NCBI GenBank assembly: GCA_021797825.1
Contig: JAJZZA010000009.1
Span: 1 to 61,528, forward strand
Direction of reading: 5' to 3'
Length of the DNA stretch: 61,528 nucleotides
From: Bacillota bacterium
GTDB lineage: Bacteria; Bacillota; Sulfobacillia; Sulfobacillales; Sulfobacillaceae
Under the pieces are notes generated by a model. The model had not been told where the DNA came from. It worked only from the letters and a program-made list of their open reading frames with translations, and ran no database searches. The position numbers and the translations under genes are program-made. Below are positions 1-61,528 of the stretch, in pieces. Within the stretch, counting starts at the first letter, position 1; the number at the start of each line of letters is the position of its first letter.

Positions 1-41
1 TGCCTGAGAGCGCGCGGAGCAGAATACTCCATTCATTGACG

Positions 42-150
42 GGGGCGGGCACTGAACGCGGGAGGCTCAGAGCCTCTCATCGAACTTCTTTGCGCGGTGG
101 CCCCCGGGGCGACCGTTAAGTAAGGTTATGGGCCGTTCAGTGCCCACCCC
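42..150. repeat. MITE-like inverted repeat with inner hairpin
   Basis: The arm at 42-58 (GGGGCGGGCACTGAACG) is the reverse complement of 134-150 with one mismatch in 17. Inside, GAGGCTC-A-GAGCCTC at about 62-76 forms a second stem. No gene lies in it. It could be a miniature transposable element, the end of a larger element, or a structured RNA; the sequence alone does not decide between these. Confidence 0.4.
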
Positions 151-809
151 TACCGGTTGGGGCGTCCGGATGATATTCCTACAATTTATGGGGTCGATTT
201 TTTCGGAGCAGGCTATGAGTGAGTATTGCCGCTTTTCGCGGTTCGATGGTTTAACCGGTTTCCAAACCGTGGTGGCCGAGCGGTGGTGGCACGCCGCGAC
301 GCGTTATCTCCGGAGACAATCGTGCCGTTCGCCGCACGGGGCCACGGAATCGTCGTGCCAGGACTGCCGAAGAAGCCTATAGCCGCGCCCGCAGCCGGGC
401 CAAGCGGCACGCCCGCGTCAAACAGGCGATGAAACGAAAACGCGCGATATCTTGGATCGGTTGACATCAGGACACCGTCATCCGGTTTCTGCGCGATTTT
501 CGGGTGTCATACGCCAACCTGTTCTCACACGGAGCGGCAACCGGACATTCGGATGATTGCGGTGCACCAAAACACTCGGGGACTGTTCGTCGGATAAACG
601 GTGCCACGATCTTCTGTCGGATCGGTAGGTGCGTGTCCGCTCTGAGGAAACTCGGATCATCTGTCCTTCATGGCAAATCTGCGGCAAGTCGTTCGCCGGG
701 AGGCCCGCATCTCTCGTCCGAGCGGCCACACAGAAACCACGGTCCATAAAATTTCAAGCATCCTAACAGCCCATGCATGTGAACCTGTTCAACCACATTG
801 GCGCCCAGG
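151..809. other. Intergenic stretch, no supported gene
   Basis: Several short open frames exist on both strands, but none has a ribosome binding site at its start or a recognisable domain. All are rich in Arg, Ser and Pro, as out-of-frame translations of GC-rich DNA are. A TACAAT hexamer near 178 could be a -10 box, but no gene follows it. Confidence 0.4.
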
Positions 810-1406
810 CTAAACTTTCTTACCCTGTGCAAGTCGTTGCAGGTACTTATAGAGCGGGTCAGACTGGGGCAGATGCGAAAGCGCCTGTTGTGCGATGGAT
901 TTGCCCTGACTTGCGTGGCCAAGTTGGGTCTCGGCCATACTCCAATTAAGCCAGCCGTAATCATAGCGTGGGTCCACTTGCGTGGTTTTTTGGTAGTACT
1001 GGGCAGCCTTGGCGTAGTTGTTCATAAGATGCGCGTACACATTGCCTAAATTGTTGTACGCGAGTCCCTTGCGCGGGTCCGCTTTGATAGCTTGCAGGTA
1101 GTAATGAACGGCCAGGGAGGTCTTACCATTGGTATAGGCGGCACGGCCAGCCTGGATCTGGTTTGTCCAATTGCTGGGAGTCTGGTTCGCAAGCGTTTCC
1201 CAACGCTTAAGATTCTTGTTGCCCGTATATTGCGCGGCTCCCTCCACGATGGTTGAAGGTGCCTTTGAGGAATGGGCCTGACCTTTTGCCCCAGTGTTGC
1301 GAGTCGGCGGGGACGTCACTTTGGATCCGCATCCAGCTACCGTAAACAGAACCGAGGCCAATCCGACGAACAAACTTAGAGAACTGACAAGACGAGGAGA
1401 TTTCAT
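810..1406 (-). CDS. TPR-repeat lipoprotein
   Basis: A 198-residue protein with a lipoprotein signal peptide: hydrophobic stretch at about 8-24 and lipobox VAGC with the lipidated Cys near residue 26. A low-complexity linker follows. Residues about 95-190 contain tetratricopeptide-type helical pairs, visible in repeats such as 'AYNNLGNVYAHLMNNYAKA' and 'YGWLNWSMAETQLG'. TPR lipoproteins act as protein-interaction scaffolds on the outer face of the membrane; the partner is unknown. The ATG is preceded by AAGGAGG about 14 bases away, which is long, but no better start is visible. It is monocistronic and reads away from the IS110 relic. Lipoprotein and TPR calls are firm; the role is open. Confidence 0.8.
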   Translation of the reverse strand: MKSPRLVSSLSLFVGLASVLFTVAGCGSKVTSPPTRNTGAKGQAHSSKAPSTIVEGAAQYTGNKNLKRWETLANQTPSNWTNQIQAGRAAYTNGKTSLAVHYYLQAIKADPRKGLAYNNLGNVYAHLMNNYAKAAQYYQKTTQVDPRYDYGWLNWSMAETQLGHASQGKSIAQQALSHLPQSDPLYKYLQRLAQGKKV

Positions 1407-2127
1407 GAGGCGTGGTATTCCCTCCTTAAAAATTGGATACGCAAAGTGTCTATGACTTCTTCATTGTGGGGGTTGAAGACCCGTGAACGCCAAGGCAACG
1501 CCTCCCCCGCAAACCAGAACGTGTCCCCGACTGCCCAGCCATTTTCGAGGTGGCACCCGGGACCCCTGTTGCCTCCCTTGTCACGACCCTAAAGCTGATA
1601 ACCATCCATGCATCCCCTGACAATCGTAACCATACTATCATACCAAGCGTCGTCTGCACTCCGGAAGCAACCCGACTATGCACCCTCATCATCGCCTATG
1701 CAGCGGGTCCCACCGGTTTCGGTCTGACTCGCCTCGGCTACCATCGGCCGGCATCGCGTGCGAGCTCATCGCGCCTGGGCACGTCCCGGTGCGTCCCACC
1801 GATCGCGTAAAAACCGACCGTGCGCGCAGAATGGCCATCGACCTGTGATCCGGTCAGGATCCTGTGTTTAATCACCAGGATTCCTCGAAAAAAGCATGAA
1901 CATTCCCTTATTTTCAGCATGCAGACGGCATCGTGACTGCAAACTGGACTGGAAGCCTTTACGGACATACTGGTAGGCAAAAATGACCGTGTCGCTGCAC
2001 TTTGGCCAGGTTGAAATGGCCTAGCATGCCCGTTTTATCCCAGTCCAGTCAGACAGCACCTGCGAATTGGCAACGAAGTCCGAAATGCTTTTTTTGAGGA
2101 ATCGTAAATGACGACAACGACATACTG
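1407..2127. other. Intergenic stretch, no supported gene
   Basis: It holds the ribosome binding site and presumably the promoter of the minus-strand TPR lipoprotein. The rest has only short frames without start signals. It ends where recognisable IS110-type transposase sequence begins, so part of it may be degraded element DNA. Confidence 0.4.
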
Positions 2128-2797
2128 TTGATCTCGATTCATCTCCCGACCCCCACCGCGGAAGCGCTTCGCGATTGGGCGCGGGAAGCGTTCGTCTACG
2201 ACCGCCGCCGCGTGCGGCAACGCGTGCCAAGTGCCTGGCACCCCGGTGGCGCACTTGAATTCGGCGGGTGCATCCTGAACCGGCTCCCCGTGGCGAGATG
2301 TGGAACGAACGGATCGGTCTCAAGGCCCACGCGAAGAGCTAGATGACCGGGTGACGCGCTTCGAACGCGGCATCCAAGCGGCGATTCCGCCTCATCCCCA
2401 AGCCCCGCTATTGACCGCCTGGCATGGCCCGCGGGACCTCCATGGGGCGACGGCAGCCGCGGTGGTCGCGGAGTTTGGCAACCCCTCCCCATTTCGTCAT
2501 CCCCGTGCCATGATGAGCCATGTCGGGGTGGTGCCCACCGCAGCGTCGAGAGGGCCGACCGATCGACGCGTCGATCGGCGCGGGGTGTGGGGCCGCGCCC
2601 GCGGTCTGGCAATCCGCCCGGAAGCCGGACGATTGGCCCGCCGCAACGCTTGCATGCCCGCCTCCGGAGCCTCACGGCCAAACGCATGGCGGGGTCCGGC
2701 GGTGGCCCGTGAACTCTGCGGGTCTCTCTGGGACATGGCCGTCTGGGTTCACGTCGAGACGGCTCGCGAGGCGGTGTCCCCGCCGACTTCGTCCTAA
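2128..2797 (+). pseudogene. Decayed IS110-family transposase
   Basis: Pieces of an IS110/IS1111-type transposase can be read on the plus strand in more than one frame. First is 'AREAFVYDRRRVRQRVPSA' (about 2190-2235). Then, in another frame, comes the Transposase_20 region: 'HGPRDLHGATAAAVVAEFGN' followed by 'HPRAMMSHVGVVPTAASRG' (about 2425-2550). Near 2700 is the C-terminal signature 'AVARELCGSLWDMAVWV'. The frame changes, and the N-terminal DEDD catalytic half is not seen, so this is a dead relic. IS110 elements have no long terminal inverted repeats, so the edges cannot be set from sequence alone. Confidence 0.7.
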
Positions 2798-3062
2798 TAC
2801 ACCCCCTGCGGCCCCGTGACCAACGAGTCTGGCGACACCCTGACCCACGCGCCTTTCGGTCGAAAGGCGGCCATCTCCCAGAAAGACAGCGAGGCCCGCA
2901 CCCTGTTTCGGGGTGCGATTGGCCCCGCAAGCTTGGCAAGACACCGGAGCCCGATGTCCTCCCAGCGCCAGACCCATGGCCTCGCCGTCTTCCCGCCAAC
3001 AATTTAAACCGTACACTGTAGGCTCATCCCCGGTCGGATGCCCCACCCAGACGGGGCTCCGG

Positions 3063-5246
3063 TTATCCGGCGCCTCCGCCAAACCCGAAATAGAAGCGTG
3101 AAAGGACGGCCCATAGGGCTCCCATGTTTAGTTGCCCCAAGCCCGTGACCGCGTTGTCCCGCGTGGTGATATTGTAGACCCCGTTATTGCCGTAACTGAC
3201 GGGCGTCATAATGGGACCATCCGGCAATAAGGGAGCGGGCCATTGCGAGATCTCGTAAAGGAGGGGGTTGACATTGCCCAACCGGCCACGGAGAAACGCC
3301 ATGTCCGCCACCCATCCCGCGAATAACGGAGCGCCGGCACTGGTGCCGCCCGAGAGGTTTGGCCATCCTCCAAAGAACGCGTAGTACCCAGGCGTCACCA
3401 CCGAGGCGGGGAGCGAAAAGTCCGGCGTCATCCGGCCGGGCAGGGTGGGATTGAGATGCGTTTGGTAATATGGCGCGGGCTCCAGCGTGCTCACCCCTCC
3501 GCTGGCAATCATGTTTTGAAGGGAGAGGAATGACAACAGGGTAGGGTTAGATAGTTCGCGACCGATGTTGCCACCCCACATAGCCGCTTGCGTCACTTGG
3601 GCGCCGGGGGTAACCGCGTCTTCCGTGCCCCCCACCGCACTCACGTACGGACTGTTCGCCGGATAGCTCGGCTGCGGCTGCATCATCCCGAATTGCGCTC
3701 CGGAATAGGCCCCGCTATCCCCGGCCGAGACACTAATCGTAATCCCCTCGGCGTTGGCGATTTGGGCGAGTAGATCCCACGAGGCCTGCGCACCCGGTGC
3801 ATAGGCCTGCTCCGCCAATTCCCCCCCGCCGTAACTGATGCTGAACACGCTGACCCGGTCCTGCAGGTTTACCTGATTTAACGCACTGCGCAGGCTACCG
3901 GCTGCATAGATCGCAATGTTGGCGCCGGGGGCCGAGGTTTCCATCATCTGCAGGTCGAGGCTTAGTTCCCCTTCGATGCCCCCCAGGTTGGACGTATACA
4001 CGTTGGGTCCGACGTAAGCGGTGCTGATATTGGGGGGCATCAAGCCGAACTGCTGGGCAAACAGACCGACATCGTTCTCAGAAGGGGCAAACACGTTGCC
4101 CGCCGTGTAGACGCCGATCGCCGGGCGGACGTTACCTCCCTCGACCGCGGTCACCTGGCTCACCAATTGGTTGGCGTGAAACACCGTATTGACCGAATTC
4201 GTGGCGGGATTCCAGGGCGCCAAGATATTCCCGGTAATGCCGTAAATCCCAAACAACGGCGCCGCGTTGGTGGTAGCGGCCGCGGGTCCTCGGAACTCGG
4301 CCGCCGGCAGTTGCACCGTCACCTGGTTGCCCGCCGTATCTCTCACGGTTAAGGCCGCGCTGACCGTTTGCTGCTGAGCCAGTGAGAAATCAACCACCAT
4401 CTGCCCCCCTGGCGGGTTGCTGTACCACATCACCAACGGCAACGGTCCCAAAATGGGTCCCTGCAGGCGGTTCACAAACAAGAAGTTGGTATCGGGCTGG
4501 CCGTTAAGGGTCGCCGTCACCAAATAGCGCACCGCCATGCCCGGATAATGCGCCGCCCCCGACAACATCTGCACGTTCACGGTAAAGTTCCCGCTGCTGG
4601 CGCTATTGCTAGCCCCAACCGGCGTGGAACCCATCGCCGCTTTGGGGGCGTACACCGCCTTTAACATCTTCGCCTTCTGAAACCCGGTCTGCGGCGTGGA
4701 GGTGACAAACCCGGTCAGACCCGCGGCGCCCCGAATCCAATTCGGCAACACTAATGCGCTGTCCGGGGCCACAAATTGTGTGCTGCCTTTCTGATAACGG
4801 GCGAGTTGCGTCTGAAACATCTGGTCCACTTGGCCCACCGTGCCGTGAACCTGTAGGATTTGCCCTCCCAGATGCGCCGTCAAGCCGTTGGCCGCTAATC
4901 CCGCCTGAATCTGCGACACGACCGCCGAGGCAGGACCAAAACGTGCCGCCACCTGCGACGGGGTGAGAAACTGCCGGTAGCCCGGCGTCCCGGGTTGGCT
5001 TGCCGTCTTAGCAAATTGCGCCAGCCCCTGGGGATCGCGCGACGGCAACACCACCCCAAATGAAAAGGGGGACGATGGACTCAGCGTGCTGAGTCGCTGA
5101 CTACCGGCCAGCACCGATTGTGGCAACACCGGGTCCATGGCCGGCAACAGCACCGCTTGCGGCGTCGTGGCCGACACCGTGGCCGACACCAGTCCCAGTC
5201 CCGGCACCGTGGCCGCCAGGGCCAGTCCGATAAGTTTCTTCATCAT
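3063..5246 (-). CDS. Secreted sedolisin-family (S53) serine-carboxyl peptidase
   Basis: A 727-residue pre-pro-protease. Residues 1-27 form a signal peptide. Residues about 45-185 match the S53 propeptide (for example 'PGYRQFLTPSQVAARFG'). The catalytic residues can be placed: Glu427 and Asp431 in 'GELSLDL', the oxyanion Asp510 in 'SVSAGDSGAYSG', and the nucleophile Ser636 in 'GGTSAGAP'. Sedolisins are endopeptidases active at acid pH outside the cell and are activated by propeptide release. Between propeptide and catalytic core, about residues 205-345, lies an extra beta-rich segment not typical of the family. The C-terminal calcium site looks reduced ('NITTRDNAVTGLGQLN'). GGAGG precedes the ATGATG start. 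It may process the neighbouring surface proteins or scavenge peptides; both are inference. Confidence 0.92.
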   Translation of the reverse strand: MMKKLIGLALAATVPGLGLVSATVSATTPQAVLLPAMDPVLPQSVLAGSQRLSTLSPSSPFSFGVVLPSRDPQGLAQFAKTASQPGTPGYRQFLTPSQVAARFGPASAVVSQIQAGLAANGLTAHLGGQILQVHGTVGQVDQMFQTQLARYQKGSTQFVAPDSALVLPNWIRGAAGLTGFVTSTPQTGFQKAKMLKAVYAPKAAMGSTPVGASNSASSGNFTVNVQMLSGAAHYPGMAVRYLVTATLNGQPDTNFLFVNRLQGPILGPLPLVMWYSNPPGGQMVVDFSLAQQQTVSAALTVRDTAGNQVTVQLPAAEFRGPAAATTNAAPLFGIYGITGNILAPWNPATNSVNTVFHANQLVSQVTAVEGGNVRPAIGVYTAGNVFAPSENDVGLFAQQFGLMPPNISTAYVGPNVYTSNLGGIEGELSLDLQMMETSAPGANIAIYAAGSLRSALNQVNLQDRVSVFSISYGGGELAEQAYAPGAQASWDLLAQIANAEGITISVSAGDSGAYSGAQFGMMQPQPSYPANSPYVSAVGGTEDAVTPGAQVTQAAMWGGNIGRELSNPTLLSFLSLQNMIASGGVSTLEPAPYYQTHLNPTLPGRMTPDFSLPASVVTPGYYAFFGGWPNLSGGTSAGAPLFAGWVADMAFLRGRLGNVNPLLYEISQWPAPLLPDGPIMTPVSYGNNGVYNITTRDNAVTGLGQLNMGALWAVLSRFYFGFGGGAG

Positions 5247-5371
5247 CTCTGACTTTCCTCCATTCCCGCAATTGCAAATTCTCTAATCGCTCATTCCGGT
5301 TTGCACATGAATTGTTGTTGCCCCGCGATTTTCCCGAACTTCATGCGCAACCGGCCAATCCCGCACGGAAC

Positions 5372-5408
5372 GTTGGGGGGGCCGACCCTGCCGGATCGGC
5401 CCCCCAAC
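5372..5408 (-). terminator. Strong GC hairpin after the 1087-residue gene
   Basis: The arms 5372-5385 and 5396-5408 pair over 13 bases with one extra G, closing a 10-base loop. It lies 16 bases past the stop codon of the minus-strand surface-protein gene and before the sedolisin start. It has no U-tract. A terminator or mRNA-stabilising hairpin separating the two genes is the likely role. Confidence 0.6.
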
Positions 5409-5423
5409 ATCATGCCGCGTTAC

Positions 5424-8400
5424 CTAAAACGTGCCGTTGATGCTCGAGCCCTCGATGGTGATGTGTGCCACATCCGTCGTTGGGACGGTCGTGCTGCTTT
5501 CTGCGGTAATGGTGTACTGGCCTGCCGTATTGGTTTGCGTCACCGTAAAGTCTCCCGGCGCCAGGCTGCCGACGCTGACTCCCGTATACGTGACCTCCGG
5601 CGAAGCGCTGGTATCGACCAAAGCCGCATCCGCATAGGTGAGCCCAGTGATCGGGTTGCCGAACTGGTCAGCCACGTTCACCGTCCACGCATAGGTGTAG
5701 GCTCCCGATGATCCGCCCTGCGTAGCCACGCCGTTGCTGGTGCCGGCAAATGTCGCCGTCGCTACCGGCACGTACGTCGCTCCCACCGTCACCGATTGCG
5801 TGGCGCTGTCAACCAGCGAGACCGCCACGCCGTTTTGTCCAGCCGGAATCGTCACCTGTGTTATCACCTGGCCGCTGGAGTTCTCAAAGACCGCACTGGC
5901 AGAATTCGTTGTCAGGTTAACGGTCACACCGCCGCTCGGCGCATCGACGATGTTCCCCGTGTTATCCGTGACGTGCACCCACACCGTCTGCGGCGTGTTG
6001 GCGGTCGCGGACAATGTTCCCGTCGAACCGACATTGTAATTCGTGTCGGTTGCCAGATTGAGTGCCGCCGGAACATCTTGCGCAATTTCGGTGCCACTGG
6101 CGAACAGGCCGACACCGGCCGCACTCCCGGCGTTCACTACCACCGTCGCCGTAACCGGAGCCACGGCGCTATTGGAGGCATCCGTCACGGTCACCGTGTA
6201 GGTGCCCGCCATATCGGTCTTCACCGTTATCGGCGTGTTGACGCCGGTATAGCTTACCGTGCCGCTCTTCCCGGGGTACATGGGATTGGTACTGGTGATG
6301 GTGTAGTTCAAGGTGTCCCCGGTGCTCATCGGTGCATTCGCGGCGTTCTCTTCGGTAATCAGAACAGCGGGGTAGGATGCTCCCGCGGTATACGACGAAC
6401 CGGCCAGATACGGCGTGCCCGTGGTGCTGGCCACCAAGTGGCTGACCAGACTGCCGGTCTCGTCAATGGTCGCGGAGTTGGCCGAGGTCAGCGACGCGCC
6501 GTCGGCCAGCGTTCCGCCCACCGTGACGGCCCCATCGTTCCCTTGGGCGACTGCCGAGGCGGTCACCGAGGCTGCGCCGGACGAGTTAACGTTGACAGTT
6601 TGCTGCGACAGGCTGCCGGCGCCGCCGCTCAACTGCAGTTCATTCGAGTTGGTGGTATCGGTAAACGTCAGGGTCGCGCCAGGGGCGGACACCGGGTTGC
6701 CCAGAATGTCTTCCACTTGGCCGGTCACCGTCAGGGAGGGATTGGTTGGTGTCACATCGACCGTCTGCTGAGCGCCCGACGCCGTGTATTCGGCGGGCGT
6801 GACCCCCACCTGATTGGGAACTCCCGCGGTGATGGTGACGGGAATCGTGAGGGTATTGGTGAGGCCTTCGGACACCGTCACGTCGTACGTTCCCGCCGCC
6901 AGCGCACCGCCGGTGTACTCCAACCCAAAGGTATAGGATCCATCACCGTTATTGGCCAACCCGGTTACCAGTAAATTGCTGACGGGATTGCCATGTAAGG
7001 TAACCGCCACCGAAGGCTTCGGGGCCGAGACCGCAAGGCCATTGGGATCGGTCGCCTGAATGGTCCAGTATGGTGAAAACCTGTAGTTAGGCGCATAGGG
7101 GTCAATGGACCAGATATTAGGTGCTTCACTCAAATTGTTCGCCGCATACGAGTCCGCGGCCACTTGATCGGCCGTGTAGGTGCCGGGGGTTGATGAGGTG
7201 ACGGTCCACGAATTGGCGTTTTGCGGCGGGACGACCATGATCTGGATAGGCGGCCCCACCGGCAGGCCGTTGCTGGCATTGCTGAGGGTTAAGGTGACCA
7301 TCCCGCTGGCGTTGGCATTCGGGACGAGGTTGACGTAGTCACCGTAGGCGCCACTGTATACACCCAAACCAAGCGTAGCCGACGTCAGGCCAGGTTGCGT
7401 GTATCCAGTGAAGGAGTTGTACTCTGTCAATGTGGCTGGGCCGGATACCGATACCGTTATCGTTCCCGCATCACCGTACCCATATCCCAGCGGTAACGGC
7501 ACTTGGTTTTGGTCAGCCACATAGGCACCCAGGTACAAGCTGGTATTCGCGTTGGACATCACCGAGGGCAGGGGCCCAAGACTGGCGTATTGCGCCAGCA
7601 CGTCATAGGTCGCTTGGGGCGCCGTCAAGTTAATCTTGGCCGCGTTACCCGATTCCAAGCTTTGCCCGGGGAGCAACGGCACCACGGCGACGGTGTCACC
7701 AATATTGTTCGATCCCACCCAGCTTTGTTCGACCAGTTGAATGGTAGCAACGCCGTTGGTGGCTTGGAACAGGTACGGGTTGGCTTGCGTGTTGTTGGCG
7801 GTGTTGCCGTTCATCGCGTTAGTCGGTGTCAAGTCACTGCCCTGCAAGACGACGCCCACCGCCCCGTTGTAGTTCAGCACGGTGTTGCCGTTGCTGTCGA
7901 CCACCGTCGCGGTCATGCTGGTCGTGGCGGCGCCGTCGGCGGCCATGCTGGTGGTGGTGGGTGACAGGTTGATCATGGCGGCTTGCCCAAAGGCGATCCC
8001 GGTCAGCACGTTCGACCAAATCGCGCCTTCCAGGTCATTGACCGCCAGCGGGCTCTTGGCGTACGCGATCATCCGGTAGTTGCCCGCCACCGGGGCGTTA
8101 AAGGTGAAGGTGTAGGTGCCGTTGCTGTTGTTGGGCGCCATGTAATTGGTGCCGTGCCAGGTCCCGGTCACCGGGTTCTGCCACCAGAATTGGTATTGCG
8201 GGTCGTAGATGTTGCTGGCGCTGGCCGTCACGCTAATCTTTTGGCCCACCGCCACATCCGTGGTATTGCCGGTCAGGGTGACCGAACTGTTCACAAAAAC
8301 ACCGTCAGATCCATTGGCGGGACTGACGGCGGCGCTCCAATCACCGGCCTGCACTTGGCTGGCGCTCATCGTGTTCACCGAAACCAGATAATCCCCGCTG

Positions 8401-8687
8401 GTCGGCGTGCTTAAGGTGAAGTTGGGGCTGGACTGCCACGAAGTGCCCTGCACCCAAGTCCCGTTAGGCTCTTCCACCCAGAATTGATACATCGCATTGG
8501 ATACATTGGATGCCGCCGCGGTAAAGCTGACGGTCCCTCCCGGCGTCGACGTGATCGAGCTACCGGTCAGGGTGACCGAAGGGGTGCCTGCTGCCAGCGC
8601 ACTGGCTCCGGGCAACAGGGACATCAGCATCATGGAGGATCCGAGCACCAAGCTGCTGATTTTCTTTGTCGTTCGTCCTGTTTGCAT
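5424..8687 (-). CDS. Giant secreted Ig-like surface protein
   Basis: A 1087-residue protein with a signal peptide (hydrophobic core about 11-30, cleavage near 'ALA' 31-33). The mature chain is rich in Ser, Thr, Val, Asn and Gly and has almost no Cys. Two N-terminal modules carry the same signature, 'YQFWVEEPNGTW' at about 67-78 and 'YQFWWQNPVTGTW' at about 165-177. Bacterial Ig-like (Big_1/invasin-type) modules follow, recognisable by phrases such as 'DGAATTSMTATVVDSNGN', 'TGQVEDILGNPVSAPG' and 'VNVADQFGNPITGLT'. No SLH domain, LPXTG motif or C-terminal membrane anchor was seen, so attachment is unexplained. An S-layer-like or adhesive coat protein is the best guess. It shares its signature with the 597-residue protein upstream. 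Confidence 0.8.
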   Translation of the reverse strand: MQTGRTTKKISSLVLGSSMMLMSLLPGASALAAGTPSVTLTGSSITSTPGGTVSFTAAASNVSNAMYQFWVEEPNGTWVQGTSWQSSPNFTLSTPTSGDYLVSVNTMSASQVQAGDWSAAVSPANGSDGVFVNSSVTLTGNTTDVAVGQKISVTASASNIYDPQYQFWWQNPVTGTWHGTNYMAPNNSNGTYTFTFNAPVAGNYRMIAYAKSPLAVNDLEGAIWSNVLTGIAFGQAAMINLSPTTTSMAADGAATTSMTATVVDSNGNTVLNYNGAVGVVLQGSDLTPTNAMNGNTANNTQANPYLFQATNGVATIQLVEQSWVGSNNIGDTVAVVPLLPGQSLESGNAAKINLTAPQATYDVLAQYASLGPLPSVMSNANTSLYLGAYVADQNQVPLPLGYGYGDAGTITVSVSGPATLTEYNSFTGYTQPGLTSATLGLGVYSGAYGDYVNLVPNANASGMVTLTLSNASNGLPVGPPIQIMVVPPQNANSWTVTSSTPGTYTADQVAADSYAANNLSEAPNIWSIDPYAPNYRFSPYWTIQATDPNGLAVSAPKPSVAVTLHGNPVSNLLVTGLANNGDGSYTFGLEYTGGALAAGTYDVTVSEGLTNTLTIPVTITAGVPNQVGVTPAEYTASGAQQTVDVTPTNPSLTVTGQVEDILGNPVSAPGATLTFTDTTNSNELQLSGGAGSLSQQTVNVNSSGAASVTASAVAQGNDGAVTVGGTLADGASLTSANSATIDETGSLVSHLVASTTGTPYLAGSSYTAGASYPAVLITEENAANAPMSTGDTLNYTITSTNPMYPGKSGTVSYTGVNTPITVKTDMAGTYTVTVTDASNSAVAPVTATVVVNAGSAAGVGLFASGTEIAQDVPAALNLATDTNYNVGSTGTLSATANTPQTVWVHVTDNTGNIVDAPSGGVTVNLTTNSASAVFENSSGQVITQVTIPAGQNGVAVSLVDSATQSVTVGATYVPVATATFAGTSNGVATQGGSSGAYTYAWTVNVADQFGNPITGLTYADAALVDTSASPEVTYTGVSVGSLAPGDFTVTQTNTAGQYTITAESSTTVPTTDVAHITIEGSSINGTF

Positions 8688-8752
8688 CGACTTGCCAAAA
8701 CCTCCTCATGAGACCTTTGTGCTCTTGTGCACACTGCCGACGCGCTGGCCGG

Positions 8753-8965
8753 CTACATCCCGCCGCCCCCGTGCTCCGTCGGGGGCTCGGGGTTGGCGTT
8801 CTCGGGTACGACATTAGCAAAGTAGTACTCTAGCGCCGCATTGACGATGGCAACTTGACTCAGTCCGGTCTCGTACGACCGCCTCATCAGTCTCTCTTTC
8901 AATTCCGGCGTCAGACGAACTTGAAATGCTACGTACGCGCGAGACCGCCCGTAAAAGTTCGCCAC
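8753..8965 (-). CDS. Ribbon-helix-helix (CopG/Arc-type) regulator
   Basis: A 70-residue protein whose middle, 'VAFQVRLTPELKERLMRR' followed by 'GLSQVAIVNAALEYYF', fits a ribbon-helix-helix fold: a short beta strand that would insert in the DNA major groove, then two helices. The C-terminus is a Pro/Glu/Gly tail. The GTG at 8965 was chosen because GGAGGTGAGAGGTGG stands just upstream; the in-frame ATG at 9007 has no ribosome binding site. It lies between the two large surface-protein genes on the same strand, 65 bases before the 1087-residue gene, so it may control them. A pair of 10-base inverted half-sites upstream (9064-9115) is a plausible operator. It could also be an antitoxin, but no toxin gene is adjacent. 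Confidence 0.7.
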   Translation of the reverse strand: MANFYGRSRAYVAFQVRLTPELKERLMRRSYETGLSQVAIVNAALEYYFANVVPENANPEPPTEHGGGGM

Positions 8966-9063
8966 GACGTACCACCTCTCACCTCCTGCAACCGCACCGT
9001 CCGTCATTGCCCAGACGGCATTGATGCTGGGTTTTCCGCGAGGCCGTCCAGATTCTCGTCGAG

Positions 9064-9115
9064 TGATACCAACTTAAGATGGTTTGAGTAAACAATGCAC
9101 GATAGGTTGGTATCA
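9064..9115. promoter_or_regulatory. Paired inverted half-sites, candidate RHH operator
   Basis: TGATACCAAC at 9064-9073 and its exact reverse complement GTTGGTATCA at 9106-9115 are 32 bases apart, about four helical turns centre to centre. They lie some 100 bases upstream of the ribbon-helix-helix gene start in a stretch poorer in GC than its surroundings. A looped or paired operator is inferred. Confidence 0.45.
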
Positions 9116-9170
9116 ACTCCGAAGATTGAGTTCTCTATCGGCCACCCAATTCCTTCTTCCCGAAGAAATT

Positions 9171-9267
9171 TTTTGCAGAAAATTTTTTAGAGGCTAACGA
9201 CGATTCCTGTTTTATTGTATCGGGAAGATTCCAGAATTTCGACGGGTTTCCTTCATTTTCTGCAAAA
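9171..9267. repeat. 13-base perfect inverted repeat in AT-rich DNA
   Basis: TTTTGCAGAAAAT (9171-9183) is exactly repeated in inverse as ATTTTCTGCAAAA (9255-9267), 71 bases apart. Just before it, TTCTTC-CC-GAAGAA forms a smaller palindrome. The A+T content is well above that of the flanking genes. No coding frame is supported here. Confidence 0.5.
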
Positions 9268-9364
9268 TTTTCTGTTGGTTTCCTGGGCTCCCACCGTATT
9301 CCGGCCATTTCTTAGACGAAAGAGGACTAAACGGCAGAACGCGACGGCTCGGCCAGGGGACCGC

Positions 9365-9393
9365 GCGCCGGGCCGCAAGAAACGGCCCGGCGC
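9365..9393 (-). terminator. 11-bp GC hairpin after the 597-residue gene
   Basis: GCGCCGGGCCG (9365-9375) and CGGCCCGGCGC (9383-9393) pair perfectly around a 7-base loop, 30 bases beyond the stop codon of the minus-strand surface-protein gene. No U-run follows, so it is either a U-less terminator or a 3'-end stabiliser. Confidence 0.6.
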
Positions 9394-9422
9394 ACGGCTT
9401 CACGGTTGCGGCGATATCCCGG

Positions 9423-11216
9423 TTACGACGTAATGGTAATGGTAAGCGGACGCGACGGTTGCAAGATGCCCCGGGGGTCGCGCACCGTAAGCACATAGGT
9501 TCCGGGCGCGGCCTGGCTCGTCGCGGTGAGGGTAACCGGCTGCGACGCCGCGTAAAACCAGTTGGGACCGATGGCAATCGGCACCGTGACGGGAGCAATC
9601 AGCGGCTGGCCGTTTAGCAGAAACCCTCCCGCCGGCTGTCCTGAAGCAGTGGTGAGACTCACTACATACCCATCGTTATTAAGGCTGGCGGGATCCGAAA
9701 TGCCGCCGGTCTTGGTCAGTTGGGTCAGGGTCAGGGTGGTGGACCCACCGGCGGGGAGCGTGGACGGGCTCGCCGTGACCGCCTCTTGATAGGGCTGTCC
9801 GCCCAGCACCGCGTTGACGGTGGCACTGGCCGCGGGCAATCCGGGCGCAGCGGCGTTTAGCGTCATCGCTCCCAATCCGGCGGCAATCGAATAGACCGTA
9901 ATCGGCAGCGGTCCGGCTTCGCCGCTGTAGGTCACCGCATCCGGGCCCTGGGTCAAATCGTGAAATTGCCCGGGCCCGTTGATGGTGAGCGTAATCGGCC
10001 AGCTGCCGGAGCGCATGGGATATCCTGCTTGATCGGCCACCGCCAGCGTAAAGTCGGCGGGGTTGCCGCTTTCATTGGCCAGCATCACCGTATCCGGCGT
10101 CGTAAGCGCGAGGCTGGACGCCACTTGGGGTTCGGAGCCGATCTGGGCGGAGGCCGTCGCCTTAAATCCGCTGGCGTTTGTCACCTGCGCGGCAATGGTC
10201 GCTTGACCCACCGCCGTGCCAGCCTGCAGATCCCACGAGGCCGTGCCCTGAGAAATCGGCAGGGTGACCGTGGTGCCGGTCGTCATGGGAGTCCAGGCAT
10301 TGGCCGCCGTGCGGTAGGCGCCGACCACCGCGGAGGCTTCAGTGAGCGACAGGGTGGCCGTACCGGAAAAGGTCGGCACCACGTCTCCCGCCCTGTCGGT
10401 GACCGCGACCGTCACCGGGTCCGACTCCGCCCCATCCGCCACCAGGGTGGCGGGGGCTGGCGTCACCAGTAAGGCGGCGGGAGTTCCGTAACTCACCACC
10501 GTCACCGGCGCGCTGCAGAGTGCGCCGGCGGGCGATGCGGGGGCATCTGGCATCTTGGCATAGACCACCACTTCGTAAGGACCCATCTGGCTGGCCGGGA
10601 ATTGAAACCCGGACGCCCCGCGGTAGCTTCCGCTAGACATCCACACTCCGCTCGGCGATTTCACCCAGAACTGGTAGAGGGCCCCCGCAATCTGGTTTGA
10701 TGCTGCCGCCACCGAGATGCTGCCGCCCTCGGCGATATTAGCTTGCGCGGCTTGAACGGACACGCTGCTCCCCACAAAGAGGCCTGCGGGCAAAGAGGTC
10801 ACCGCCTCTTGCCATGCGCCTCGCGCCAGCGCCGCCTGATCCAGCGCGGTTACCGCCACCAGATAGCTCCCCGCAGCCAGCGCCGGCAGGGTCACCACCG
10901 GACTCGGTCCGTATCCGCGCAGGATCGACCAGGTTCCCGACGGGCTTTCGAGCCAGAACTCATATTCCGCGGTCCCGCCCGGATCGAGGGCGGCGGCCGT
11001 CGCCGTCACCCCGGCTGTGTCCAAAACCCGTTGCGCCGACAAGACGACGCGAACGCTCCCCGCCAGCACGGTCGGACTACCGCTGGCCAAGGCCGGCGCG
11101 GACGCCGTCAGCAACGAAATGGACGCCAAGCCGGCGGCCACGCTTCGCGCGATAGTTGGCGTCGCCTGCTGAAGCCGTGTCATTCTCGGGGCGCTCCCCG
11201 ACTTCCCCCTTGCCAT
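9423..11216 (-). CDS. Secreted Ig-like surface protein, paralogue of the 1087-residue one
   Basis: 597 residues. A long N-region with basic residues is followed by a signal peptide (core about 24-42, cleavage after 'ALA' near 45). Two copies of the signature shared with the larger neighbour occur: 'YEFWLESPSGTW' (about 85-96) and 'YQFWVKSPSGVW' (about 181-192). Then come bacterial Ig-like modules ('DGAESDPVTVAVTDRAGDVV', 'LAVADQAGYPMRSG'). There is no anchor motif. GAGGAGG sits 8 bases before the ATG. The two paralogues and the intervening RHH gene point to a duplicated and regulated coat component. Export is clear from the sequence; the structural role is inference. Confidence 0.8.
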   Translation of the reverse strand: MARGKSGSAPRMTRLQQATPTIARSVAAGLASISLLTASAPALASGSPTVLAGSVRVVLSAQRVLDTAGVTATAAALDPGGTAEYEFWLESPSGTWSILRGYGPSPVVTLPALAAGSYLVAVTALDQAALARGAWQEAVTSLPAGLFVGSSVSVQAAQANIAEGGSISVAAASNQIAGALYQFWVKSPSGVWMSSGSYRGASGFQFPASQMGPYEVVVYAKMPDAPASPAGALCSAPVTVVSYGTPAALLVTPAPATLVADGAESDPVTVAVTDRAGDVVPTFSGTATLSLTEASAVVGAYRTAANAWTPMTTGTTVTLPISQGTASWDLQAGTAVGQATIAAQVTNASGFKATASAQIGSEPQVASSLALTTPDTVMLANESGNPADFTLAVADQAGYPMRSGSWPITLTINGPGQFHDLTQGPDAVTYSGEAGPLPITVYSIAAGLGAMTLNAAAPGLPAASATVNAVLGGQPYQEAVTASPSTLPAGGSTTLTLTQLTKTGGISDPASLNNDGYVVSLTTASGQPAGGFLLNGQPLIAPVTVPIAIGPNWFYAASQPVTLTATSQAAPGTYVLTVRDPRGILQPSRPLTITITS

Positions 11217-11500
11217 CGCGCCTTCCTCCTCGGTTTGTGGTGGTTGCCTCTCATCCCCGCTCTATCCGTCCCTTGGCCTCGCCCCGCGGCCGTCGCCAAA
11301 ATGGGGACAAATCGACCCAAGCCTCCCACATGGCCAGCGATTTTTCGCCGCCCGGGTGGCGCGCCAAACGGTATCGGTGACGCTCAACATGAATGGTGCG
11401 GACCATCCCCGGTGCCCGACAAATTGCGACACAAGCGGGGATATTCGCGCTTTTCGCGACACTTGGCAAAATTCCTTGATTTTTCTTAGTCGTCTCGCGT

Positions 11501-12610
11501 CTAAGCTTCAGGAGCGAGGCCGAGGGCTTTAAGGTAGGCTTGGTGGGTTAATAGGGCGGTGTGGGCCCAGGAGAACGACGCGGCCCGCACCATCCCCTCG
11601 TGCGCCAGGATGACCTGCCAGGGACGGTCGGCGGCCAGTTCGGCCATCAGGGCAGCCAGCCGGACCGGGTCATCGGCGGGGACCGCCAATCCGGCCGCTC
11701 CCATCACCTCCGGCAGCGACGCGCGATCGCTGGCAATCACCGGACAGCCTTGGGCCATCGCCTCCAGCACGGGAAGCCCAAAGCCTTCATAATAACTGGG
11801 GTAGACAAAGGCGGTGGCGTGGCGGTAGAGGTCGGCCAGGCGGTCGTCGGAGACCATCCCCGCGACATCCACCCGCCCGGCAATACCCAATTCGGCGCAC
11901 CGGCGGCCCCATAACGGCAACGCCTGGGGCTCCGCTCCCACCACTTTCAGCCGCCAGGGCTCGGGCACCCGCGTCATCGCACGCAGCACCGCCATCACAT
12001 TCTTTCTGGGGTCCAGCGCGCCCAACGCCAGGAAATAGGGGGCTTTGGGAAAATGCGGTCTCATCACCCCGGGTTTGGGGGCCAGCGGGGTTACGGTAAT
12101 GCGTTCGGGCGACACCTTTAGGGTTTGCGCCAAGTCGTCTTGGGCGTGCCGCGACACGGTCAGAATGGCACGGGCGCGGGGGGCGAGCCGGCGGAGCGCA
12201 TTCATCCGGTAGAAGCGGCTCACTTTATGGCGAAAGGCGATTTCGCCGGGAAACTCGCGGCCGCGATGCCATTCGATAACATCGTGGATCGTCAAAATTT
12301 GCGGAAGGGTCGTCGTCAGCGGTCCCAGATTGGCGGTCCCATGCAACAGCGCGGCGCCCCGCGCGGCCCGCGGCAAGACCACTTGCTCCCACCAGAAAAA
12401 ATTGGGCGCGGAACGAATCACCACGGGATAGAGCGCGCCGACCTCGCGCACCACGTCCGGCGCGGCGGACGCATCGCCCAGCACGGTGAGATCGTAAGGA
12501 CGCTCCAGCGCCGCGAGATGTTTTAGCAACTGGTAGACATATTCCCCTACCCCGCGGCGGGGGTTTCGCAGTCCGTAGCGGCCATCGATCACAATTCGTG
12601 GCCGGGGCAT
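11501..12610 (-). CDS. Glycosyltransferase family 4
   Basis: 369 residues from the ATG at 12610, which overlaps the stop codon of the upstream ATPase gene by one base (TGATG) and implies translational coupling. An upstream in-frame ATG at 12625 is less likely. The N-terminal Rossmann half contains 'NPRRGVGEYVYQLLKHLA', and the C-terminal half has the GT4 nucleotide-sugar site 'YEGFGLPVLEAMAQGCPVIA' with the E-x7-E pattern. GT4 enzymes are retaining transferases (GT-B fold) that extend glycans in the cytoplasm from NDP-sugars. Being coupled to Wzt/Wzm-like genes, it most likely builds the polysaccharide they export. The sugar cannot be told. Confidence 0.9.
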   Translation of the reverse strand: MPRPRIVIDGRYGLRNPRRGVGEYVYQLLKHLAALERPYDLTVLGDASAAPDVVREVGALYPVVIRSAPNFFWWEQVVLPRAARGAALLHGTANLGPLTTTLPQILTIHDVIEWHRGREFPGEIAFRHKVSRFYRMNALRRLAPRARAILTVSRHAQDDLAQTLKVSPERITVTPLAPKPGVMRPHFPKAPYFLALGALDPRKNVMAVLRAMTRVPEPWRLKVVGAEPQALPLWGRRCAELGIAGRVDVAGMVSDDRLADLYRHATAFVYPSYYEGFGLPVLEAMAQGCPVIASDRASLPEVMGAAGLAVPADDPVRLAALMAELAADRPWQVILAHEGMVRAASFSWAHTALLTHQAYLKALGLAPEA

Positions 12611-13794
12611 CAGCCCACCTTCCACTCATGCGGCAACACCATCAAGCTGGCCGTCCGCTCCATCGACTGGACCGTAAATTCCGCCGCCGACTTCCATTCC
12701 TGTAAGAGGCGCCCTTCGGCACTATGCAGGGCCGCATCCACTTCATACCGCCCGGTGGCGAGCGGGAGTTCGCGGATGACCGCTTTAAACGTATTCGACC
12801 CGGTTTTCAGCTCAATCGGGGCCGCGTCGCGAAACGTCGACAGGCTGACAATTTCGAGGCCGTCGGGCCGGCGGAGCGTAAAACTTAAGTGGGCTTTTTG
12901 CGCCACGCCTTCGTGCTGCACGTCGATCGCCACTTCCAAAGCCTCGCCCGACACCACCGTGTCGCTCGCGTTGTTTAGGGCGGCGGCGACCGCGCGCACC
13001 AATTGCAGCGGTCCCGCGCCCGCCGGCATCTCCTCCACGCTGGTCTCCGGCGCCGCCACCAGGCTTTCGCGATAGGCGTGGACCACATCGCGCGGCCGTC
13101 CGTTCATTTTCATGACGCCTTGGTCAATCCAGAGCGCCTGGTCCATGAGCCGCTCAATCGCGCTCAAGTCGTGCGAGACCAGCAGCATGGAGGTGCCTTG
13201 CCGCTTCATGCGGAAGATCCGGTCCATGCAGCGCTGCTGAAAGGCTTCGTCGCCCACCGACAGCACCTCGTCCACAATCAGGATTTCCGGTTCCATGCTA
13301 GTGGCTACCGCAAATCCCAGGCGCGCGTGCATCCCGGTGGAATAATATTTGACGGGCGTGTCGATAAACGGGCGGATGTCGGCAAAGTCGATGATCTCCT
13401 CCATTTTTCTTTCCACCGTCACCCGGTCGATGCCTAAAATGGAGGCATTCAGATAGACGTTTTCGCGCCCCGTAAAGTCGGGATGAAAGCCGGCGCCCAA
13501 CTCAATTAAGGCCGACACCCGGCCCGCGACCCGCACGCTGCCTTGGGTGGGCGTCATGGTCCGGGTGAGGACTTTCAAGAGCGTGCTTTTCCCGGAGCCG
13601 TTGGATCCCACGATGCCATAACTGACCCCGGCGGGCATCGCCAGCGAGACATCGCGCAAGGCCCAAAACGCCTCGCCCTTGGGTCGGCGGTTGCGGCCGG
13701 GAATCATCCGCACCAGGAGTTGTCCCACGCTGTCGGGCCGGTCTTTGCGTAACAAAAAGCGTTTCCAGACCCCGTCCACATACACCGAGGCCAC
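12610..13794 (-). CDS. wzt: Polysaccharide ABC exporter ATPase, Wzt-type
   Basis: 394 residues. The N-terminal 240 are an ABC ATPase: Walker A 'GSNGSGKST' (63-71), signature 'YSTGMHARLGFA' (151-162), Walker B 'ILIVDEVLSVGD' (171-182) and H-loop His208. Residues about 270-394 form a beta-sandwich of the Wzt C-terminal type, which in this family recognises a cap or end of the polysaccharide before export. Start is GTG directly after the permease stop, with GGAGGT 7 bases before it. The gene order Wzm-Wzt-GT4 is that of O-antigen or teichoic-acid ABC exporters. In a Gram-positive cell the cargo would be a wall or capsule glycan. Confidence 0.9.
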   Translation of the reverse strand: MASVYVDGVWKRFLLRKDRPDSVGQLLVRMIPGRNRRPKGEAFWALRDVSLAMPAGVSYGIVGSNGSGKSTLLKVLTRTMTPTQGSVRVAGRVSALIELGAGFHPDFTGRENVYLNASILGIDRVTVERKMEEIIDFADIRPFIDTPVKYYSTGMHARLGFAVATSMEPEILIVDEVLSVGDEAFQQRCMDRIFRMKRQGTSMLLVSHDLSAIERLMDQALWIDQGVMKMNGRPRDVVHAYRESLVAAPETSVEEMPAGAGPLQLVRAVAAALNNASDTVVSGEALEVAIDVQHEGVAQKAHLSFTLRRPDGLEIVSLSTFRDAAPIELKTGSNTFKAVIRELPLATGRYEVDAALHSAEGRLLQEWKSAAEFTVQSMERTASLMVLPHEWKVG

Positions 13795-14637
13795 TTACAT
13801 CACCTCCGCGAACAAGGGCTCCACGCGCCGGAAAATCCAGTAGCCCACGGCCAGCACCGCCACCGTCGACACCACCGCGGCATCCAGATAATGCGGGTGC
13901 AGCAAATGGCCGGTAAACAACAGGTTCCGTTCCGCCTCCACCGTGGCCCCCATCGGATTTAACAGCAGGAACGGCCGAATCCGGGCCGGCACCACCGTGA
14001 TCCGGTACATAATCGGGGAAAAGTAAAACCAGGCCATCAGCAAAAGCCCCACCAGCTGCGTCACATCCCGGTACAGCACATTGAGCGCGGCCACAATAAA
14101 CCCGACCCCCAGCGTAAAGCCGATTTGCACCAACAGCACCAGCGGCAGGAAAACCAGTGTCCAATGCACCGGCACCCGGTAGAGGACAATAAAGACCAAC
14201 AAGATCAGGGCCGAAAAGGCAAAGTCAATCAGCCGCGCCAGAATCGCGGCGGTCGGCAGCACCACCCGCGGAAAGTAGATTTTGGCCAGGAGCGCCGCAT
14301 TACCCGACACGCTGACCGTCGCCGACATCATGCCGTTGGTAAAGAAGTTCCAGAAAGTGAGACCGCTTAGCAAAAAGACCACGTAGGGAATCGGCTTCGA
14401 CGAGGCGTGGAAAATGACCTGAAAGACAAAGCTAAAAATCCCCGCCGTCACCAGAGGGTTGATAATCGCCCAGTACAGGCCCAGCAAGGAATGTTTGTAG
14501 CGGGTTTCCACATCCCGTACGGCCAAATTCCGCATGAGTTCCAGCCGAAGCCGCCAGCGGGCCGCCCGCGATGTGACCATGACGGCTTTTTCCGCGATCT
14601 GCGACTCGACATCCGGAGGATATGCCAGTGTCGACAT
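13795..14637 (-). CDS. wzm: Polysaccharide ABC exporter permease, Wzm-type (ABC-2)
   Basis: 280 residues with the ABC-2 layout: an N-terminal amphipathic segment ('RNLAVRDVETRYKHSLLG'), then about six membrane helices, with 'GLYWAIINPLVTAGIFSFVF' and 'VYRDVTQLVGLLLMAWFYFS' typical of Wzm/TagG permeases. It would form a dimer with two copies of the ATPase to move a lipid-linked glycan across the membrane. The last codon is followed at once by the ATPase GTG, so the two are co-translated. An upstream GGGAG stands just before the ATG. Confidence 0.9.
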   Translation of the reverse strand: MSTLAYPPDVESQIAEKAVMVTSRAARWRLRLELMRNLAVRDVETRYKHSLLGLYWAIINPLVTAGIFSFVFQVIFHASSKPIPYVVFLLSGLTFWNFFTNGMMSATVSVSGNAALLAKIYFPRVVLPTAAILARLIDFAFSALILLVFIVLYRVPVHWTLVFLPLVLLVQIGFTLGVGFIVAALNVLYRDVTQLVGLLLMAWFYFSPIMYRITVVPARIRPFLLLNPMGATVEAERNLLFTGHLLHPHYLDAAVVSTVAVLAVGYWIFRRVEPLFAEVM

Positions 14638-14771
14638 CTCCCATCTTTAAAATAGAAAACCTATCGTCTGGACGCCGTCACGGCGACTTGACACCGCCAG
14701 TTTTTTTGCCTAGGCCCACCACGTTGGCCGCCCCCGGGCGAGATTCTCTCGTGAAAGGCAGCCGGCACCTT

Positions 14772-16070
14772 CTAATAGGGCGATTCCCCGACCGCATTAT
14801 CCCGGCCTAATGGTTTTGCGGGAAGAATTACCCCCAGCATCCAGCCCAGACCGACCAACAGGGTAAAGAAAAAATCCCCGAAGGAGACACCGCCCAACAA
14901 GAGGGATTCCGCCATTTGTTCCACCAGGCTGGCTATCATCACCGCCCCCAGCACGCGCACCAGATACTGCCCGCGTGCCGGCGGGCTAAACCATAGGCGG
15001 TATAGCGCCCCCACCGCCAGCGCCACCCAAATCAACAGCCCCAACCCGCCCAATTCCACGGCCGTGCGCAAGAGCGTGTCATGGGGCGTCAATCCGGCAA
15101 AAGCCGGTGCCACATAAGGACGGATGGCGGCGGGAGAGGTCCCCGGGCCTGTGCCCAAAAACGGGCGGTGGTGCAACACTTTCAACGCCGCTTGCCAAAG
15201 TCCCACCCGGCCGTTAAGGCCTTTGGCCCAAAGCTGCTGCCAGCGCTTGATCCCGGTCACGGCCACCGCCACCCCAATCAGCACCGCGCCGCCCCCCGCC
15301 AGGGCGAAAAATGCCTGTTTCCCGAACCGCAGCAAGAGCACCATGGCCACCCCCGCCGCCCCCGCAATCCAGGCGGTTCGCGCGTAACTCAGCATCAAGG
15401 CCAAAAACAGCCAGACCGACGCCAAACTCCAGAGCCGGCGCGCTCTGGGCTTGGCGCCCGGATCCGCGCTTAATCCCACCGCCGCGGGCAACGCATACAT
15501 GATCAGCATGCCGAGCGTATTCTTATTGGCAAACGGCCACTGCCAGGCCAGAAGCACCCGCCGCCCCACGGGAACGGGAAATCCGGAGTGAAAACCCATG
15601 GCCGCTATCCCCGCCGCCAGCGACAGCACCACGCCCGCCCCGGCGAGACCGGCTAGGATATCGTAGAGCGCAAGCCTCCCGCGCACCAGCAACACCGGCA
15701 GCGTCAAAGCGGTCAGCCACAGCACCACCGGCACGCCCAGCACATAACGGGCCGAGAGCGGCCGATCGATGCTGACCAAGGTGGAGAGTCCGATCGACAA
15801 CACGTAGAGGGCGAACAGCAAAATCCGACCGCGAGCGCGGCGCAGCGCGCCGACCATCTCAGGCGGCAACCCCACCCCGAGCACCGCGCCTACGGCACCG
15901 CCCGCGAACGGCAGGTACTGCCCAAGCCCTTGATACCAGTGGTGGATCACTTCCAGCCCCACTGACCAGGTCAATACCCACCACCAGGCCCAATCCGGCC
16001 GGCGCCAGCACAGATACGCTCCCACCACGCCTAAACCGGCGCCTATCCATAACACATGGCCTGCCCCCAT
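14772..16070 (-). CDS. O-antigen ligase-like (Wzy_C) membrane protein
   Basis: 432 residues with about ten to twelve membrane helices. The Wzy_C/O-antigen ligase region is at about 295-370: 'RVGLWQAALKVLHHRPFLGT', then 'TPHDTLLRTAVELGGLGLL', where the His and the downstream acidic residue match the family's catalytic loop. Members transfer or polymerise lipid-linked glycans on the outer side of the membrane. It precedes the Wzm/Wzt/GT4 genes on the same strand by 134 bases, so it probably attaches or polymerises their product. Family membership is clear; ligase or polymerase cannot be decided. The start codon has only a weak ribosome binding site. Confidence 0.85.
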   Translation of the reverse strand: MGAGHVLWIGAGLGVVGAYLCWRRPDWAWWWVLTWSVGLEVIHHWYQGLGQYLPFAGGAVGAVLGVGLPPEMVGALRRARGRILLFALYVLSIGLSTLVSIDRPLSARYVLGVPVVLWLTALTLPVLLVRGRLALYDILAGLAGAGVVLSLAAGIAAMGFHSGFPVPVGRRVLLAWQWPFANKNTLGMLIMYALPAAVGLSADPGAKPRARRLWSLASVWLFLALMLSYARTAWIAGAAGVAMVLLLRFGKQAFFALAGGGAVLIGVAVAVTGIKRWQQLWAKGLNGRVGLWQAALKVLHHRPFLGTGPGTSPAAIRPYVAPAFAGLTPHDTLLRTAVELGGLGLLIWVALAVGALYRLWFSPPARGQYLVRVLGAVMIASLVEQMAESLLLGGVSFGDFFFTLLVGLGWMLGVILPAKPLGRDNAVGESPY

Positions 16071-16127
16071 TCATTCGAAGGGTATTATACCGCGAATGCC
16101 GGGGGTGGATGAAAGACGCTGTCGAAT

Positions 16128-16394
16128 TTAAAACAGGTGGCGCAGAATTTCCGGCGACGAGACATCCAGCACCTGGTCAATCCACCAGGTCAAACGGTCG
16201 GAACTGCTCTCTTCGGCGACTCTTAGCCGCACTGCGTCGTCGGAAACGCCCCGACGCGCCAGACACCGCAAGAGCACAGCCCGCATGGCCATCAGGGACC
16301 CTTCCTGGATTCCGGTTTCAATTCCGGCCTCGAGACCTTCCTGGTAGACCTCAACGGCCAGATCGGCGGATGTCGCCATGTCATCCTGAAGCAA
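16128..16394 (-). CDS. Small protein resembling the tail of Rpn/DUF4351-type proteins
   Basis: About 88 residues from a TTG at 16394, chosen because AAGGAGG stands 8 bases upstream; an ATG at 16478 in the same frame is the alternative. It contains the glycine-spaced helix 'EGLEAGIETGIQEGSLMAMR' followed by 'LLRCLARRGV', like the C-terminal tails of Rpn-type (PD-(D/E)xK, transposase-like) and DUF4351 proteins. The nuclease domain itself is absent. It may be the surviving end of a decayed gene, or a small gene in its own right. The resemblance is by pattern only. Confidence 0.45.
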   Translation of the reverse strand: MLQDDMATSADLAVEVYQEGLEAGIETGIQEGSLMAMRAVLLRCLARRGVSDDAVRLRVAEESSSDRLTWWIDQVLDVSSPEILRHLF

Positions 16395-16478
16395 TGCCTT
16401 CGCCTCCTTAGGAGTTTCCGGTGGGTTGTCGGGTGCGCTTACAGAATGCCACGGAACCCAAGGAATTATGGCCCGCAA

Positions 16479-17131
16479 CGCAAATTTATTATAAACCGTT
16501 TACACCAAAATTTCCCCTCATTTCCGACAAAATCGCCGCGATGGCCCGCTTTGGCCGCCCCCATGGCGTGCGGGCCCCTCGCGTTGGCCAGGCTGCCGTG
16601 CCGGCAATTGCGAGCCCCCGCCGTCCCATTTCGTTCCCCAACCGATTCGCCCGCGCTCTCAAAAACCCATCCCACCCGATCATCCCCGGATGCGGTCGCG
16701 TACGCGTCATCCTACCGGGTCCTGCGCCGGCGGACGGCCATCCGCGTGCGCACGCCGCGCCGCAGCGGTAACCGGGATCACAGCGCAGCGGCAGATTTCT
16801 CCTTGTCGCCTCGGTTCTGCCGGGTTGCGGGCGGCATCGGACCAGACGGCGTCCCCGGATGGTTTTCCGCCGCAATCAACACCCCGCGCGGTTGATGGCC
16901 AAAGGCTTCAGCGCGGGCCGTTCCGGTTGGCGAACGGCGGGACCGGCGGTGCCTGGCCGCGGATTCGGCACGGTCCGCACCGGACGGGCCAGCGCATCCT
17001 GAAATGATCCGGCAAAAGCGCATGGCAAGCCCCAGGGCTTGCCACATTAGGCGTAGGGGTTTTCCCCGCCGCGGGTTTGGGGTCGCTGCGGATAGCCCTC
17101 ATAACACGACGCGCTAGGAGATGAACGACAG
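16479..17131. other. Intergenic stretch, no supported gene
   Basis: Long open frames here are Arg/Pro/Ala-rich shadows without start signals. The only clear structure is the hairpin at 17023-17044, listed separately. It also holds the promoter region of the CDGSH gene. Confidence 0.4.
17023..17044 (+). terminator. 10-bp perfect hairpin upstream of the CDGSH gene
   Basis: TGGCAAGCCC (17023-17032) pairs perfectly with GGGCTTGCCA (17035-17044) around a 2-base loop. It lies about 88 bases before the CDGSH start codon. It could be a leader structure of that gene or the terminator of something lost upstream; there is no U-run. Confidence 0.4.
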
Positions 17132-17341
17132 ATGGCAGACGTCACCATTACCCCGTCATCCAATGGCCCGCTTTTGGTCAAGGGCCCGGTTGATCTGCGC
17201 GACATCAACGGCCGTCCCTGGCCTCCTCAGGACAGCACGATGGCTCTTTGCCGCTGCGGAGGTTCGGGACGCAAGCCGTTTTGCGACGGCACTCACCTGA
17301 AAATCGGTTTTCACGCCGAGACCAAAGCCCCCGCCACGTAA
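17132..17341 (+). CDS. CDGSH-type iron-sulfur protein
   Basis: 69 residues with one CDGSH signature near the C-terminus, 'CRCGGSGRKPFCDGTH' (C-x-C-x6-P-x-C-D-G-T-H). These three Cys and one His bind a 2Fe-2S cluster, as in mitoNEET and its bacterial relatives. The N-terminal part ('NGPLLVKGPVDLRDINGRPW') is typical of small bacterial CDGSH proteins. The role is likely electron or cluster transfer or redox sensing in the cytoplasm; no partner gene is adjacent. AGGAG lies 11 bases before the ATG. A strong hairpin precedes the gene. Confidence 0.92.
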   Translation: MADVTITPSSNGPLLVKGPVDLRDINGRPWPPQDSTMALCRCGGSGRKPFCDGTHLKIGFHAETKAPAT

Positions 17342-17344
17342 CCG

Positions 17345-17611
17345 GCCCCGGGCAGCCCATGCCCGCCTCGCCCGCCCGGGTTGCGGCTGATTCGCGGGGT
17401 TCCGCCGCTGGTGGCGTGCCCCCTTGGCGGTTCCCGGTCGGAGATGACAACCCGGGCAGGGCACGCAAAGAATCAAGTCGGCCGCTGTCACTGCGGTCCG
17501 CTGCGTCTGCGGGGAACGATCCGCACGGGACCGACCCGCCGTCAACCCTGGCCGGGGACCCCCGACTGGCGCGGCGGGTCGGGGTGGGCGTTAAGCGGCA
17601 CCCGTTTCAAA
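17345..17611. other. Gap between convergent genes, no gene seen
   Basis: GC-rich, with only shadow frames. No clear terminator was found between the CDGSH gene and the convergent MFS gene. Confidence 0.3.
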
Positions 17612-18874
17612 TCAAGGGGGATAGGGGAGGTTGCTTTCGGTCTGTTCGGGGATGCGCCGAAATGACCGCCAAAGCGAAACATCATAGAGGATTTTCATGG
17701 TCCCTCCGATCAAGAAGGGAAGTGACGCGCCCGCCGTTTTCAACAGCAGTCCACCCAACACCGGGCCCGCGGTGCGACCGGCCTGTTTGCCTAACGAGGT
17801 CACGCCGGCGGCTTCCGCCCTCCCCGCGGGATTTACCACCGCCGCCAGATACGACTGACGGGTCGGAACATCCATCTCCACCAAAAGGCCCCGCGCAATC
17901 AACAGCGCTGCCGCCATTTGGCTGCTGCCGGCAAACGGCACCGCCATCAGCAGCAGACTGGAAGGGATATGCGTGAACACCGCCGTGTTCAACAACCCGA
18001 TCGACCGGGACAAGCGCGCCGCCAACGGAAACGAGAGCGCCGCCGCCACGTCCACCGCGAAAAATATGGTGCCCAAGGCGGGCGTGCCCAAGTGATAGCG
18101 GGCATGCAGCCAGTACACCAACAGCGTCGTGGTAACCATGCCGCTACCCAGGCTGTCCGCCACGAATAGCCGGGCCAGACGATGAACCAACCGGCGGGAC
18201 CCGGGATCCAATCCGAATGGGGCGACGGCATCGCCAGACGGCTCGGGCGATGATGCGGGGATCCCCGCACGCCGGCCCGACGACCCCCAATAGAGGAGGC
18301 AAGCAGCGGCCAGCACCACCCCGCCCAATCCGGCATAGATCCATAACAGCACCCGCAACCCGTTGAAGCCGGACCAGCCGAGAAGGTCAGGCCCGCCCGC
18401 CGAGAGCGCGCCCACCGCTCCGGCCGCGGTTCCCAGCATGCCATAGAAGGCAAACGCCCGCGTTCGTCCGGCGGACGGCCACTGCGCGATCATTCCCTCT
18501 TCCAGGGCGTTGACGAAAAGCCCGCCGGCAGGCGGCACAAAACCGCACAGCGATGCCGTCCAAACTTGCCAGAGACTGTGGGCGTTGGCATAGACCAAGC
18601 CGGCCGCGACCATGAGCAGCCCCGATGCCGCCAAAAACGGTTCGGCCCCCAGGCGTCCAGCCCCGCGCGTAAACAGCACGGTATAGAAGCCGCCGACAAC
18701 CACCGAGAGTCCGCCTAGCACGCCGATCCCTGCCGGACCCAGGTGCCAGTGGGCGACATAAAGGGCAAAGATGACCGCCAACAGACCCGACCCAAACGAT
18801 CGCGCAATTTGAATGGCGTTCAATAGGCCGAGAGGCCATCCCCCAACTCCCCGACCGGGTACCAACCGTCTCAT
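17612..18874 (-). CDS. Major facilitator superfamily transporter
   Basis: About 420 residues and 11-12 predicted membrane helices, with Gly/Ala-rich MFS helices such as 'HLGPAGIGVLGGLSVVVGGF' and 'EAAGVTSLGKQAGRTAGPVL'. Substrate is unknown; the sequence looks like a drug or small-molecule exporter of the MFS_1 type. The frame stays open to 19318, but the extra 148 residues are Arg/Pro/Gly-rich, unlike a transporter, so the start is placed at ATG 18874. A TTG at 18892 with GGCGGAG 8 bases before it is an equal alternative. It is monocistronic and convergent with the CDGSH gene. Confidence 0.8.
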   Translation of the reverse strand: MRRLVPGRGVGGWPLGLLNAIQIARSFGSGLLAVIFALYVAHWHLGPAGIGVLGGLSVVVGGFYTVLFTRGAGRLGAEPFLAASGLLMVAAGLVYANAHSLWQVWTASLCGFVPPAGGLFVNALEEGMIAQWPSAGRTRAFAFYGMLGTAAGAVGALSAGGPDLLGWSGFNGLRVLLWIYAGLGGVVLAAACLLYWGSSGRRAGIPASSPEPSGDAVAPFGLDPGSRRLVHRLARLFVADSLGSGMVTTTLLVYWLHARYHLGTPALGTIFFAVDVAAALSFPLAARLSRSIGLLNTAVFTHIPSSLLLMAVPFAGSSQMAAALLIARGLLVEMDVPTRQSYLAAVVNPAGRAEAAGVTSLGKQAGRTAGPVLGGLLLKTAGASLPFLIGGTMKILYDVSLWRSFRRIPEQTESNLPYPP

Positions 18875-19558
18875 CCACACCGCTGCCTGCAACCCCGTTT
18901 CTCCGCCTTGCAACAAACGATGTGCCCTCCCCGTCCGATTGCCGTTGGCGGATCGTCCCGCGATGTTGGGGGCCAACCGCCCCCAGTCCGGCCAAACCCG
19001 CTCTCCCCGGCGCGCTCCGAGCCCTGATCGGCTTCGCTTTGACCGTTCTCCTTTGCCCAAAGCGCGGTGCGCACCGGGATTGTACCGAAGACGTGTTAAG
19101 ACACCGGGATCCCCTGATGAATATTGCGTGAACCCCGGGTGCGGAACGGAAAAATCCTCTACGCCCGACGTTCCGGGTGCCCAACCACACGCGGGACGCT
19201 CTTCACCTGGCCCGCCTAAGCCCCCTCCCGCATGTCCGCCGGAAGACGAGGCCGCTTCGCTCACCGGTCGCGCCCGTCGAGCCGGCCGCGGCCAGAGACC
19301 GTTGCCCAGTTCGGGCAAACCATCCCCGCCGCATCACGGGCGTTGCCGGTCCGCGATGGCGCGGGACCACGCGGGCGGCGGGTGCCGCCACCCGGCTGAC
19401 CCCGCCCCACCGGCCTGGCGACGGGTGTGCTACCATGGTGGTAACAGAGTCCGCCGGGGGTGTCGCCGAGTGACGGCAAGGCCAAGACCGACTGCTGGCG
19501 TCCTCCCCGCCAGCAGATTGCTCACTGGGTGCGGGTATCGGGAAGGAAGGGGATCGTT
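18875..19558. other. Divergent intergenic region, no supported gene
   Basis: Separates the minus-strand MFS gene from the plus-strand dehalogenase. On the minus strand a TACAAT hexamer near 19080 could serve the MFS gene. The open frames are Arg/Pro-rich shadows. Confidence 0.3.
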
Positions 19559-20218
19559 GTGAAATATATTGTCTTCGACGCCTATGGCACACTCCTTAAT
19601 CTCAGCAGCCTGCTGCCCCAATGCCGGGCGGTTATCGGCGATGACGCCGTGCGGTTCCTGGATCTTTGGCGCCGCAAGCAATTGGAATACGCGTTTCTGA
19701 GGACCCTGATGGATCGCTACCAACCGTTTTCGGCCGTGACCGAAGACGCGCTCGATTACACGCTGGCAGCCTTCGGCCGAACGCTCGCGGCGGACCAGCG
19801 CCGCGCCTTGGCCGGTGCCTGGCGGCAGACCGAACCCTATCCCGATGCGCCGCCCGTGCTGGCCGCCTTGTCGGCCTGGACGCGAGTGATTTTATCTAAT
19901 GGCGAGCCGGAGATGCTGACCGCCTCGGTCCGGCACGCGGGGCTCCAGCCGCACCTCACGGATCTCATCAGCGTTGACGCGGCCGGCCGGTATAAGCCCC
20001 ATCCCGCCGCCTACCGGTTGATTGTCGACCGCTACGCGGTTAATCCGGCAGACGTGGTGTTTGTCTCCTCAAACGGATGGGACGTGGCGGGTGCAGCCGC
20101 GTTCGGGTTTCGCACCTACTGGATTCAGCGCACTCAGCAGCCGGTCGAACGTCTGGGAGTAAAACCTTTCGGCACGCTCGCCGCGCTGACCGATCTCCTC
20201 CCGGATCTGGCCCCTTAA
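19559..20218 (+). CDS. Type II haloacid dehalogenase-like hydrolase (HAD)
   Basis: 219 residues from GTG 19559, which has GGAAGGAAGGGG just upstream; in-frame sequence before it is not conserved-looking. Motif I is 'VFDAYGTLLNL' (nucleophile Asp), motif II 'LSNGEPEML', motif III Lys in 'GRYKPHPAAY', and motif IV 'FVSSNGWDVAGAAAFGF', the pattern of L-2-haloacid dehalogenases. Such enzymes hydrolyse 2-haloalkanoic acids to hydroxy acids through an aspartyl ester. Many relatives act on other small substrates, so a broader hydrolase role is possible. It is monocistronic. Confidence 0.9.
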   Translation: MKYIVFDAYGTLLNLSSLLPQCRAVIGDDAVRFLDLWRRKQLEYAFLRTLMDRYQPFSAVTEDALDYTLAAFGRTLAADQRRALAGAWRQTEPYPDAPPVLAALSAWTRVILSNGEPEMLTASVRHAGLQPHLTDLISVDAAGRYKPHPAAYRLIVDRYAVNPADVVFVSSNGWDVAGAAAFGFRTYWIQRTQQPVERLGVKPFGTLAALTDLLPDLAP

Positions 20219-20768
20219 GCCGCATCCGGCCACAAACCCGCTCATCGCATTGCGGCGCGGCATAACCCCAAGCGTTCCCCGAATCACGGCACGTTCGGGC
20301 GCGAACGCAGGCGGTCAGACCCCGTTGCCCCTTGGTCCCGACGGGCTCGCCGCGGCCGCATGACGCGGTCCCGGCGCCAGGGCGGTCCTCACTCCACCGG
20401 AAGCGGCGCCCTAACCGCTGCCTCGCGCCGCTCAACCTCCCGATTGCGAAGCACACCGCATGGGCCGCCGCACATTCCGGTGCCACGCATCGCTCGGCCA
20501 TCGCGGCGTTCCGCAACCAGCAATTGCCTGGGCAAGGTGGCTCCGGCCCCCAGCCGCCGCCGGATGGCGGGTGGCGAAGAGACGGCCCGCTGCGAAATCG
20601 CCTGCGGTTTGTCCCCGAATCGAACACACCGGGATCGATTAGAGACACCCAAGCGGCTTTGGTAGGAAAATCGCCGACCTTTGCCCGCTGCTAGGCTGAT
20701 GATCGGCGACCTGCTAACCACGTCGGCTTGGCCGATGTCTCGGCTTGCCCGCCCCCGTCTCCGCGGGT
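20219..20768. other. Intergenic stretch between convergent genes, no supported gene
   Basis: About 550 bases with only Arg-rich shadow frames. A weak inverted repeat, TCGCCGA near 20671 and TCGGCGA near 20703, lies close to the end of the following minus-strand gene and might act in termination. Confidence 0.3.
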
Positions 20769-21041
20769 TTAATGTTCCGTGCCCTCCGATGGCGTGGGGC
20801 TGACGTCCGGGGCACCGGAGCGGCGAAGCAACTCTTGATTAATCGCACCCAGCACGTCATCGATATCAGCCTGACGCGCTTCCAGATGGCGTTTTAGCGA
20901 TCGAATGGCGAAGTCGTCCATGTGCTTTAACGCATCCGCACGGGGCATCCCGACAAATCCGCGGATGTTCCCGGTGACATTGTTGACCATGCCCTGCACC
21001 CAATCGGCAAACGCGGCCGGGCCGTAGTTCCACTCCGACAT
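20769..21041 (-). CDS. Small conserved-looking protein, function unknown
   Basis: 90 residues from ATG 21041, which has AAAGGAGG 8 bases upstream; the frame extends further but without coding character. It has no Cys and no membrane helix. Residues about 5-35 ('FADWVQGMVNNVTGNIRGFV') and 40-72 ('RSLKRHLEARQADIDDVLGA') look like amphipathic helices, then a Pro/Ser/Glu tail. No family was recognised. An extended -10 promoter lies 47 bases upstream. It is transcribed divergently from the ThyX operon, so the two may share a control region. Confidence 0.7.
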   Translation of the reverse strand: MSEWNYGPAAFADWVQGMVNNVTGNIRGFVGMPRADALKHMDDFAIRSLKRHLEARQADIDDVLGAINQELLRRSGAPDVSPTPSEGTEH

Positions 21042-21087
21042 GTGTCGTCCTCCTTTTCCGATTCCAAGGCTTTTCCGATATGACTCA

Positions 21088-21093
21088 ATTATA
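21088..21093 (-). promoter_or_regulatory. Extended -10 promoter element
   Basis: On the minus strand TGT-TATAAT gives a perfect -10 box with the TGn extension, 47 bases upstream of the 90-residue gene. No TTGACA-like -35 box stands at the right distance, as is usual for extended -10 promoters. Confidence 0.5.
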
Positions 21094-21197
21094 ACAAGAG
21101 TTGTGACGCCTGCGGCGCTTATTCTGCCGCCCCGCCGGCTTAATCCCGCGCGACGCGGAATCTTTCCCAGCAAATTTGGACAAAATTCTCCGAGCGG

Positions 21198-21226
21198 TTG
21201 CGGAAAGTGACAACCTTTGCGATACT
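21198..21226 (+). promoter_or_regulatory. Sigma-A-like promoter of the ThyX operon
   Basis: TTGCGG (21198-21203), a 17-base spacer and GATACT (21221-21226). Transcription would begin near 21233, leaving a leader of about 80 bases before the 109-residue gene. Confidence 0.4.
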
Positions 21227-21311
21227 TTTCTTGCGACACGAATTCTTATTGCCGTGTTTTGTCCCCGTTCTCCGGAGATGAAGCCAGCCTTATTCATTGA
21301 GGGGGGAATCC

Positions 21312-21641
21312 ATGAAACTTGTGCACCATCTGATTGGTCCCCATTTTTGGGTGAAACAGACGCCGGAATGGCACGCCGTCGTTGAAGCCTTTTCCTTGCC
21401 TATGTTTCGCGATGCGGAACGTGATCGCCTCATGCGCTATGTCGATTTAAACAAACGCCGCATAGACTGGGACGCCATTCATCAAGAAGCGCGGGATTTG
21501 TCCACAGAAAAGCGGGTTTTGATTCGAGTGGCACACGCCTTGCACAGCGGTGGCGACTGCCAGTTGTCCGAGATCGGCGCGTTATCGAGCGCCGGGCGCT
21601 CGGCGGCGATTCTCCTGATCGGCCAGCGCTACCGGCAATAA
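21312..21641 (+). CDS. 109-residue protein of unknown function, ThyX operon
   Basis: 109 residues from ATG 21312, preceded by GGGGGGA. No signal peptide or membrane helix. The sequence has a helical, charged character ('FRDAERDRLMRYVDLNKRRI', 'LSTEKRVLIRVAHALHSGGD'). The stop lies 21 bases before the ThyX-like gene, so the two are co-transcribed. The C-terminal part 'CQLSEIGALSSAGRSAAILL' is reminiscent of the small helical subunits or lids seen beside enzymes, but no family was recognised. Confidence 0.75.
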   Translation: MKLVHHLIGPHFWVKQTPEWHAVVEAFSLPMFRDAERDRLMRYVDLNKRRIDWDAIHQEARDLSTEKRVLIRVAHALHSGGDCQLSEIGALSSAGRSAAILLIGQRYRQ

Positions 21642-21662
21642 GACAGGAGCAGGGGGAGCAAA

Positions 21663-23120
21663 GTGGCCCGCATCTATACCCTGAGCAACGTGCCGCCCGA
21701 AGTCAGCGCGTACGGCATGGCCAAATATTCGCGCTCTAGCGCGTCGATGCGTGACACCCTGCTGGAATTGTCGCAACAAAAGGCCGAACAGTTTTTGAAC
21801 ACCTTTTATTTCGCCTATGGCCATGCCTCCATCGCCGACCTGGCGCACGTCGCGCTGGCGGTCGAGGACATTTCCATATTGGCGGCCATGGATGTGGTCG
21901 ACGAACCGCTCTGGGACGGGCAAGAGCGATCCACCCGCTACCAGACGTTTCACGACGCCCCCTATTACCGCCCAGCCGAAGCGCCGCCCGATTTCGACGG
22001 CTTGGCGCGTTCGCTGTTTGCCCAGTATCGGAGCTTAACCGATGACGCCTATGAGGCCTACGCCGACCGCCACCCGAAACCGGCCGCCATGGCGGAGGGC
22101 GTTTACCGCCGAACGCTTCGCGCCCGGGCGTTTGATGTCGCCCGCTATCTGCTGCCGTTAGCCACCCTGACCTCGCTGGGCCAAGTCACCAACGCGCGGG
22201 TGCTCGAGCAGCAAATCGCCCGCCTTTTGGCCTCACCCTGGCCGGAACTGCAAGCCATTGGCGCGGAGATGAAGCAGGCCGCAACCGTCGCCGCGCCGTT
22301 CGACCTCCTAAGCGAACGATTGCAGCGCGCCGGCCTGCGGGTACCAGACGAGGTGCGGGCAGAGCTCGAAACCGGTCCGTCGGTGCCCACTTTGCTGAAA
22401 CATGCCGAGCCGGCCCGGTTCTTGGCCAACGTGCGGACCGCCATGCGTGCCATCGCCGCCGAGGTGTTGGGTTCCTGGCCGGTGGAGCCGCCCGACCTGG
22501 TCCGCTGCCATCGGCCCGGCTCCGACCAAGACACCGCGCTTAGCCTGCTCCTCTATCGCGAGTCGGCATTGCCCTTTGGGCGGGTAGCAGCCGTGGTCGC
22601 CGATCTCCCGCCTGCGGTCAAACGGGAAATTCTGGAGACTGCTTTCCAACAGCGCGGCCCGCATGACGCCTGGCCCAGCGCATTTCGGCAGGCTCCCTTG
22701 CTGTTCGATCTGACGGTGGATATCGGCGCCTTCCGGGACCTCAACCGTCATCGGCGGCTCTTTAAGACGATGCAGGAGATCTCACCCGATCTGGGCTATG
22801 CGGTTCCCGAACCGCTGACCGAATGGGGCCGCGACGCGGGCTACCGCAGCAGACTAGACGCGCACTATGCGAAACTCTCCGCGCTCGCCGCGTCCCTGCA
22901 GCCTTATCTGCTGCCGCTGGCCCACCGGCGGCGCGCGCTCTTTGCCATGGACTGGGCAGAAGCCGCCTATCTGATCGAGCTGCGCTCGAAGTCATCGGGC
23001 CATTTTAGTTACCGCCGGCTAGCAAATGCCATGCATCAGGAACTGACCCGACTTGACCCCGCCCTGGCCCGACACATCCGGGTAACTCCCTACCACGACT
23101 TCAACCCGTTAGAACGGTAG
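21663..23120 (+). CDS. thyX: Tandem-domain ThyX-like (FAD-dependent thymidylate synthase) protein
   Basis: 485 residues, about twice the length of a normal ThyX, from GTG 21663 with AGGAGCAGGGGG upstream. ThyX makes dTMP from dUMP with CH2-THF, NADPH and FAD. Domain 1 (about 1-230) carries 'DEPLWDGQERSTRY' at 80-93, which lines up residue for residue with the ThyX motif RHRxxSxNExSxRY but has DEP in place of RHR. Domain 2 (about 290-485) has 'NRHRRLFKTMQEIS' with RHR at 362-364 but lacks the SxRY end; it also keeps 'ELRSKSSGHFSYRRLANAM' (LR...Q-EIR-like). The halves thus seem complementary. Activity as a thymidylate synthase is inference. Confidence 0.8.
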   Translation: MARIYTLSNVPPEVSAYGMAKYSRSSASMRDTLLELSQQKAEQFLNTFYFAYGHASIADLAHVALAVEDISILAAMDVVDEPLWDGQERSTRYQTFHDAPYYRPAEAPPDFDGLARSLFAQYRSLTDDAYEAYADRHPKPAAMAEGVYRRTLRARAFDVARYLLPLATLTSLGQVTNARVLEQQIARLLASPWPELQAIGAEMKQAATVAAPFDLLSERLQRAGLRVPDEVRAELETGPSVPTLLKHAEPARFLANVRTAMRAIAAEVLGSWPVEPPDLVRCHRPGSDQDTALSLLLYRESALPFGRVAAVVADLPPAVKREILETAFQQRGPHDAWPSAFRQAPLLFDLTVDIGAFRDLNRHRRLFKTMQEISPDLGYAVPEPLTEWGRDAGYRSRLDAHYAKLSALAASLQPYLLPLAHRRRALFAMDWAEAAYLIELRSKSSGHFSYRRLANAMHQELTRLDPALARHIRVTPYHDFNPLER

Positions 23121-23687
23121 ATGGATCCACTGCGTGACCGCCAGCGCCAGCGCAACCACCAGCGTGGTCGCCCAGTGCGCCTCGGGCCCGAACGGCTCGC
23201 CGGGCACCACCCGCAGCGCCGGCGACGGCAGATATTTCCGGGTTTTCTCGCCACTCACGGTAAAGCCCAGCCCCCATTCGGCCAGGTTCCACCCGGCATG
23301 GGCGGCGGCCGCCACCCACAAACCCCACCACAAATAGATTAGGCCGAGTTCCATGCCGACCAGCAGCAGGTTCAGCCAGGCCACATAGTGCAGCCGTCCG
23401 TTGGGACGGTGAGACAGGGCAAACAACCCCGTTGACAGGAAAAAGGCGGGAATCAGTCCGACCAGGCGGCTGCCTTGGCCGAGCAAGCCCCAACGGAAAA
23501 ACGCTTCTTCCAAAAACGCCAGAAACAAAATCAAAGCGGAAAGTTTCACAAACGAGGAAAACGGCAACACCCGATCCAAGGGATGGCGCTCAACCCTGCG
23601 CCCTGCCTTTAATACTCCCGCCACCAGAATAAAGCTCAAAAATCCGGCGGCCATCCCGATGCCAATCTCTCCGGTGTCTAAGAACAT
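23109..23687 (-). CDS. CPBP (CAAX-type) intramembrane metalloprotease
   Basis: 192 residues from ATG 23687, which has GGGGGA 7 bases upstream; an ATG at 23705 is the alternative. Six or so membrane helices. The CPBP motifs are present in order: 'EEAFFR' (EExxxR), 'LFALSH' (FxxxH) and 'AAAHAGWNLAEW' (HxxxN). These Glu and His residues bind the metal of Rce1-like proteases. Bacterial members process peptides or act in bacteriocin immunity and membrane quality control; nothing here fixes the substrate. Its 3' end overlaps the convergent ThyX-like gene by 12 bases. Confidence 0.88.
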   Translation of the reverse strand: MFLDTGEIGIGMAAGFLSFILVAGVLKAGRRVERHPLDRVLPFSSFVKLSALILFLAFLEEAFFRWGLLGQGSRLVGLIPAFFLSTGLFALSHRPNGRLHYVAWLNLLLVGMELGLIYLWWGLWVAAAAHAGWNLAEWGLGFTVSGEKTRKYLPSPALRVVPGEPFGPEAHWATTLVVALALAVTQWIHLPF

Positions 23688-23705
23688 CGACGATTCCCCC
23701 ACCAT

Positions 23706-25872
23706 CCGCGGATACCCGCGGTCCCCCGGCTCGCTCCGAAAAACCCCCGCCGATCTTATTGACCTATCATATCAATTTCCCGCAGCATGCGCGAAACCCC
23801 AAATCCGGTCATAATCCAACCGGTGATTATGCGGCAAAGCCTGCGGTTTCCACGCGCGCCACCCTGCCGCGGGCGATAAGAACACCCGCCCCCGCCGCGG
23901 ACACCAGAAAACACCGCGGTTCAAGCGTTTTTTCTTGCCTGCCGTCGCCGGCAACGTCCGCGATTACCCGCGCGGCAACGGATTCCAGTGAGCCCCGGGC
24001 GCTACCGAGACAAAGCCGGGTAGCCGGGAAAGCCAGGAGGCAGGCGGTCTTAGCCGGTCTGCCCCATCCCTGATCGCCAGCCGGCGGACTGCTTAATGAG
24101 CCCCCACCCGTCTCACCCAGCGAAACTCGGGCAACTCCAGCCCAGGCACTCCCGGCACGTCGCTCCGCCACGCGCCAGCCCCTCACGGCGAATCTATCCC
24201 GCTGCAAATGTCAGGCCGCCCTTGGCCCAGGGCGCGCGCGAGACGGGTGACTTGCGCCACTTTGTCCGCAAGCTCCCCCCGCATTAACCGACGTTCTACG
24301 GCATACCGTTTGCCCGTGCGGTCTGCTTCCCGTCTTTCCCTTCGGCGCCTTCGCGGCGTGAACGTTTATTGCGACTCGCTGACTGGCGCGCTGCATAGAG
24401 TTCCCCGGTGGCCCGGTGCTGGCTCAACCCGTCGCGCGCCGTCGTCACCAGCTGGAACAGCGGATCCGGCATCGCTAATCCCTCCCCTGTTGTGCCGCTC
24501 CGCCATCCTCAACAACACCATCGCGCCAGTCGGTCTGCGGGCTCCGTCGGCCCCCCGGCGAACCTCAGCAACTCTCGCCAACGCCTCCCCACGCATCGCT
24601 CAACCCAAATCCAGACGCCCGTTCCCGTCCCTCGAAGACCGTGTGATCGGCATGTTCCGGCCGGATGCAAAAATCCAGTTGACCATCATGCTGGGGTGCA
24701 AGTGCCCGTGCGGCTCGCCTTCGGCAATTTGCCCGCTGTCCAGCTTGGCCCCGTAATACGGGGTGCGCCGAGCAAAGGCCGGGTCGGGCGACGCCTGCCC
24801 ATCGCGAAGGCTGCCGCTTTGCATGCGGGCGCACGTCACCGATGCCCGGTTTGTCGCTCCCACTCTTCTCGTCCCAATACGGATTTGATCCGTTCCAGCG
24901 CGCGGATCAAGCCGACCCGCCGCTGCGGCCTGGCGTTGGCTCACTGCCGCACAGATCCTGGGGACCACGTCCCGGCGGATGCCGGCGAAGCCGGTGGCGC
25001 ATGCGTTCATCCGGATTGTCTGCCAGGATTGCGGGAACGTCACTTGATGAGTCACTTTGCGCAGCAAGCGAGTTGGGGCAGGAACCCTCGCCGGCCGGAC
25101 ACCTCGATGCCGGGTCTCATCCCGGCCCCCCCTGTGGTTGCGTCGGGTCAAAGGCGCCGGTAAACGCGCGGACCAGATCCTTCGCGGTGCTGCAGCAGTT
25201 GCGAGCAGGCGTCGGCCAAACCGGCGCGCCCAGCGGAGGTTCGCCAAAACCGCAGCCACCCCGCAAGATTCTCATCCCGGTCAACTGCCACCCCTGGTCC
25301 GGCCGGGCCAGCACTTGTGGTTCCCACCGTGTCGATGTAGTCCGCAATCGTCGCGCACGGTTTGTTCGTGGCCTCCGAGGGGGCCGGACTAAATCGATAG
25401 CTGTGTTGAAACCGCATACCCTTCCGAATATCCGAACGTTGGCTGGCTCATTCGCAAACCCCAGGCCGCGAGCGGCGCTACCCATACATGCGGAGGGCGT
25501 CGCACCTGGCCCGCAGACGCGGCGGAACTTCGCCGGCGCTTGGCGGCCGCACCTTACACCCGTGCCGAGCACGGCGTGTTCGGGGCCAATGGATAAAGTG
25601 GTCCTGGCCAGCCGGGCCGCGCGTTGCCGAGTCACCAGAAGCGGACAGACACAAAGCCGTGAGCAGGCCTGCAGCGGCCGCCCGGACAGGGGGCCATTGT
25701 CGCGAATAGGACGATTTTGGTCGGATTGCCGCCCCCCGCCGCACCCGGTCGGAAACAGCTGCCCCAACCCCCCATCCCCCGTGGAATCCAAACTGGCGCC
25801 CAGGCACCTGACGAGGCGAACTCCGGTTCGCCGCCAGCCACCCCGACCGGCCGTTGTGCAAAGCTGACAGGA
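23706..25872. other. 2.2-kb stretch of apparently decayed coding DNA
   Basis: No intact gene of normal size is supported. On the minus strand, protein-like fragments appear in changing frames, for example 'RALERIKSVLGREEWERQTG' ending near 24836, 'RPEHADHTVFEGRERASGFG' near 24620-24680, and 'AGWLRFWRTSAGRAGLADAC' near 25200-25260. Frame changes between such pieces suggest a run of inactivated genes rather than random sequence. No transposase signature was seen. One short frame with a good start signal (24296-24472) is listed separately. Confidence 0.4.
24296..24472 (-). CDS. Possible 58-residue protein, unknown
   Basis: ATG 24472 is preceded by GGGGAGGGA at a good distance. The sequence begins 'MPDPLFQLVTTARDGLSQHR' and ends in a highly charged tail ('NKRSRREGAEGKDGKQTARA'), which reads like real coding sequence rather than a shadow. 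It lies in a region of gene decay, so it may be the surviving end of something larger. No family recognised. Confidence 0.35.
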   Translation of the reverse strand: MPDPLFQLVTTARDGLSQHRATGELYAARQSASRNKRSRREGAEGKDGKQTARANGMP

Positions 25873-26820
25873 TTAGGATCGGCGCACCGGACCCCGCCGA
25901 TCGTTGAGCAGCATCGCCAAGAAAACCAGGTAGGAAACCGCCACGTCCGCAACCGCCAGGCCCGGGTCAATCCCCACCGAGGCGTCGTAGACCCCATGAA
26001 ACAGTGCGGCCGCCCCCAAGGCGCCGAGCCCGATGCGCCAATCCCGAAATCCGCGCGATGCCACCACTCCAAACCCATAGGCGGTTAACCCCGCCCAAAT
26101 GGCATGCAAAAACGGAGTGTAAAGCGCTCGCGTGAGGGCGGTAATCGTCCCCAGGCCAAACGTATGGCGCATCACTTCAAACGATATGCCCCGCTCCACA
26201 TAGGTGATGTTTTCCACGGCCGAAAAGCCGAGACCGGAACTCACGCCTAACATCATGTACGTCAGGGGATTCCAGGCGTGGCCCCGCACCCGCTGGTAAA
26301 AGAGCACGATCAGCACCACGATTTGCTTGGCAAATTCTTCGGTGACCCCCACGAACAGCACATACGCCGGCACTGCCACCACCAGGGCGGGAGACTTCAG
26401 CAAGACCGAACCCCCGTGCCGAAACCAAAATCCCTCGACGGCCAACGCAAATGCGGTGCCCACGACTCCCGTAAACAGATACGCCCCAATGTCCGCAAAC
26501 AGGGGACGCAGTTGAAGGTGCGTGGCCAAAAGGGGCTGGAAAACAAAAAACCAGAAGAGCGAGAAGTACGCCATCATCCCTACCACCACATTCACGTGAA
26601 AGCCCAGCAGCAGCATGGGCGCGATGGCGAACAACAGCAGACCCAGGTAAAGACGGGAGGCGGCGATGGTGGTGAGATAGAACACCAGGTTTTTGGGAAG
26701 CCGCCGGTTGGCGACTGCGAATAGGCCGCCCCCCTGCCACTGTTGGCAATCTGGACAACGCACTTGGTCCAGAGGTTGGCCACACTCGTCACACACGCGC
26801 GGAGGCAACTGACTGCTCAC
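25873..26820 (-). CDS. PrsW-family intramembrane metalloprotease with zinc ribbon
   Basis: 315 residues from GTG 26820 (AGGG 7 bases upstream; an ATG at 26868 is possible). An N-terminal zinc ribbon, 'CDECGQPLDQVRCPDC', precedes about eight membrane helices. PrsW motifs are present: 'VTEEFAKQIVVL' (EExxK-like), 'FSAVENITYV' and 'LHAIWAGLTAYGFG', then 'LFHGVYDAS'. In Bacillus, PrsW cleaves the anti-sigma factor RsiW; relatives act on other membrane proteins. No sigma/anti-sigma pair is near, so the target is unknown. The zinc ribbon may bind a partner. Confidence 0.88.
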   Translation of the reverse strand: MSSQLPPRVCDECGQPLDQVRCPDCQQWQGGGLFAVANRRLPKNLVFYLTTIAASRLYLGLLLFAIAPMLLLGFHVNVVVGMMAYFSLFWFFVFQPLLATHLQLRPLFADIGAYLFTGVVGTAFALAVEGFWFRHGGSVLLKSPALVVAVPAYVLFVGVTEEFAKQIVVLIVLFYQRVRGHAWNPLTYMMLGVSSGLGFSAVENITYVERGISFEVMRHTFGLGTITALTRALYTPFLHAIWAGLTAYGFGVVASRGFRDWRIGLGALGAAALFHGVYDASVGIDPGLAVADVAVSYLVFLAMLLNDRRGPVRRS

Positions 26821-27645
26821 GGGCCTTCCCTGGCCTTTCTGGTGTAGTCGACAGGCGATCCGCCTCAAACGGCGCGGTCTGCTCCCATCCTACCATAGAC
26901 CGGCCTGGTGGCGGTCGCACCGCTGACCGCCGACCCCGCCCTGCTGGTGACCCATAGCTTCCACTCGACTGCGCGGATTCATCCCGATAACGCCCGGCGG
27001 CAACTTTGGGGACCGCACGGCGCTGCGGCCATAGTGCAATGTGCCGGCCAACCCGACGACACCTGTTCTGCAGAACAGGCAGAATGGCTCGAAAACATCC
27101 GATTCCACCTGATGGCAACGCGTCCCGCGGTTATCGCACGCCAGTCCTCATTCCCCGGTGGTGGCACCTCCTTGTCCGAAAAAGGTATCGTGGTCCCCTC
27201 GTCAGCCCTTGCCCACCGCGGATGCGCCATCGCTCGGGTTGAATTCGATTCGCTAAACAAATCGGAAGGAAAGACACGCGATCTCCCACCACATCGCCGG
27301 CAACGGGAGTTCGGCACCTCAGAGGCCGTATCCAACCGCCAAAAAATCCGCCCCGGATCCGATGACGTTTTGGATTCGCGTCACTCGTCCGTTTCCGAGG
27401 GTAAGAACCAGCGAACCCAGAAAGACGGACAACCCGCGTGCACCACAACCGCTGGCTGACGGTTGAACGGCTCACCCTCCAACTGTCCCGACCGTTTTGG
27501 TCCGCAACGTCTGTCCGCTAGCGCCTTGCCTCCCCCCCAAAAACGGTGTCCGCGCGCATCTTTACCGTCCCGAGATGCTGGACGCTTCCGCAAATCACCC
27601 AATTATGCGATAACACTGAAAACCCGCGCGATTTACTAATATCCC
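26821..27645. other. Intergenic stretch before the sugar operon, no supported gene
   Basis: It contains only frames lacking start signals and domain signatures on both strands. The last 60 bases become AT-rich and lead into the promoter of the lacI operon. Confidence 0.4.
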
Positions 27646-27674
27646 TTGACTTATCCGGTTACACCGTTTATATT
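27646..27674 (+). promoter_or_regulatory. Sigma-A promoter of the lacI-sugar transport operon
   Basis: TTGACT (27646-27651), 17-base spacer, TATATT (27669-27674): five of six consensus bases in each box. Transcription would start near 27681, inside the downstream operator, giving a leader of about 58 bases. Confidence 0.75.
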
Positions 27675-27681
27675 TCGAGTT

Positions 27682-27703
27682 AATCGATTACGCGTAAACG
27701 ATT
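27682..27703. promoter_or_regulatory. LacI-family operator
   Basis: AATCGATTACG and CGTAAACGATT form a 22-base dyad with one mismatch and a central CG, the form of LacI/PurR-type operators. It begins 7 bases after the -10 box, at the transcription start, where a bound repressor would block RNA polymerase. The obvious ligand is the LacI protein encoded just downstream, giving autoregulation of the whole operon. Confidence 0.7.
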
Positions 27704-27738
27704 GCTAGCGCATGCAGGAAGGTTGGGGTGTTTGTCTG

Positions 27739-28770
27739 GTGGCTACGATCAAGACGGTTGCAGAACGGGCGGGCGTCTCCACCGCCACGGTTTCCCACGT
27801 CATCAACGGCACCCGCACGGTATCGGAGGTCACCGCCCGCAATGTCATGCAGGCCATGGCGGAACTGGGTTATGTCCCGTCGGCGTTCGGGCGCGGACTC
27901 CGCAAGAATACACTCAAAACGCTCGGCTTCGTGGCCGCTGACATGACCAACCCGTATTTTGCGCAAGTTTTCCGGGGAGTTGAAACGGTGGCCTTGGAAC
28001 GGCACTACAACGTTATCGTGACCCACTCCGACGAAGACCCCGACAAAGAACTCCGCGCCATTTCCAACCTCATTGCGCGGGGTGTCGACGGCGTCTTGTT
28101 CGCACCCGCCGCGACCACGGCGGAAATGGCGGCGGAGTACCGGAAGATCCCCGTGCCGGTGGTGACGTTCGACCGCATTGCCCCCGAGGGGACTTTCCCC
28201 GCAGTGGTAGCCGACAGCCGGGCGGCGATGTTCGACGCGGTGCGCCGCTTGCGCGCGCACGGCCATCAGGCCATCGCGTTTGTCTCCAGCAAACCCGGGC
28301 TCTCCACCAGCGCTGACCGATGGGAAGGCTATACGGCAGCCATTCACCCGCTGCCTCCCTTCGTCTTTCAAGGCAATGCCCGCTACGACGGGGGAGAACG
28401 GGCGGCGCATTGGATAAGCAGCTTTAAGCCGCGGCCCACCGCGGTGGTTATCAGCAACAACCTCATGGCCATGGGATTTGTGGCAACCCTGTTGGAGCAT
28501 TTCCCCACAGTCATGCAGACCATCGAGGTGGTCGCCATGGATGACGAACCGTGGACGACATTTGTCAGACCACCTTTGTCGGTGATCGCGCAACCAACCG
28601 ACCAAATCGGTCGACAAGCGGCCGGCATGCTGGCTGACTTGATATCCGGTCAAACCGTCGACCAGCTCAAAATTCTGCCTTGCCGATTTATTCCCCGAAA
28701 TCCAGAGCTTGCGGGCGGCCATCCCGGCGACCCGGGGCAAACGTCCGCAGGCAACACCCCACCACAATGA
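27739..28770 (+). CDS. LacI-family transcriptional regulator
   Basis: 343 residues from GTG 27739, giving the standard LacI beginning 'MATIKTVAERAGVSTATVSH'; the in-frame ATG at 27712 would add nine atypical residues. Helix-turn-helix and hinge occupy about 1-60 ('EVTARNVMQAMAELGY', 'PSAFGRGLRKN'). The periplasmic-binding-like effector domain follows from 'TLGFVAADMTNPYFAQVF' to 'LSVIAQPTDQIGRQAAGMLA'. Effector is probably the sugar taken up by the transporter genes that begin 17 bases downstream. It is the first gene of the operon and would repress itself through the dyad at 27682-27703. Confidence 0.93.
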   Translation: MATIKTVAERAGVSTATVSHVINGTRTVSEVTARNVMQAMAELGYVPSAFGRGLRKNTLKTLGFVAADMTNPYFAQVFRGVETVALERHYNVIVTHSDEDPDKELRAISNLIARGVDGVLFAPAATTAEMAAEYRKIPVPVVTFDRIAPEGTFPAVVADSRAAMFDAVRRLRAHGHQAIAFVSSKPGLSTSADRWEGYTAAIHPLPPFVFQGNARYDGGERAAHWISSFKPRPTAVVISNNLMAMGFVATLLEHFPTVMQTIEVVAMDDEPWTTFVRPPLSVIAQPTDQIGRQAAGMLADLISGQTVDQLKILPCRFIPRNPELAGGHPGDPGQTSAGNTPPQ

Positions 28771-28787
28771 CAGGAGGAGACAGCAAC

Positions 28788-30068
28788 ATGAAACGAATGA
28801 AGACGGGTCACGCCGGCCAGGCCACGCTAGCCGCCATATCAGCGCTTGCTCTAGCGGGATGCGGAACCGGTGCGGCTAGCGGCAGTTCGGTGATTCACCT
28901 GACGTTTCAGGAGGGCATTCAGTCCCCTGCGACCCAAAAATATGTGCAAGGCCGGATCAACGCCTTCGAAAAGCTTCACCCCAACATCCAGATCAGCATG
29001 CAAAATTACGGGGCGGCGGATACCGAGATTCCCAAGATACAAAGCGCGGTAGCCGCCCACAACCCGCCCAACCTGTTATGGATCGCCCCCGCCTACACCG
29101 GACAATTCGCCTCCGCCTCGGCCATTGTGCCCGCACAGCAACTGTTCAAATCCACCGGATTTAACTCCTCAACCATCTTCCCGGGACTGCTGAACACCGG
29201 CGTCTACCACGGTCAAGTCTGGACCATGCCGTTTGACGCCAACGACTTGGCAGTCTACTACAACAAGACGCTCTTTCAACAGGCTGGCATCACCACGGCG
29301 CCCACCACCTGGGCCCAGTTTCTGGCGGACGCGCAGAAACTGACCAAGGGCGGCACCTACGGGTTCGAAATGCCGATCGGGAACCAGGAATGGACCGTGT
29401 GGATTTGGGAAACCTTGCTGTGGCAGGCGGGCGGACATCTCTTAAACCCCAGCCGTACGCAAGTGACGTTTAACAGTGCGGCCGGGGTCGCGGCGCTAAA
29501 TTACTGGGTCAACATGATGAAAAGCCATGCGGCCACCTTCGGCCCGTTAAACCAGTCCTATCAACTGGGCGATTTCCTATCCGGCAAAGTGGCGATGATG
29601 ATTAACGGCCCTTGGAACTATGGAGCGCTTAAAGCCCAGCACCAAGTCCGCTACGGCGCCTTCCCGTTGCCCAAAGACAAGTACGCGGCCACCAACATCG
29701 GCGGCGAAAGCCTGTTCATCTTCAACACCACTCCCGCTGCCAACCAGGCCGCCTTCGAGTTCGCCAAATATGTCACCACCCCGGCCTTTCAGATCGGCTA
29801 CGACACCGGCAGCGGATATTTGCCGGTGTCCATTCCGGCGGAGAATTCTTCAGCCTATCAGCAATACCTAAAGAGCAATCCCTTTATCAACGTATTTGCT
29901 CAGCAAATGGCCGTGGGCCGCGCACGCCCGCCGATTCCCGCCTATTCCCAAATCTCCGCCGATATCGGCAACGCGATCGAAAACGCCTTGTACGGCCGCA
30001 TGTCGGCGGCGACTGCGCTGAATCAGGCGGCCACGCAAGCCCAAGCCGCGCTCAAGGCGAACCCGTAG
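28788..30068 (+). CDS. Sugar ABC transporter substrate-binding lipoprotein
   Basis: 426 residues from ATG 28788 with CAGGAGGAG upstream. The lipoprotein signal ends in lipobox 'LALAGC'. Family 1 (maltose/glycerol-phosphate type) solute-binding features follow: 'RINAFEKLHPNIQISMQNYG', 'WTMPFDANDLAVYYNKTLF', 'TWAQFLADAQKLTKGGTYGF', 'GKVAMMINGPWNYGALK'. It binds a sugar or oligosaccharide outside the membrane and hands it to the two permeases. It is second in the lacI operon. The sugar itself cannot be read from the sequence. Confidence 0.93.
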   Translation: MKRMKTGHAGQATLAAISALALAGCGTGAASGSSVIHLTFQEGIQSPATQKYVQGRINAFEKLHPNIQISMQNYGAADTEIPKIQSAVAAHNPPNLLWIAPAYTGQFASASAIVPAQQLFKSTGFNSSTIFPGLLNTGVYHGQVWTMPFDANDLAVYYNKTLFQQAGITTAPTTWAQFLADAQKLTKGGTYGFEMPIGNQEWTVWIWETLLWQAGGHLLNPSRTQVTFNSAAGVAALNYWVNMMKSHAATFGPLNQSYQLGDFLSGKVAMMINGPWNYGALKAQHQVRYGAFPLPKDKYAATNIGGESLFIFNTTPAANQAAFEFAKYVTTPAFQIGYDTGSGYLPVSIPAENSSAYQQYLKSNPFINVFAQQMAVGRARPPIPAYSQISADIGNAIENALYGRMSAATALNQAATQAQAALKANP

Positions 30069-30138
30069 CCCTTCGCGCGTCGCGGATGGCAATGGGCCGC
30101 ACTCGTCCCCACGATACGGGCTAGGGAGGGAACTATCG

Positions 30139-31020
30139 ATGATCAGATTACACCGCTCGCCTCTCTGGCTCGTATTGTTTTTAGCGCCGGCCATTGTCCT
30201 TACCATAGCGTTTTTCTACTATCCCATGGGGTATATTGTCTGGCTCAGCGTCCACCATTGGAACGGGTTGTCGCCGCAAAAACCCTTTGCCGGGATGGCC
30301 GAGTACCGTCACCTTTTTCAGGAACCCATTTTCGGACTGGTCTTGCGCAACACCCTGGAATTTGTCTTCGGCACCACCATTCCCGGGATCGTGCTGGGCC
30401 TGTCGCTGGCGGCACTGGCCAACACCCGCCTGCCCTTAAGAAATCTGCTGCGCAGCATTAGTTTTGCACCCTATCTGGTCTCGTTTGTTTCGGCCGGGCT
30501 GGCGTGGGTGTGGCTTGCGAGTTCCAAAGGGCTCTTCAACCAACTGGTCGGGTTGGCGGGATTTCATCCCGGCAACCTGCTCAACCAGCCTTCACTCGCC
30601 CTGCCCTATGTGATCGTCATGTACGTGTGGAAAATGGCGGGGTACAACATGGTCATCTATCTCGCCGGGTTGCAGACCATCTCCCGCGAACTTTATGAAG
30701 CAGCCGCCCTGGACGGCCTTTCCGAAGGTTGGACGCGCTTTAGAAGCATCACCTGGCCGCTTCTGCGCGAGACCACGTTCTTCGTGGTGATTATCAACCT
30801 GATCTTCAGCTTTCGCGCTTTTTCCGCCATCTATGTCATGACCGGCGGTGGACCGGTCCACGCCACCACCACGCTGGTGTATTACATATGGCGACTGGCC
30901 TTTGTTCACGACAACTGGGGACAAGCGGCGGCCGCCTCCACCTTGATGTTGGTGGTGGTGTTAATCATAACCGGGGCGATGCTGCGAATGTTCGCCACTG
31001 CACCGGATCAAAAGGCTTAA
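30139..31020 (+). CDS. Sugar ABC transporter permease, MalF/UgpA type
   Basis: 293 residues with six membrane helices, starting 'LVLFLAPAIVLTIAFFYYPM'. The cytoplasmic EAA loop that docks the ATPase is 'EAAALDGLSEGWTRFRSITW' (about 190-210). Forms the membrane channel together with the next gene product. Start ATG 30139 has AGGGAGG upstream. The gap to the binding-protein gene is 70 bases and to the second permease 17 bases, consistent with one operon. Confidence 0.93.
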   Translation: MIRLHRSPLWLVLFLAPAIVLTIAFFYYPMGYIVWLSVHHWNGLSPQKPFAGMAEYRHLFQEPIFGLVLRNTLEFVFGTTIPGIVLGLSLAALANTRLPLRNLLRSISFAPYLVSFVSAGLAWVWLASSKGLFNQLVGLAGFHPGNLLNQPSLALPYVIVMYVWKMAGYNMVIYLAGLQTISRELYEAAALDGLSEGWTRFRSITWPLLRETTFFVVIINLIFSFRAFSAIYVMTGGGPVHATTTLVYYIWRLAFVHDNWGQAAAASTLMLVVVLIITGAMLRMFATAPDQKA

Positions 31021-31037
31021 CGGAGGTGAGTGCCGAG

Positions 31038-31904
31038 ATGATGCGCACCAAGCGGAAACGAGGGGGCATAAGGTCCAACGGGCGGCCGCCGGATCGCGGC
31101 GGCTGGCCGCGATGGCTTTGGGCTAGCCTGGCCATCCTCGTCTTTGGATTCCCGTTTTATTGGGTCGTGGTCGGGTCGCTGAGCTCCAATGCCGCCATCA
31201 CCACCGGCGATGTGGCCTGGTTTCCGTTCCATCCGCACTGGATCAATTATGTCCAGGCTTGGGCCTACACCAATTTCACCCGCCAGGTGCTCAACACCCT
31301 GATCATGTCGCTGGCCGTGACCGTCTTGCAGGTGGTGACGTCGTCCCTGGCCGGGTTTGCCCTGGCGCGGATGCGCTTTCCCGGACGCAACGCCTTGTTC
31401 CTGGGCTTCATTGCCACCCTGATCATTCCGTTTCAGGTGATTGCGCTGCCTATTTTTGTCTTGTTGGCGGACTTGCACTGGATTAATACGTTTTATGCCT
31501 TAATTATTCCAACCGCCGTCAACGCCTTCGGAATTTTTCTCTATCGGCAATTCTTCCTGACCATTCCGGGCACCTATGAGGAGGCCGCGATGCTGGACGG
31601 GGCCAATCCCTGGACCGTGTTGTGGCGCGTGTTCTGGCCGTTGGCCCGGCCCGCCACGGTCACTCTGGCGCTATTGACCTTTATCGCCGAATGGAACTCG
31701 TTCTATCTGCCTTTTCTGTTTACCCAGACCCGCTCCATGTACACGGTGCAGTTGGGCCTGGCCGCGTTTCAGGGCGAGTTTGCCACCGTCTACAACCTGT
31801 TGATGGCGGCCACCGTGGTCATCAGCATCCCGGTCTTCACGCTGTATCTGTTTGGACAGCGCTATATTGTCGAAGGCATTGCCAACACCGGCACCCGCGG
31901 TTAG
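31038..31904 (+). CDS. Sugar ABC transporter permease, MalG/UgpE type
   Basis: 288 residues from ATG 31038, which has GGAGGTGAG 8 bases upstream; open sequence before it overlaps the first permease gene. Basic N-terminus, six membrane helices, and EAA loop 'EEAAMLDGANPWTVLWRVFW'. Partner of the preceding permease. No ATPase gene follows: the next gene is convergent, overlapping by 4 bases. As in other CUT1 systems of Bacillota and Actinobacteria, a shared MsiK/MalK-type ATPase encoded elsewhere must power it (inference). Confidence 0.93.
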   Translation: MMRTKRKRGGIRSNGRPPDRGGWPRWLWASLAILVFGFPFYWVVVGSLSSNAAITTGDVAWFPFHPHWINYVQAWAYTNFTRQVLNTLIMSLAVTVLQVVTSSLAGFALARMRFPGRNALFLGFIATLIIPFQVIALPIFVLLADLHWINTFYALIIPTAVNAFGIFLYRQFFLTIPGTYEEAAMLDGANPWTVLWRVFWPLARPATVTLALLTFIAEWNSFYLPFLFTQTRSMYTVQLGLAAFQGEFATVYNLLMAATVVISIPVFTLYLFGQRYIVEGIANTGTRG

Positions 31905-32857
31905 TAGCGCACCGGAGCCAGCTGCGCCCCGTCCGGACCGAATTGCAGAGGCTGCGGATCGCCGAGCACATATGAGGGCACCTGGTCGGGATAGCCTTCC
32001 TCGACGCCCATCCGCCACCCCAAGAGATGCCATCTGGCCCGGAAGTCAGCGACGGGACGCGCCGCGTAACAGGTTCCCCAGGAGACCACGGGTTCGGATG
32101 CGGCTGGGAGGTACGGCCCGCAAATATCTGCGGATTGAAAGCAGAGGGTGCCGGTAACCCGGGAGGCGAATGGATAGTCGGGAGCGTACCAGTCGGCTTT
32201 AACGGAAAAAAACAGGTGCCACCTCCCCCTTGCGTAAACCACCGTGGGCACTTCCATATCCCGGAACCAGCCGGGGCTGGATGCCGGTGGGTGCATGGTC
32301 CAGTGGACCAGGTCAGCCGACTCCGCGAGCGCGATGGCGCCCTGACGGCCGGGTGCCTGGCGACGATCGCGGGCCGAGAGAAACATGTAAAACCGGGATG
32401 CCCCGGGACTCTTCAGCACATAGGGATCCCGCCAGGTATAATCTTCGGGGAGGCTTTCGGCCGCCGTTTGATACCAGCGCGGAGACGGATCCAGACAGGG
32501 ATTGTCCGCAACACGCGACCAACGGTGCAGGTCGCGCGAAACGGCGTACCCGATTTGCTGGACGCGCGACGCGCGGTCGCGCCCGGTGTAGAAGAGGTAG
32601 AACCGCCCGTTATGCCCAATCGTGCTGCCGGTCCATAGGGCCAAGTCATCCCAAGCCGGGGCGGTGGCCGGAGACAGAGCGGGGGCCAGCGGAGTCCAAT
32701 CGCGCAAATTGGTTGACACGGCGTGACCGATGCTGGCATGGTCGTGCCGGGCTTGCGGGGGCCAGGAGCGTGGTGCCTGCAGGTGAAAGAGGTGGTAGCG
32801 GTGGTCGTGGGGGATGATCCAAAAATCCCATATCCATTGGTCGCGCAAACTGAACAT
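31901..32857 (-). CDS. Beta-propeller glycoside hydrolase (GH32/43/68 superfamily)
   Basis: 318 residues from ATG 32857, with GGGAGGG just upstream; the frame is open to 33241, but that part is antisense to the kinase gene. No signal peptide, so cytoplasmic. Motifs in order: 'WIWDFW' near the N-terminus (resembling the nucleophile motif of clan GH-J), 'WTGSTIGHNGRFYLFYTGRD', 'TWRDPYV' holding the RDP triad of GH32/GH68, and 'DMEVPTVV' for a possible acid/base Glu. Five-bladed propeller repeats ('GRWHLFFSVK') fit. It likely cleaves a fructoside or arabinoside imported by the adjacent ABC system. Exact family and substrate are uncertain. Confidence 0.8.
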   Translation of the reverse strand: MFSLRDQWIWDFWIIPHDHRYHLFHLQAPRSWPPQARHDHASIGHAVSTNLRDWTPLAPALSPATAPAWDDLALWTGSTIGHNGRFYLFYTGRDRASRVQQIGYAVSRDLHRWSRVADNPCLDPSPRWYQTAAESLPEDYTWRDPYVLKSPGASRFYMFLSARDRRQAPGRQGAIALAESADLVHWTMHPPASSPGWFRDMEVPTVVYARGRWHLFFSVKADWYAPDYPFASRVTGTLCFQSADICGPYLPAASEPVVSWGTCYAARPVADFRARWHLLGWRMGVEEGYPDQVPSYVLGDPQPLQFGPDGAQLAPVRY

Positions 32858-32872
32858 AAGCCCTCCCGGTTG

Positions 32873-32898
32873 ACCGTGATCGTTCCAATCTTCACGGT
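32873..32898. promoter_or_regulatory. Inverted repeat in the divergent hydrolase-kinase region
   Basis: ACCGTGA (32873-32879) and TCACGGT (32892-32898) are exact inverse copies 12 bases apart, in the 109-base gap between the divergent glycoside hydrolase and PfkB kinase genes. It does not resemble the lacI operator. Candidate binding site; evidence is symmetry only. Confidence 0.3.
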
Positions 32899-32966
32899 AC
32901 CAGGTTCCGCAGGACAGCAAAAGGGCCGTGCCGCAATTTGAGCAAAACCCAGACAGGGGGGCAATC

Positions 32967-33899
32967 ATGAGTCCAAGCGTGGTCGTGGTGGGCAGCATTG
33001 TCATCGATTTGCCGGTATGGCTGGCGCGCGCACCCCAGAACGGCGAAACCCTTAAGGTCGCGTCGGAGGGGATGTTTTTGGGCGGCAAGGCGGTCAACCA
33101 GGCTGTGCAGGCGCACAATCTGGGGGAGAACCCGCTCGTGGTCGGCAAAGTCGGCGGCGACTCATTGGGGATGTGGGCCAAAGAGGCCCTCACTGCGCAC
33201 GGCATATCGGTCGACGCCATCGCCGCCAGCCATCTTCCCACCTCCTACGCGATACCCGTCATCGAACCCGACCGGCAATACATCTTGCACGTCGCCGGGG
33301 CCAACGCAAACCTGACGGAAAGCGACGTGCGGCAGACCATGCCGCAATGGACCGGGGCCCGGGCTCTGCTGGTCCAAGGCGAGGTACCAGCGGCGGCGTC
33401 GGTGACAGCCATGCGGTATATGCGGTCATTGCGAGGCCTGGTGGTCTGCGATCCGGCGCCCGTCGACGGGATCAGCGAAGACATGCTGAGCTTGGCCGAC
33501 GTTCTCACCCCGAACGAACAGGAACTGACCGCCTTGCTGGCCGGTGCACCCCACATGCCCGCACAAAAAGACGCCGCCCGCCACCTCTTCCAAACCTTCC
33601 CCCGGCTTAAGGCCCTGATTGTGACCCAGGGAGAGCGCGGCGTGTGGTTTCACGAGCGAAGCGCGGCGCCGGTGCACCTCCCTTCGCCGTCAGTGCACGC
33701 CGTCGACCCCACCGCCGCCGGCGATTCCTTTAACGGCACCTGGATTCACCACGTGTTGTCAGGGATGTCGTGGCGGGAGGCCTGCCGGCCCGCCGCCTGC
33801 GCGGGCGCGTTGACCGCCAGCCGGCCGGGAGCGGTGGCCAGCCTTCCCAGTCAGGAAGAGATCGAACGCCTTTGCCGACAGGGTTCTCGGCAAGACTAA
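32967..33899 (+). CDS. PfkB-family sugar kinase (ribokinase-like)
   Basis: 310 residues from ATG 32967 (AGGGGGGC upstream). N-terminal PfkB signature 'GMFLGGKAVNQAVQAHNLG', sugar-binding 'VGKVGGDSLGMWAKEAL', and the C-terminal ATP/catalytic signature 'DPTAAGDSFNGTWIHHVLSG', whose Asp in 'AAGDS' is the catalytic base. Members phosphorylate ribose, fructose and similar sugars with ATP. Placed divergently from the glycoside hydrolase and beside the sugar ABC operon, it likely phosphorylates the released monosaccharide; ribokinase or fructokinase cannot be told apart. Confidence 0.9.
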   Translation: MSPSVVVVGSIVIDLPVWLARAPQNGETLKVASEGMFLGGKAVNQAVQAHNLGENPLVVGKVGGDSLGMWAKEALTAHGISVDAIAASHLPTSYAIPVIEPDRQYILHVAGANANLTESDVRQTMPQWTGARALLVQGEVPAAASVTAMRYMRSLRGLVVCDPAPVDGISEDMLSLADVLTPNEQELTALLAGAPHMPAQKDAARHLFQTFPRLKALIVTQGERGVWFHERSAAPVHLPSPSVHAVDPTAAGDSFNGTWIHHVLSGMSWREACRPAACAGALTASRPGAVASLPSQEEIERLCRQGSRQD

Positions 33900-34729
33900 C
33901 TTGGGGCGACCGGGAGGTTGGCGCCCCACCCCAGCGGGAACCTGGTCTCCCCCCGGTCATCACGGCTCTCGCTTAAGGCATTGATCTCAGGCATCCGTTC
34001 TCGCAAAAGGCAGGCGAAACCGTGGCGGCGGACGCGCGAGAGGAAAATACGCTCGGATCTGGCGCTCTCCCCCCACCATCAGCACTCCCGTGGCCAGACG
34101 GCGGCTCCCCGGAACGACGCCAAACGCCGGGATCTCGCCGGGTTTGTGCGGCGGGTCGTTCCCGGGCCGACCGGCCAGGCAACCAATCCGCTGCAGCATC
34201 GCCTGTCCCCCACCGCGGAACTGAGCCCCCATCCCGGGTGACGGCCACGGCGTCGCACTGCGGGCCCGCTGACCTCAAACAACGCTCGGCGCCAATCACT
34301 TTTTCTCCTCGCATCGGGCGCGCCCGCCCTGCCCCTTAACCATGACAAGCCAAAACTTGTGGCGTACTCGAATTTTTGGGACGAACCGAACCTTAGCTGA
34401 AACCAAAACCCTCCGGGCATCGTTTTCTCTGGTGACCCGGGTACACGGCACCGCGTGCCGATATGTCAGCCGGCAACGACTCCAGTACCAACGTCCCGCA
34501 ATCGCCGCCTAGAGACGCAATGCTCCCCGAGGGAGCGATTTCTCCCAATTGAGGCAACCCTCGCAGCATGCCCCTCGACTCATCGGATCCGTTAGCGTGT
34601 GGTCGGAAACGGGACTTCTCGGGCAGGCGACAACGAAGAAGGATTCCAGAGCGGTGGTGGCGAATATGCCCACGAGGTCCGAGGACCATTTTTGATGAAG
34701 GATTTGGGTTGATTTCGTTGTCAGAATTT
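33900..34729. other. Intergenic stretch with weak minus-strand frames
   Basis: No firm gene. Two minus-strand frames read somewhat like protein: 33987-34199 (70 residues, ATG with GGGGGA 6 bases upstream, 'ATGVLMVGGERQIRAYFPLA') and 34393-34569 (58 residues, 'LPQLGEIAPSGSIASLGGDC'). Neither has a recognised domain. A GGGGCG/CGCCCC hairpin just after the kinase stop (about 33903-33930) may terminate that gene. Confidence 0.3.
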
Positions 34730-34746
34730 TCGCGATTTAATCGCGA
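34730..34746. promoter_or_regulatory. 17-base palindrome before the binding-protein gene
   Basis: TCGCGATTTAATCGCGA is a palindrome with one unpaired central base, ending 19 bases before the ATG of the following gene and just ahead of its AGGAGG. A bound protein would block transcription start or ribosome loading. No regulator gene is adjacent. It is not found before the paralogue at 39433. Confidence 0.5.
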
Positions 34747-34765
34747 TTAATAGGAGGACCGAGTT

Positions 34766-36508
34766 ATGAGGCGACATTCTTTAAGTCTCGTCGGATCCGT
34801 AATTGTCGGGGCGTCGTTGTTGCTGGCCGGTTGCGGCGCTTCAACCCCGACCGCCACCGTTCCCTCGGCACCCGCTAAGATTGGCAACACCGCCTTAGTT
34901 GCGCTCCCTCCGCAAGTCTCACCCAACTGGTGGTTCCCCGTCATGTCAGCGGCAGCGTGCAGCGTCTACAACGCCCAGATGAACTACCTGATGTATGTCC
35001 CCCTGCTGCACGTGTCCAAAACCGACAACATCGACTACAACCGTTCGTTAGCCAAGAGTGTCACCCCCAACGCGTCCGGCACGGTCTACACCATTCAGTT
35101 GCATCACAAGTGGCATTGGTCCAACGGCTCGCCGGTCACGTCCGCGGACGTGGTGTGGTCAGCCAAACTGCTGTTGTACGCGTCGGGTTCGGGCAGCCTG
35201 CCCTGGAACAATTGCGGCACCGGAATCGGAGGCGTGCCGACGATTTGGCAGAGCGTCACCGCCAACGGCCCGTATCAGGTCGTGGTAACCCTGAACAAGC
35301 CGGTCAACCCGGTGTGGTTCATCCACAACGGTCTTGGTCAAATATTCCCGGTGCCGAAGTCGGTCTGGGATATCCACAAGAATTTGACCAATGAGATGAC
35401 CTTTATCAATTCCGTCGCCAACACCCCCCAGTCCCCGTACTACAATGTCGTCGACGGCGCGTTCAAATACGATGCGGCCGCCTCCAAGCCCAACAACCAG
35501 TACTGGTCGTTTGTGCCCAACTCGAGCTACGACGGGCATAAAGCCTCGTTGAGCAAACTGGTCTTCCAATATGAGGCGTCCAACACGGCAGAATTCTCGG
35601 CGCTAAAAACCGGCGCGCTAAACGTCGGCTATCTGCCGTACTCGATGTACGCCGACCGGACCCAACTGTCCAACGACGCCTTCTTTACCACCGACGTGTT
35701 TGGCTTTAATTACGCGCCCTTCAACTTTAACATCAATGCGCCCGGGGGCTTCGGGCAGATCATCAAGAACCGGTACGCCCGTTACGCCTTAGAGATGGGC
35801 GTCAACCAGCCCGCCATTTCCCAGCAGCTCTACCACGGCTATGCGGTGCCGGAATTCGGTCCCATCCCCGCGACCCCGAAGAACCAGTTCAACGATCCGT
35901 CCATCACCGATCCTTATCCGTATAACCCGGCGGCGGGCAAGAAACTGCTGGAGGCTAACGGGTGGGTGATGAAAAACGGCGTGATGACCAAGGGCAACCT
36001 GAAGTTCGCCTTTACCATGACCTACGTCGCCGGCAGCACCTCGGTCAAGGACATCAGCGAGATCCTCAAGACCGACTGGGCCAAAGAGGGCATTCAGGTA
36101 ACGTTGCAGTCGCAGCAATTTAATTCCATGATCACCGTGACCAACCAAGCCAAAGCCAACGGCAGCAAGTGGTCCCTCAACTGGTGGGGCGGCGGCTGGG
36201 CTTACGAGCCCGACTTCTACCCGACCGGAGGCGGCCTCTTTAGCAGCACCGGCGGCGCCAACTATGGAGGCTACACCTCCACCACCATGGACAGCCTCAT
36301 CAAGAAGACTTACGAGTCCGGCACCCCCAGCCAAGTCACCAGTCGCCTGGACGCCTACCAGTCATGGGCCACCCAAGACGCTCCCGTGCTTTGGCTTCCG
36401 GAGCCCAAGCTGTTCAACGAAACGGCGCTTTATGTGCACGGTGTAGAGGCTTCCTGGAACCCCGTGCTGTACGCGTTCTTCCCCAACTACTGGACCGTTA
36501 CGCACTAA
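34766..36508 (+). CDS. Family 5 (oligopeptide/nickel-type) substrate-binding lipoprotein
   Basis: 580 residues; lipobox 'LLLAGC' with Cys near 23. The SBP_bac_5 core is evident: 'YNRSLAKSVTPNASGTVYTI', 'HWSNGSPVTSADVVWSAKLL', 'AAGKKLLEANGWVMKNGVMT', 'STSVKDISEILKTDWAKEGI'. Such proteins deliver peptides, opines or glycosides to Dpp/Opp-type ABC permeases. No permease or ATPase gene is adjacent, so it is an orphan that may feed a transporter encoded elsewhere. AGGAGG precedes the ATG; a palindrome overlaps the leader; a clear terminator follows. A convergent paralogue lies at 37712-39433. Confidence 0.92.
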   Translation: MRRHSLSLVGSVIVGASLLLAGCGASTPTATVPSAPAKIGNTALVALPPQVSPNWWFPVMSAAACSVYNAQMNYLMYVPLLHVSKTDNIDYNRSLAKSVTPNASGTVYTIQLHHKWHWSNGSPVTSADVVWSAKLLLYASGSGSLPWNNCGTGIGGVPTIWQSVTANGPYQVVVTLNKPVNPVWFIHNGLGQIFPVPKSVWDIHKNLTNEMTFINSVANTPQSPYYNVVDGAFKYDAAASKPNNQYWSFVPNSSYDGHKASLSKLVFQYEASNTAEFSALKTGALNVGYLPYSMYADRTQLSNDAFFTTDVFGFNYAPFNFNINAPGGFGQIIKNRYARYALEMGVNQPAISQQLYHGYAVPEFGPIPATPKNQFNDPSITDPYPYNPAAGKKLLEANGWVMKNGVMTKGNLKFAFTMTYVAGSTSVKDISEILKTDWAKEGIQVTLQSQQFNSMITVTNQAKANGSKWSLNWWGGGWAYEPDFYPTGGGLFSSTGGANYGGYTSTTMDSLIKKTYESGTPSQVTSRLDAYQSWATQDAPVLWLPEPKLFNETALYVHGVEASWNPVLYAFFPNYWTVTH

Positions 36509-36510
36509 GA

Positions 36511-36558
36511 CCGACAAAAGATCCCCCGCGCCTAGGCACGGGGGCTCTTTTTTGTCGG
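36511..36558 (+). terminator. Rho-independent terminator
   Basis: Within a long stem (outer arms CCGACAAAAGA and TCTTTTTTGTCGG), CCCCCG pairs with CGGGGG around a 10-base loop, followed by a T-run. It begins 3 bases after the binding-protein stop codon. Confidence 0.88.
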
Positions 36559-36813
36559 GGGCCCACAGCGGGTTCAGTTTGCCGCCAATTGGCGTTTGCC
36601 CCGGCAACCGGACCCCACCGGAACTGCGCCTACCACCCAGCTCGGGACCCTTCACCATATTTAGGCCTGCCCTGTTCCGCGCGCCCCGCGATGGATCTTC
36701 CGCCAAAAATCCCCTACAATCGACCGTAACGCCCGCCCTGCCGGCCTGGCCCCTGATGAGCGGCCGCCTCGGCCGGTCGATTCCATCGCGGTGGCGCAGA
36801 AAGGACTGACCCC

Positions 36814-37638
36814 ATGCCAAAGACCGTCCCCTGGGCGTTCGCCGCCGTAACCCTGGGCGTATTCGCCGCGGGTTGCGGGCCAACCCCGGCGGCGCCAACC
36901 GCTGCGGTCACGCCCTATCACGGGCCGGTTTTGACCAACGCGGCCTGGGGCCCGGTCTTTCAGGCCCCGGGCCGCTACATCGGCGCCCGCATCCGGGTCA
37001 CCGGGCAAATCACAGAGCGGGTGCCCGACAGCCACCCTCCTTTGTTCCAAGTCTATTTGGACCCGGTCACGCCCGCCAATCCGATAGCCGCGTTCGGCCT
37101 CGCCCGGTACGCCGCCGGCAGTTACGTCGCCCTCAGCGGGGTCATTACCGCCACCCGCACCTTTCACAACGCCTTGGGCTACCCGGTGCTGGCGCCCATC
37201 GTCCGCGTCACCAGCTCAGAGCGGATCACACGCGACGACGCGGTCGATCCCACCCTGGCGGTCACTTCCCCCGCCGTGTCGGCGCGGCAAAACGGCTTGA
37301 CGCTGACCGTCAGCCAGGTCCAATTCGCCGCCCAGGCCACCCGCATTTTTCTCACCGCGGTTAACCGCTCGGCGACCGCCGTCACCGTCGATGACACCGG
37401 AGCCCGTCTCACCCAAGGCGGCCAGAGCCTCGCCTTGCGGACGGGCAGCCCGGATATTCACGCGTTTCCTATCACCATCGCCGGCGGCCGCACCGCGCAC
37501 TCGGAGATCGTGTTTAACCGGTCACGGTTGGGCGGACCCGCCCTTGCCCTCCAAATTCCGGTCAGCGGCAATAGCTATCGCCTGAACTGGCATGATTTCA
37601 GCTTCTCGCTGGCCGTACCCGCCCATCCCCCGGCGTGA
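36814..37638 (+). CDS. Lipoprotein of unknown function
   Basis: 274 residues with a lipoprotein signal ('VTLGVFAAGC', Cys near 22). Residues about 45-130 contain an OB-fold-like beta segment ('IGARIRVTGQITERVPDSHP', 'GSYVALSGVITATRTF'), and residues about 150-260 a beta-sandwich resembling DUF4352-type domains ('LTVSQVQFAAQATRIFLTAV', 'GGRTAHSEIVFNRSRLGG'). It stands alone between two terminators and between the two paralogous binding-protein genes. It may be a substrate-binding or structural surface lipoprotein; nothing fixes its role. Confidence 0.8.
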   Translation: MPKTVPWAFAAVTLGVFAAGCGPTPAAPTAAVTPYHGPVLTNAAWGPVFQAPGRYIGARIRVTGQITERVPDSHPPLFQVYLDPVTPANPIAAFGLARYAAGSYVALSGVITATRTFHNALGYPVLAPIVRVTSSERITRDDAVDPTLAVTSPAVSARQNGLTLTVSQVQFAAQATRIFLTAVNRSATAVTVDDTGARLTQGGQSLALRTGSPDIHAFPITIAGGRTAHSEIVFNRSRLGGPALALQIPVSGNSYRLNWHDFSFSLAVPAHPPA

Positions 37639-37654
37639 AAACCCGGGATATGAA

Positions 37655-37684
37655 CCAAAGACGCCCGGATCGGGGCGTCTTTGG
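37655..37684. terminator. Bidirectional terminator between convergent genes
   Basis: CCAAAGACGCCC and GGGCGTCTTTGG pair over 12 perfect base pairs around a 6-base loop. It sits 16 bases after the plus-strand lipoprotein stop and 27 bases after the minus-strand binding-protein stop; the TTT/AAA ends serve both directions. Confidence 0.85.
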
Positions 37685-37711
37685 CTGACACGCGTGAAAT
37701 CCCCATCCCGC

Positions 37712-39433
37712 CTATTTGGCGGTGGTGGTCCACCAGTTCGGGTAGATGAGCGCGGTAATCGAGTTAAAGGTCTTCACCGTCCCGTGCAGATTGCTGGCAT
37801 GCTCATTGAACCCGGCGGTCCAAGGCAGCCAAATCACCGGCGTCTGCTGCGCGGCAAACTGCTGATAGGCAAACAGCGCGTTTAGCGTCTCTACCGACGT
37901 TCCCGGGTTGTAGGAATTCTTGATCAAGGTGTCCATGGTGGGATTGGTGTACCCGCCTTGGTTGGCCCCGGCGCCGGTCGCGTAAAAGGCGCCCCCGGTC
38001 GGATAGTAGTCCGGCTCGTAGGTCCAGCCGCCTCCCCACCAGGCCATGTTCCACTTGCTGGGATCCGCCTGCTGCGCGGTCGACAGCACGGTGTCAAACG
38101 GTTGTGATTCCAAGCTCACCTGCACGCCTTCCTGCGCCCAGTCCTGTTTGATGAGCTGGGCGATGGCGGTGTCGGTATTGCTGCCCGAGACATACAGCAA
38201 GGTGAACTTCAACTGGACCCCGTTCTTGGTCATGACGCCGTTGACATCCGTCCACCCGTTCTTGACCAACAGCGCCTTGCCGGCCGCCGGGTTAAAGGGA
38301 TAGAGCGGTTTGGCCAAAGCCGCATCATAGAAAATGGTTTTTGGCTGGGACGGGATGGGGTTGTTCTCGGTCACTCCGTAGCCGTGGTAAAACGTGCTGA
38401 TAATGGCTTGCTGGGGGATTCCCATTTCCAGCGCCGCGCGCACGTACGGCTGGTCGAAGACCGGGCCCAGGCCGTTGGGAGCCTTGGGGTTCAAGTTGGG
38501 CTGCAGATAATTGAAGCCAAACAGGTAGGCAGGGAAAAAGACGTCAGACGTCAACTGCGCGCGGGATTTCCACAGCGAGGCCGGCAGGAATCCCAACTGA
38601 ATGGTGCCGGTCTTTAAGCCGGCAAATTCCGCCGACGACGAGGTCTCATATTGAAAGACAATCTTTTGCAACGTCGACTTGTGCCCGTCATACTGGTTAT
38701 TGGCGGAGAACATCCAATATTGGTTGGGCGCCATCTTGCTGAAGTGATAGGGGCCGTCCACCACCTGATATACGGAGGCGCTGGGATTATTGGCCACCGA
38801 TTGGATAAACTTCAGTTCCTCAATCATGTTGTTCGGATACTTGTTCCACACGGCGGCCGGAACCGGCTCGATCTGGCCCAGACCATTGTGTTCGAACCAC
38901 ACCGGGTTGGACGGCGTGTTAAGCGTCACCACCACCGTGTCGGGACCCTGCGCCACCACGCTTTGCCAGCGCGCGGGCAACCCGCCGGTTCCCGCGCCGC
39001 CATACCCCCAGGGAAGATTGGAAGCCCCGGTGCTGGTCGCCTTAAGGATATTGTAGGTAAACACCACATCGGCCGAGGTCACCGGCGTGCCGTTCGACCA
39101 CTTAAACTTCCGGTTCAGGTGAATCGTGTAGACCGTGCCGGTGGAATTGACGCTGATGCTCTGCGCCAGCGAGCGGGAAAAGTTAATGCCGTCGGTTCGT
39201 GAAATATGAATCAGGGGCACATACATCAGGGCATTCATCTGAAGGTTGGTGTCACTGTAGGCGCTGCTGGACAGGACCGGAAACCACCAGTTGGGCGACA
39301 CTTGCGGGAGCAACGCAATGGTGGCGCTGGTCGGCGCAACGGGCACGCTCGCCGGCTGTGAGGTGCCGCAACCCGCCAGTCCGGCGGCACCCAAGGCGGC
39401 CGCAACAGACAATATTTTGATCGAACGACGCAT
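37712..39433 (-). CDS. Family 5 substrate-binding lipoprotein, paralogue
   Basis: 573 residues, lipobox 'AGLAGC'. Clearly paralogous to the protein at 34766-36508 throughout: compare 'PQVSPNWWFPVLSSSAYSDT' and 'KWSNGTPVTSADVVFTYNIL' here with the matching phrases there. Same predicted role in peptide or oligosaccharide binding. AAAGGAGAGAG precedes the ATG. No permease or ATPase genes adjoin it. The two copies point towards each other around the 274-residue lipoprotein, and differ enough that the duplication is old. Confidence 0.92.
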   Translation of the reverse strand: MRRSIKILSVAAALGAAGLAGCGTSQPASVPVAPTSATIALLPQVSPNWWFPVLSSSAYSDTNLQMNALMYVPLIHISRTDGINFSRSLAQSISVNSTGTVYTIHLNRKFKWSNGTPVTSADVVFTYNILKATSTGASNLPWGYGGAGTGGLPARWQSVVAQGPDTVVVTLNTPSNPVWFEHNGLGQIEPVPAAVWNKYPNNMIEELKFIQSVANNPSASVYQVVDGPYHFSKMAPNQYWMFSANNQYDGHKSTLQKIVFQYETSSSAEFAGLKTGTIQLGFLPASLWKSRAQLTSDVFFPAYLFGFNYLQPNLNPKAPNGLGPVFDQPYVRAALEMGIPQQAIISTFYHGYGVTENNPIPSQPKTIFYDAALAKPLYPFNPAAGKALLVKNGWTDVNGVMTKNGVQLKFTLLYVSGSNTDTAIAQLIKQDWAQEGVQVSLESQPFDTVLSTAQQADPSKWNMAWWGGGWTYEPDYYPTGGAFYATGAGANQGGYTNPTMDTLIKNSYNPGTSVETLNALFAYQQFAAQQTPVIWLPWTAGFNEHASNLHGTVKTFNSITALIYPNWWTTTAK

Positions 39434-39639
39434 GTTGACACTCTCTCCTTTTGTAATCGTCTGTTTGCCATAGGCCGCATCCGAAGATCCGGCTCAGCCC
39501 ATCCCACTCGGCTGGCGCCGGCTGTTTTTACTCTTCGTGCCGGGGCCTTGGGGAGCACCCGATCCCCAAACGGTGTCACCCGCCCTCTTTTCCCGAGCAC
39601 GTCCCGTACAATTCGACATGTTTCGCCCAATACCTGCTG

Positions 39640-40443
39640 CTACTGATCCGCATTGACGTGGACGTGCATGGTTTCGCGGCCAGGACCCTGATAGACGCCG
39701 CGAACGGGCGTGACGTCGTCGTAATCCCGGCCCACCGCCAGCCACACATAGCGGTCGTTGCTCTCTTCCCCCGTGACCGGATCAAACCCGACCCACTCGT
39801 CAGCCCCGGTTGCGCCCACGTAAGCCATCACCCAGGCATGCGTCGCCGTGGGGCGCATATCGTCCGGAACCAGGTATCCGCTGACGTAAAGCGCGGGAAT
39901 CCGATAAAGCCGGAGCACCGCCAGCAGAAAATGGGCAAAGTCCTGGCACACCCCGGCCCCCTGCCGAATCAAGTCGAGAGCGGTGTCCTTAACCGTGGTG
40001 ACACCGGCTTCGTAGCGAAATCGCTCCTTGACCGCGCGCGTCAAGGCGCGCGCCTGTTCGTACGGGGTGGTTTTGCCGAAGCTCAACCCCTCCGCCCATT
40101 CCCGGATTTCGTTATGATGCGGAGTCCGCGCGGTGGGACTGGTTGCCTCATACAGGAGAAATTCCCGGGGTGGCCGAAAGGACCAGTGGTGCGAGGTGGT
40201 CAGCACCTCCGATTGCGCCGCCAGCCGTAACCCGTCCAAGCGGCGGGGTATCGTAAAATGATGCACATGATTGCCGAAGCGGTCCGTGTAGCGGTAGAGC
40301 TCGGTGCCGGGATCCACCTTAAGCCGAAAGGATTCCAGAATTTGGCGTTCGTTGTTCATGGGCTGGATATAGAGCTGGCTGGCCAACCCCTGGATGAGCC
40401 GGTCATAACGGTACACGGTCTCATGATAAATGGTCAGTCTCAC
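39640..40443 (-). CDS. Transglutaminase-like cysteine protease family protein
   Basis: 267 residues from GTG 40443, which overlaps the upstream stop codon (GTGA) and has GAGGTGGTGGAGG before it. The N-terminal beta domain ('MRLTIYHETVYRYDRLIQGL') is the bacterial transglutaminase N-terminal type; the core holds the catalytic triad Cys in 'GAGVCQDFAHFLLAVLR', His in 'ATHAWVMAYV' and Asp in 'WVGFDPVTGE'. This family is regularly encoded with alpha-E and circularly permuted ATP-grasp proteins, as here, and is predicted to cleave or form peptide bonds in a small peptide-like product. Last gene of the three-gene operon. Confidence 0.93.
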   Translation of the reverse strand: MRLTIYHETVYRYDRLIQGLASQLYIQPMNNERQILESFRLKVDPGTELYRYTDRFGNHVHHFTIPRRLDGLRLAAQSEVLTTSHHWSFRPPREFLLYEATSPTARTPHHNEIREWAEGLSFGKTTPYEQARALTRAVKERFRYEAGVTTVKDTALDLIRQGAGVCQDFAHFLLAVLRLYRIPALYVSGYLVPDDMRPTATHAWVMAYVGATGADEWVGFDPVTGEESNDRYVWLAVGRDYDDVTPVRGVYQGPGRETMHVHVNADQ

Positions 40444-41363
40444 GCCTCCACCACCTCGGGCTGGAAGTAGCGGGCGCTGAGGTCGCCGTGCACCTGCCCA
40501 ATCCGATCGGACAACGTCCACAGATAGCTCCGCGCACCAACCGCCTCCACTTGATCGATCCCGTCATAGACCACCTGCGCCGCAAGCCGGCCCAACGATT
40601 GCCGCAACGCCGGCGCGGGCTCCGGCAATGCCGCCACCGCCGCGCGCAAGGCGGCCAGCCCGCCCGCCACGGAACGGGGAAATCCCCCCTCAAACAGGAG
40701 AAATTCCAGAATGTCCCGCGCCCCTAAACTGGTGCGATAGGCGCGCCGGAAAGCTCCGTAGCTGGTCACCGATTTCAAGATCGCCATGGCGATGGTCGGT
40801 TCCAACCCGCTGGCCGCCTGCCAGAGGTCCGCGTAAGCCAGCAGGACGTGCAAGGTGGACAGGGTACGTTCCAATAACACGCCGATTTGCAGCCAGTGAT
40901 AGCCCTCATCGCGCAAGATCGTCGAGTCGATCAGGCCCTCCACCGCGTGCGCATGGAGGGTCACCTGGTTCAGCACCTCCGCACAGCCGTTGCCGTCTGG
41001 TTGCGCCCCCCAATCCGCGGGCACGTCCAGCGTCGTTTTCATCTGGGACAACAGCTGCCAGATTTCCCGGCTGACAATATCCCGAACCAACCGGGCGTTG
41101 TCCCGCGCATGGCGCACCCCCCAAGCCACCGACACCGAACAGGCGGGATCAAACGTCAAATGGTGCAGCATCGACATGTCGTCCAGATCGGCAACGTGAC
41201 CGGGCGTCTCCCCAAGCTCCCCCAAAAGCCGCGCCCAGGCGTCTTCCGGGCGACTGCTGTCGACCGACAGCACCGTCATCACATTAAGCCGCCGCGCGAG
41301 ATTTTGCGCCCGTTCCAGATAGCGGGCCATCCAATACAACTGCTCGGCCACCCGGCTCAGCAT
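40440..41363 (-). CDS. Alpha-E domain (DUF403) protein
   Basis: 307 residues from ATG 41363 (GGAGGG 6 bases upstream; the ATG at 41369 is too close to it). Begins with the family's conserved 'MLSRVAEQLYWMARYLERAQ'. Nearly all alpha-helical; further signatures are 'TFDPACSVSVAWGVRHARDN', 'DEGYHWLQIGVLLERTLSTL' and 'RDILEFLLFEGGFPRSVAGG'. Its biochemical role is unknown, but it always travels with the ATP-grasp and transglutaminase partners, so a scaffold or transfer role is assumed. It starts 3 bases after the ATP-grasp stop and overlaps the next gene by 4. Confidence 0.93.
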   Translation of the reverse strand: MLSRVAEQLYWMARYLERAQNLARRLNVMTVLSVDSSRPEDAWARLLGELGETPGHVADLDDMSMLHHLTFDPACSVSVAWGVRHARDNARLVRDIVSREIWQLLSQMKTTLDVPADWGAQPDGNGCAEVLNQVTLHAHAVEGLIDSTILRDEGYHWLQIGVLLERTLSTLHVLLAYADLWQAASGLEPTIAMAILKSVTSYGAFRRAYRTSLGARDILEFLLFEGGFPRSVAGGLAALRAAVAALPEPAPALRQSLGRLAAQVVYDGIDQVEAVGARSYLWTLSDRIGQVHGDLSARYFQPEVVEA

Positions 41364-41365
41364 GG

Positions 41366-42817
41366 TCATCCCTCCCGCTCGTTGCGGCGTTCGATCCAGG
41401 TATCCTTGGTTCCCCCGCCCTGTGATGAGTTGACCACGCACGAACTGCTGGAGGCGGAAACCCGGGTGAGACCGCCGGGCAACACCCAGGCCTCCCGACC
41501 CAATAGGCAGAACGGCCGCAGATCGACGTAGCGGGGTTCCATCCGGCCGTTGACATAGCACGGCGCTTGCGAAAAGTCGACGAGAGGCTGCGCGATATAT
41601 TGCCGGGGGTAGGCTCTTAGCCGTTCACGCCACCGCTCCCGTTCGCGGGCGTCCATCGCCCGGCCGAAGAAGATGCCTTTGCCGCCGGACTGGGCCACCG
41701 GTTTTATCACCATCTCGTCCCAATGCGTCACAATGTGCTGATACTCCGCCGGGATCCCCGGCAAAAACGTCGGGATATTTTCCAAGATGGGCGTCTCGCC
41801 GAGGTAAAAGCGGATGGCGTCCGGCACAAAGCGATAGATGCCTTTGTCGTCGGCCACGCCCACCCCGGCGGCGTTGACCAGCGCCAGCTCACCATGCGGA
41901 AACAAGTTGGCCAAACCCGGCACGCCAATCAGGGAGTCGGGCCGAAATACCAGCGGATCCAAAAATTCCTCGTCAATCCGGCGATAGACGCCATCGACCG
42001 GGCGCAGGCCGTTGGTGGTGCGCAAATGCAGTTGGTTGCGCCACACCAACAGGTCCCGGCCTTCGACCAGTTCCAATCCCATTTGGTTGGCCAGCAGGGA
42101 ATGCTCGAAATAGGCGCTGTTATACACGCCTGGGCTCCACACCACCCATTTCCCGGGGCGAATCGCCAAAAACATCTCCAGCAGTTTTTGCGGATACTCG
42201 GCCACCGGCTCGACGTGATGACGCCGGATCTGCTGCGGCCAGATGCGCGACGACACTAAACGGTTCTCGAGCACATAACTGACGCCCGACGGTCCTCGCA
42301 CGTTGTCTTCCAGCACCGCGTAGCGATCGTCACCGATGCGCACCACGTCAATTCCGGTCACCGCCGTCCACACCTCGCCGGGCACCGAGACACCCATCAT
42401 GCGGGGTTCCAGCAAGGGACTGGAATAGACGTATTCGCGGGGGATCAGCCCGGCTTTAAGAATGGTCTGGGCCCCGTAAATATCGGCGACCAGGGCGTTT
42501 AACGCATAAACCCGCTGCCGGATGCCCCGATCAATGACTCGCCAATGCGCCTGACTGATAATGCGCGGCAGGATATCAAGCGGAATGGGCCGGTCAACCC
42601 GTTCTTCGGCCACGGTGACAAACGTCACCCCGAGACTTTGAAACGTCTGCCGCGCCATCCGTTCCCGGCGCGCCAGCCCTTCCGTCCCCGCCCCCTTTAG
42701 CGCCTCCAGCAACGGCTCGTACACCGGCCGGATATGTCCTTGCCGATCAAACACTTCATCCAGATGACCCTGCGGATAATCCGCCCAGAGCGGGGAACTT
42801 AATGTTTCAACGGTCAG
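41366..42817 (-). CDS. Circularly permuted ATP-grasp protein
   Basis: About 483 residues. The ATP-grasp type 2 core is plain: 'QAHWRVIDRGIRQRVYALNA', 'NVRGPSGVSYVLENR', 'GLELVEGRDLLVWRNQ', 'VIKPVAQSGGKGIFFGR', 'YVDLRPFCLLG'. Such enzymes ligate an amine to a carboxylate through an acyl phosphate. In this family the domain is circularly permuted. A GTG at 42754 is available, but in-frame sequence before it ('LWADYPQGHLDEVFDRQGHI') matches the family's N-terminus, and the frame is closed by TAG at 42827-42829. The start must be non-standard: CTG 42817 (AGGGG 6 bases before) or ATT 42823. First gene of the operon. Confidence 0.88.
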   Translation of the reverse strand: MTVETLSSPLWADYPQGHLDEVFDRQGHIRPVYEPLLEALKGAGTEGLARRERMARQTFQSLGVTFVTVAEERVDRPIPLDILPRIISQAHWRVIDRGIRQRVYALNALVADIYGAQTILKAGLIPREYVYSSPLLEPRMMGVSVPGEVWTAVTGIDVVRIGDDRYAVLEDNVRGPSGVSYVLENRLVSSRIWPQQIRRHHVEPVAEYPQKLLEMFLAIRPGKWVVWSPGVYNSAYFEHSLLANQMGLELVEGRDLLVWRNQLHLRTTNGLRPVDGVYRRIDEEFLDPLVFRPDSLIGVPGLANLFPHGELALVNAAGVGVADDKGIYRFVPDAIRFYLGETPILENIPTFLPGIPAEYQHIVTHWDEMVIKPVAQSGGKGIFFGRAMDARERERWRERLRAYPRQYIAQPLVDFSQAPCYVNGRMEPRYVDLRPFCLLGREAWVLPGGLTRVSASSSSCVVNSSQGGGTKDTWIERRNEREG

Positions 42818-42885
42818 GATAATCCCCTACTTTCCTGACGGATAGTTTGCACAGCACCGCCCACATTAGTTAATATTTCTAAGGC

Positions 42886-42914
42886 ATTATACATAAATTC
42901 TAACAAACACACAA
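42886..42914 (-). promoter_or_regulatory. Sigma-A promoter of the ATP-grasp operon
   Basis: On the minus strand TTGTGT (42909-42914), a 17-base AT-rich spacer and a perfect TATAAT (42886-42891). Transcription would begin near 42879, about 60 bases before the ATP-grasp start. Confidence 0.72.
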
Positions 42915-43150
42915 CATCTACCCGCTATTGCTGTCAGTTTCTTGTACAACACCGGGGATCCCGCGCAATCGCACCCGAGCAGTGTGACAATGCTCGCGGG
43001 TTGTGAAGACACGCGGACAAGGGGCTGGCGGGCGATCTTGCGCCCACCCGCCTCACCCGGCGATCGCCGGGGCCGACTCGTAAAGACTGAAGCCTAAGAC
43101 GCTATGGGCAGGAACCGGCGGCGGGCCCGCGGCCTGCGGACGTAGGTTGC

Positions 43151-43843
43151 CTAGCCCGGCATCACATCCCCACGGTTGACATAAATGACCTGGCCGGTCA
43201 CGACATGCGGCGGCGCCGCCAGCATCCAGCCAATCGTGCGCGCGACTTCCTCGGGAGTCTGCCAGACCCGGGCCAGAGTTTTTTTCGCAATCCGTTCCCG
43301 TCCGGTCGCCGACAACCGATCGGCCCAGCGGGTGCGCACCCAACCCGGAGCCACCACCGCCACGGAAACCGATCCTGCCCAAGAGCGAGCCACGCTCTTG
43401 GAGTACGCGGTCACCGCATTTTTGGCCAGCGCATAGAGTTCTCCCGCCTCCCCGCCCATTCCCAGCGAGGACTGGTCCCATCCGGTGGTAACGATCCGTG
43501 CGGGTTCCACCAAGTGGGGCCGGATGGCGCGGACGCACTTCACGGTGCCTTCCACATCGACCCGCCACAGTGCCTGCAACCGTTCCAGATAGGGAGCCTC
43601 GCGCAGAGGCGGAGTCAAAATGTCAGCCCCAGCCAGAAAGACGGCGGCATCAAATGGACCTGCCTGCTGGCGCGCCTGCAAAAAGACCTCGTGAAACGCC
43701 GGTTCGGGTGATTCCAAGGCGAGCGGGTACTCGCCGACACCGGGATGACGCGAAAATCCGACTACCGCCCACCCTCCGCGCTCCAATTCCGACCGCAACG
43801 CACGGCCGATGCCTCCGCTTATCCCGGTTACCGCCACCACCAT
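43151..43843 (-). CDS. Short-chain dehydrogenase/reductase
   Basis: 230 residues. Rossmann nucleotide site 'TGISGGIGRALRSEL' (TGxxxGIG), the 'FLAGAD' counterpart of NNAG, and the catalytic 'YALAKNAVTAYSK' (YxxxK); the usual Ser is in 'TGWDQSSLG'. Substrate unknown; it oxidises or reduces a hydroxyl or keto group with NAD(P)(H). The ATG follows the stop of the SWIM gene without a gap, so it belongs to the SNF2-SWIM operon, an odd partner for chromatin-like proteins. Confidence 0.88.
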   Translation of the reverse strand: MVVAVTGISGGIGRALRSELERGGWAVVGFSRHPGVGEYPLALESPEPAFHEVFLQARQQAGPFDAAVFLAGADILTPPLREAPYLERLQALWRVDVEGTVKCVRAIRPHLVEPARIVTTGWDQSSLGMGGEAGELYALAKNAVTAYSKSVARSWAGSVSVAVVAPGWVRTRWADRLSATGRERIAKKTLARVWQTPEEVARTIGWMLAAPPHVVTGQVIYVNRGDVMPG

Positions 43844-44437
43844 TTAGATTCCGCCCTTCGGGTCCATGGCCTGGGCGACCGCGTTGCGCACCGTTTCGAT
43901 AACCCGCAGCACTTCGTCGTGGGTTCTCTCCGCACCCTGGCCAAATTCAGCCGGCACCCGAAACCCCCGGTAAAATTGCGCGGCCACCCGCGAAAGCGGA
44001 CGGCTGCCCCGGTTCAGTAATTGCAACAATAGGCGGCAGTCGCCCGCGAGACGATGCACAAATACTTCAGCCACCGCCACCCGGTGGGCGCAAATGTCCG
44101 GCGCCCCGCACGAACACCCGCCGGCAGCGGTGTTCTCGTGCCAAAACGGCAGCCGCCACAGTTGCTGCTGGTCCATCCAGGTCGCGAGCGTTTCCGAACC
44201 GCAGCGATTTTGGGTAACCGTCACCGCATGGCGCTCCGCCACCGTCCACGGCTGAACCGTCAGCGCGGTTCGCACAATCGCCGACCCGGAGACGGTGGCT
44301 TGGATCCGTCCCGGGCTTACCGTCAGGCGGGCGACCATCCCGGCCTCTGCCAGACGCTGCGCTTCTGCGGCCAGATCCAGCGGAAGCCGTGATCGCACCG
44401 AAGTCTCCCAGTACAGAATCAGTCCCCGGCAATCCAC
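43844..44437 (-). CDS. SWIM zinc-finger protein
   Basis: 197 residues from GTG 44437, overlapping the SNF2 gene by 19 bases. A SWIM finger (CxCxnCxH) is visible at 'CSCGAPDICAHRVAVAEVFV' (about 107-126). The rest is a beta-rich N-terminus and a helical C-terminus. SWIM proteins bind DNA or protein and are usually encoded beside, or fused to, bacterial SNF2 ATPases, as here. The pair presumably forms one DNA-remodelling or repair complex (inference from co-occurrence). Confidence 0.88.
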   Translation of the reverse strand: MDCRGLILYWETSVRSRLPLDLAAEAQRLAEAGMVARLTVSPGRIQATVSGSAIVRTALTVQPWTVAERHAVTVTQNRCGSETLATWMDQQQLWRLPFWHENTAAGGCSCGAPDICAHRVAVAEVFVHRLAGDCRLLLQLLNRGSRPLSRVAAQFYRGFRVPAEFGQGAERTHDEVLRVIETVRNAVAQAMDPKGGI

Positions 44438-47109
44438 GCGTCATCCCCCAATTCCACCAAGTCCCGAATTTCCTGATCGCTCATTTCGGTCAACCAGCGG
44501 TCGGAGGAGTCTCCCGCCATCAGCACCGTCGCCGAAATGCGGCGCTTGGATTCAATCAAACGGTCAATCCGCTCTTCCAACGTCCCCCGCGCAATCAATT
44601 TGCGCACCGAGACCAACTTGGTCTGCCCGATTCGCCACACCCGGTCGGTGGCTTGATCCTCAATCGCCGGATTCCACCACCGGTCATAATGAATAACATG
44701 CTGGGCATGCACCAGGTTAAGTCCCACTCCTCCCGCCTTAAGCGAGGCAATCAGGATGCGCGGTCCGTCCGCTTCCGCCACCTGCGCCAAAATCCGATCG
44801 CGTTCCAATTTGTTGAGGCCGCCGTGGAAAAACGCCACCGGCACGTGAAATTTCCGTGCCAAGTAGGGTTTTAAAAGCCCCCCCATGCGGACATATTGGG
44901 TAAAAATCACCACGCGGTCGCCGGTTTCCAAAATGGCTTCCAGCAATTCCTCCAAGCGGTCCAGCTTGCCGGATCGGCCCTTTAGCGCAGATCCGCGACC
45001 CAAATAGGATTCCGGGTGGTTGACCACCTGCTTCAACTGGGTCAACGCGGTAAGTATCATACCCCGCCGCGCCATCGGATTGTGCCCGTCCGCTTGGTTC
45101 ATCTCCTCCCACAACTGCTCGACCACTGCTTGGTACAGCCCAGCTTGTTCCCGGGTAATGCCGGTCCATTCTTTTATCTCCACCTTGTCCGGCAAATCGG
45201 GCAAAATCGTCGGATCGGTCTTGACCCGTCGCAACACGAAGGGCTCCAGCAGATGCTGCAAGCGGTCGATGGCGGCGCGGTCGCGGTTTCTGGCAATGGG
45301 CCGCTCGAATTCCTGCCGGAACTCCGCCTCGCTACCCAAGTAGCCGGGATTCAGCACATCCATTTCGGCCCACAAGTCCCCCAGCCGGTTTTCCACCGGC
45401 GTGCCGGTTAGCGCCACGCGCCACCCGGATCTGATCTGGCGCAAGGCTCGCGCCCGCTTTGTGCGGTGATTCTTTAAGTGCTGAGCTTCATCCGCCACCA
45501 CCCCGGTCCACACCACATCCTTTAAGAAGTGGGCGTCGCGGGCCAGCACATCATACGTCGTCAGGATGACCTGCTGTCGGTTGACCCATTTTGCGAACTC
45601 CGCACCGGTTCGCCGCCCCAATCCTAAATGCGTGGTCACGGGGGCCTCTGGAAAGAACCGGCGGAATTCGCGCTCCCAGTTCGACACCACCGACAGCGGA
45701 CAAATCAACAAGATCGGCCCGGACCATTGCGTTCGGTAATCGGCCAGGGCCGCAATCACCTCGACCGTCTTGCCCAGTCCCATGTCATCGGCCAACAAGG
45801 CGCCGAGGCCCAGCGCCATCCGTTGCCGCAGCCAGGCCACCCCATCCACCTGGTATGGCCGCAAGGTGCCCAAAAACCCGTCAATCGGCAAGGTCAATTC
45901 CCGCGGAGCACGAAGCGCGCTGACCGCATCCCGCACAATGTCACCATCGTCGATGGAAATCCCGCAAATCTCCGCCTCCAGATGCAGGCGCAGCATCTCT
46001 TCCCCGCGCACTTTTTTCTGGCGGACGCGCTCATATAGCGACCGCGCCCGTTGCACCAAGGCGGAGTCGGCCACCACCCAGCGGTTCCTGATCTTGACCA
46101 GAGGTCCTTGGGCCAGCACCAGGCGGCGCAGTTCTTCCACCGACACCGGCTCGCCGTCTACGGCGACTTCCCAGTTGACTTCCGCAATCTGGTTCAGGGT
46201 AAATGTGCTGGGCACATCGGGAGCCACCAGCCGGCCCCGCACCGTCAGTTGCGGTCGACGCCAATGACGGGGCAACTCCAGGCGGACGCCTAAAGCCATC
46301 AAAGCCGGCACTTCCTGTCGCCAGAACGTCTCGGTCTCCTGAGCTGCAAGATGGACGGGAATGGTTCCCTCCCGGCCCAGTGCCCGCCGCCAAGGCGGCC
46401 AGCGCAACGCCCAGTCGGCAACTTCCTCGGTCTCCATTCCCGCTCCGTTGCCAGACGCTACTTCCAGCGTGATTTGCTCACCGTCGGCGATCCCGCTGAT
46501 GCGGACCACCGTGGCTCCGCCCTCCGCCCAGTCCGTTTCCATGATTTGGCTGGCCTCATCCTGCCAGGCTTGCGCCGCCCGCAGGAGTACGGCCCGGTCG
46601 GCGGGGTTGACCTCCCATGGTTGGCGCGGACGCAACAGGCGGGCCAAGTAGCGGCGGCCCAGCGGACCGCCGATGACTAGCCGACTTTCCAACGGCGGGG
46701 CCTGGCGACGGATGTAATCGTCGGCCCAGTCGTCCAAAAAGGCCATGACCTCGGATTCTGAAACCCCGGAGGACTCTCCGATATATTGCCGGACCATCTC
46801 CTGATGCCGGACCAGTTTCCAGTGAGGCACCACACCCAATCCGGCGGGACGGACCGACGGCAGAATGATGCCATGCATGAGGCAGTCCAGAAAGAGACTC
46901 CACCAACCGAAAATTTGGCGGGCCGCCGCGCCCCTGTCGGCTTGGGCCCAGATTACCCCGGCATCCCGGTCAATCCACTCCCGGCCCGCAATGACCGGAA
47001 CCGGGTCCGGTCCCGCCACCGCCAAGAACCCCCATTGGCCTTCGCGCAGGCAAGGACGGACCGCGCACTCCTCCGCTGGCAGAGCCACGTTCGCCGAATA
47101 TCGTTCCAT
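44419..47109 (-). CDS. SNF2-family DNA-dependent ATPase
   Basis: 896 residues from ATG 47109; the frame is open to 47283, but upstream residues lack coding character. N-terminal ~400 residues are the bacterial SNF2-associated region ('PPWRRALGREGTIPVHLAAQ'). The helicase core has motif I 'DDMGLGKT' (441-448), motif II 'DEAQ' (540-543), 'ALTGTPVENRLGDLW', 'KAGGVGLNLVHAQHVIHYDR' and motif VI 'QATDRVWRIGQ' (819-829). DEAQ in place of DEAH is common in this subgroup. These ATPases translocate on double-stranded DNA to displace proteins or aid repair. Co-transcribed with the SWIM and SDR genes. Confidence 0.93.
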   Translation of the reverse strand: MERYSANVALPAEECAVRPCLREGQWGFLAVAGPDPVPVIAGREWIDRDAGVIWAQADRGAAARQIFGWWSLFLDCLMHGIILPSVRPAGLGVVPHWKLVRHQEMVRQYIGESSGVSESEVMAFLDDWADDYIRRQAPPLESRLVIGGPLGRRYLARLLRPRQPWEVNPADRAVLLRAAQAWQDEASQIMETDWAEGGATVVRISGIADGEQITLEVASGNGAGMETEEVADWALRWPPWRRALGREGTIPVHLAAQETETFWRQEVPALMALGVRLELPRHWRRPQLTVRGRLVAPDVPSTFTLNQIAEVNWEVAVDGEPVSVEELRRLVLAQGPLVKIRNRWVVADSALVQRARSLYERVRQKKVRGEEMLRLHLEAEICGISIDDGDIVRDAVSALRAPRELTLPIDGFLGTLRPYQVDGVAWLRQRMALGLGALLADDMGLGKTVEVIAALADYRTQWSGPILLICPLSVVSNWEREFRRFFPEAPVTTHLGLGRRTGAEFAKWVNRQQVILTTYDVLARDAHFLKDVVWTGVVADEAQHLKNHRTKRARALRQIRSGWRVALTGTPVENRLGDLWAEMDVLNPGYLGSEAEFRQEFERPIARNRDRAAIDRLQHLLEPFVLRRVKTDPTILPDLPDKVEIKEWTGITREQAGLYQAVVEQLWEEMNQADGHNPMARRGMILTALTQLKQVVNHPESYLGRGSALKGRSGKLDRLEELLEAILETGDRVVIFTQYVRMGGLLKPYLARKFHVPVAFFHGGLNKLERDRILAQVAEADGPRILIASLKAGGVGLNLVHAQHVIHYDRWWNPAIEDQATDRVWRIGQTKLVSVRKLIARGTLEERIDRLIESKRRISATVLMAGDSSDRWLTEMSDQEIRDLVELGDDAWIAGD

Positions 47110-48833
47110 GACGCCCCGTCTTTCATCGATATCAGGGGGCCGCATCGTCTCCGGGACCGGGTAGTCCTGGGGAGACGTGAAGCCACCCCCGCTGGCCATT
47201 AAACGCGTTGCGGACCCGCACCACCACCCCCGTCCCGCAACGCGGCTTACCGGCGGTTCTGGGCCACGGCATCCCAATGCCATCCGCTCAGCACGCGGCT
47301 TTCAAAGCCATGCCGCCAACGCCTTTGGCCGCTTCGAGCCACAAACCTGCCGGTCCCGGCGGGCCCCGTTGTCCCGTAACCGTCAGCTGCTTTGACCGCA
47401 ACGGGTGTTGGCACATAATCGCAGACCGGGACAGCCACATCTGGCGCCCGCCCGCCTCGGCTGGGCAACGGGCGCGTGAAAACATCCCGCATCAATCCCG
47501 CAGGTAATGACCGCGCCCGTGAACCGGCTCGCGGTTGACGGAGGTGATCGCCTGCCATGCGCTGCATAGCCCGGCGATGGGGCGAACCAGTATCAAAAAA
47601 GAGGGGGCAAACCCGGCTATGAGGTCTGCACACGGGGTGGGCGATAGCCGCACGGCTGCCAGGGCGTGTGCCCGGGATGGCCGCGGCATCGGCACCATGT
47701 CCGCATCCCGTGGGGACCCGGCCCAGGCCCTCGGTGGGGAGACGACGTCCAACACAGGCACAAAAGGCGCTGGCCGCTCCGCAAGAACGAAGGTCCATTC
47801 CACCACCTCCGACACCCGTCGCCGCTACCGGGTGAATAACTCGTACATTATACCAGACATCCCGGTTCCAATCCAGAATGTGAGCCATCGCCGCATCACG
47901 CCCGTTGCCCCAGCCAGCAGGCACGCGGCCAGCGAATCCGTCCCCCTGGTTGTGCGGAGCACTCCTTCACCCTTGCGGACTGTGCGGCAGTCACTGGCCT
48001 CATGCGTCCATCCGCCGCCGGGACCCGCTGGCACCGGCGATGGCCAACCTGCCTCACAATATCCACTCCGCGCACCCCTTCGCTTCCACACCTAGCCGCC
48101 AAATACGCACACCGGGTCCTTACGACGGCGTCGCGATGGCTGGCGAGGCCGTGTCGCGCTGTGACCGCGTGCGAGCAGACCGGGGATTTCGCCGATAGAT
48201 ATCAGGCAGCCGGTTGTGTACAATGGAATGGGTAAGGTAAGTATTGGCAACGCCACCGTGGGTTTCGGCACGGGCCGATAACGCCCTGCCGAAGGTGGCA
48301 ATTGGCGCAATAACCGCGAAAAACGGCGCGCTGCCCCGTTCGCCCAGGGTGCTCTTGAGGACGGCCCGGGGAATTGCCGGCAAGCATGCCTGTCCTATGC
48401 GGCAGGAGGCGCGATGTGCGGGATTTGCCGGGCGGCGCGGGGTTGCGACGTTTTGAGCCGGGGACCCGGCTGCCTGGCAGGAAGAACGGCTGATGCACCC
48501 AAACCTGGATGGTTTGGCTGGGCCCGTCAGCGTTTGTCCACGTTGCACGCGGGTCAAGTTCGGTTGCGGCCAGGCGAGCCGTCCCCCAACCAGAACCGGG
48601 TTCCATCGTTGCCAGCAAGCGGGCAGGAGCGGTCTGTAATTGTCGTTCACCCGGGATGGATCCGTCCGATTCCATCCGCCAGAGTCCATTGCTCAAAGCA
48701 ATGGTCTGGGCTGACGGCCGCCGCGGCGCATCGGGCGACATGCGGCGCCTTGCCAGGCGAAATCGGTGGCAAAGAGCATAAGATCCAGAAGGACTCACGC
48801 GGTATTGGCAGTTGGCGGAGCGGAGGTCAGGGA
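47110..48833. other. 1.7-kb stretch without a supported gene
   Basis: Open frames on both strands are Arg/Pro/Ala-rich. The best signals are on the minus strand: a TGG-TATAAT extended -10 near 47848-47853 and a GGAGGTGGTGGA-ATG at 47798, but the frame it opens (to 47247) does not look coding. An overlapping frame from GTG 47815 to 47492 ('VVEWTFVLAERPAPFVPVLD') reads better but has no known domain. The plus strand before 48834 holds the leader of the next gene. Confidence 0.35.
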
Positions 48834-49427
48834 ATGGATAGGGAAACGCGGAAATTTTGGGAGCAGCGACGCCGCGAAATGTTGCGGCACAATCGAGGCC
48901 GGCGGACTTCGGGTGGCATAGGCATCCCGGTGACGACCGGATTAATCCTGACCATGGCGCTGGGGTGGTTGGTCGAAACCTACGCACCCGGCCTGCTCGC
49001 TATAATGGTCACGCGCCCGGGCGGCTCTATCGCCCTGGTCTTATTGGCCACCATCTTGCCGGGCAGCCTGTTGGGTCTCCTCTTTGCCGGCGTGTTTGTC
49101 TGGATGATTGGTTCCCAAATAGAAAGCGTGGCGGCCCCCTGGCAATATCTTCTGATATTTTTCGGTTCCGGGGTGTTGGGCGGCATCGCCGCCTCCATGT
49201 TGGGCGGCATCGGGCTCGGGGGATCATTTGCCGCGTTTGGCTTGGCCGGCGGGTACGTCCGCGCGATGGCGCGGATTTCAGAACGCAGCGCCGTGCAATG
49301 GACGCTGCTCATTCTCGGACTTAACGTCGTCCTCTCCGGATTTCAGCCCACGATACTGGCGGGCATGGCCACCGCATTTCTAACTGGACTGGGGATTGCC
49401 CTAGCCGTTAGGCTGGGCGAGCGCTAA
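48834..49427 (+). CDS. Rhomboid-fold membrane protein lacking catalytic residues
   Basis: 197 residues from ATG 48834 with GGAGG 7 bases upstream. A basic cytoplasmic N-terminus is followed by about six membrane helices in the rhomboid order. 'LLFAGVFVWMIGSQIESVAA' matches rhomboid TM2 and loop ('HLLFNMLALWIFG' in active members), but the His and Asn are Gly and Ala. 'GGSFAAFGLAGGY' matches the GxSG serine motif with Ser kept and the following Gly replaced by Phe. The TM6 His is absent ('PTILAGMATAFLTGLG'). It is thus probably an inactive rhomboid-like protein, perhaps binding membrane clients. Assignment is by pattern. Confidence 0.65.
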   Translation: MDRETRKFWEQRRREMLRHNRGRRTSGGIGIPVTTGLILTMALGWLVETYAPGLLAIMVTRPGGSIALVLLATILPGSLLGLLFAGVFVWMIGSQIESVAAPWQYLLIFFGSGVLGGIAASMLGGIGLGGSFAAFGLAGGYVRAMARISERSAVQWTLLILGLNVVLSGFQPTILAGMATAFLTGLGIALAVRLGER

Positions 49428-49932
49428 ACGGGGGCACCGTCCCGGTCTGCCAACACAAGCGGGCTCGCGGTGTTCCATCCCGCGACCGCCCATTAGCCGA
49501 CACGGGTTACAGCGACCCGGACCGCTAGGCGGATCCTTCTCGGTTCATCTAGAGCCTACTCCCCCACCAATCCGCGAACGCTCCGGCCTAGTGCTTTGCA
49601 ACCGACCGATGCTGCCGGCTAAGTGCAGGGAGGGATTCATCCCCCAACAAGTCGATTGGTGTCTCGTCCTCATCGAGAGAGGGCGAGACCCCAGCGATTT
49701 TCATCCCACAGGTTAACCAAGGGGTTTTTCGCCGGTGTTTGCCGTAAAACCCCCAAGGTGTTCCCGCAAGCCCAGTGCGCAGCCTGATTTGCTCACTGGG
49801 CCAGGCTGTCGGAAAAGTCCGTGATGCGTAAGACAGCATCCCCACCCACAGGACGTTGTCTTCGCAAATGCCTCCACCGCGCGATGCCAGGCACGTGGGG
49901 ACACTGGTTGCGCCCGGGCGGAACATTTGCGG
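49428..49932. other. Intergenic stretch, no supported gene
   Basis: A minus-strand frame ending near 49588 includes 'MKIAGVSPSLDEDETPIDLL', which reads like protein but has only a weak start signal. Nothing else stands out. Confidence 0.3.
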
Positions 49933-50109
49933 CTAGTGGCCGGGCCTGACCGGGTGATGAAACCGCGCCACGGTATCGGGGACGTGTTCCCAGTCCTCGG
50001 CGGCGAACCGGCACGCCGGATACAAGGAGCACTGAATGACGCGGCGACCGTCTTTCCCTTCCCGCTCCTCGAGTCGCCCAACATGACAGACTGGACAGGT
50101 TTGTTCCAT
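49933..50109 (-). CDS. Topoisomerase-type C4 zinc-ribbon miniprotein
   Basis: 58 residues from ATG 50109. Four Cys in the topoisomerase C4 zinc-finger arrangement: 'CPVCHVGRLEEREGKDGRRV' then 'QCSLYPACRF' (CxxC...CxxxxC), with the 'YP.C' of bacterial topoisomerase I tails. A free-standing copy could bind single-stranded DNA or act as an adaptor. It is in a different frame from the longer shadow frames here. A well-spaced promoter (50178-50206) precedes it; GTGAG lies just before the start. Short length lowers certainty, but the Cys pattern is hard to explain otherwise. Confidence 0.75.
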   Translation of the reverse strand: MEQTCPVCHVGRLEEREGKDGRRVIQCSLYPACRFAAEDWEHVPDTVARFHHPVRPGH

Positions 50110-50177
50110 GAAATCTCACGCCTTTCCCCTACCGCAACCTTCCGTACTATAGCCCGGTCTCCCCGTTCCCTACCTAA

Positions 50178-50206
50178 ATTATACCGCACCACCAATTCCT
50201 TGGTAA
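50178..50206 (-). promoter_or_regulatory. Promoter of the zinc-ribbon gene
   Basis: On the minus strand TTACCA (50201-50206), a 17-base spacer, and a perfect TATAAT (50178-50183). Start of transcription near 50171, about 60 bases before the ATG. Confidence 0.6.
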
Positions 50207-50293
50207 GAATCCGACGCTTGCTTCCCACATTTTTGCCTCCATGGAGAGTCATACCATTCCCTCACTGATCCGGTACTGTCCGGGGACCGCAGT

Positions 50294-50310
50294 GCAATAC
50301 CAGGTATTGC
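50294..50310. promoter_or_regulatory. Perfect 17-base palindrome, candidate operator of the MerR-like gene
   Basis: GCAATACC-A-GGTATTGC, 8-base arms around one base, 57 bases before the start of the MerR-like gene. A possible -35 box TTGCCA begins in its right arm. The regulator encoded downstream is the natural candidate to bind it. Confidence 0.55.
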
Positions 50311-50367
50311 CATTTTGCCGGGGGCAGTGTACGCTATCCATACCATTTTGTGGCAGGAGGGAATCTT

Positions 50368-50940
50368 ATGGGAACTGTCCTTACCGTCGCGGAGATCGCT
50401 CAGCAGTTGCATCTGCCTGAGTCAACCGTGCGATACTATCGCGACCGCTTTAGTGCCTACATACCCGTGGTCGGGGAAGGACGTCATCGCCGCTATCCCG
50501 AGGAGGCTGTGGAGGTGTTTCGCACCATTGCCGACGGTCTTCGGGGAGGCGGTAGCGCGGGCCTGGTCGAAGACACACTGGCCCGCACCTTTGCTCGCAC
50601 CACCACCCTCGCCGAATCCCGGACGCAATCCCCGGCGGTGGCGTCCCCAGTTGACCTGGCCATCGCGCAATCGCTTATGCAAACGCAAAACCTGCTCGGA
50701 AACCTGCAAGCGGCGCTGTCGGCGCTGGCCCAAGCACAGTCTGACGGCCAACAATCCATCAGCGATTTGAGCCAGGAAGTCGCGTGCCTCCGGGCGCAGC
50801 TTGAGCACCGGCAACGTTTCGCCGAAGCTCGCGACCGGCAGATTGTGGCAGACATTCGAGCCGCCTTAACTCCACGGCGATCATGGTGGCGACGTGTGTT
50901 AAGTTCTTCCCCGGCCCACCACTCCGCGCCGAGCGCCTAA
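50368..50940 (+). CDS. MerR-like DNA-binding protein with C-terminal coiled coil
   Basis: 190 residues from ATG 50368, with AGGAGGGA upstream. The N-terminal winged helix 'TVAEIAQQLHLPESTVRYYR' followed by 'GEGRHRRYPEEAVEVFRTIA' is a MerR-type domain. A Thr/Ala-rich linker leads to a helical, probably coiled-coil region (about 100-165, 'SDLSQEVACLRAQLEHRQRF') and a basic tail. No metal or drug ligand Cys cluster is present, so it is not a classic metal sensor. The layout resembles RacA- or phage-type MerR proteins. A perfect palindrome precedes the gene, suggesting autoregulation. Confidence 0.85.
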   Translation: MGTVLTVAEIAQQLHLPESTVRYYRDRFSAYIPVVGEGRHRRYPEEAVEVFRTIADGLRGGGSAGLVEDTLARTFARTTTLAESRTQSPAVASPVDLAIAQSLMQTQNLLGNLQAALSALAQAQSDGQQSISDLSQEVACLRAQLEHRQRFAEARDRQIVADIRAALTPRRSWWRRVLSSSPAHHSAPSA

Positions 50941-51375
50941 CATCCCTGCTGACCAAACCGTCAACTGCCATGATGACAAGCCGCATCACGGCAGGAGGGG
51001 CCAATTAGGCTTCGCCTCGGCGGTGGGGCGCGAACACGGCTCACCCCAATCCTGGGTTAAGCTGCCCGACTTTGCGCGTATTGATGGGCATTCGTCGCCT
51101 TCTTCCGTGGTGGCCGGAGGGCGTGTTTGACAGAAATCAGGCGGCGTGCGATATGCTGGCAGCCGGGGTGACCAGTCAGTTCGGCCCATCCTCGAGGGCG
51201 GGGGGCGGGTACGCGCCAGCGCGCCCCGCGGCGAGGGGTTCGGGCCGGCGCCAGCAGCCGCACGGAGGGCAGCCGTTTTGGGCAATTGAAGAACGCTGCC
51301 GGCGACGGCCCCCACCGAAATCCGTGCGAACTCACCGCGTCATCATGGACAGGGTATCCCCGAATATCGCCCCAT
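50941..51375. other. Intergenic stretch leading into an IS605-type relic
   Basis: No supported gene. The plus-strand frame that runs through it joins the first recognisable TnpB residues near 51390, so part may be degraded TnpB coding sequence. Confidence 0.3.
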
Positions 51376-51690
51376 GGGCGGGGAAACACGGCCGCGTAAT
51401 CGGCGGTTTTGAACCGTCATCGCGTCTCGGTGCGGCAACTGCAACCCTCAGCTCACCCTGACGGATCGCGAATGGACCTGTCCCCCATGTGGGTGCCACC
51501 ATGATCGGGATGTGTTGGCGGCGGGACGCTTCGCCTTTGCGAAGCCCTGTACGGGGCGGGAGACGCCTGGTGGGCTGGGGATCGCCAAAAGAACGGCACA
51601 AGCCCTAAGAAGCGGTGGCGCGAGGCAGCAGGAACCTGATGCGGTGAGGCTTGGGAATCCTCCCGGCTTCAGCCGGGCGAGGATGTCAAG
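51376..51690 (+). pseudogene. TnpB (IS605/IS1341-type) 3' relic with right end
   Basis: 'RVIGGFEPSSR' in one frame is followed, after a frame change, by 'CGNCNPQLTLTDREWTCPPC' and 'GCHHDRDVLAAGRFA', the zinc-ribbon and last RuvC Asp region of TnpB. Downstream, CCCGGCT-TC-AGCCGGG (51662-51677) and the ending GAGGATGTCAAG match the right-end hairpin of IS605-group elements, which also forms the end of the guide (omega) RNA. The N-terminal and most RuvC parts are gone. The element is inactive as a transposon; the 3' RNA region looks preserved. Confidence 0.7.
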
Positions 51691-51767
51691 CAACCGACTG
51701 CTCAACCAGCCTGAAACCGTTCCGCGTCGCGTTGAGGCGGAAAGCCGCCGGTTCCGGTGGGATTCGC

Positions 51768-52907
51768 CTACTCATTGAAGCGGTGTTCCCGGGAATAACC
51801 GGAAACCACCGGATCCGGGGTTTCCCCCGGCAAAACCACCCGCTCCTGCCAGACCCGCACCCCGGCGACCCAGGCGGCCACCACCATGCCCGCCACCGGC
51901 ACCGCAAACAATGCCCCCCAGACTCCTTGCAACTTGGCCCCAATCATGAGCGCCAAGACCGCCAGCACGGGATGCAGGCCAACCTGGCTGCGCATGATGC
52001 GCGGCACCAGCACCTGCGACTCCAAGATGTGGATGGCCGCCAACAGTATGAGCAGTTCCGGAACCTGCACCAGCGGATGCAAGAACAGGGCAAGCAAAAA
52101 CGGTACAATGGCGCCCAGCACCGGTCCCAACAGCGGCACCAGTTCCATGACCCCCGCCAGCAGCCCCAAGACCATGGGATAGGGCAGGCCAATAATCCAG
52201 CAGCCGATTCCGAAGGCTCCTCCAATCATAATCGACAGCGCCACCTGGCCGCGCACATAACCGCCGATGACCCGAACCAGGGTGTGTTCAACCGCCAACA
52301 ACAAATCCCGCTTGGATTCCGGCATCAATCGCAGCATGGCCAGTTGGATGCGTTCGGCGTCCAGCAGCAAATAGATCGTAATAAAGCCGGTGATGACCGT
52401 GTCAACCAACCCATTGACCAGCGTCGCCACCACGTTAAGGGTTCTGGTCACGATAAAGGTCGAGACTTGACCGATGCTGGACAACACACGGTCTTGGATT
52501 TGGGTGACGTCAACCTTGATTCCCAACTGCCCCACCCAGTTCATAAATCCTGGGGTCGCCACGATCACGCGATGGACGTCGGCGGGCAACTTCCCAACCA
52601 GCGACGCGATCTGGCTGGCCAACACAGTAGTCAGAAAACCGCCGCCGACAATGATCGTCACGATCGCCCCGAAAACCACCATCAGCACCGCCCACGGTCT
52701 TCGCCAATGGAGTGCTAACCGGTCGACTAAAGGGCTCAGCGTAATTTCAAACACCATCGCCATCACCAACACCAGCACCACCGGCCCGATGCGCGACAAT
52801 ACCGCCCAGGCGGCATAGATCCCTACGCCCAGTCCCAACACCACCATCACCACGTCCCGGGCAATGGTAAGGCGTTCGCGCCAGTTGACCGGCTTCATCT
52901 CCGCCAT
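51768..52907 (-). CDS. AI-2E family (UPF0118) membrane permease
   Basis: 379 residues from ATG 52907 with GGGGGACGTG upstream (ATG 52898 possible). About eight membrane helices with the AI-2E pattern: a pair of N-terminal helices, 'VFEITLSPLVDRLALHWRRP', a long soluble loop, 'GYVRGQVALSIMIGGAFGIG', 'LLAGVMELVPLLGPVLGAIV' and 'ILESQVLVPRIMRSQVGLHP'. Family members export AI-2 or exchange Na+/H+; for this one the substrate is unknown. No neighbours in operon. Confidence 0.92.
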   Translation of the reverse strand: MAEMKPVNWRERLTIARDVVMVVLGLGVGIYAAWAVLSRIGPVVLVLVMAMVFEITLSPLVDRLALHWRRPWAVLMVVFGAIVTIIVGGGFLTTVLASQIASLVGKLPADVHRVIVATPGFMNWVGQLGIKVDVTQIQDRVLSSIGQVSTFIVTRTLNVVATLVNGLVDTVITGFITIYLLLDAERIQLAMLRLMPESKRDLLLAVEHTLVRVIGGYVRGQVALSIMIGGAFGIGCWIIGLPYPMVLGLLAGVMELVPLLGPVLGAIVPFLLALFLHPLVQVPELLILLAAIHILESQVLVPRIMRSQVGLHPVLAVLALMIGAKLQGVWGALFAVPVAGMVVAAWVAGVRVWQERVVLPGETPDPVVSGYSREHRFNE

Positions 52908-53266
52908 CAGGTCACGTCCCCCGTCATCCGTTTCCCCCCGGCCTTGCCACCATCGGTTGGCTGCACCGACGGCATCCTGATTCCATTGTATCGGGAAACC
53001 CGGAATTCTAGTAGCCGAACCCGCAATCTTGCCGCTCGGCGACGGTGTCAAGACGGCCACGAGCATGCTCCGCCAGCGATTAGGGCAACACCCGGGGCGG
53101 CCGTTGGCGGCAGTATCACGGCATTAAAGCGTCGGATGGCTGGAGAGGTTCTCCCCCCCAGCCACAGACCGGCAAGCAGGGGGATGGCCGGTATCCGCAT
53201 GCCAACCAGCCGACAATTCCTCCCTCACCCGGCAATCGCGCTCCTGGCCTACTGCAGCGGAACCGG
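52908..53266. other. Intergenic stretch, nothing recognised
   Basis: Holds the presumed promoter of the minus-strand AI-2E gene and the end of the DUF3794 gene. Only shadow frames; no clear hairpin found. Confidence 0.3.
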
Positions 53267-53791
53267 TTACACGGGACAGACCCCGGGGGTCAAGGTGGAA
53301 ACGGTAACCTGCTCAGTACGCGTAACTTTGACGACCAGTTGGATGACGGCTTTTTCCAGCAGCTTGTGGTAACGCGGTTCCGAATCGACGGCGCAGATTG
53401 GTTCATCTTTTTCTCCCACCACCTCGGCGCTTTCAATTTGACAATCGTCACCGGTCAACGCACCGGCAATGTTGACGAAACAATGAAACGGCAGCCACAC
53501 GTGGGTATGAACGACTTTGCCGTGCGCAATTTGCGCCCCCAACCCCCCGTCCGGGAACGGCACCACCCCCTCTTTGTCGAGGGTTTTGTAGTTGATGTTC
53601 TTGCGCAAGGTGCCGTCGATTATTACCAACCCATCTTGCACCAGGCAATTTTCGACCGTCACACTCTTGCTGATATCCTTGATTTCGAAAAGCGGCGGAT
53701 CCAGCGGGATTTCCGTAACCACCAACACTTCACAGACATTTTGCCCGATGACGACAGGTACCTTGATACACCGGTTGGGATCCTCAGCCAC
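53267..53791 (-). CDS. DUF3794/SPOCS-domain protein
   Basis: 174 residues from GTG 53791, chosen because AAAGGAGG stands 8 bases upstream. A single SPOCS (DUF3794) beta domain: 'KVPVVIGQNVCEVLVVTEIP', 'VENCLVQDGLVIIDGTLRKN', 'HTHVWLPFHCFVNIAGALTG'. SPOCS domains occur in SipL and spore-coat proteins of spore-forming Bacillota, where they assemble the coat. This one lacks the LysM domain of SipL. It supports a spore-forming host; its own role in coat assembly is inference. Confidence 0.85.
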   Translation of the reverse strand: MAEDPNRCIKVPVVIGQNVCEVLVVTEIPLDPPLFEIKDISKSVTVENCLVQDGLVIIDGTLRKNINYKTLDKEGVVPFPDGGLGAQIAHGKVVHTHVWLPFHCFVNIAGALTGDDCQIESAEVVGEKDEPICAVDSEPRYHKLLEKAVIQLVVKVTRTEQVTVSTLTPGVCPV

Positions 53792-53932
53792 GACGCGTGC
53801 CTCCTTTCTGGGATTACCCCTACGATATGCGTCCACCCCCCGATGGTGCGGCCAAAACCCCGGAAAAGCATTCGCCGAACTTCGGCACCCGTGCCACCCC
53901 GGCCTGGGTAAACGGCCTCGTCCGGGTTGGCG

Positions 53933-54412
53933 TCATCCTCCCGATCCCGCGTCAACCGGGTGGTCAGGGTCCCCCAAACCCTTGATAGCCCACACTATCG
54001 GCCGATCCGGCGCCAACGCGTCCCGGTCCGGCAGGACGATGACCATAAACGCCCCGCCGACCCGCATCATGATTTGACGGGTCGGGCGCGGCCCGCCGCT
54101 CCTCTCGGTGGGAAGCAGGGTTTCATCCCTCGCCGTGGCCGCTTCCGCGGACAACGGCCCGGGATGCGGCCCGTCATCAGCCGCCGGTACGGTCTCGAAC
54201 GGTTGAGCATCGGTCGCGTTTCGGTGATGCTCCCCTACCTCAGGGTCGCGACTGCCCGCGGCGGCGGCCCGTTCGCTCGAGCCCGCCCCCACCGCCTCCG
54301 GCTTTGCCGCGCCCGGCCCGCCCTCCGCAGGCCGCCTAGGCGTTCCCGGTGCGGGGTCGCGGCGCGAGTTTCCGCCTGCCGCGCCCGGGTTGACCGAAAT
54401 GGGATTTTCCAT
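53933..54412 (-). CDS. Possible disordered protein, function unknown
   Basis: Up to 159 residues from an ATG at 54412 ('MENPISVNPGAAGG'); the frame is open to 54613. The first two thirds are Gly/Ala/Pro/Glu-rich and likely disordered. The end, 'MMRVGGAFMVIVLPDRDALA' then 'RPIVWAIKGLGDPDHP', has normal protein composition and high third-position GC. No ribosome binding site is visible and no family is known, so it may be a shadow or a gene remnant. Confidence 0.3.
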   Translation of the reverse strand: MENPISVNPGAAGGNSRRDPAPGTPRRPAEGGPGAAKPEAVGAGSSERAAAAGSRDPEVGEHHRNATDAQPFETVPAADDGPHPGPLSAEAATARDETLLPTERSGGPRPTRQIMMRVGGAFMVIVLPDRDALAPDRPIVWAIKGLGDPDHPVDAGSGG

Positions 54413-54482
54413 GAGGAGCGGCGCCGCAGCCGGATGCGCTTGGTTTAAGGATTGGTCCCCCGCGGCAAGTCCACCGCTTGCG

Positions 54483-54578
54483 TCAGGGGGGGGATGCCGC
54501 CGGGTCGCGATGATAAATATGGTCAAGCCGCATGTGTGTACGCATTTCCGCGATCCGCTCGTCGTCTTCGCGCAGCAC
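54483..54578 (-). CDS. Possible 31-residue microprotein
   Basis: GTG 54578 has a near-ideal ribosome binding site GGAGGTGG 5 bases upstream. The peptide starts 'MLREDDERIAEMRTHMRLDH' and is strongly charged and helical. Could be a small regulatory peptide or a leader peptide; no homologue is known to me. Confidence 0.35.
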   Translation of the reverse strand: MLREDDERIAEMRTHMRLDHIYHRDPAASPP

Positions 54579-55043
54579 GGGGACCACCTCCGTTTTCCCA
54601 TCGGATGCTTCACCTTATGTGCAGGGCATGAGCAAAGTGCCTGGGTCGGCTTTACACCCCGCCTCGGCGCCTAACGGCCCCGTCCGGGGTTTTCGGCAAG
54701 TCCCCAAGCAATAGACGATTGCGGCCGGGAGAATGCCGGGTTCCGCCCCCCGCCCGCACGTTGCCCCAGCCTGGCCGAGACGGTGCGCGGGGCGCTTGTG
54801 TCGATGGAAAGGGTGCGCTATCATCACAGTACTTGCATTCCCGGTGGCCCTTACGGCGACTCCGTTTTGCGGGATCAATTTGCGTGTGTCCGTCACCCAA
54901 CGCCCCGGCACACGGACCCGACCGCCAGCCAAGAGGGTTGGCGGACCCGCCAAGTCTTCCCGGTTGGGGCGCGTGTCGCGAGATTGACCGGCAGCAGGTG
55001 CTTAAGATGGCTTCGTCCGACAGTTCCCAAGGAGGTCAATTTT
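54579..55043. other. Intergenic stretch before the flippase gene
   Basis: No supported gene. Divergent promoter sequences are expected here, but no clear -35/-10 pair was identified. Frames on both strands lack start signals. Confidence 0.3.
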
Positions 55044-56633
55044 CTGGAAACCGGATCGACGCAAGGGCGCAATCAGCGGCATCGGAGCATCGGGTTCTCT
55101 GCTGGCGTCATCTTTGTGGCGACCCTCTTTAGCCGGCTCAGCGGATTTCTGCGTGAAGTCGTCATGGCGGCCTTTTTCGGCACCTCCGCCGCCTACGACG
55201 CCTGGTTGATGGCCTCGGTGCTCCCCAACCTGCTGTTCAGTTCGATCAACGGCGCCATTACCGTCTCCATGATCCCCATAATGACGGAAGCCGACACCAA
55301 CTATTCGCCGGGTTCCGGGCAGCGGTTTATCAATGAAGTCTTCACCGCGGTGGTACTGGTCGCCCTCATCCTTATCGCCGTGGGCGAGATCTTCACCCCC
55401 ATTCTGGTGCAATTGATCGCCCCCGGCTTTCATGGCCATGAACTGGAACTGGCCATCGGCATGACCCGGATTATGCTCCCCACCATTTTATTCTGGGGAC
55501 TGGGCGGACTGGTGGTCGGCATTTTGCAAGAACAGGAGGCCTACCTGGCGCCAGCCTTATCGCCGGTGGCAATCAACATGGTGCGGATCACCACGATTAT
55601 CGTGTTCGGTCACTTTTGGGGCATTCAAGGTGTCGCCTACGGGTTTTTACTGGCGGTCCTGTCGCAATTGTTCGTCACCCTGCCGGCGCTCCGCCGACAC
55701 GGCTTTCACCTCCGGTTTCGCTGGCACCTGCGCCACCCGTTGCTAAAAAAACTGCTGCGCATGTCCGGTCCCTTTTTCATTACCAGCTCGGTGGGAGCTC
55801 TGGGCCTCATCGTCGACCGCATCCTCGCCTCCAACTTGGTAACCGGCAGCATTGCTGCCCTGCAATATTCTTATGTCCTCGTGCAAATCCCGGTGGGCCT
55901 GCTGATTTCTTCGTTGGCCACACCCATTTATACCCGCCTCGCGCAACATCACAGCCATCGCGACCCGGAGACGTTCCGGGCCCTCTCGCTCAAGGGATTT
56001 CGCCTGGTCTTGATGGCCATTGTGCCCATCACGATTTGGTTCATCGTCTTGCGCGAGCCTTTGTTGCGCCTGTTATATCAACGGGGGGCGTTCAACAACC
56101 ACTCCACCGACATCAGCGCCGGCACCCTGTTGTATTTTTCGCTGGGTCTTCCCGCCAGCGCCATCGCATTTTATCTGCAGCGCCTGTTTTTCGCCACCCA
56201 GGATACCAGTTCCCCGGCGCGCTTTAGCGTCTTGACCATCATCTTCAACATCGTCGGCGACATTGTGCTGGTACGCGTGCTGAAAGTGGACGGGCTAGCC
56301 TTGGCCACCGCTCTGGCGGGCTGGGTCAACGCCGTGCTGCTCACCGCCAAATCCCTGCGTCCGCAACGCGGCCAGAATCTCCGCCTGCGCCGGACCATCT
56401 TCGCCCTGCTGGCCGGGGGTAGCGGCACCGCTGCCGCGGCCTACGCCATCCGGGCCGCAATCCACCTTAACCACACAACCGGAGTCCTGCCGCTGGCGGG
56501 CGGCCTCACGCTGGCCATGGCCGTCTCCGGTCTTGTCTTCATCGTCATTCTCCGCCTGCTCCGATATCCCGAAGTGGCGGAGTTGGCCCGACAACTCCGC
56601 CTGCGACTGGCCCGGCGCGTTCGTCCCTCCTGA
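55044..56633 (+). CDS. murJ: MurJ/MviN-family lipid II flippase
   Basis: 529 residues and about 14 membrane helices, the normal size for MurJ, which flips lipid II outward for peptidoglycan synthesis. N-terminal signature 'FSRLSGFLREVVMAAFFGTS' and 'AYDAWLMASVLPNLLFSSIN'; later 'QIPVGLLISSLATPIYTRLA', 'LYQRGAFNNHSTDIS', 'FFATQDTSSPARFSVLTIIF'. The start is placed at CTG 55044, because a perfect AAGGAGGT lies 8 bases before it and residues upstream are not MurJ-like. The next in-frame candidate, TTG 54984, has no ribosome binding site. A MurJ-like exporter of another lipid-linked glycan is possible. Confidence 0.88.
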   Translation: METGSTQGRNQRHRSIGFSAGVIFVATLFSRLSGFLREVVMAAFFGTSAAYDAWLMASVLPNLLFSSINGAITVSMIPIMTEADTNYSPGSGQRFINEVFTAVVLVALILIAVGEIFTPILVQLIAPGFHGHELELAIGMTRIMLPTILFWGLGGLVVGILQEQEAYLAPALSPVAINMVRITTIIVFGHFWGIQGVAYGFLLAVLSQLFVTLPALRRHGFHLRFRWHLRHPLLKKLLRMSGPFFITSSVGALGLIVDRILASNLVTGSIAALQYSYVLVQIPVGLLISSLATPIYTRLAQHHSHRDPETFRALSLKGFRLVLMAIVPITIWFIVLREPLLRLLYQRGAFNNHSTDISAGTLLYFSLGLPASAIAFYLQRLFFATQDTSSPARFSVLTIIFNIVGDIVLVRVLKVDGLALATALAGWVNAVLLTAKSLRPQRGQNLRLRRTIFALLAGGSGTAAAAYAIRAAIHLNHTTGVLPLAGGLTLAMAVSGLVFIVILRLLRYPEVAELARQLRLRLARRVRPS

Positions 56634-56849
56634 CCCGGAGCTCCGGTCGGCCGATTGCGGCCCCCATTGACCAACCCGGGCCCACCCGCGTGCTGGCGGT
56701 CGCCCGCGGCCCGTCAGGATGCCCGGCCACCCGCTGGCCCGCGGGTGCGCCGTCCGCTCCGCCGACTCGTCCCCTGAACCTGGCCGCGGTCCGACAAACC
56801 GTCCGAAACCTCACAGGTTGTGGTACGATAAGGCCAGGGGGGTTGCGCA

Positions 56850-58301
56850 ATGGATGTCACATGCCTAGTCACCAACCCACTCGTGGTCGTGACCAACCGG
56901 GAACCTTATATCGATGAAAAAATCGGTTCCGGAATCCGCACCATTCAAACCGCCGGTGGGGTGGTGTCCGCTCTTGATCCGCTTTTGCAGGAGATGGGGG
57001 GCGACTGGATTGCTTGGGGATCGGGCAGCGCGGACCGGGTGACGGCGCCCCGGGGGATGCGCGAGGTGCCGCCCAAACATCCGCGTTACCGTCTGCACCG
57101 GGTTTTCTTAAGCCCGTCCGAGGAACAGGGATACTATACCCATTACGCCAACCAGGGTCTGTGGCCGCTGTCGCACATGCTGGTTGAACGGGCGCGGTTT
57201 TCACGACGTGCCTGGCCGATTTACCGGGCGGTGAACCAGAAATTTGCCCGCGCCGCCGCGGCCACGTCAGTTCCCGGCGCCTGGGTTTTCAGCCACGATT
57301 ATCAATTAGCGCTGCTTCCCGCGCAACTGCGGACCATGCGGCCCGACGTCGCGATTGCCCACTTTTGGCATATCCCCTGGCCGGCTTTTCCCGTCTTTCG
57401 GCTGTGCCCGCAATACCAGGAAATATTAAGGGGGTTGTTGGGAGCGGATGTCCTGGGATTTCAGACGTCCGACGATGTGGACGCCTTTTTGCACGCCGCG
57501 CACCGTACCCTAAAAGCCCCGGTCGACTTCGACGCCGGCCACATCGTCTGGGAGGGCCGCCCCGTGCATGTCCGTGCGATCCCCATTTCCGTCGACTTTG
57601 ATGCCATCGAATCGTTGGTGCGGCACCCGCGCATCGCCCGCTGGACCGGCGGCATCCGCCGCAAGCTGGCCCGGCGCGACCGCATCCTCGGCATTTCAGT
57701 CGATCGCGCCGACTACACGAAAGGGATTGTCCCGCGTTTGCAGGGGATCCGCGAGTTCTTTCAGCGCTACCCGGAACGCCGCGGACAAGTCACATTTTTG
57801 CAAATCGTAGTCCCCACCCGGTCCGAAGTGCAAGAGTACCGCAACCTTTATCACCAAGTCGAAGAGGAGACGCGGCGCCTCAACCGGGAATTCGGCGATG
57901 ACGACTGGACCCCGGTCATCACCATCCGTCGCCACATTGACCGGGCACGCCTGATGGGACTGTTCCGGGCAGCGGATTTCGGCTTGGTCAGTTCTCTGTT
58001 CGACGGGATGAATCTCGTGGCTAAAGAGTTTGTCGCGGCCCAGATCGAGGGGCGGGGGGTGCTTTTGTTAAGCGAATCCGCCGGCGCCGCCAATGAGCTG
58101 GCGGACGCCTTTCCCATTAACCCGTTGGATGCGGAGGGATTTGCGTCGACCCTGCACGAGGCGCTGAACATCCCGCCCGCAGAGCGCCACGCGCGGATGG
58201 AGCGGATGCGTGAGCATGTTCAGCAACATACCATTTACGACTGGCTCCAATCGATTCTTTTAGCCCTCTCCGAGGTTTCGGCCGCCTATGCCCGCGAATA
58301 G
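56850..58301 (+). CDS. otsA: Trehalose-6-phosphate synthase (GT20)
   Basis: 483 residues, normal for OtsA; GGGGGG 7 bases before ATG. Transfers glucose from UDP- or ADP-glucose to glucose 6-phosphate. GT20 features: N-terminal 'LVVVTNREPY', glycine loop 'GGVVSALDPLLQEMGGDWIA', 'WVFSHDYQLALLPAQLR' and 'HFWHIPWPAFPVFRLCPQY' for the acceptor pocket, 'ISVDRADYTKGIVPRLQGI' holding the Arg and Lys that bind the donor phosphates, and 'SLFDGMNLVAKEFVAAQ' near the C-terminus. Overlaps otsB by 14 bases. Trehalose protects against osmotic, heat and acid stress. Confidence 0.95.
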   Translation: MDVTCLVTNPLVVVTNREPYIDEKIGSGIRTIQTAGGVVSALDPLLQEMGGDWIAWGSGSADRVTAPRGMREVPPKHPRYRLHRVFLSPSEEQGYYTHYANQGLWPLSHMLVERARFSRRAWPIYRAVNQKFARAAAATSVPGAWVFSHDYQLALLPAQLRTMRPDVAIAHFWHIPWPAFPVFRLCPQYQEILRGLLGADVLGFQTSDDVDAFLHAAHRTLKAPVDFDAGHIVWEGRPVHVRAIPISVDFDAIESLVRHPRIARWTGGIRRKLARRDRILGISVDRADYTKGIVPRLQGIREFFQRYPERRGQVTFLQIVVPTRSEVQEYRNLYHQVEEETRRLNREFGDDDWTPVITIRRHIDRARLMGLFRAADFGLVSSLFDGMNLVAKEFVAAQIEGRGVLLLSESAGAANELADAFPINPLDAEGFASTLHEALNIPPAERHARMERMREHVQQHTIYDWLQSILLALSEVSAAYARE

Positions 58302-59109
58302 GTTCGCTTGGCCCGAAACCGCAACCTGGCCCCCCATCCCGGTGGAGGCCTTCCCTGCCACGCTGGCGTCGCTGATGGATACAGCGGGGCCGGTCTGGTT
58401 CTGGTGTCTGGACATCGACGGAACCTTGGTGGAAATCGCCCCGACACCCGACGCCATCCGGGTGCCTCCCACCCTGCTCGCCGATCTGGCTGACCTGGCC
58501 GGTTCTCCGCGACACCGGGTGGCCTTGGTGACGGGGCGCAGTCTGGACGACGCCAGGCCACGGTTCCCGTTGCCGCCGGCGGTCGCCATGGTGGGAAGCC
58601 ACGGCGCGGAGTGGCTGCTCGATGGCGTGCGCGCCACCGACCCCCGCACCCAGCCGGCGCGCGCCGCGCTGGTCCGCACCGCCGACCGCTTCCGGCAATT
58701 AAGCCGGGAATTTCCGGGCACCGTCTTTGAGGATAAACGGTACAGCTTGTCGCTCCATTACCGGTCGCTGGACCCCGACCGCGAGCCCGGGTTAAAGGCG
58801 GCGGTGGAGGAGTCGGTGCAAGACGAACCGGCGATCAGTCTCTTAGCCTCCAAGAAATGTTGGGACGCGCGCATCGCCGGCGGGCCGACGAAGGCGGACG
58901 GCATTGCCCGGCTGCTGCGGACTCACCCGGACCCGCCGCGCCTCCTCATTTTCGGCGACGATCTTACCGACGAGAATGCCTTTTTGGCCTTTCCCCAAGC
59001 CCTGACGGTCCGAGTCGGCCCGGGCGTGAGCGCAGCTCGGTTCCGTTTGCCGGATCCCCCCGCCGTGCGCGAACTCGTCGCCGCCATGGCCCACTTGGCG
59101 GTGCGGTGA
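58288..59109 (+). CDS. otsB: Trehalose-6-phosphate phosphatase
   Basis: 273 residues. HAD superfamily: motif I 'CLDIDGTLVEIAPTP' with the two catalytic Asp, 'LVTGRSLDDARPRF' (motif II Thr), Lys in 'GGPTKADGIARLL' and motif IV 'IFGDDLTDENAFLAF'. Removes the phosphate from trehalose 6-phosphate to give trehalose. Start ATG 58288 overlaps the end of otsA, a translationally coupled pair. Length and motifs are normal for the family. Confidence 0.94.
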   Translation: MPANRFAWPETATWPPIPVEAFPATLASLMDTAGPVWFWCLDIDGTLVEIAPTPDAIRVPPTLLADLADLAGSPRHRVALVTGRSLDDARPRFPLPPAVAMVGSHGAEWLLDGVRATDPRTQPARAALVRTADRFRQLSREFPGTVFEDKRYSLSLHYRSLDPDREPGLKAAVEESVQDEPAISLLASKKCWDARIAGGPTKADGIARLLRTHPDPPRLLIFGDDLTDENAFLAFPQALTVRVGPGVSAARFRLPDPPAVRELVAAMAHLAVR

Positions 59110-59222
59110 CGCGCCAAGTCCCCGCCCCACCGCCACCCGCGCCGGCCAGAGAAGACAAGGCCCCCTCCCCGGACGGCGCGCGCTGTTCCCTACCGAGGGC
59201 CGCGTCTCCCGCTGGCGGCCAT

Positions 59223-60057
59223 TCACCGGAGCAGCATGGACAGTCCCACAGCCAGCAACAACAAACCGGTTCCGCCCACTTGGCACCGTTCACGAATGCG
59301 TTGGGCATAGTGCGCCACCACATAGCCGGTGACCACCGCAACCACCCCAATCAAGACGAATCCGCTGCCATCCACTTTCCCGTGCCAACCGTAGCCCAAT
59401 GCTCCGCTTAAGGCGGACAAGGCCATGGTGGCCGTGCCGGTGCCAATCGCGGTGCGAAGGGAATAACGCAGCCCGTAGAGCAGGGCCACCAAAAAGAGCA
59501 TGCCCCCCGACGCGCCAATGAGCCCGGAAATATTTCCAATCAAAAAACCCAGCAGGCCCACCCCGGCGATCATCCGCCAGGCAGGGGAGGGGGCCCTGAC
59601 CCCTTGCCGGCGGTTTCACCAAGGGCACATTGCGCCAGGCATGAAACAAAAAACTCCATGACATCGCGACCATGAACACGCCGAAGAAAACCCCGAGCCA
59701 CGAAGCGGGAACCTGGTGCGCCAACGCAACTCCGGTCTGCGCCCCGGCCATCGCCCCCAGGAAGGGAAGTCCCCCGGACCTCAGTACCACATGATGTTGG
59801 CGGGCATAGCTCCCGGCCACCGCCAGCGATGTCACCACGTCGACCGCCAGACTGGTGCCGACCGCCGTGCGAAACGGTACATGGAGAATCAGGGTCATTG
59901 CCGGTACCACCACCACGGCGCTAGCCCCGGAAAATCCGGTCAGACTCCCGGTCGCCAGACCGATGAGCAAATACACGGCCACGTCCAGGTTTAATGCGAG
60001 GCCGTGTTGCCGGCGGTCTCGCGGCCTCCCTTGCGCTTGGCGTGACGACAGACGCAT
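59223..60057 (-). pseudogene. TauE/SafE-family permease split by a frameshift
   Basis: The N-terminal half (from the frame starting at 60057) shows 'LIGLATGSLTGFSGASAVVV' and 'FRTAVGTSLAVDVVTSLAVA'; the C-terminal half (from 59573) shows 'LIGNISGLIGASGGMLFLVA' and 'RTAIGTGTATMALSALSGAL'. Together they make one complete TauE permease of about eight helices, a sulfite/sulfonate or other anion exporter family. The reading frame changes once between about 59575 and 59615, in a G/C-rich run. Either a real inactivating single-base change or a sequencing error. Convergent with otsB. Confidence 0.8.
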
Positions 60058-60063
60058 CCTCTT

Positions 60064-60090
60064 ATCCGCCCGGCGCTTGCCCGGGCGGAT
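60064..60090. repeat. 10-bp perfect hairpin before the TauE-type gene
   Basis: ATCCGCCCGG and CCGGGCGGAT pair perfectly around a 7-base loop, six bases upstream of the ATG at 60057 on the minus strand. It would hide the ribosome binding region (AGAGG) close by or act as a leader terminator. Confidence 0.45.
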
Positions 60091-60857
60091 GGCAAGCGGC
60101 TAGGCTGGTGGGGCAACCCACTCCCCGCTTAAGACCATATCGGCCCTCGCCGCAGACCCCGTAATCAGGGCGCGGCCGTCGCTCGCCCGGTTTACCGCCT
60201 CACTATTATCGTTTGGATATCATTAAAGTCAGTCCCCCGCCACGAGCACCCGGCAGACAAAATTGTCGCCGCGCAAGCAAACCATCGGCCCCATTTTCGC
60301 TTCGAGATAAGATTGGCGGCGCGCATGACCGCATCCGAATCCGATCGGGTGGTGGGTCTAGACCAGGTGAGGAAATCTCCGGTGGGCGCAGGGCAGTTGC
60401 CACCGGCAGGCGGGACGGACGGGCCGGGGCGCTCCTCCGCGTCATTGGCCAGCCATGTCCACGGCATCAGCTGATGGCCGGGAGAAGACCCCGCCGCTAC
60501 TCAAAACTGAAACCGCTCGCTCTGCCGGCTTATGTCGGTCGGAGCAACCGTCGCACGGCTCCGCCAGATGGCCTCCGCCCGTTTGACCAGGGATGGTGAC
60601 GCGGCCACCGACGATGGTCCGCTCAGCCGGGATGGATCGTTCCTCCCGCCTCACTAGCGGAAGTTTCCGGGTTAGGTGGTTAAATTAGCCTCAAAGCCAA
60701 GCTCTGCCTCAAATCATCGTTTATACAACTTGATTAGCGGTGCTATCGAGGGTAGCACTAGAAAAATATTTCTTCTGATGGCGCAAAAGTGCAAAGGATT
60801 TTGCGACGCCGATCGCGAACCAAGGTTTATCAACTCTCGAATCTGGAGGTGCGATCG
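60091..60857. other. Intergenic stretch before the terminal IS element
   Basis: No supported gene before about 60650. From 60680 on, A+T rises: a direct repeat GCCTCAAA (60688-60695 and 60706-60713) and a GTGCTA/TAGCAC hairpin (60740-60758) lie upstream of the transposase and probably belong to the left end of the element. Its terminal inverted repeat cannot be set without the other end. Confidence 0.4.
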
Positions 60858-61528
60858 GTGGCGACGATCACCAAACGCAAGGTCAAAGGGCATGTGTATT
60901 ACTACCTCGTCGAAGGCAAACGGGTGAACGGGAAATCCCGCCTCGTGAAACAGCAATATCTGGGGCGGGCGGAACAGGTGGTGGCCCGGTTGGAAGGCCA
61001 CCCTCCGGAGCCGACCCGGGTCCGGGTCGCCGAGTATGGCGCCAGCCAAGCCCTTCTCGGCGTGGCCCGCCGACTCCAGTTGGTGGAGCTGATTGACCGC
61101 GTCGCGCCCAAGCGCGACCAAGGGCTCTCGGTGGGGGCGTACATGCTGCTGGCCGTGCTGAATCGGATCTTGGCCCCCTGCAGCAAGGCCAAATTGGGCG
61201 ACTGGTTTCGCCGCACCGCCTTGTATCATGACTTTCCGGTCCGCGACGCGGACCTGCGCAGCCAGCGCTTTTGGGATCACATGGCCTACTTGACCGCCGA
61301 GCGGATTCAGGCGGTCGAGCAGGCCCTCACCCAACGGATGGTGGCGGAATTCGGCTTGGACTTGTCGACCGTCGTCTATGATGCGACCAACTTTTACACG
61401 TGGATTAATACCCAGACGCCCAGTGAGTTGGCGCAGCGCGGCCATCAGAAGCAGCATCGCGCCGATTTGCGCGCCGTGGGTTTGGCGGTGCTGGTCACGA
61501 CCGACTTCAACATTCCCCTGTTTCACGC
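60858..61528 (+). CDS. IS1634-family (IS4-group) transposase, cut by window end
   Basis: 223 residues are visible from GTG 60858, with GGAGG 8 bases upstream. 'GKSRLVKQQYLGRAEQVVAR', 'LIDRVAPKRDQGLSVGAYML', 'DLSTVVYDATNFYTWI' (first Asp of the DDE catalytic triad) and 'RGHQKQHRADLRAVGLAVLV' are typical of IS1634 transposases. Full members run to about 550 residues, so more than half lies beyond the window. The frame is undamaged here, so the element may be intact and recent. Confidence 0.88.
   Translation, partial: MATITKRKVKGHVYYYLVEGKRVNGKSRLVKQQYLGRAEQVVARLEGHPPEPTRVRVAEYGASQALLGVARRLQLVELIDRVAPKRDQGLSVGAYMLLAVLNRILAPCSKAKLGDWFRRTALYHDFPVRDADLRSQRFWDHMAYLTAERIQAVEQALTQRMVAEFGLDLSTVVYDATNFYTWINTQTPSELAQRGHQKQHRADLRAVGLAVLVTTDFNIPLFH

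Follow-up and report, generated by a model that had tools for sequence, protein, structure and literature searches.

The window, a stretch of 61,528 nucleotides from a Bacillota bacterium of the Sulfobacillaceae (contig JAJZZA010000009.1), carries on its forward strand a GTG-initiated gene encoding a protein of 485 amino acids, preceded by a purine-rich, Shine-Dalgarno-like stretch. Two parts of the protein were assigned to the Pfam family PF02511 (Thy1), with an E-value of 2.4e-25 for the protein and 89.9 bits compared with a gathering score of 24.8, and both genomic matches were above the family cut-off. The only other Pfam match was to PF11574, below its cut-off, and the ThyA domain PF00303 was absent. 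The full-length phage family PHROG 36506 ('thymidylate synthase', 491 positions) matched residues 15-468 (E 1.1e-37), while the equivalog cut-off of TIGR02170, a model that describes single-domain ThyX, was not reached (33.3 versus 87.9 bits). The features of the locus are given in Table 1, where the two halves of the protein are referred to as D1 and D2.

Table 1. Features of the tandem ThyX locus (coordinates within the window; residue equivalents refer to ThyX from T. maritima)
Feature	Position	Strand	Basis or remark
Gene of ~110 aa, directly upstream of tandem ThyX	21297..21641	+	Conserved in relative loci
Shine-Dalgarno-like purine-rich stretch AGGAGCAGGGGGAGC, just 5' of tandem ThyX gene	21645..21659	+	Sequence
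Tandem ThyX gene, 485 aa, GTG start	21663..23120	+	ORF, Pfam, full-length relatives
D1, aa 1-241: FAD-phosphate and substrate-loop half, RHR gone	21663..22385	+	Pfam, alignment, fold match
aa 53-56 GHAS (D1)	21819..21830	+	H54 = H53; alignment
aa 80-93 DEPLWDGQERSTRY (D1)	21900..21941	+	DEP where RHR expected; alignment
R161 (D1)	22143..22145	+	= R147; alignment; 104/104 D1
aa 177-179 NAR (D1)	22191..22199	+	N177 = N163; alignment
D2, aa 242-485: RHR and R174 half, substrate loop gone	22386..23117	+	Pfam, alignment, fold match
aa 362-364 RHR (D2)	22746..22754	+	= R78-H79-R80; 103/103 D2
R441 (D2)	22983..22985	+	= R174, dUMP activation; 101/102 D2; alignment

The short gene directly upstream was found in 19 relative loci with 55-66% identity, mostly just upstream of the tandem gene; family searches with its product gave no match, and it is a possible partner of the tandem ThyX. 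A second short neighbour without a Pfam family (20769-21239, reverse strand) is conserved in seven relative loci. The recognised neighbours in the window, an MFS transporter, a HAD hydrolase, a CAAX protease and PrsW, gave no functional hint.

A single-chain AlphaFold2 model of the tandem protein was obtained with a pLDDT of 87 and a pTM of 0.88. Residues 1-249 and 276-482 of the model each matched ThyX structures (Z ~8-11; also seen with Foldseek), while unrelated structures scored Z ≤ 4.9 in the same comparison, and both halves are thus predicted to have the ThyX fold. Model confidence was lowest at residues 50-60, a region containing the conserved GHAS stretch, which in ThyX is the part facing FAD and folate. 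Sequence searches of the PDB gave no match with the tandem protein alone, and with a profile only a match at E ~0.1.

The sequence-only reading had located the remains of the ThyX motif RHRxxSxNExSxRY at residues 80-93, where the E-S-R-Y end is kept and DEP stands in place of RHR, and at residues 362-364, where RHR is kept without the other end; translation and alignment confirmed both the positions and the residues. In order to see these residues in their family context, we placed all D1 and all D2 domains of 104 distinct tandem proteins from Bacillota, Chloroflexota, plasmids and phages, with median pairwise identities of 31% (D1) and 26% (D2), in one alignment with 35 single-domain ThyX sequences, and positions are given in T. 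maritima numbering. Of the sequence behind this numbering, residues 37-201 were verified visually against the PDB chain, the mutated sites of that entry excepted. In D1 of the tandem protein, E88, S90, R92 and Y93 correspond to T. maritima E86, S88, R90 and Y91 and are invariant among the relatives. S56 aligns with T55, the position of M. tuberculosis Ser71, and R179 with R165, the position of M. tuberculosis Arg190, both of which contact the FAD phosphates.

No contiguous ThyX motif was found within one domain: in each of the 103 testable proteins D1 has one portion and D2 the other, and the motif is complete only when the two domains are taken together. The complete R78-H79-R80 triplet occurs in 103/103 D2 versus 0/104 D1 domains, and R78 alone is likewise absent from all 104 D1 domains, although Arg is found at the R80 position in 30 of these. 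Conversely, D1 keeps S88, R90 and Y/F91 without exception (104/104 each), whereas D2 has them in 19/103, 20/103 and 9/100 cases, respectively. The complementary split reaches beyond the ThyX motif, as R147 (104/104 D1 versus 4/101 D2) and the FAD-phosphate Ser at the T55 position (104/104 versus 5/100) are also kept in D1 and not in D2. At R174 the split is not clean; the residue is present in 101/102 D2 domains, and D1 has Arg (69/104) or Lys (23/104) at this position, aligned via a gap of one residue. Arg at the R165 position is found in 87/104 D1 and is not confined to them, occurring in 29/102 D2 domains as well, and H53 is partly kept in both (88/104 and 59/100). Near-universal as it is, with RHR in every testable D2 and the S-x-R-(Y/F) loop in every D1, the complementary loss first noticed in this one protein is not a product of chance. 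The motif losses could in principle be drift in a decaying or non-functional duplicate, which would fit the low score on the canonical TIGR02170 model; however, the reading frame is intact, 80 columns are invariant in an alignment of 33 full-length sequences, the same split recurs in 104 proteins and no second thymidylate synthase was found in the genome. On the conservation data, such decay is already contradicted and appears barely credible.

The retained residues follow the division of labour between subunits in solved ThyX structures. In M. tuberculosis ThyX, subunit A gives RHR (95-97) and Arg199 to one site, subunit B gives Ser71 and Arg190, and subunit C gives Ser105, Arg107 and Tyr108 (PMC6514825), and in the enzyme from PBCV-1 Gln75/Arg182 and Ser88/Gln89 lie on different monomers (PMC3498832). 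Translated to T. maritima numbering, the A set is R78-R80 and R174, the B set T55 and R165, and the C set S88, R90 and Y91. Of these sets, D2 of the tandem proteins retains A, and D1 retains B and C. In a 222-symmetric tetramer, we therefore assign positions A and D to D2 and positions B and C to D1; by the same residue roles, the remaining two 222-symmetric assignments give no complete site.

The two fused and diverged domains would thus be obligate complements in one flavin-dependent thymidylate synthase. D2 would give the RHR triplet, which contacts FAD and, via its first Arg, dUMP, as well as the dUMP-activating Arg (R174). D1 would give the substrate loop (E86/S88/R90/Y91), R147, and the Ser and Arg holding the FAD phosphates. 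Since three subunits build each solved ThyX site, two tandem chains most likely pair to form the working enzyme. This pseudo-tetramer would have two complete sites, each made up of both D1 domains and one D2; the remaining two ancestral sites, those of B and C, would be dismantled, with all or most of each ligand set gone. Oligomeric state, site geometry and chemistry are here deduced from residues and published contacts. The composite site proposed in the sequence-only reading is in this respect only partly upheld: the parts kept in the two domains do match the published roles of different subunits, but a single fused chain is insufficient for one site, as the residue roles call for one D2 and two D1 domains and hence a dimer of chains, not a lone pair. 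A fused complementary ThyX pair, acting as a thymidylate synthase and assembled as a pseudo-tetramer with two composite sites, is in our judgement the best explanation of the data, with a probability of roughly 85%.

Catalysis by D1 or D2 alone, with re-invented residues and a structural or regulatory role for the other domain, has to be considered as D1 holds the whole substrate loop, has Arg or Lys near R174 in 92/104 proteins and, in the closer relatives, has invariant residues of its own (E-P-L-W-D-G-Q). An RHR triplet in 103/103 D2 domains is, however, not what is expected of a purely structural domain, R78 is found in 0/104 D1 domains, and the sets kept in D2 and D1 coincide with the contributions published for subunit A and for subunits B and C, respectively, which makes catalysis by a lone domain improbable. 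As for the dismantled sites of the pseudo-tetramer, the suggestion that they have taken a regulatory role found no support in our data. They might conceivably have turned into an additional, non-catalytic pocket for a ligand, such as an allosteric nucleotide or folate site, but we regard this as unlikely; it is equally doubtful that D1 E-P-L-W-D-G-Q (aa 81-87) and the part of D2 around G446-R451 line a pocket of this kind. If they did, the fused thymidylate synthase would be regulated, which would set it apart from single-domain ThyX.

The distribution of thymidylate synthase genes is consistent with a composite enzyme that makes thymidylate. The sequence-only reading had proposed a search of the host genome for thyA or a single-domain thyX, and in a profile search of this genome (97.5% complete) neither ThyA nor any ThyX other than the tandem gene was found. 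Among 31 genomes of the same family, the tandem gene is present in 24 (in one by a weak, partial match only) and ThyA in five, both genes occur together in none, and two less complete genomes have neither. Strong matches to ThyA (better than 1e-40) or single-domain ThyX (better than ~1e-38) were detected in 0/106 Chloroflexota genomes with the tandem form versus 149/195 others, a difference that, as the Fisher test ignores shared ancestry, is to be read only as 'strongly exclusive'; weak partial PF00303 matches were seen in five of the tandem Chloroflexota genomes. When 24 tandem genomes were checked singly, strong ThyA was found in none and a weak partial match in one; one of the 24 encodes a single-domain ThyX in addition to the tandem protein, and a second tandem-like fragment occurs in one. 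Methylation of dUMP is backed indirectly by this exclusivity of the tandem gene towards ThyA and single-domain ThyX across genomes. Since a thymidine kinase is encoded in the genome and salvage is possible, the argument is limited to de novo synthesis. Neighbouring nucleotide genes are in line with this function: a phage copy of the tandem gene adjoins a dCMP deaminase gene, and a plasmid copy lies near dcd. Judged from gene content and conserved residues, the tandem proteins probably make thymidylate for bacteria without an ordinary thymidylate synthase. As a separate observation, Chloroflexota frames of ~490-600 amino acids (in genomes such as G465, G477, G468 and G706) gave weak partial PF00303 matches within positions 86-256; they possibly encode a divergent ThyA-like protein, and several such genomes have no ThyX match.

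A ThyX-fold flavin enzyme may also have another job, for instance (hydroxy)methylation of another pyrimidine nucleotide. The solved homologues include PolB, a UMP/dUMP methylase, and the ThyX of C. glutamicum, which is dispensable for thymidylate (both according to PDB titles), some tandem copies reside in phages, and the thymidine kinase noted above would also be compatible with such a role. Against this stand the exclusion of ThyA and single-domain ThyX by the tandem gene in 106 Chloroflexota genomes and in the family of the host, strong ThyA in 0/24 and single-domain ThyX in only 1/24 of the singly checked genomes, and the conservation of the dUMP-contacting residues; we give a different function very little credence.

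Relatives are encoded at 35 loci in the genome contigs scanned, and the 32 that could be aligned over their full length are 41-58% identical to the query. Their sources include Sulfobacillus, Tumebacillus, Brevibacillus, other Bacillota and Chloroflexota. The same class and phylum also contain a second tandem group of greater divergence, and a tandem profile detected the tandem form in 106/301 sampled Chloroflexota genomes. Plasmid copies, named 'FAD-dependent thymidylate synthase' in RefSeq, were found in Bacillus, Paenibacillus, Euzebya, Miltoncostaea and Parabacteroides, and phage copies in Microcystis, Vibrio, Microcoleus and Tunturiibacter phages. The genes from Vibrio (L166, L167) and Microcoleus (L165) phages are annotated as hypothetical or 'thymidilate synthase-like'; their tandem ThyX proteins are very divergent, with an identical motif split. 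Two PF02511 matches in a genome do not always mean a tandem protein, and two candidates were rejected: L101 is a single ThyX split by an insertion, and L094 a single ThyX split by an apparent intein. In L094, a 623-residue frame on the reverse strand in another genome of the same class, the intein apparently lies inside the ThyX motif, after RHR. In L095 and L101, both single-domain ThyX proteins, a long insertion separates the two motif ends, and in a Pfam scan such proteins can give the appearance of a genome with two matches. In a tree of 138 domain sequences, including 36 single-domain ThyX, all D1 domains formed one clade and all D2 domains another, each with an ultrafast bootstrap of 100 and spanning both tandem groups. 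As D1 and D2 are each monophyletic, their split is most likely older than the divergence of the two tandem groups; the tree evidence on its origin is moderate, given long branches and a divergent alignment.

With the composite enzyme as the preferred reading, an essential enzyme appears to have gone from identical, interchangeable subunits to a mutually dependent fused pair, a shift seen in bacteria of many kinds as well as in some phages. It would offer a natural test of which subunit gives which ThyX residue, and exemplify how subunits specialise after duplication. If correct, many Chloroflexota and Sulfobacillus-type genomes have an uncharacterised protein as their sole thymidylate synthase, one that searches for a contiguous ThyX motif overlook.

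The architecture itself is known already. Valas and Bourne (2009, PMC3224940) noted a domain-duplicated ThyX, called uncharacterised, in Chloroflexi and in a small number of further species, and the two ThyX domains in one chain found here agree with that description. In the available part of that paper, neither complementary motif loss nor a composite site is reported, and compared with its Chloroflexi and few species, the family is here followed through Bacillota, plasmids and phages. It was the only work on 'domain duplication' of ThyX found in the open-licence literature, where no characterisation of a tandem ThyX was found, although subscription work could be missed; literature on thymidylate metabolism in Asgard archaea and amoeba, and a ThyX review, gave no tandem forms. 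As far as we could find, the complementary loss, its near-universality and the match to subunit roles are undescribed. PHROG 36506 covers the tandem length, but is a phage family model without a functional description of the two halves. PolB and the C. glutamicum ThyX share the fold, but are single-domain and, by their PDB titles, not the needed thymidylate synthase of the cell. In trypanosomatid deoxyhypusine synthase, the active oligomer consists, according to the available part of the source, of an impaired and an inactive paralogue (PMC3663545); this enzyme is unrelated, and its partners are encoded by two separate genes. Among the closest known systems is also ThyX/FDTS itself (PF02511, TIGR02170; T. 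maritima TM0449, M. tuberculosis and PBCV-1), with which the tandem protein has in common the fold of both halves and the residues of one complete FAD/dUMP site, built in ThyX between subunits. It differs in having two diverged domains per chain, each half without part of the site, so that one complete site is expected per chain, compared with four per tetramer of single domains in ThyX.
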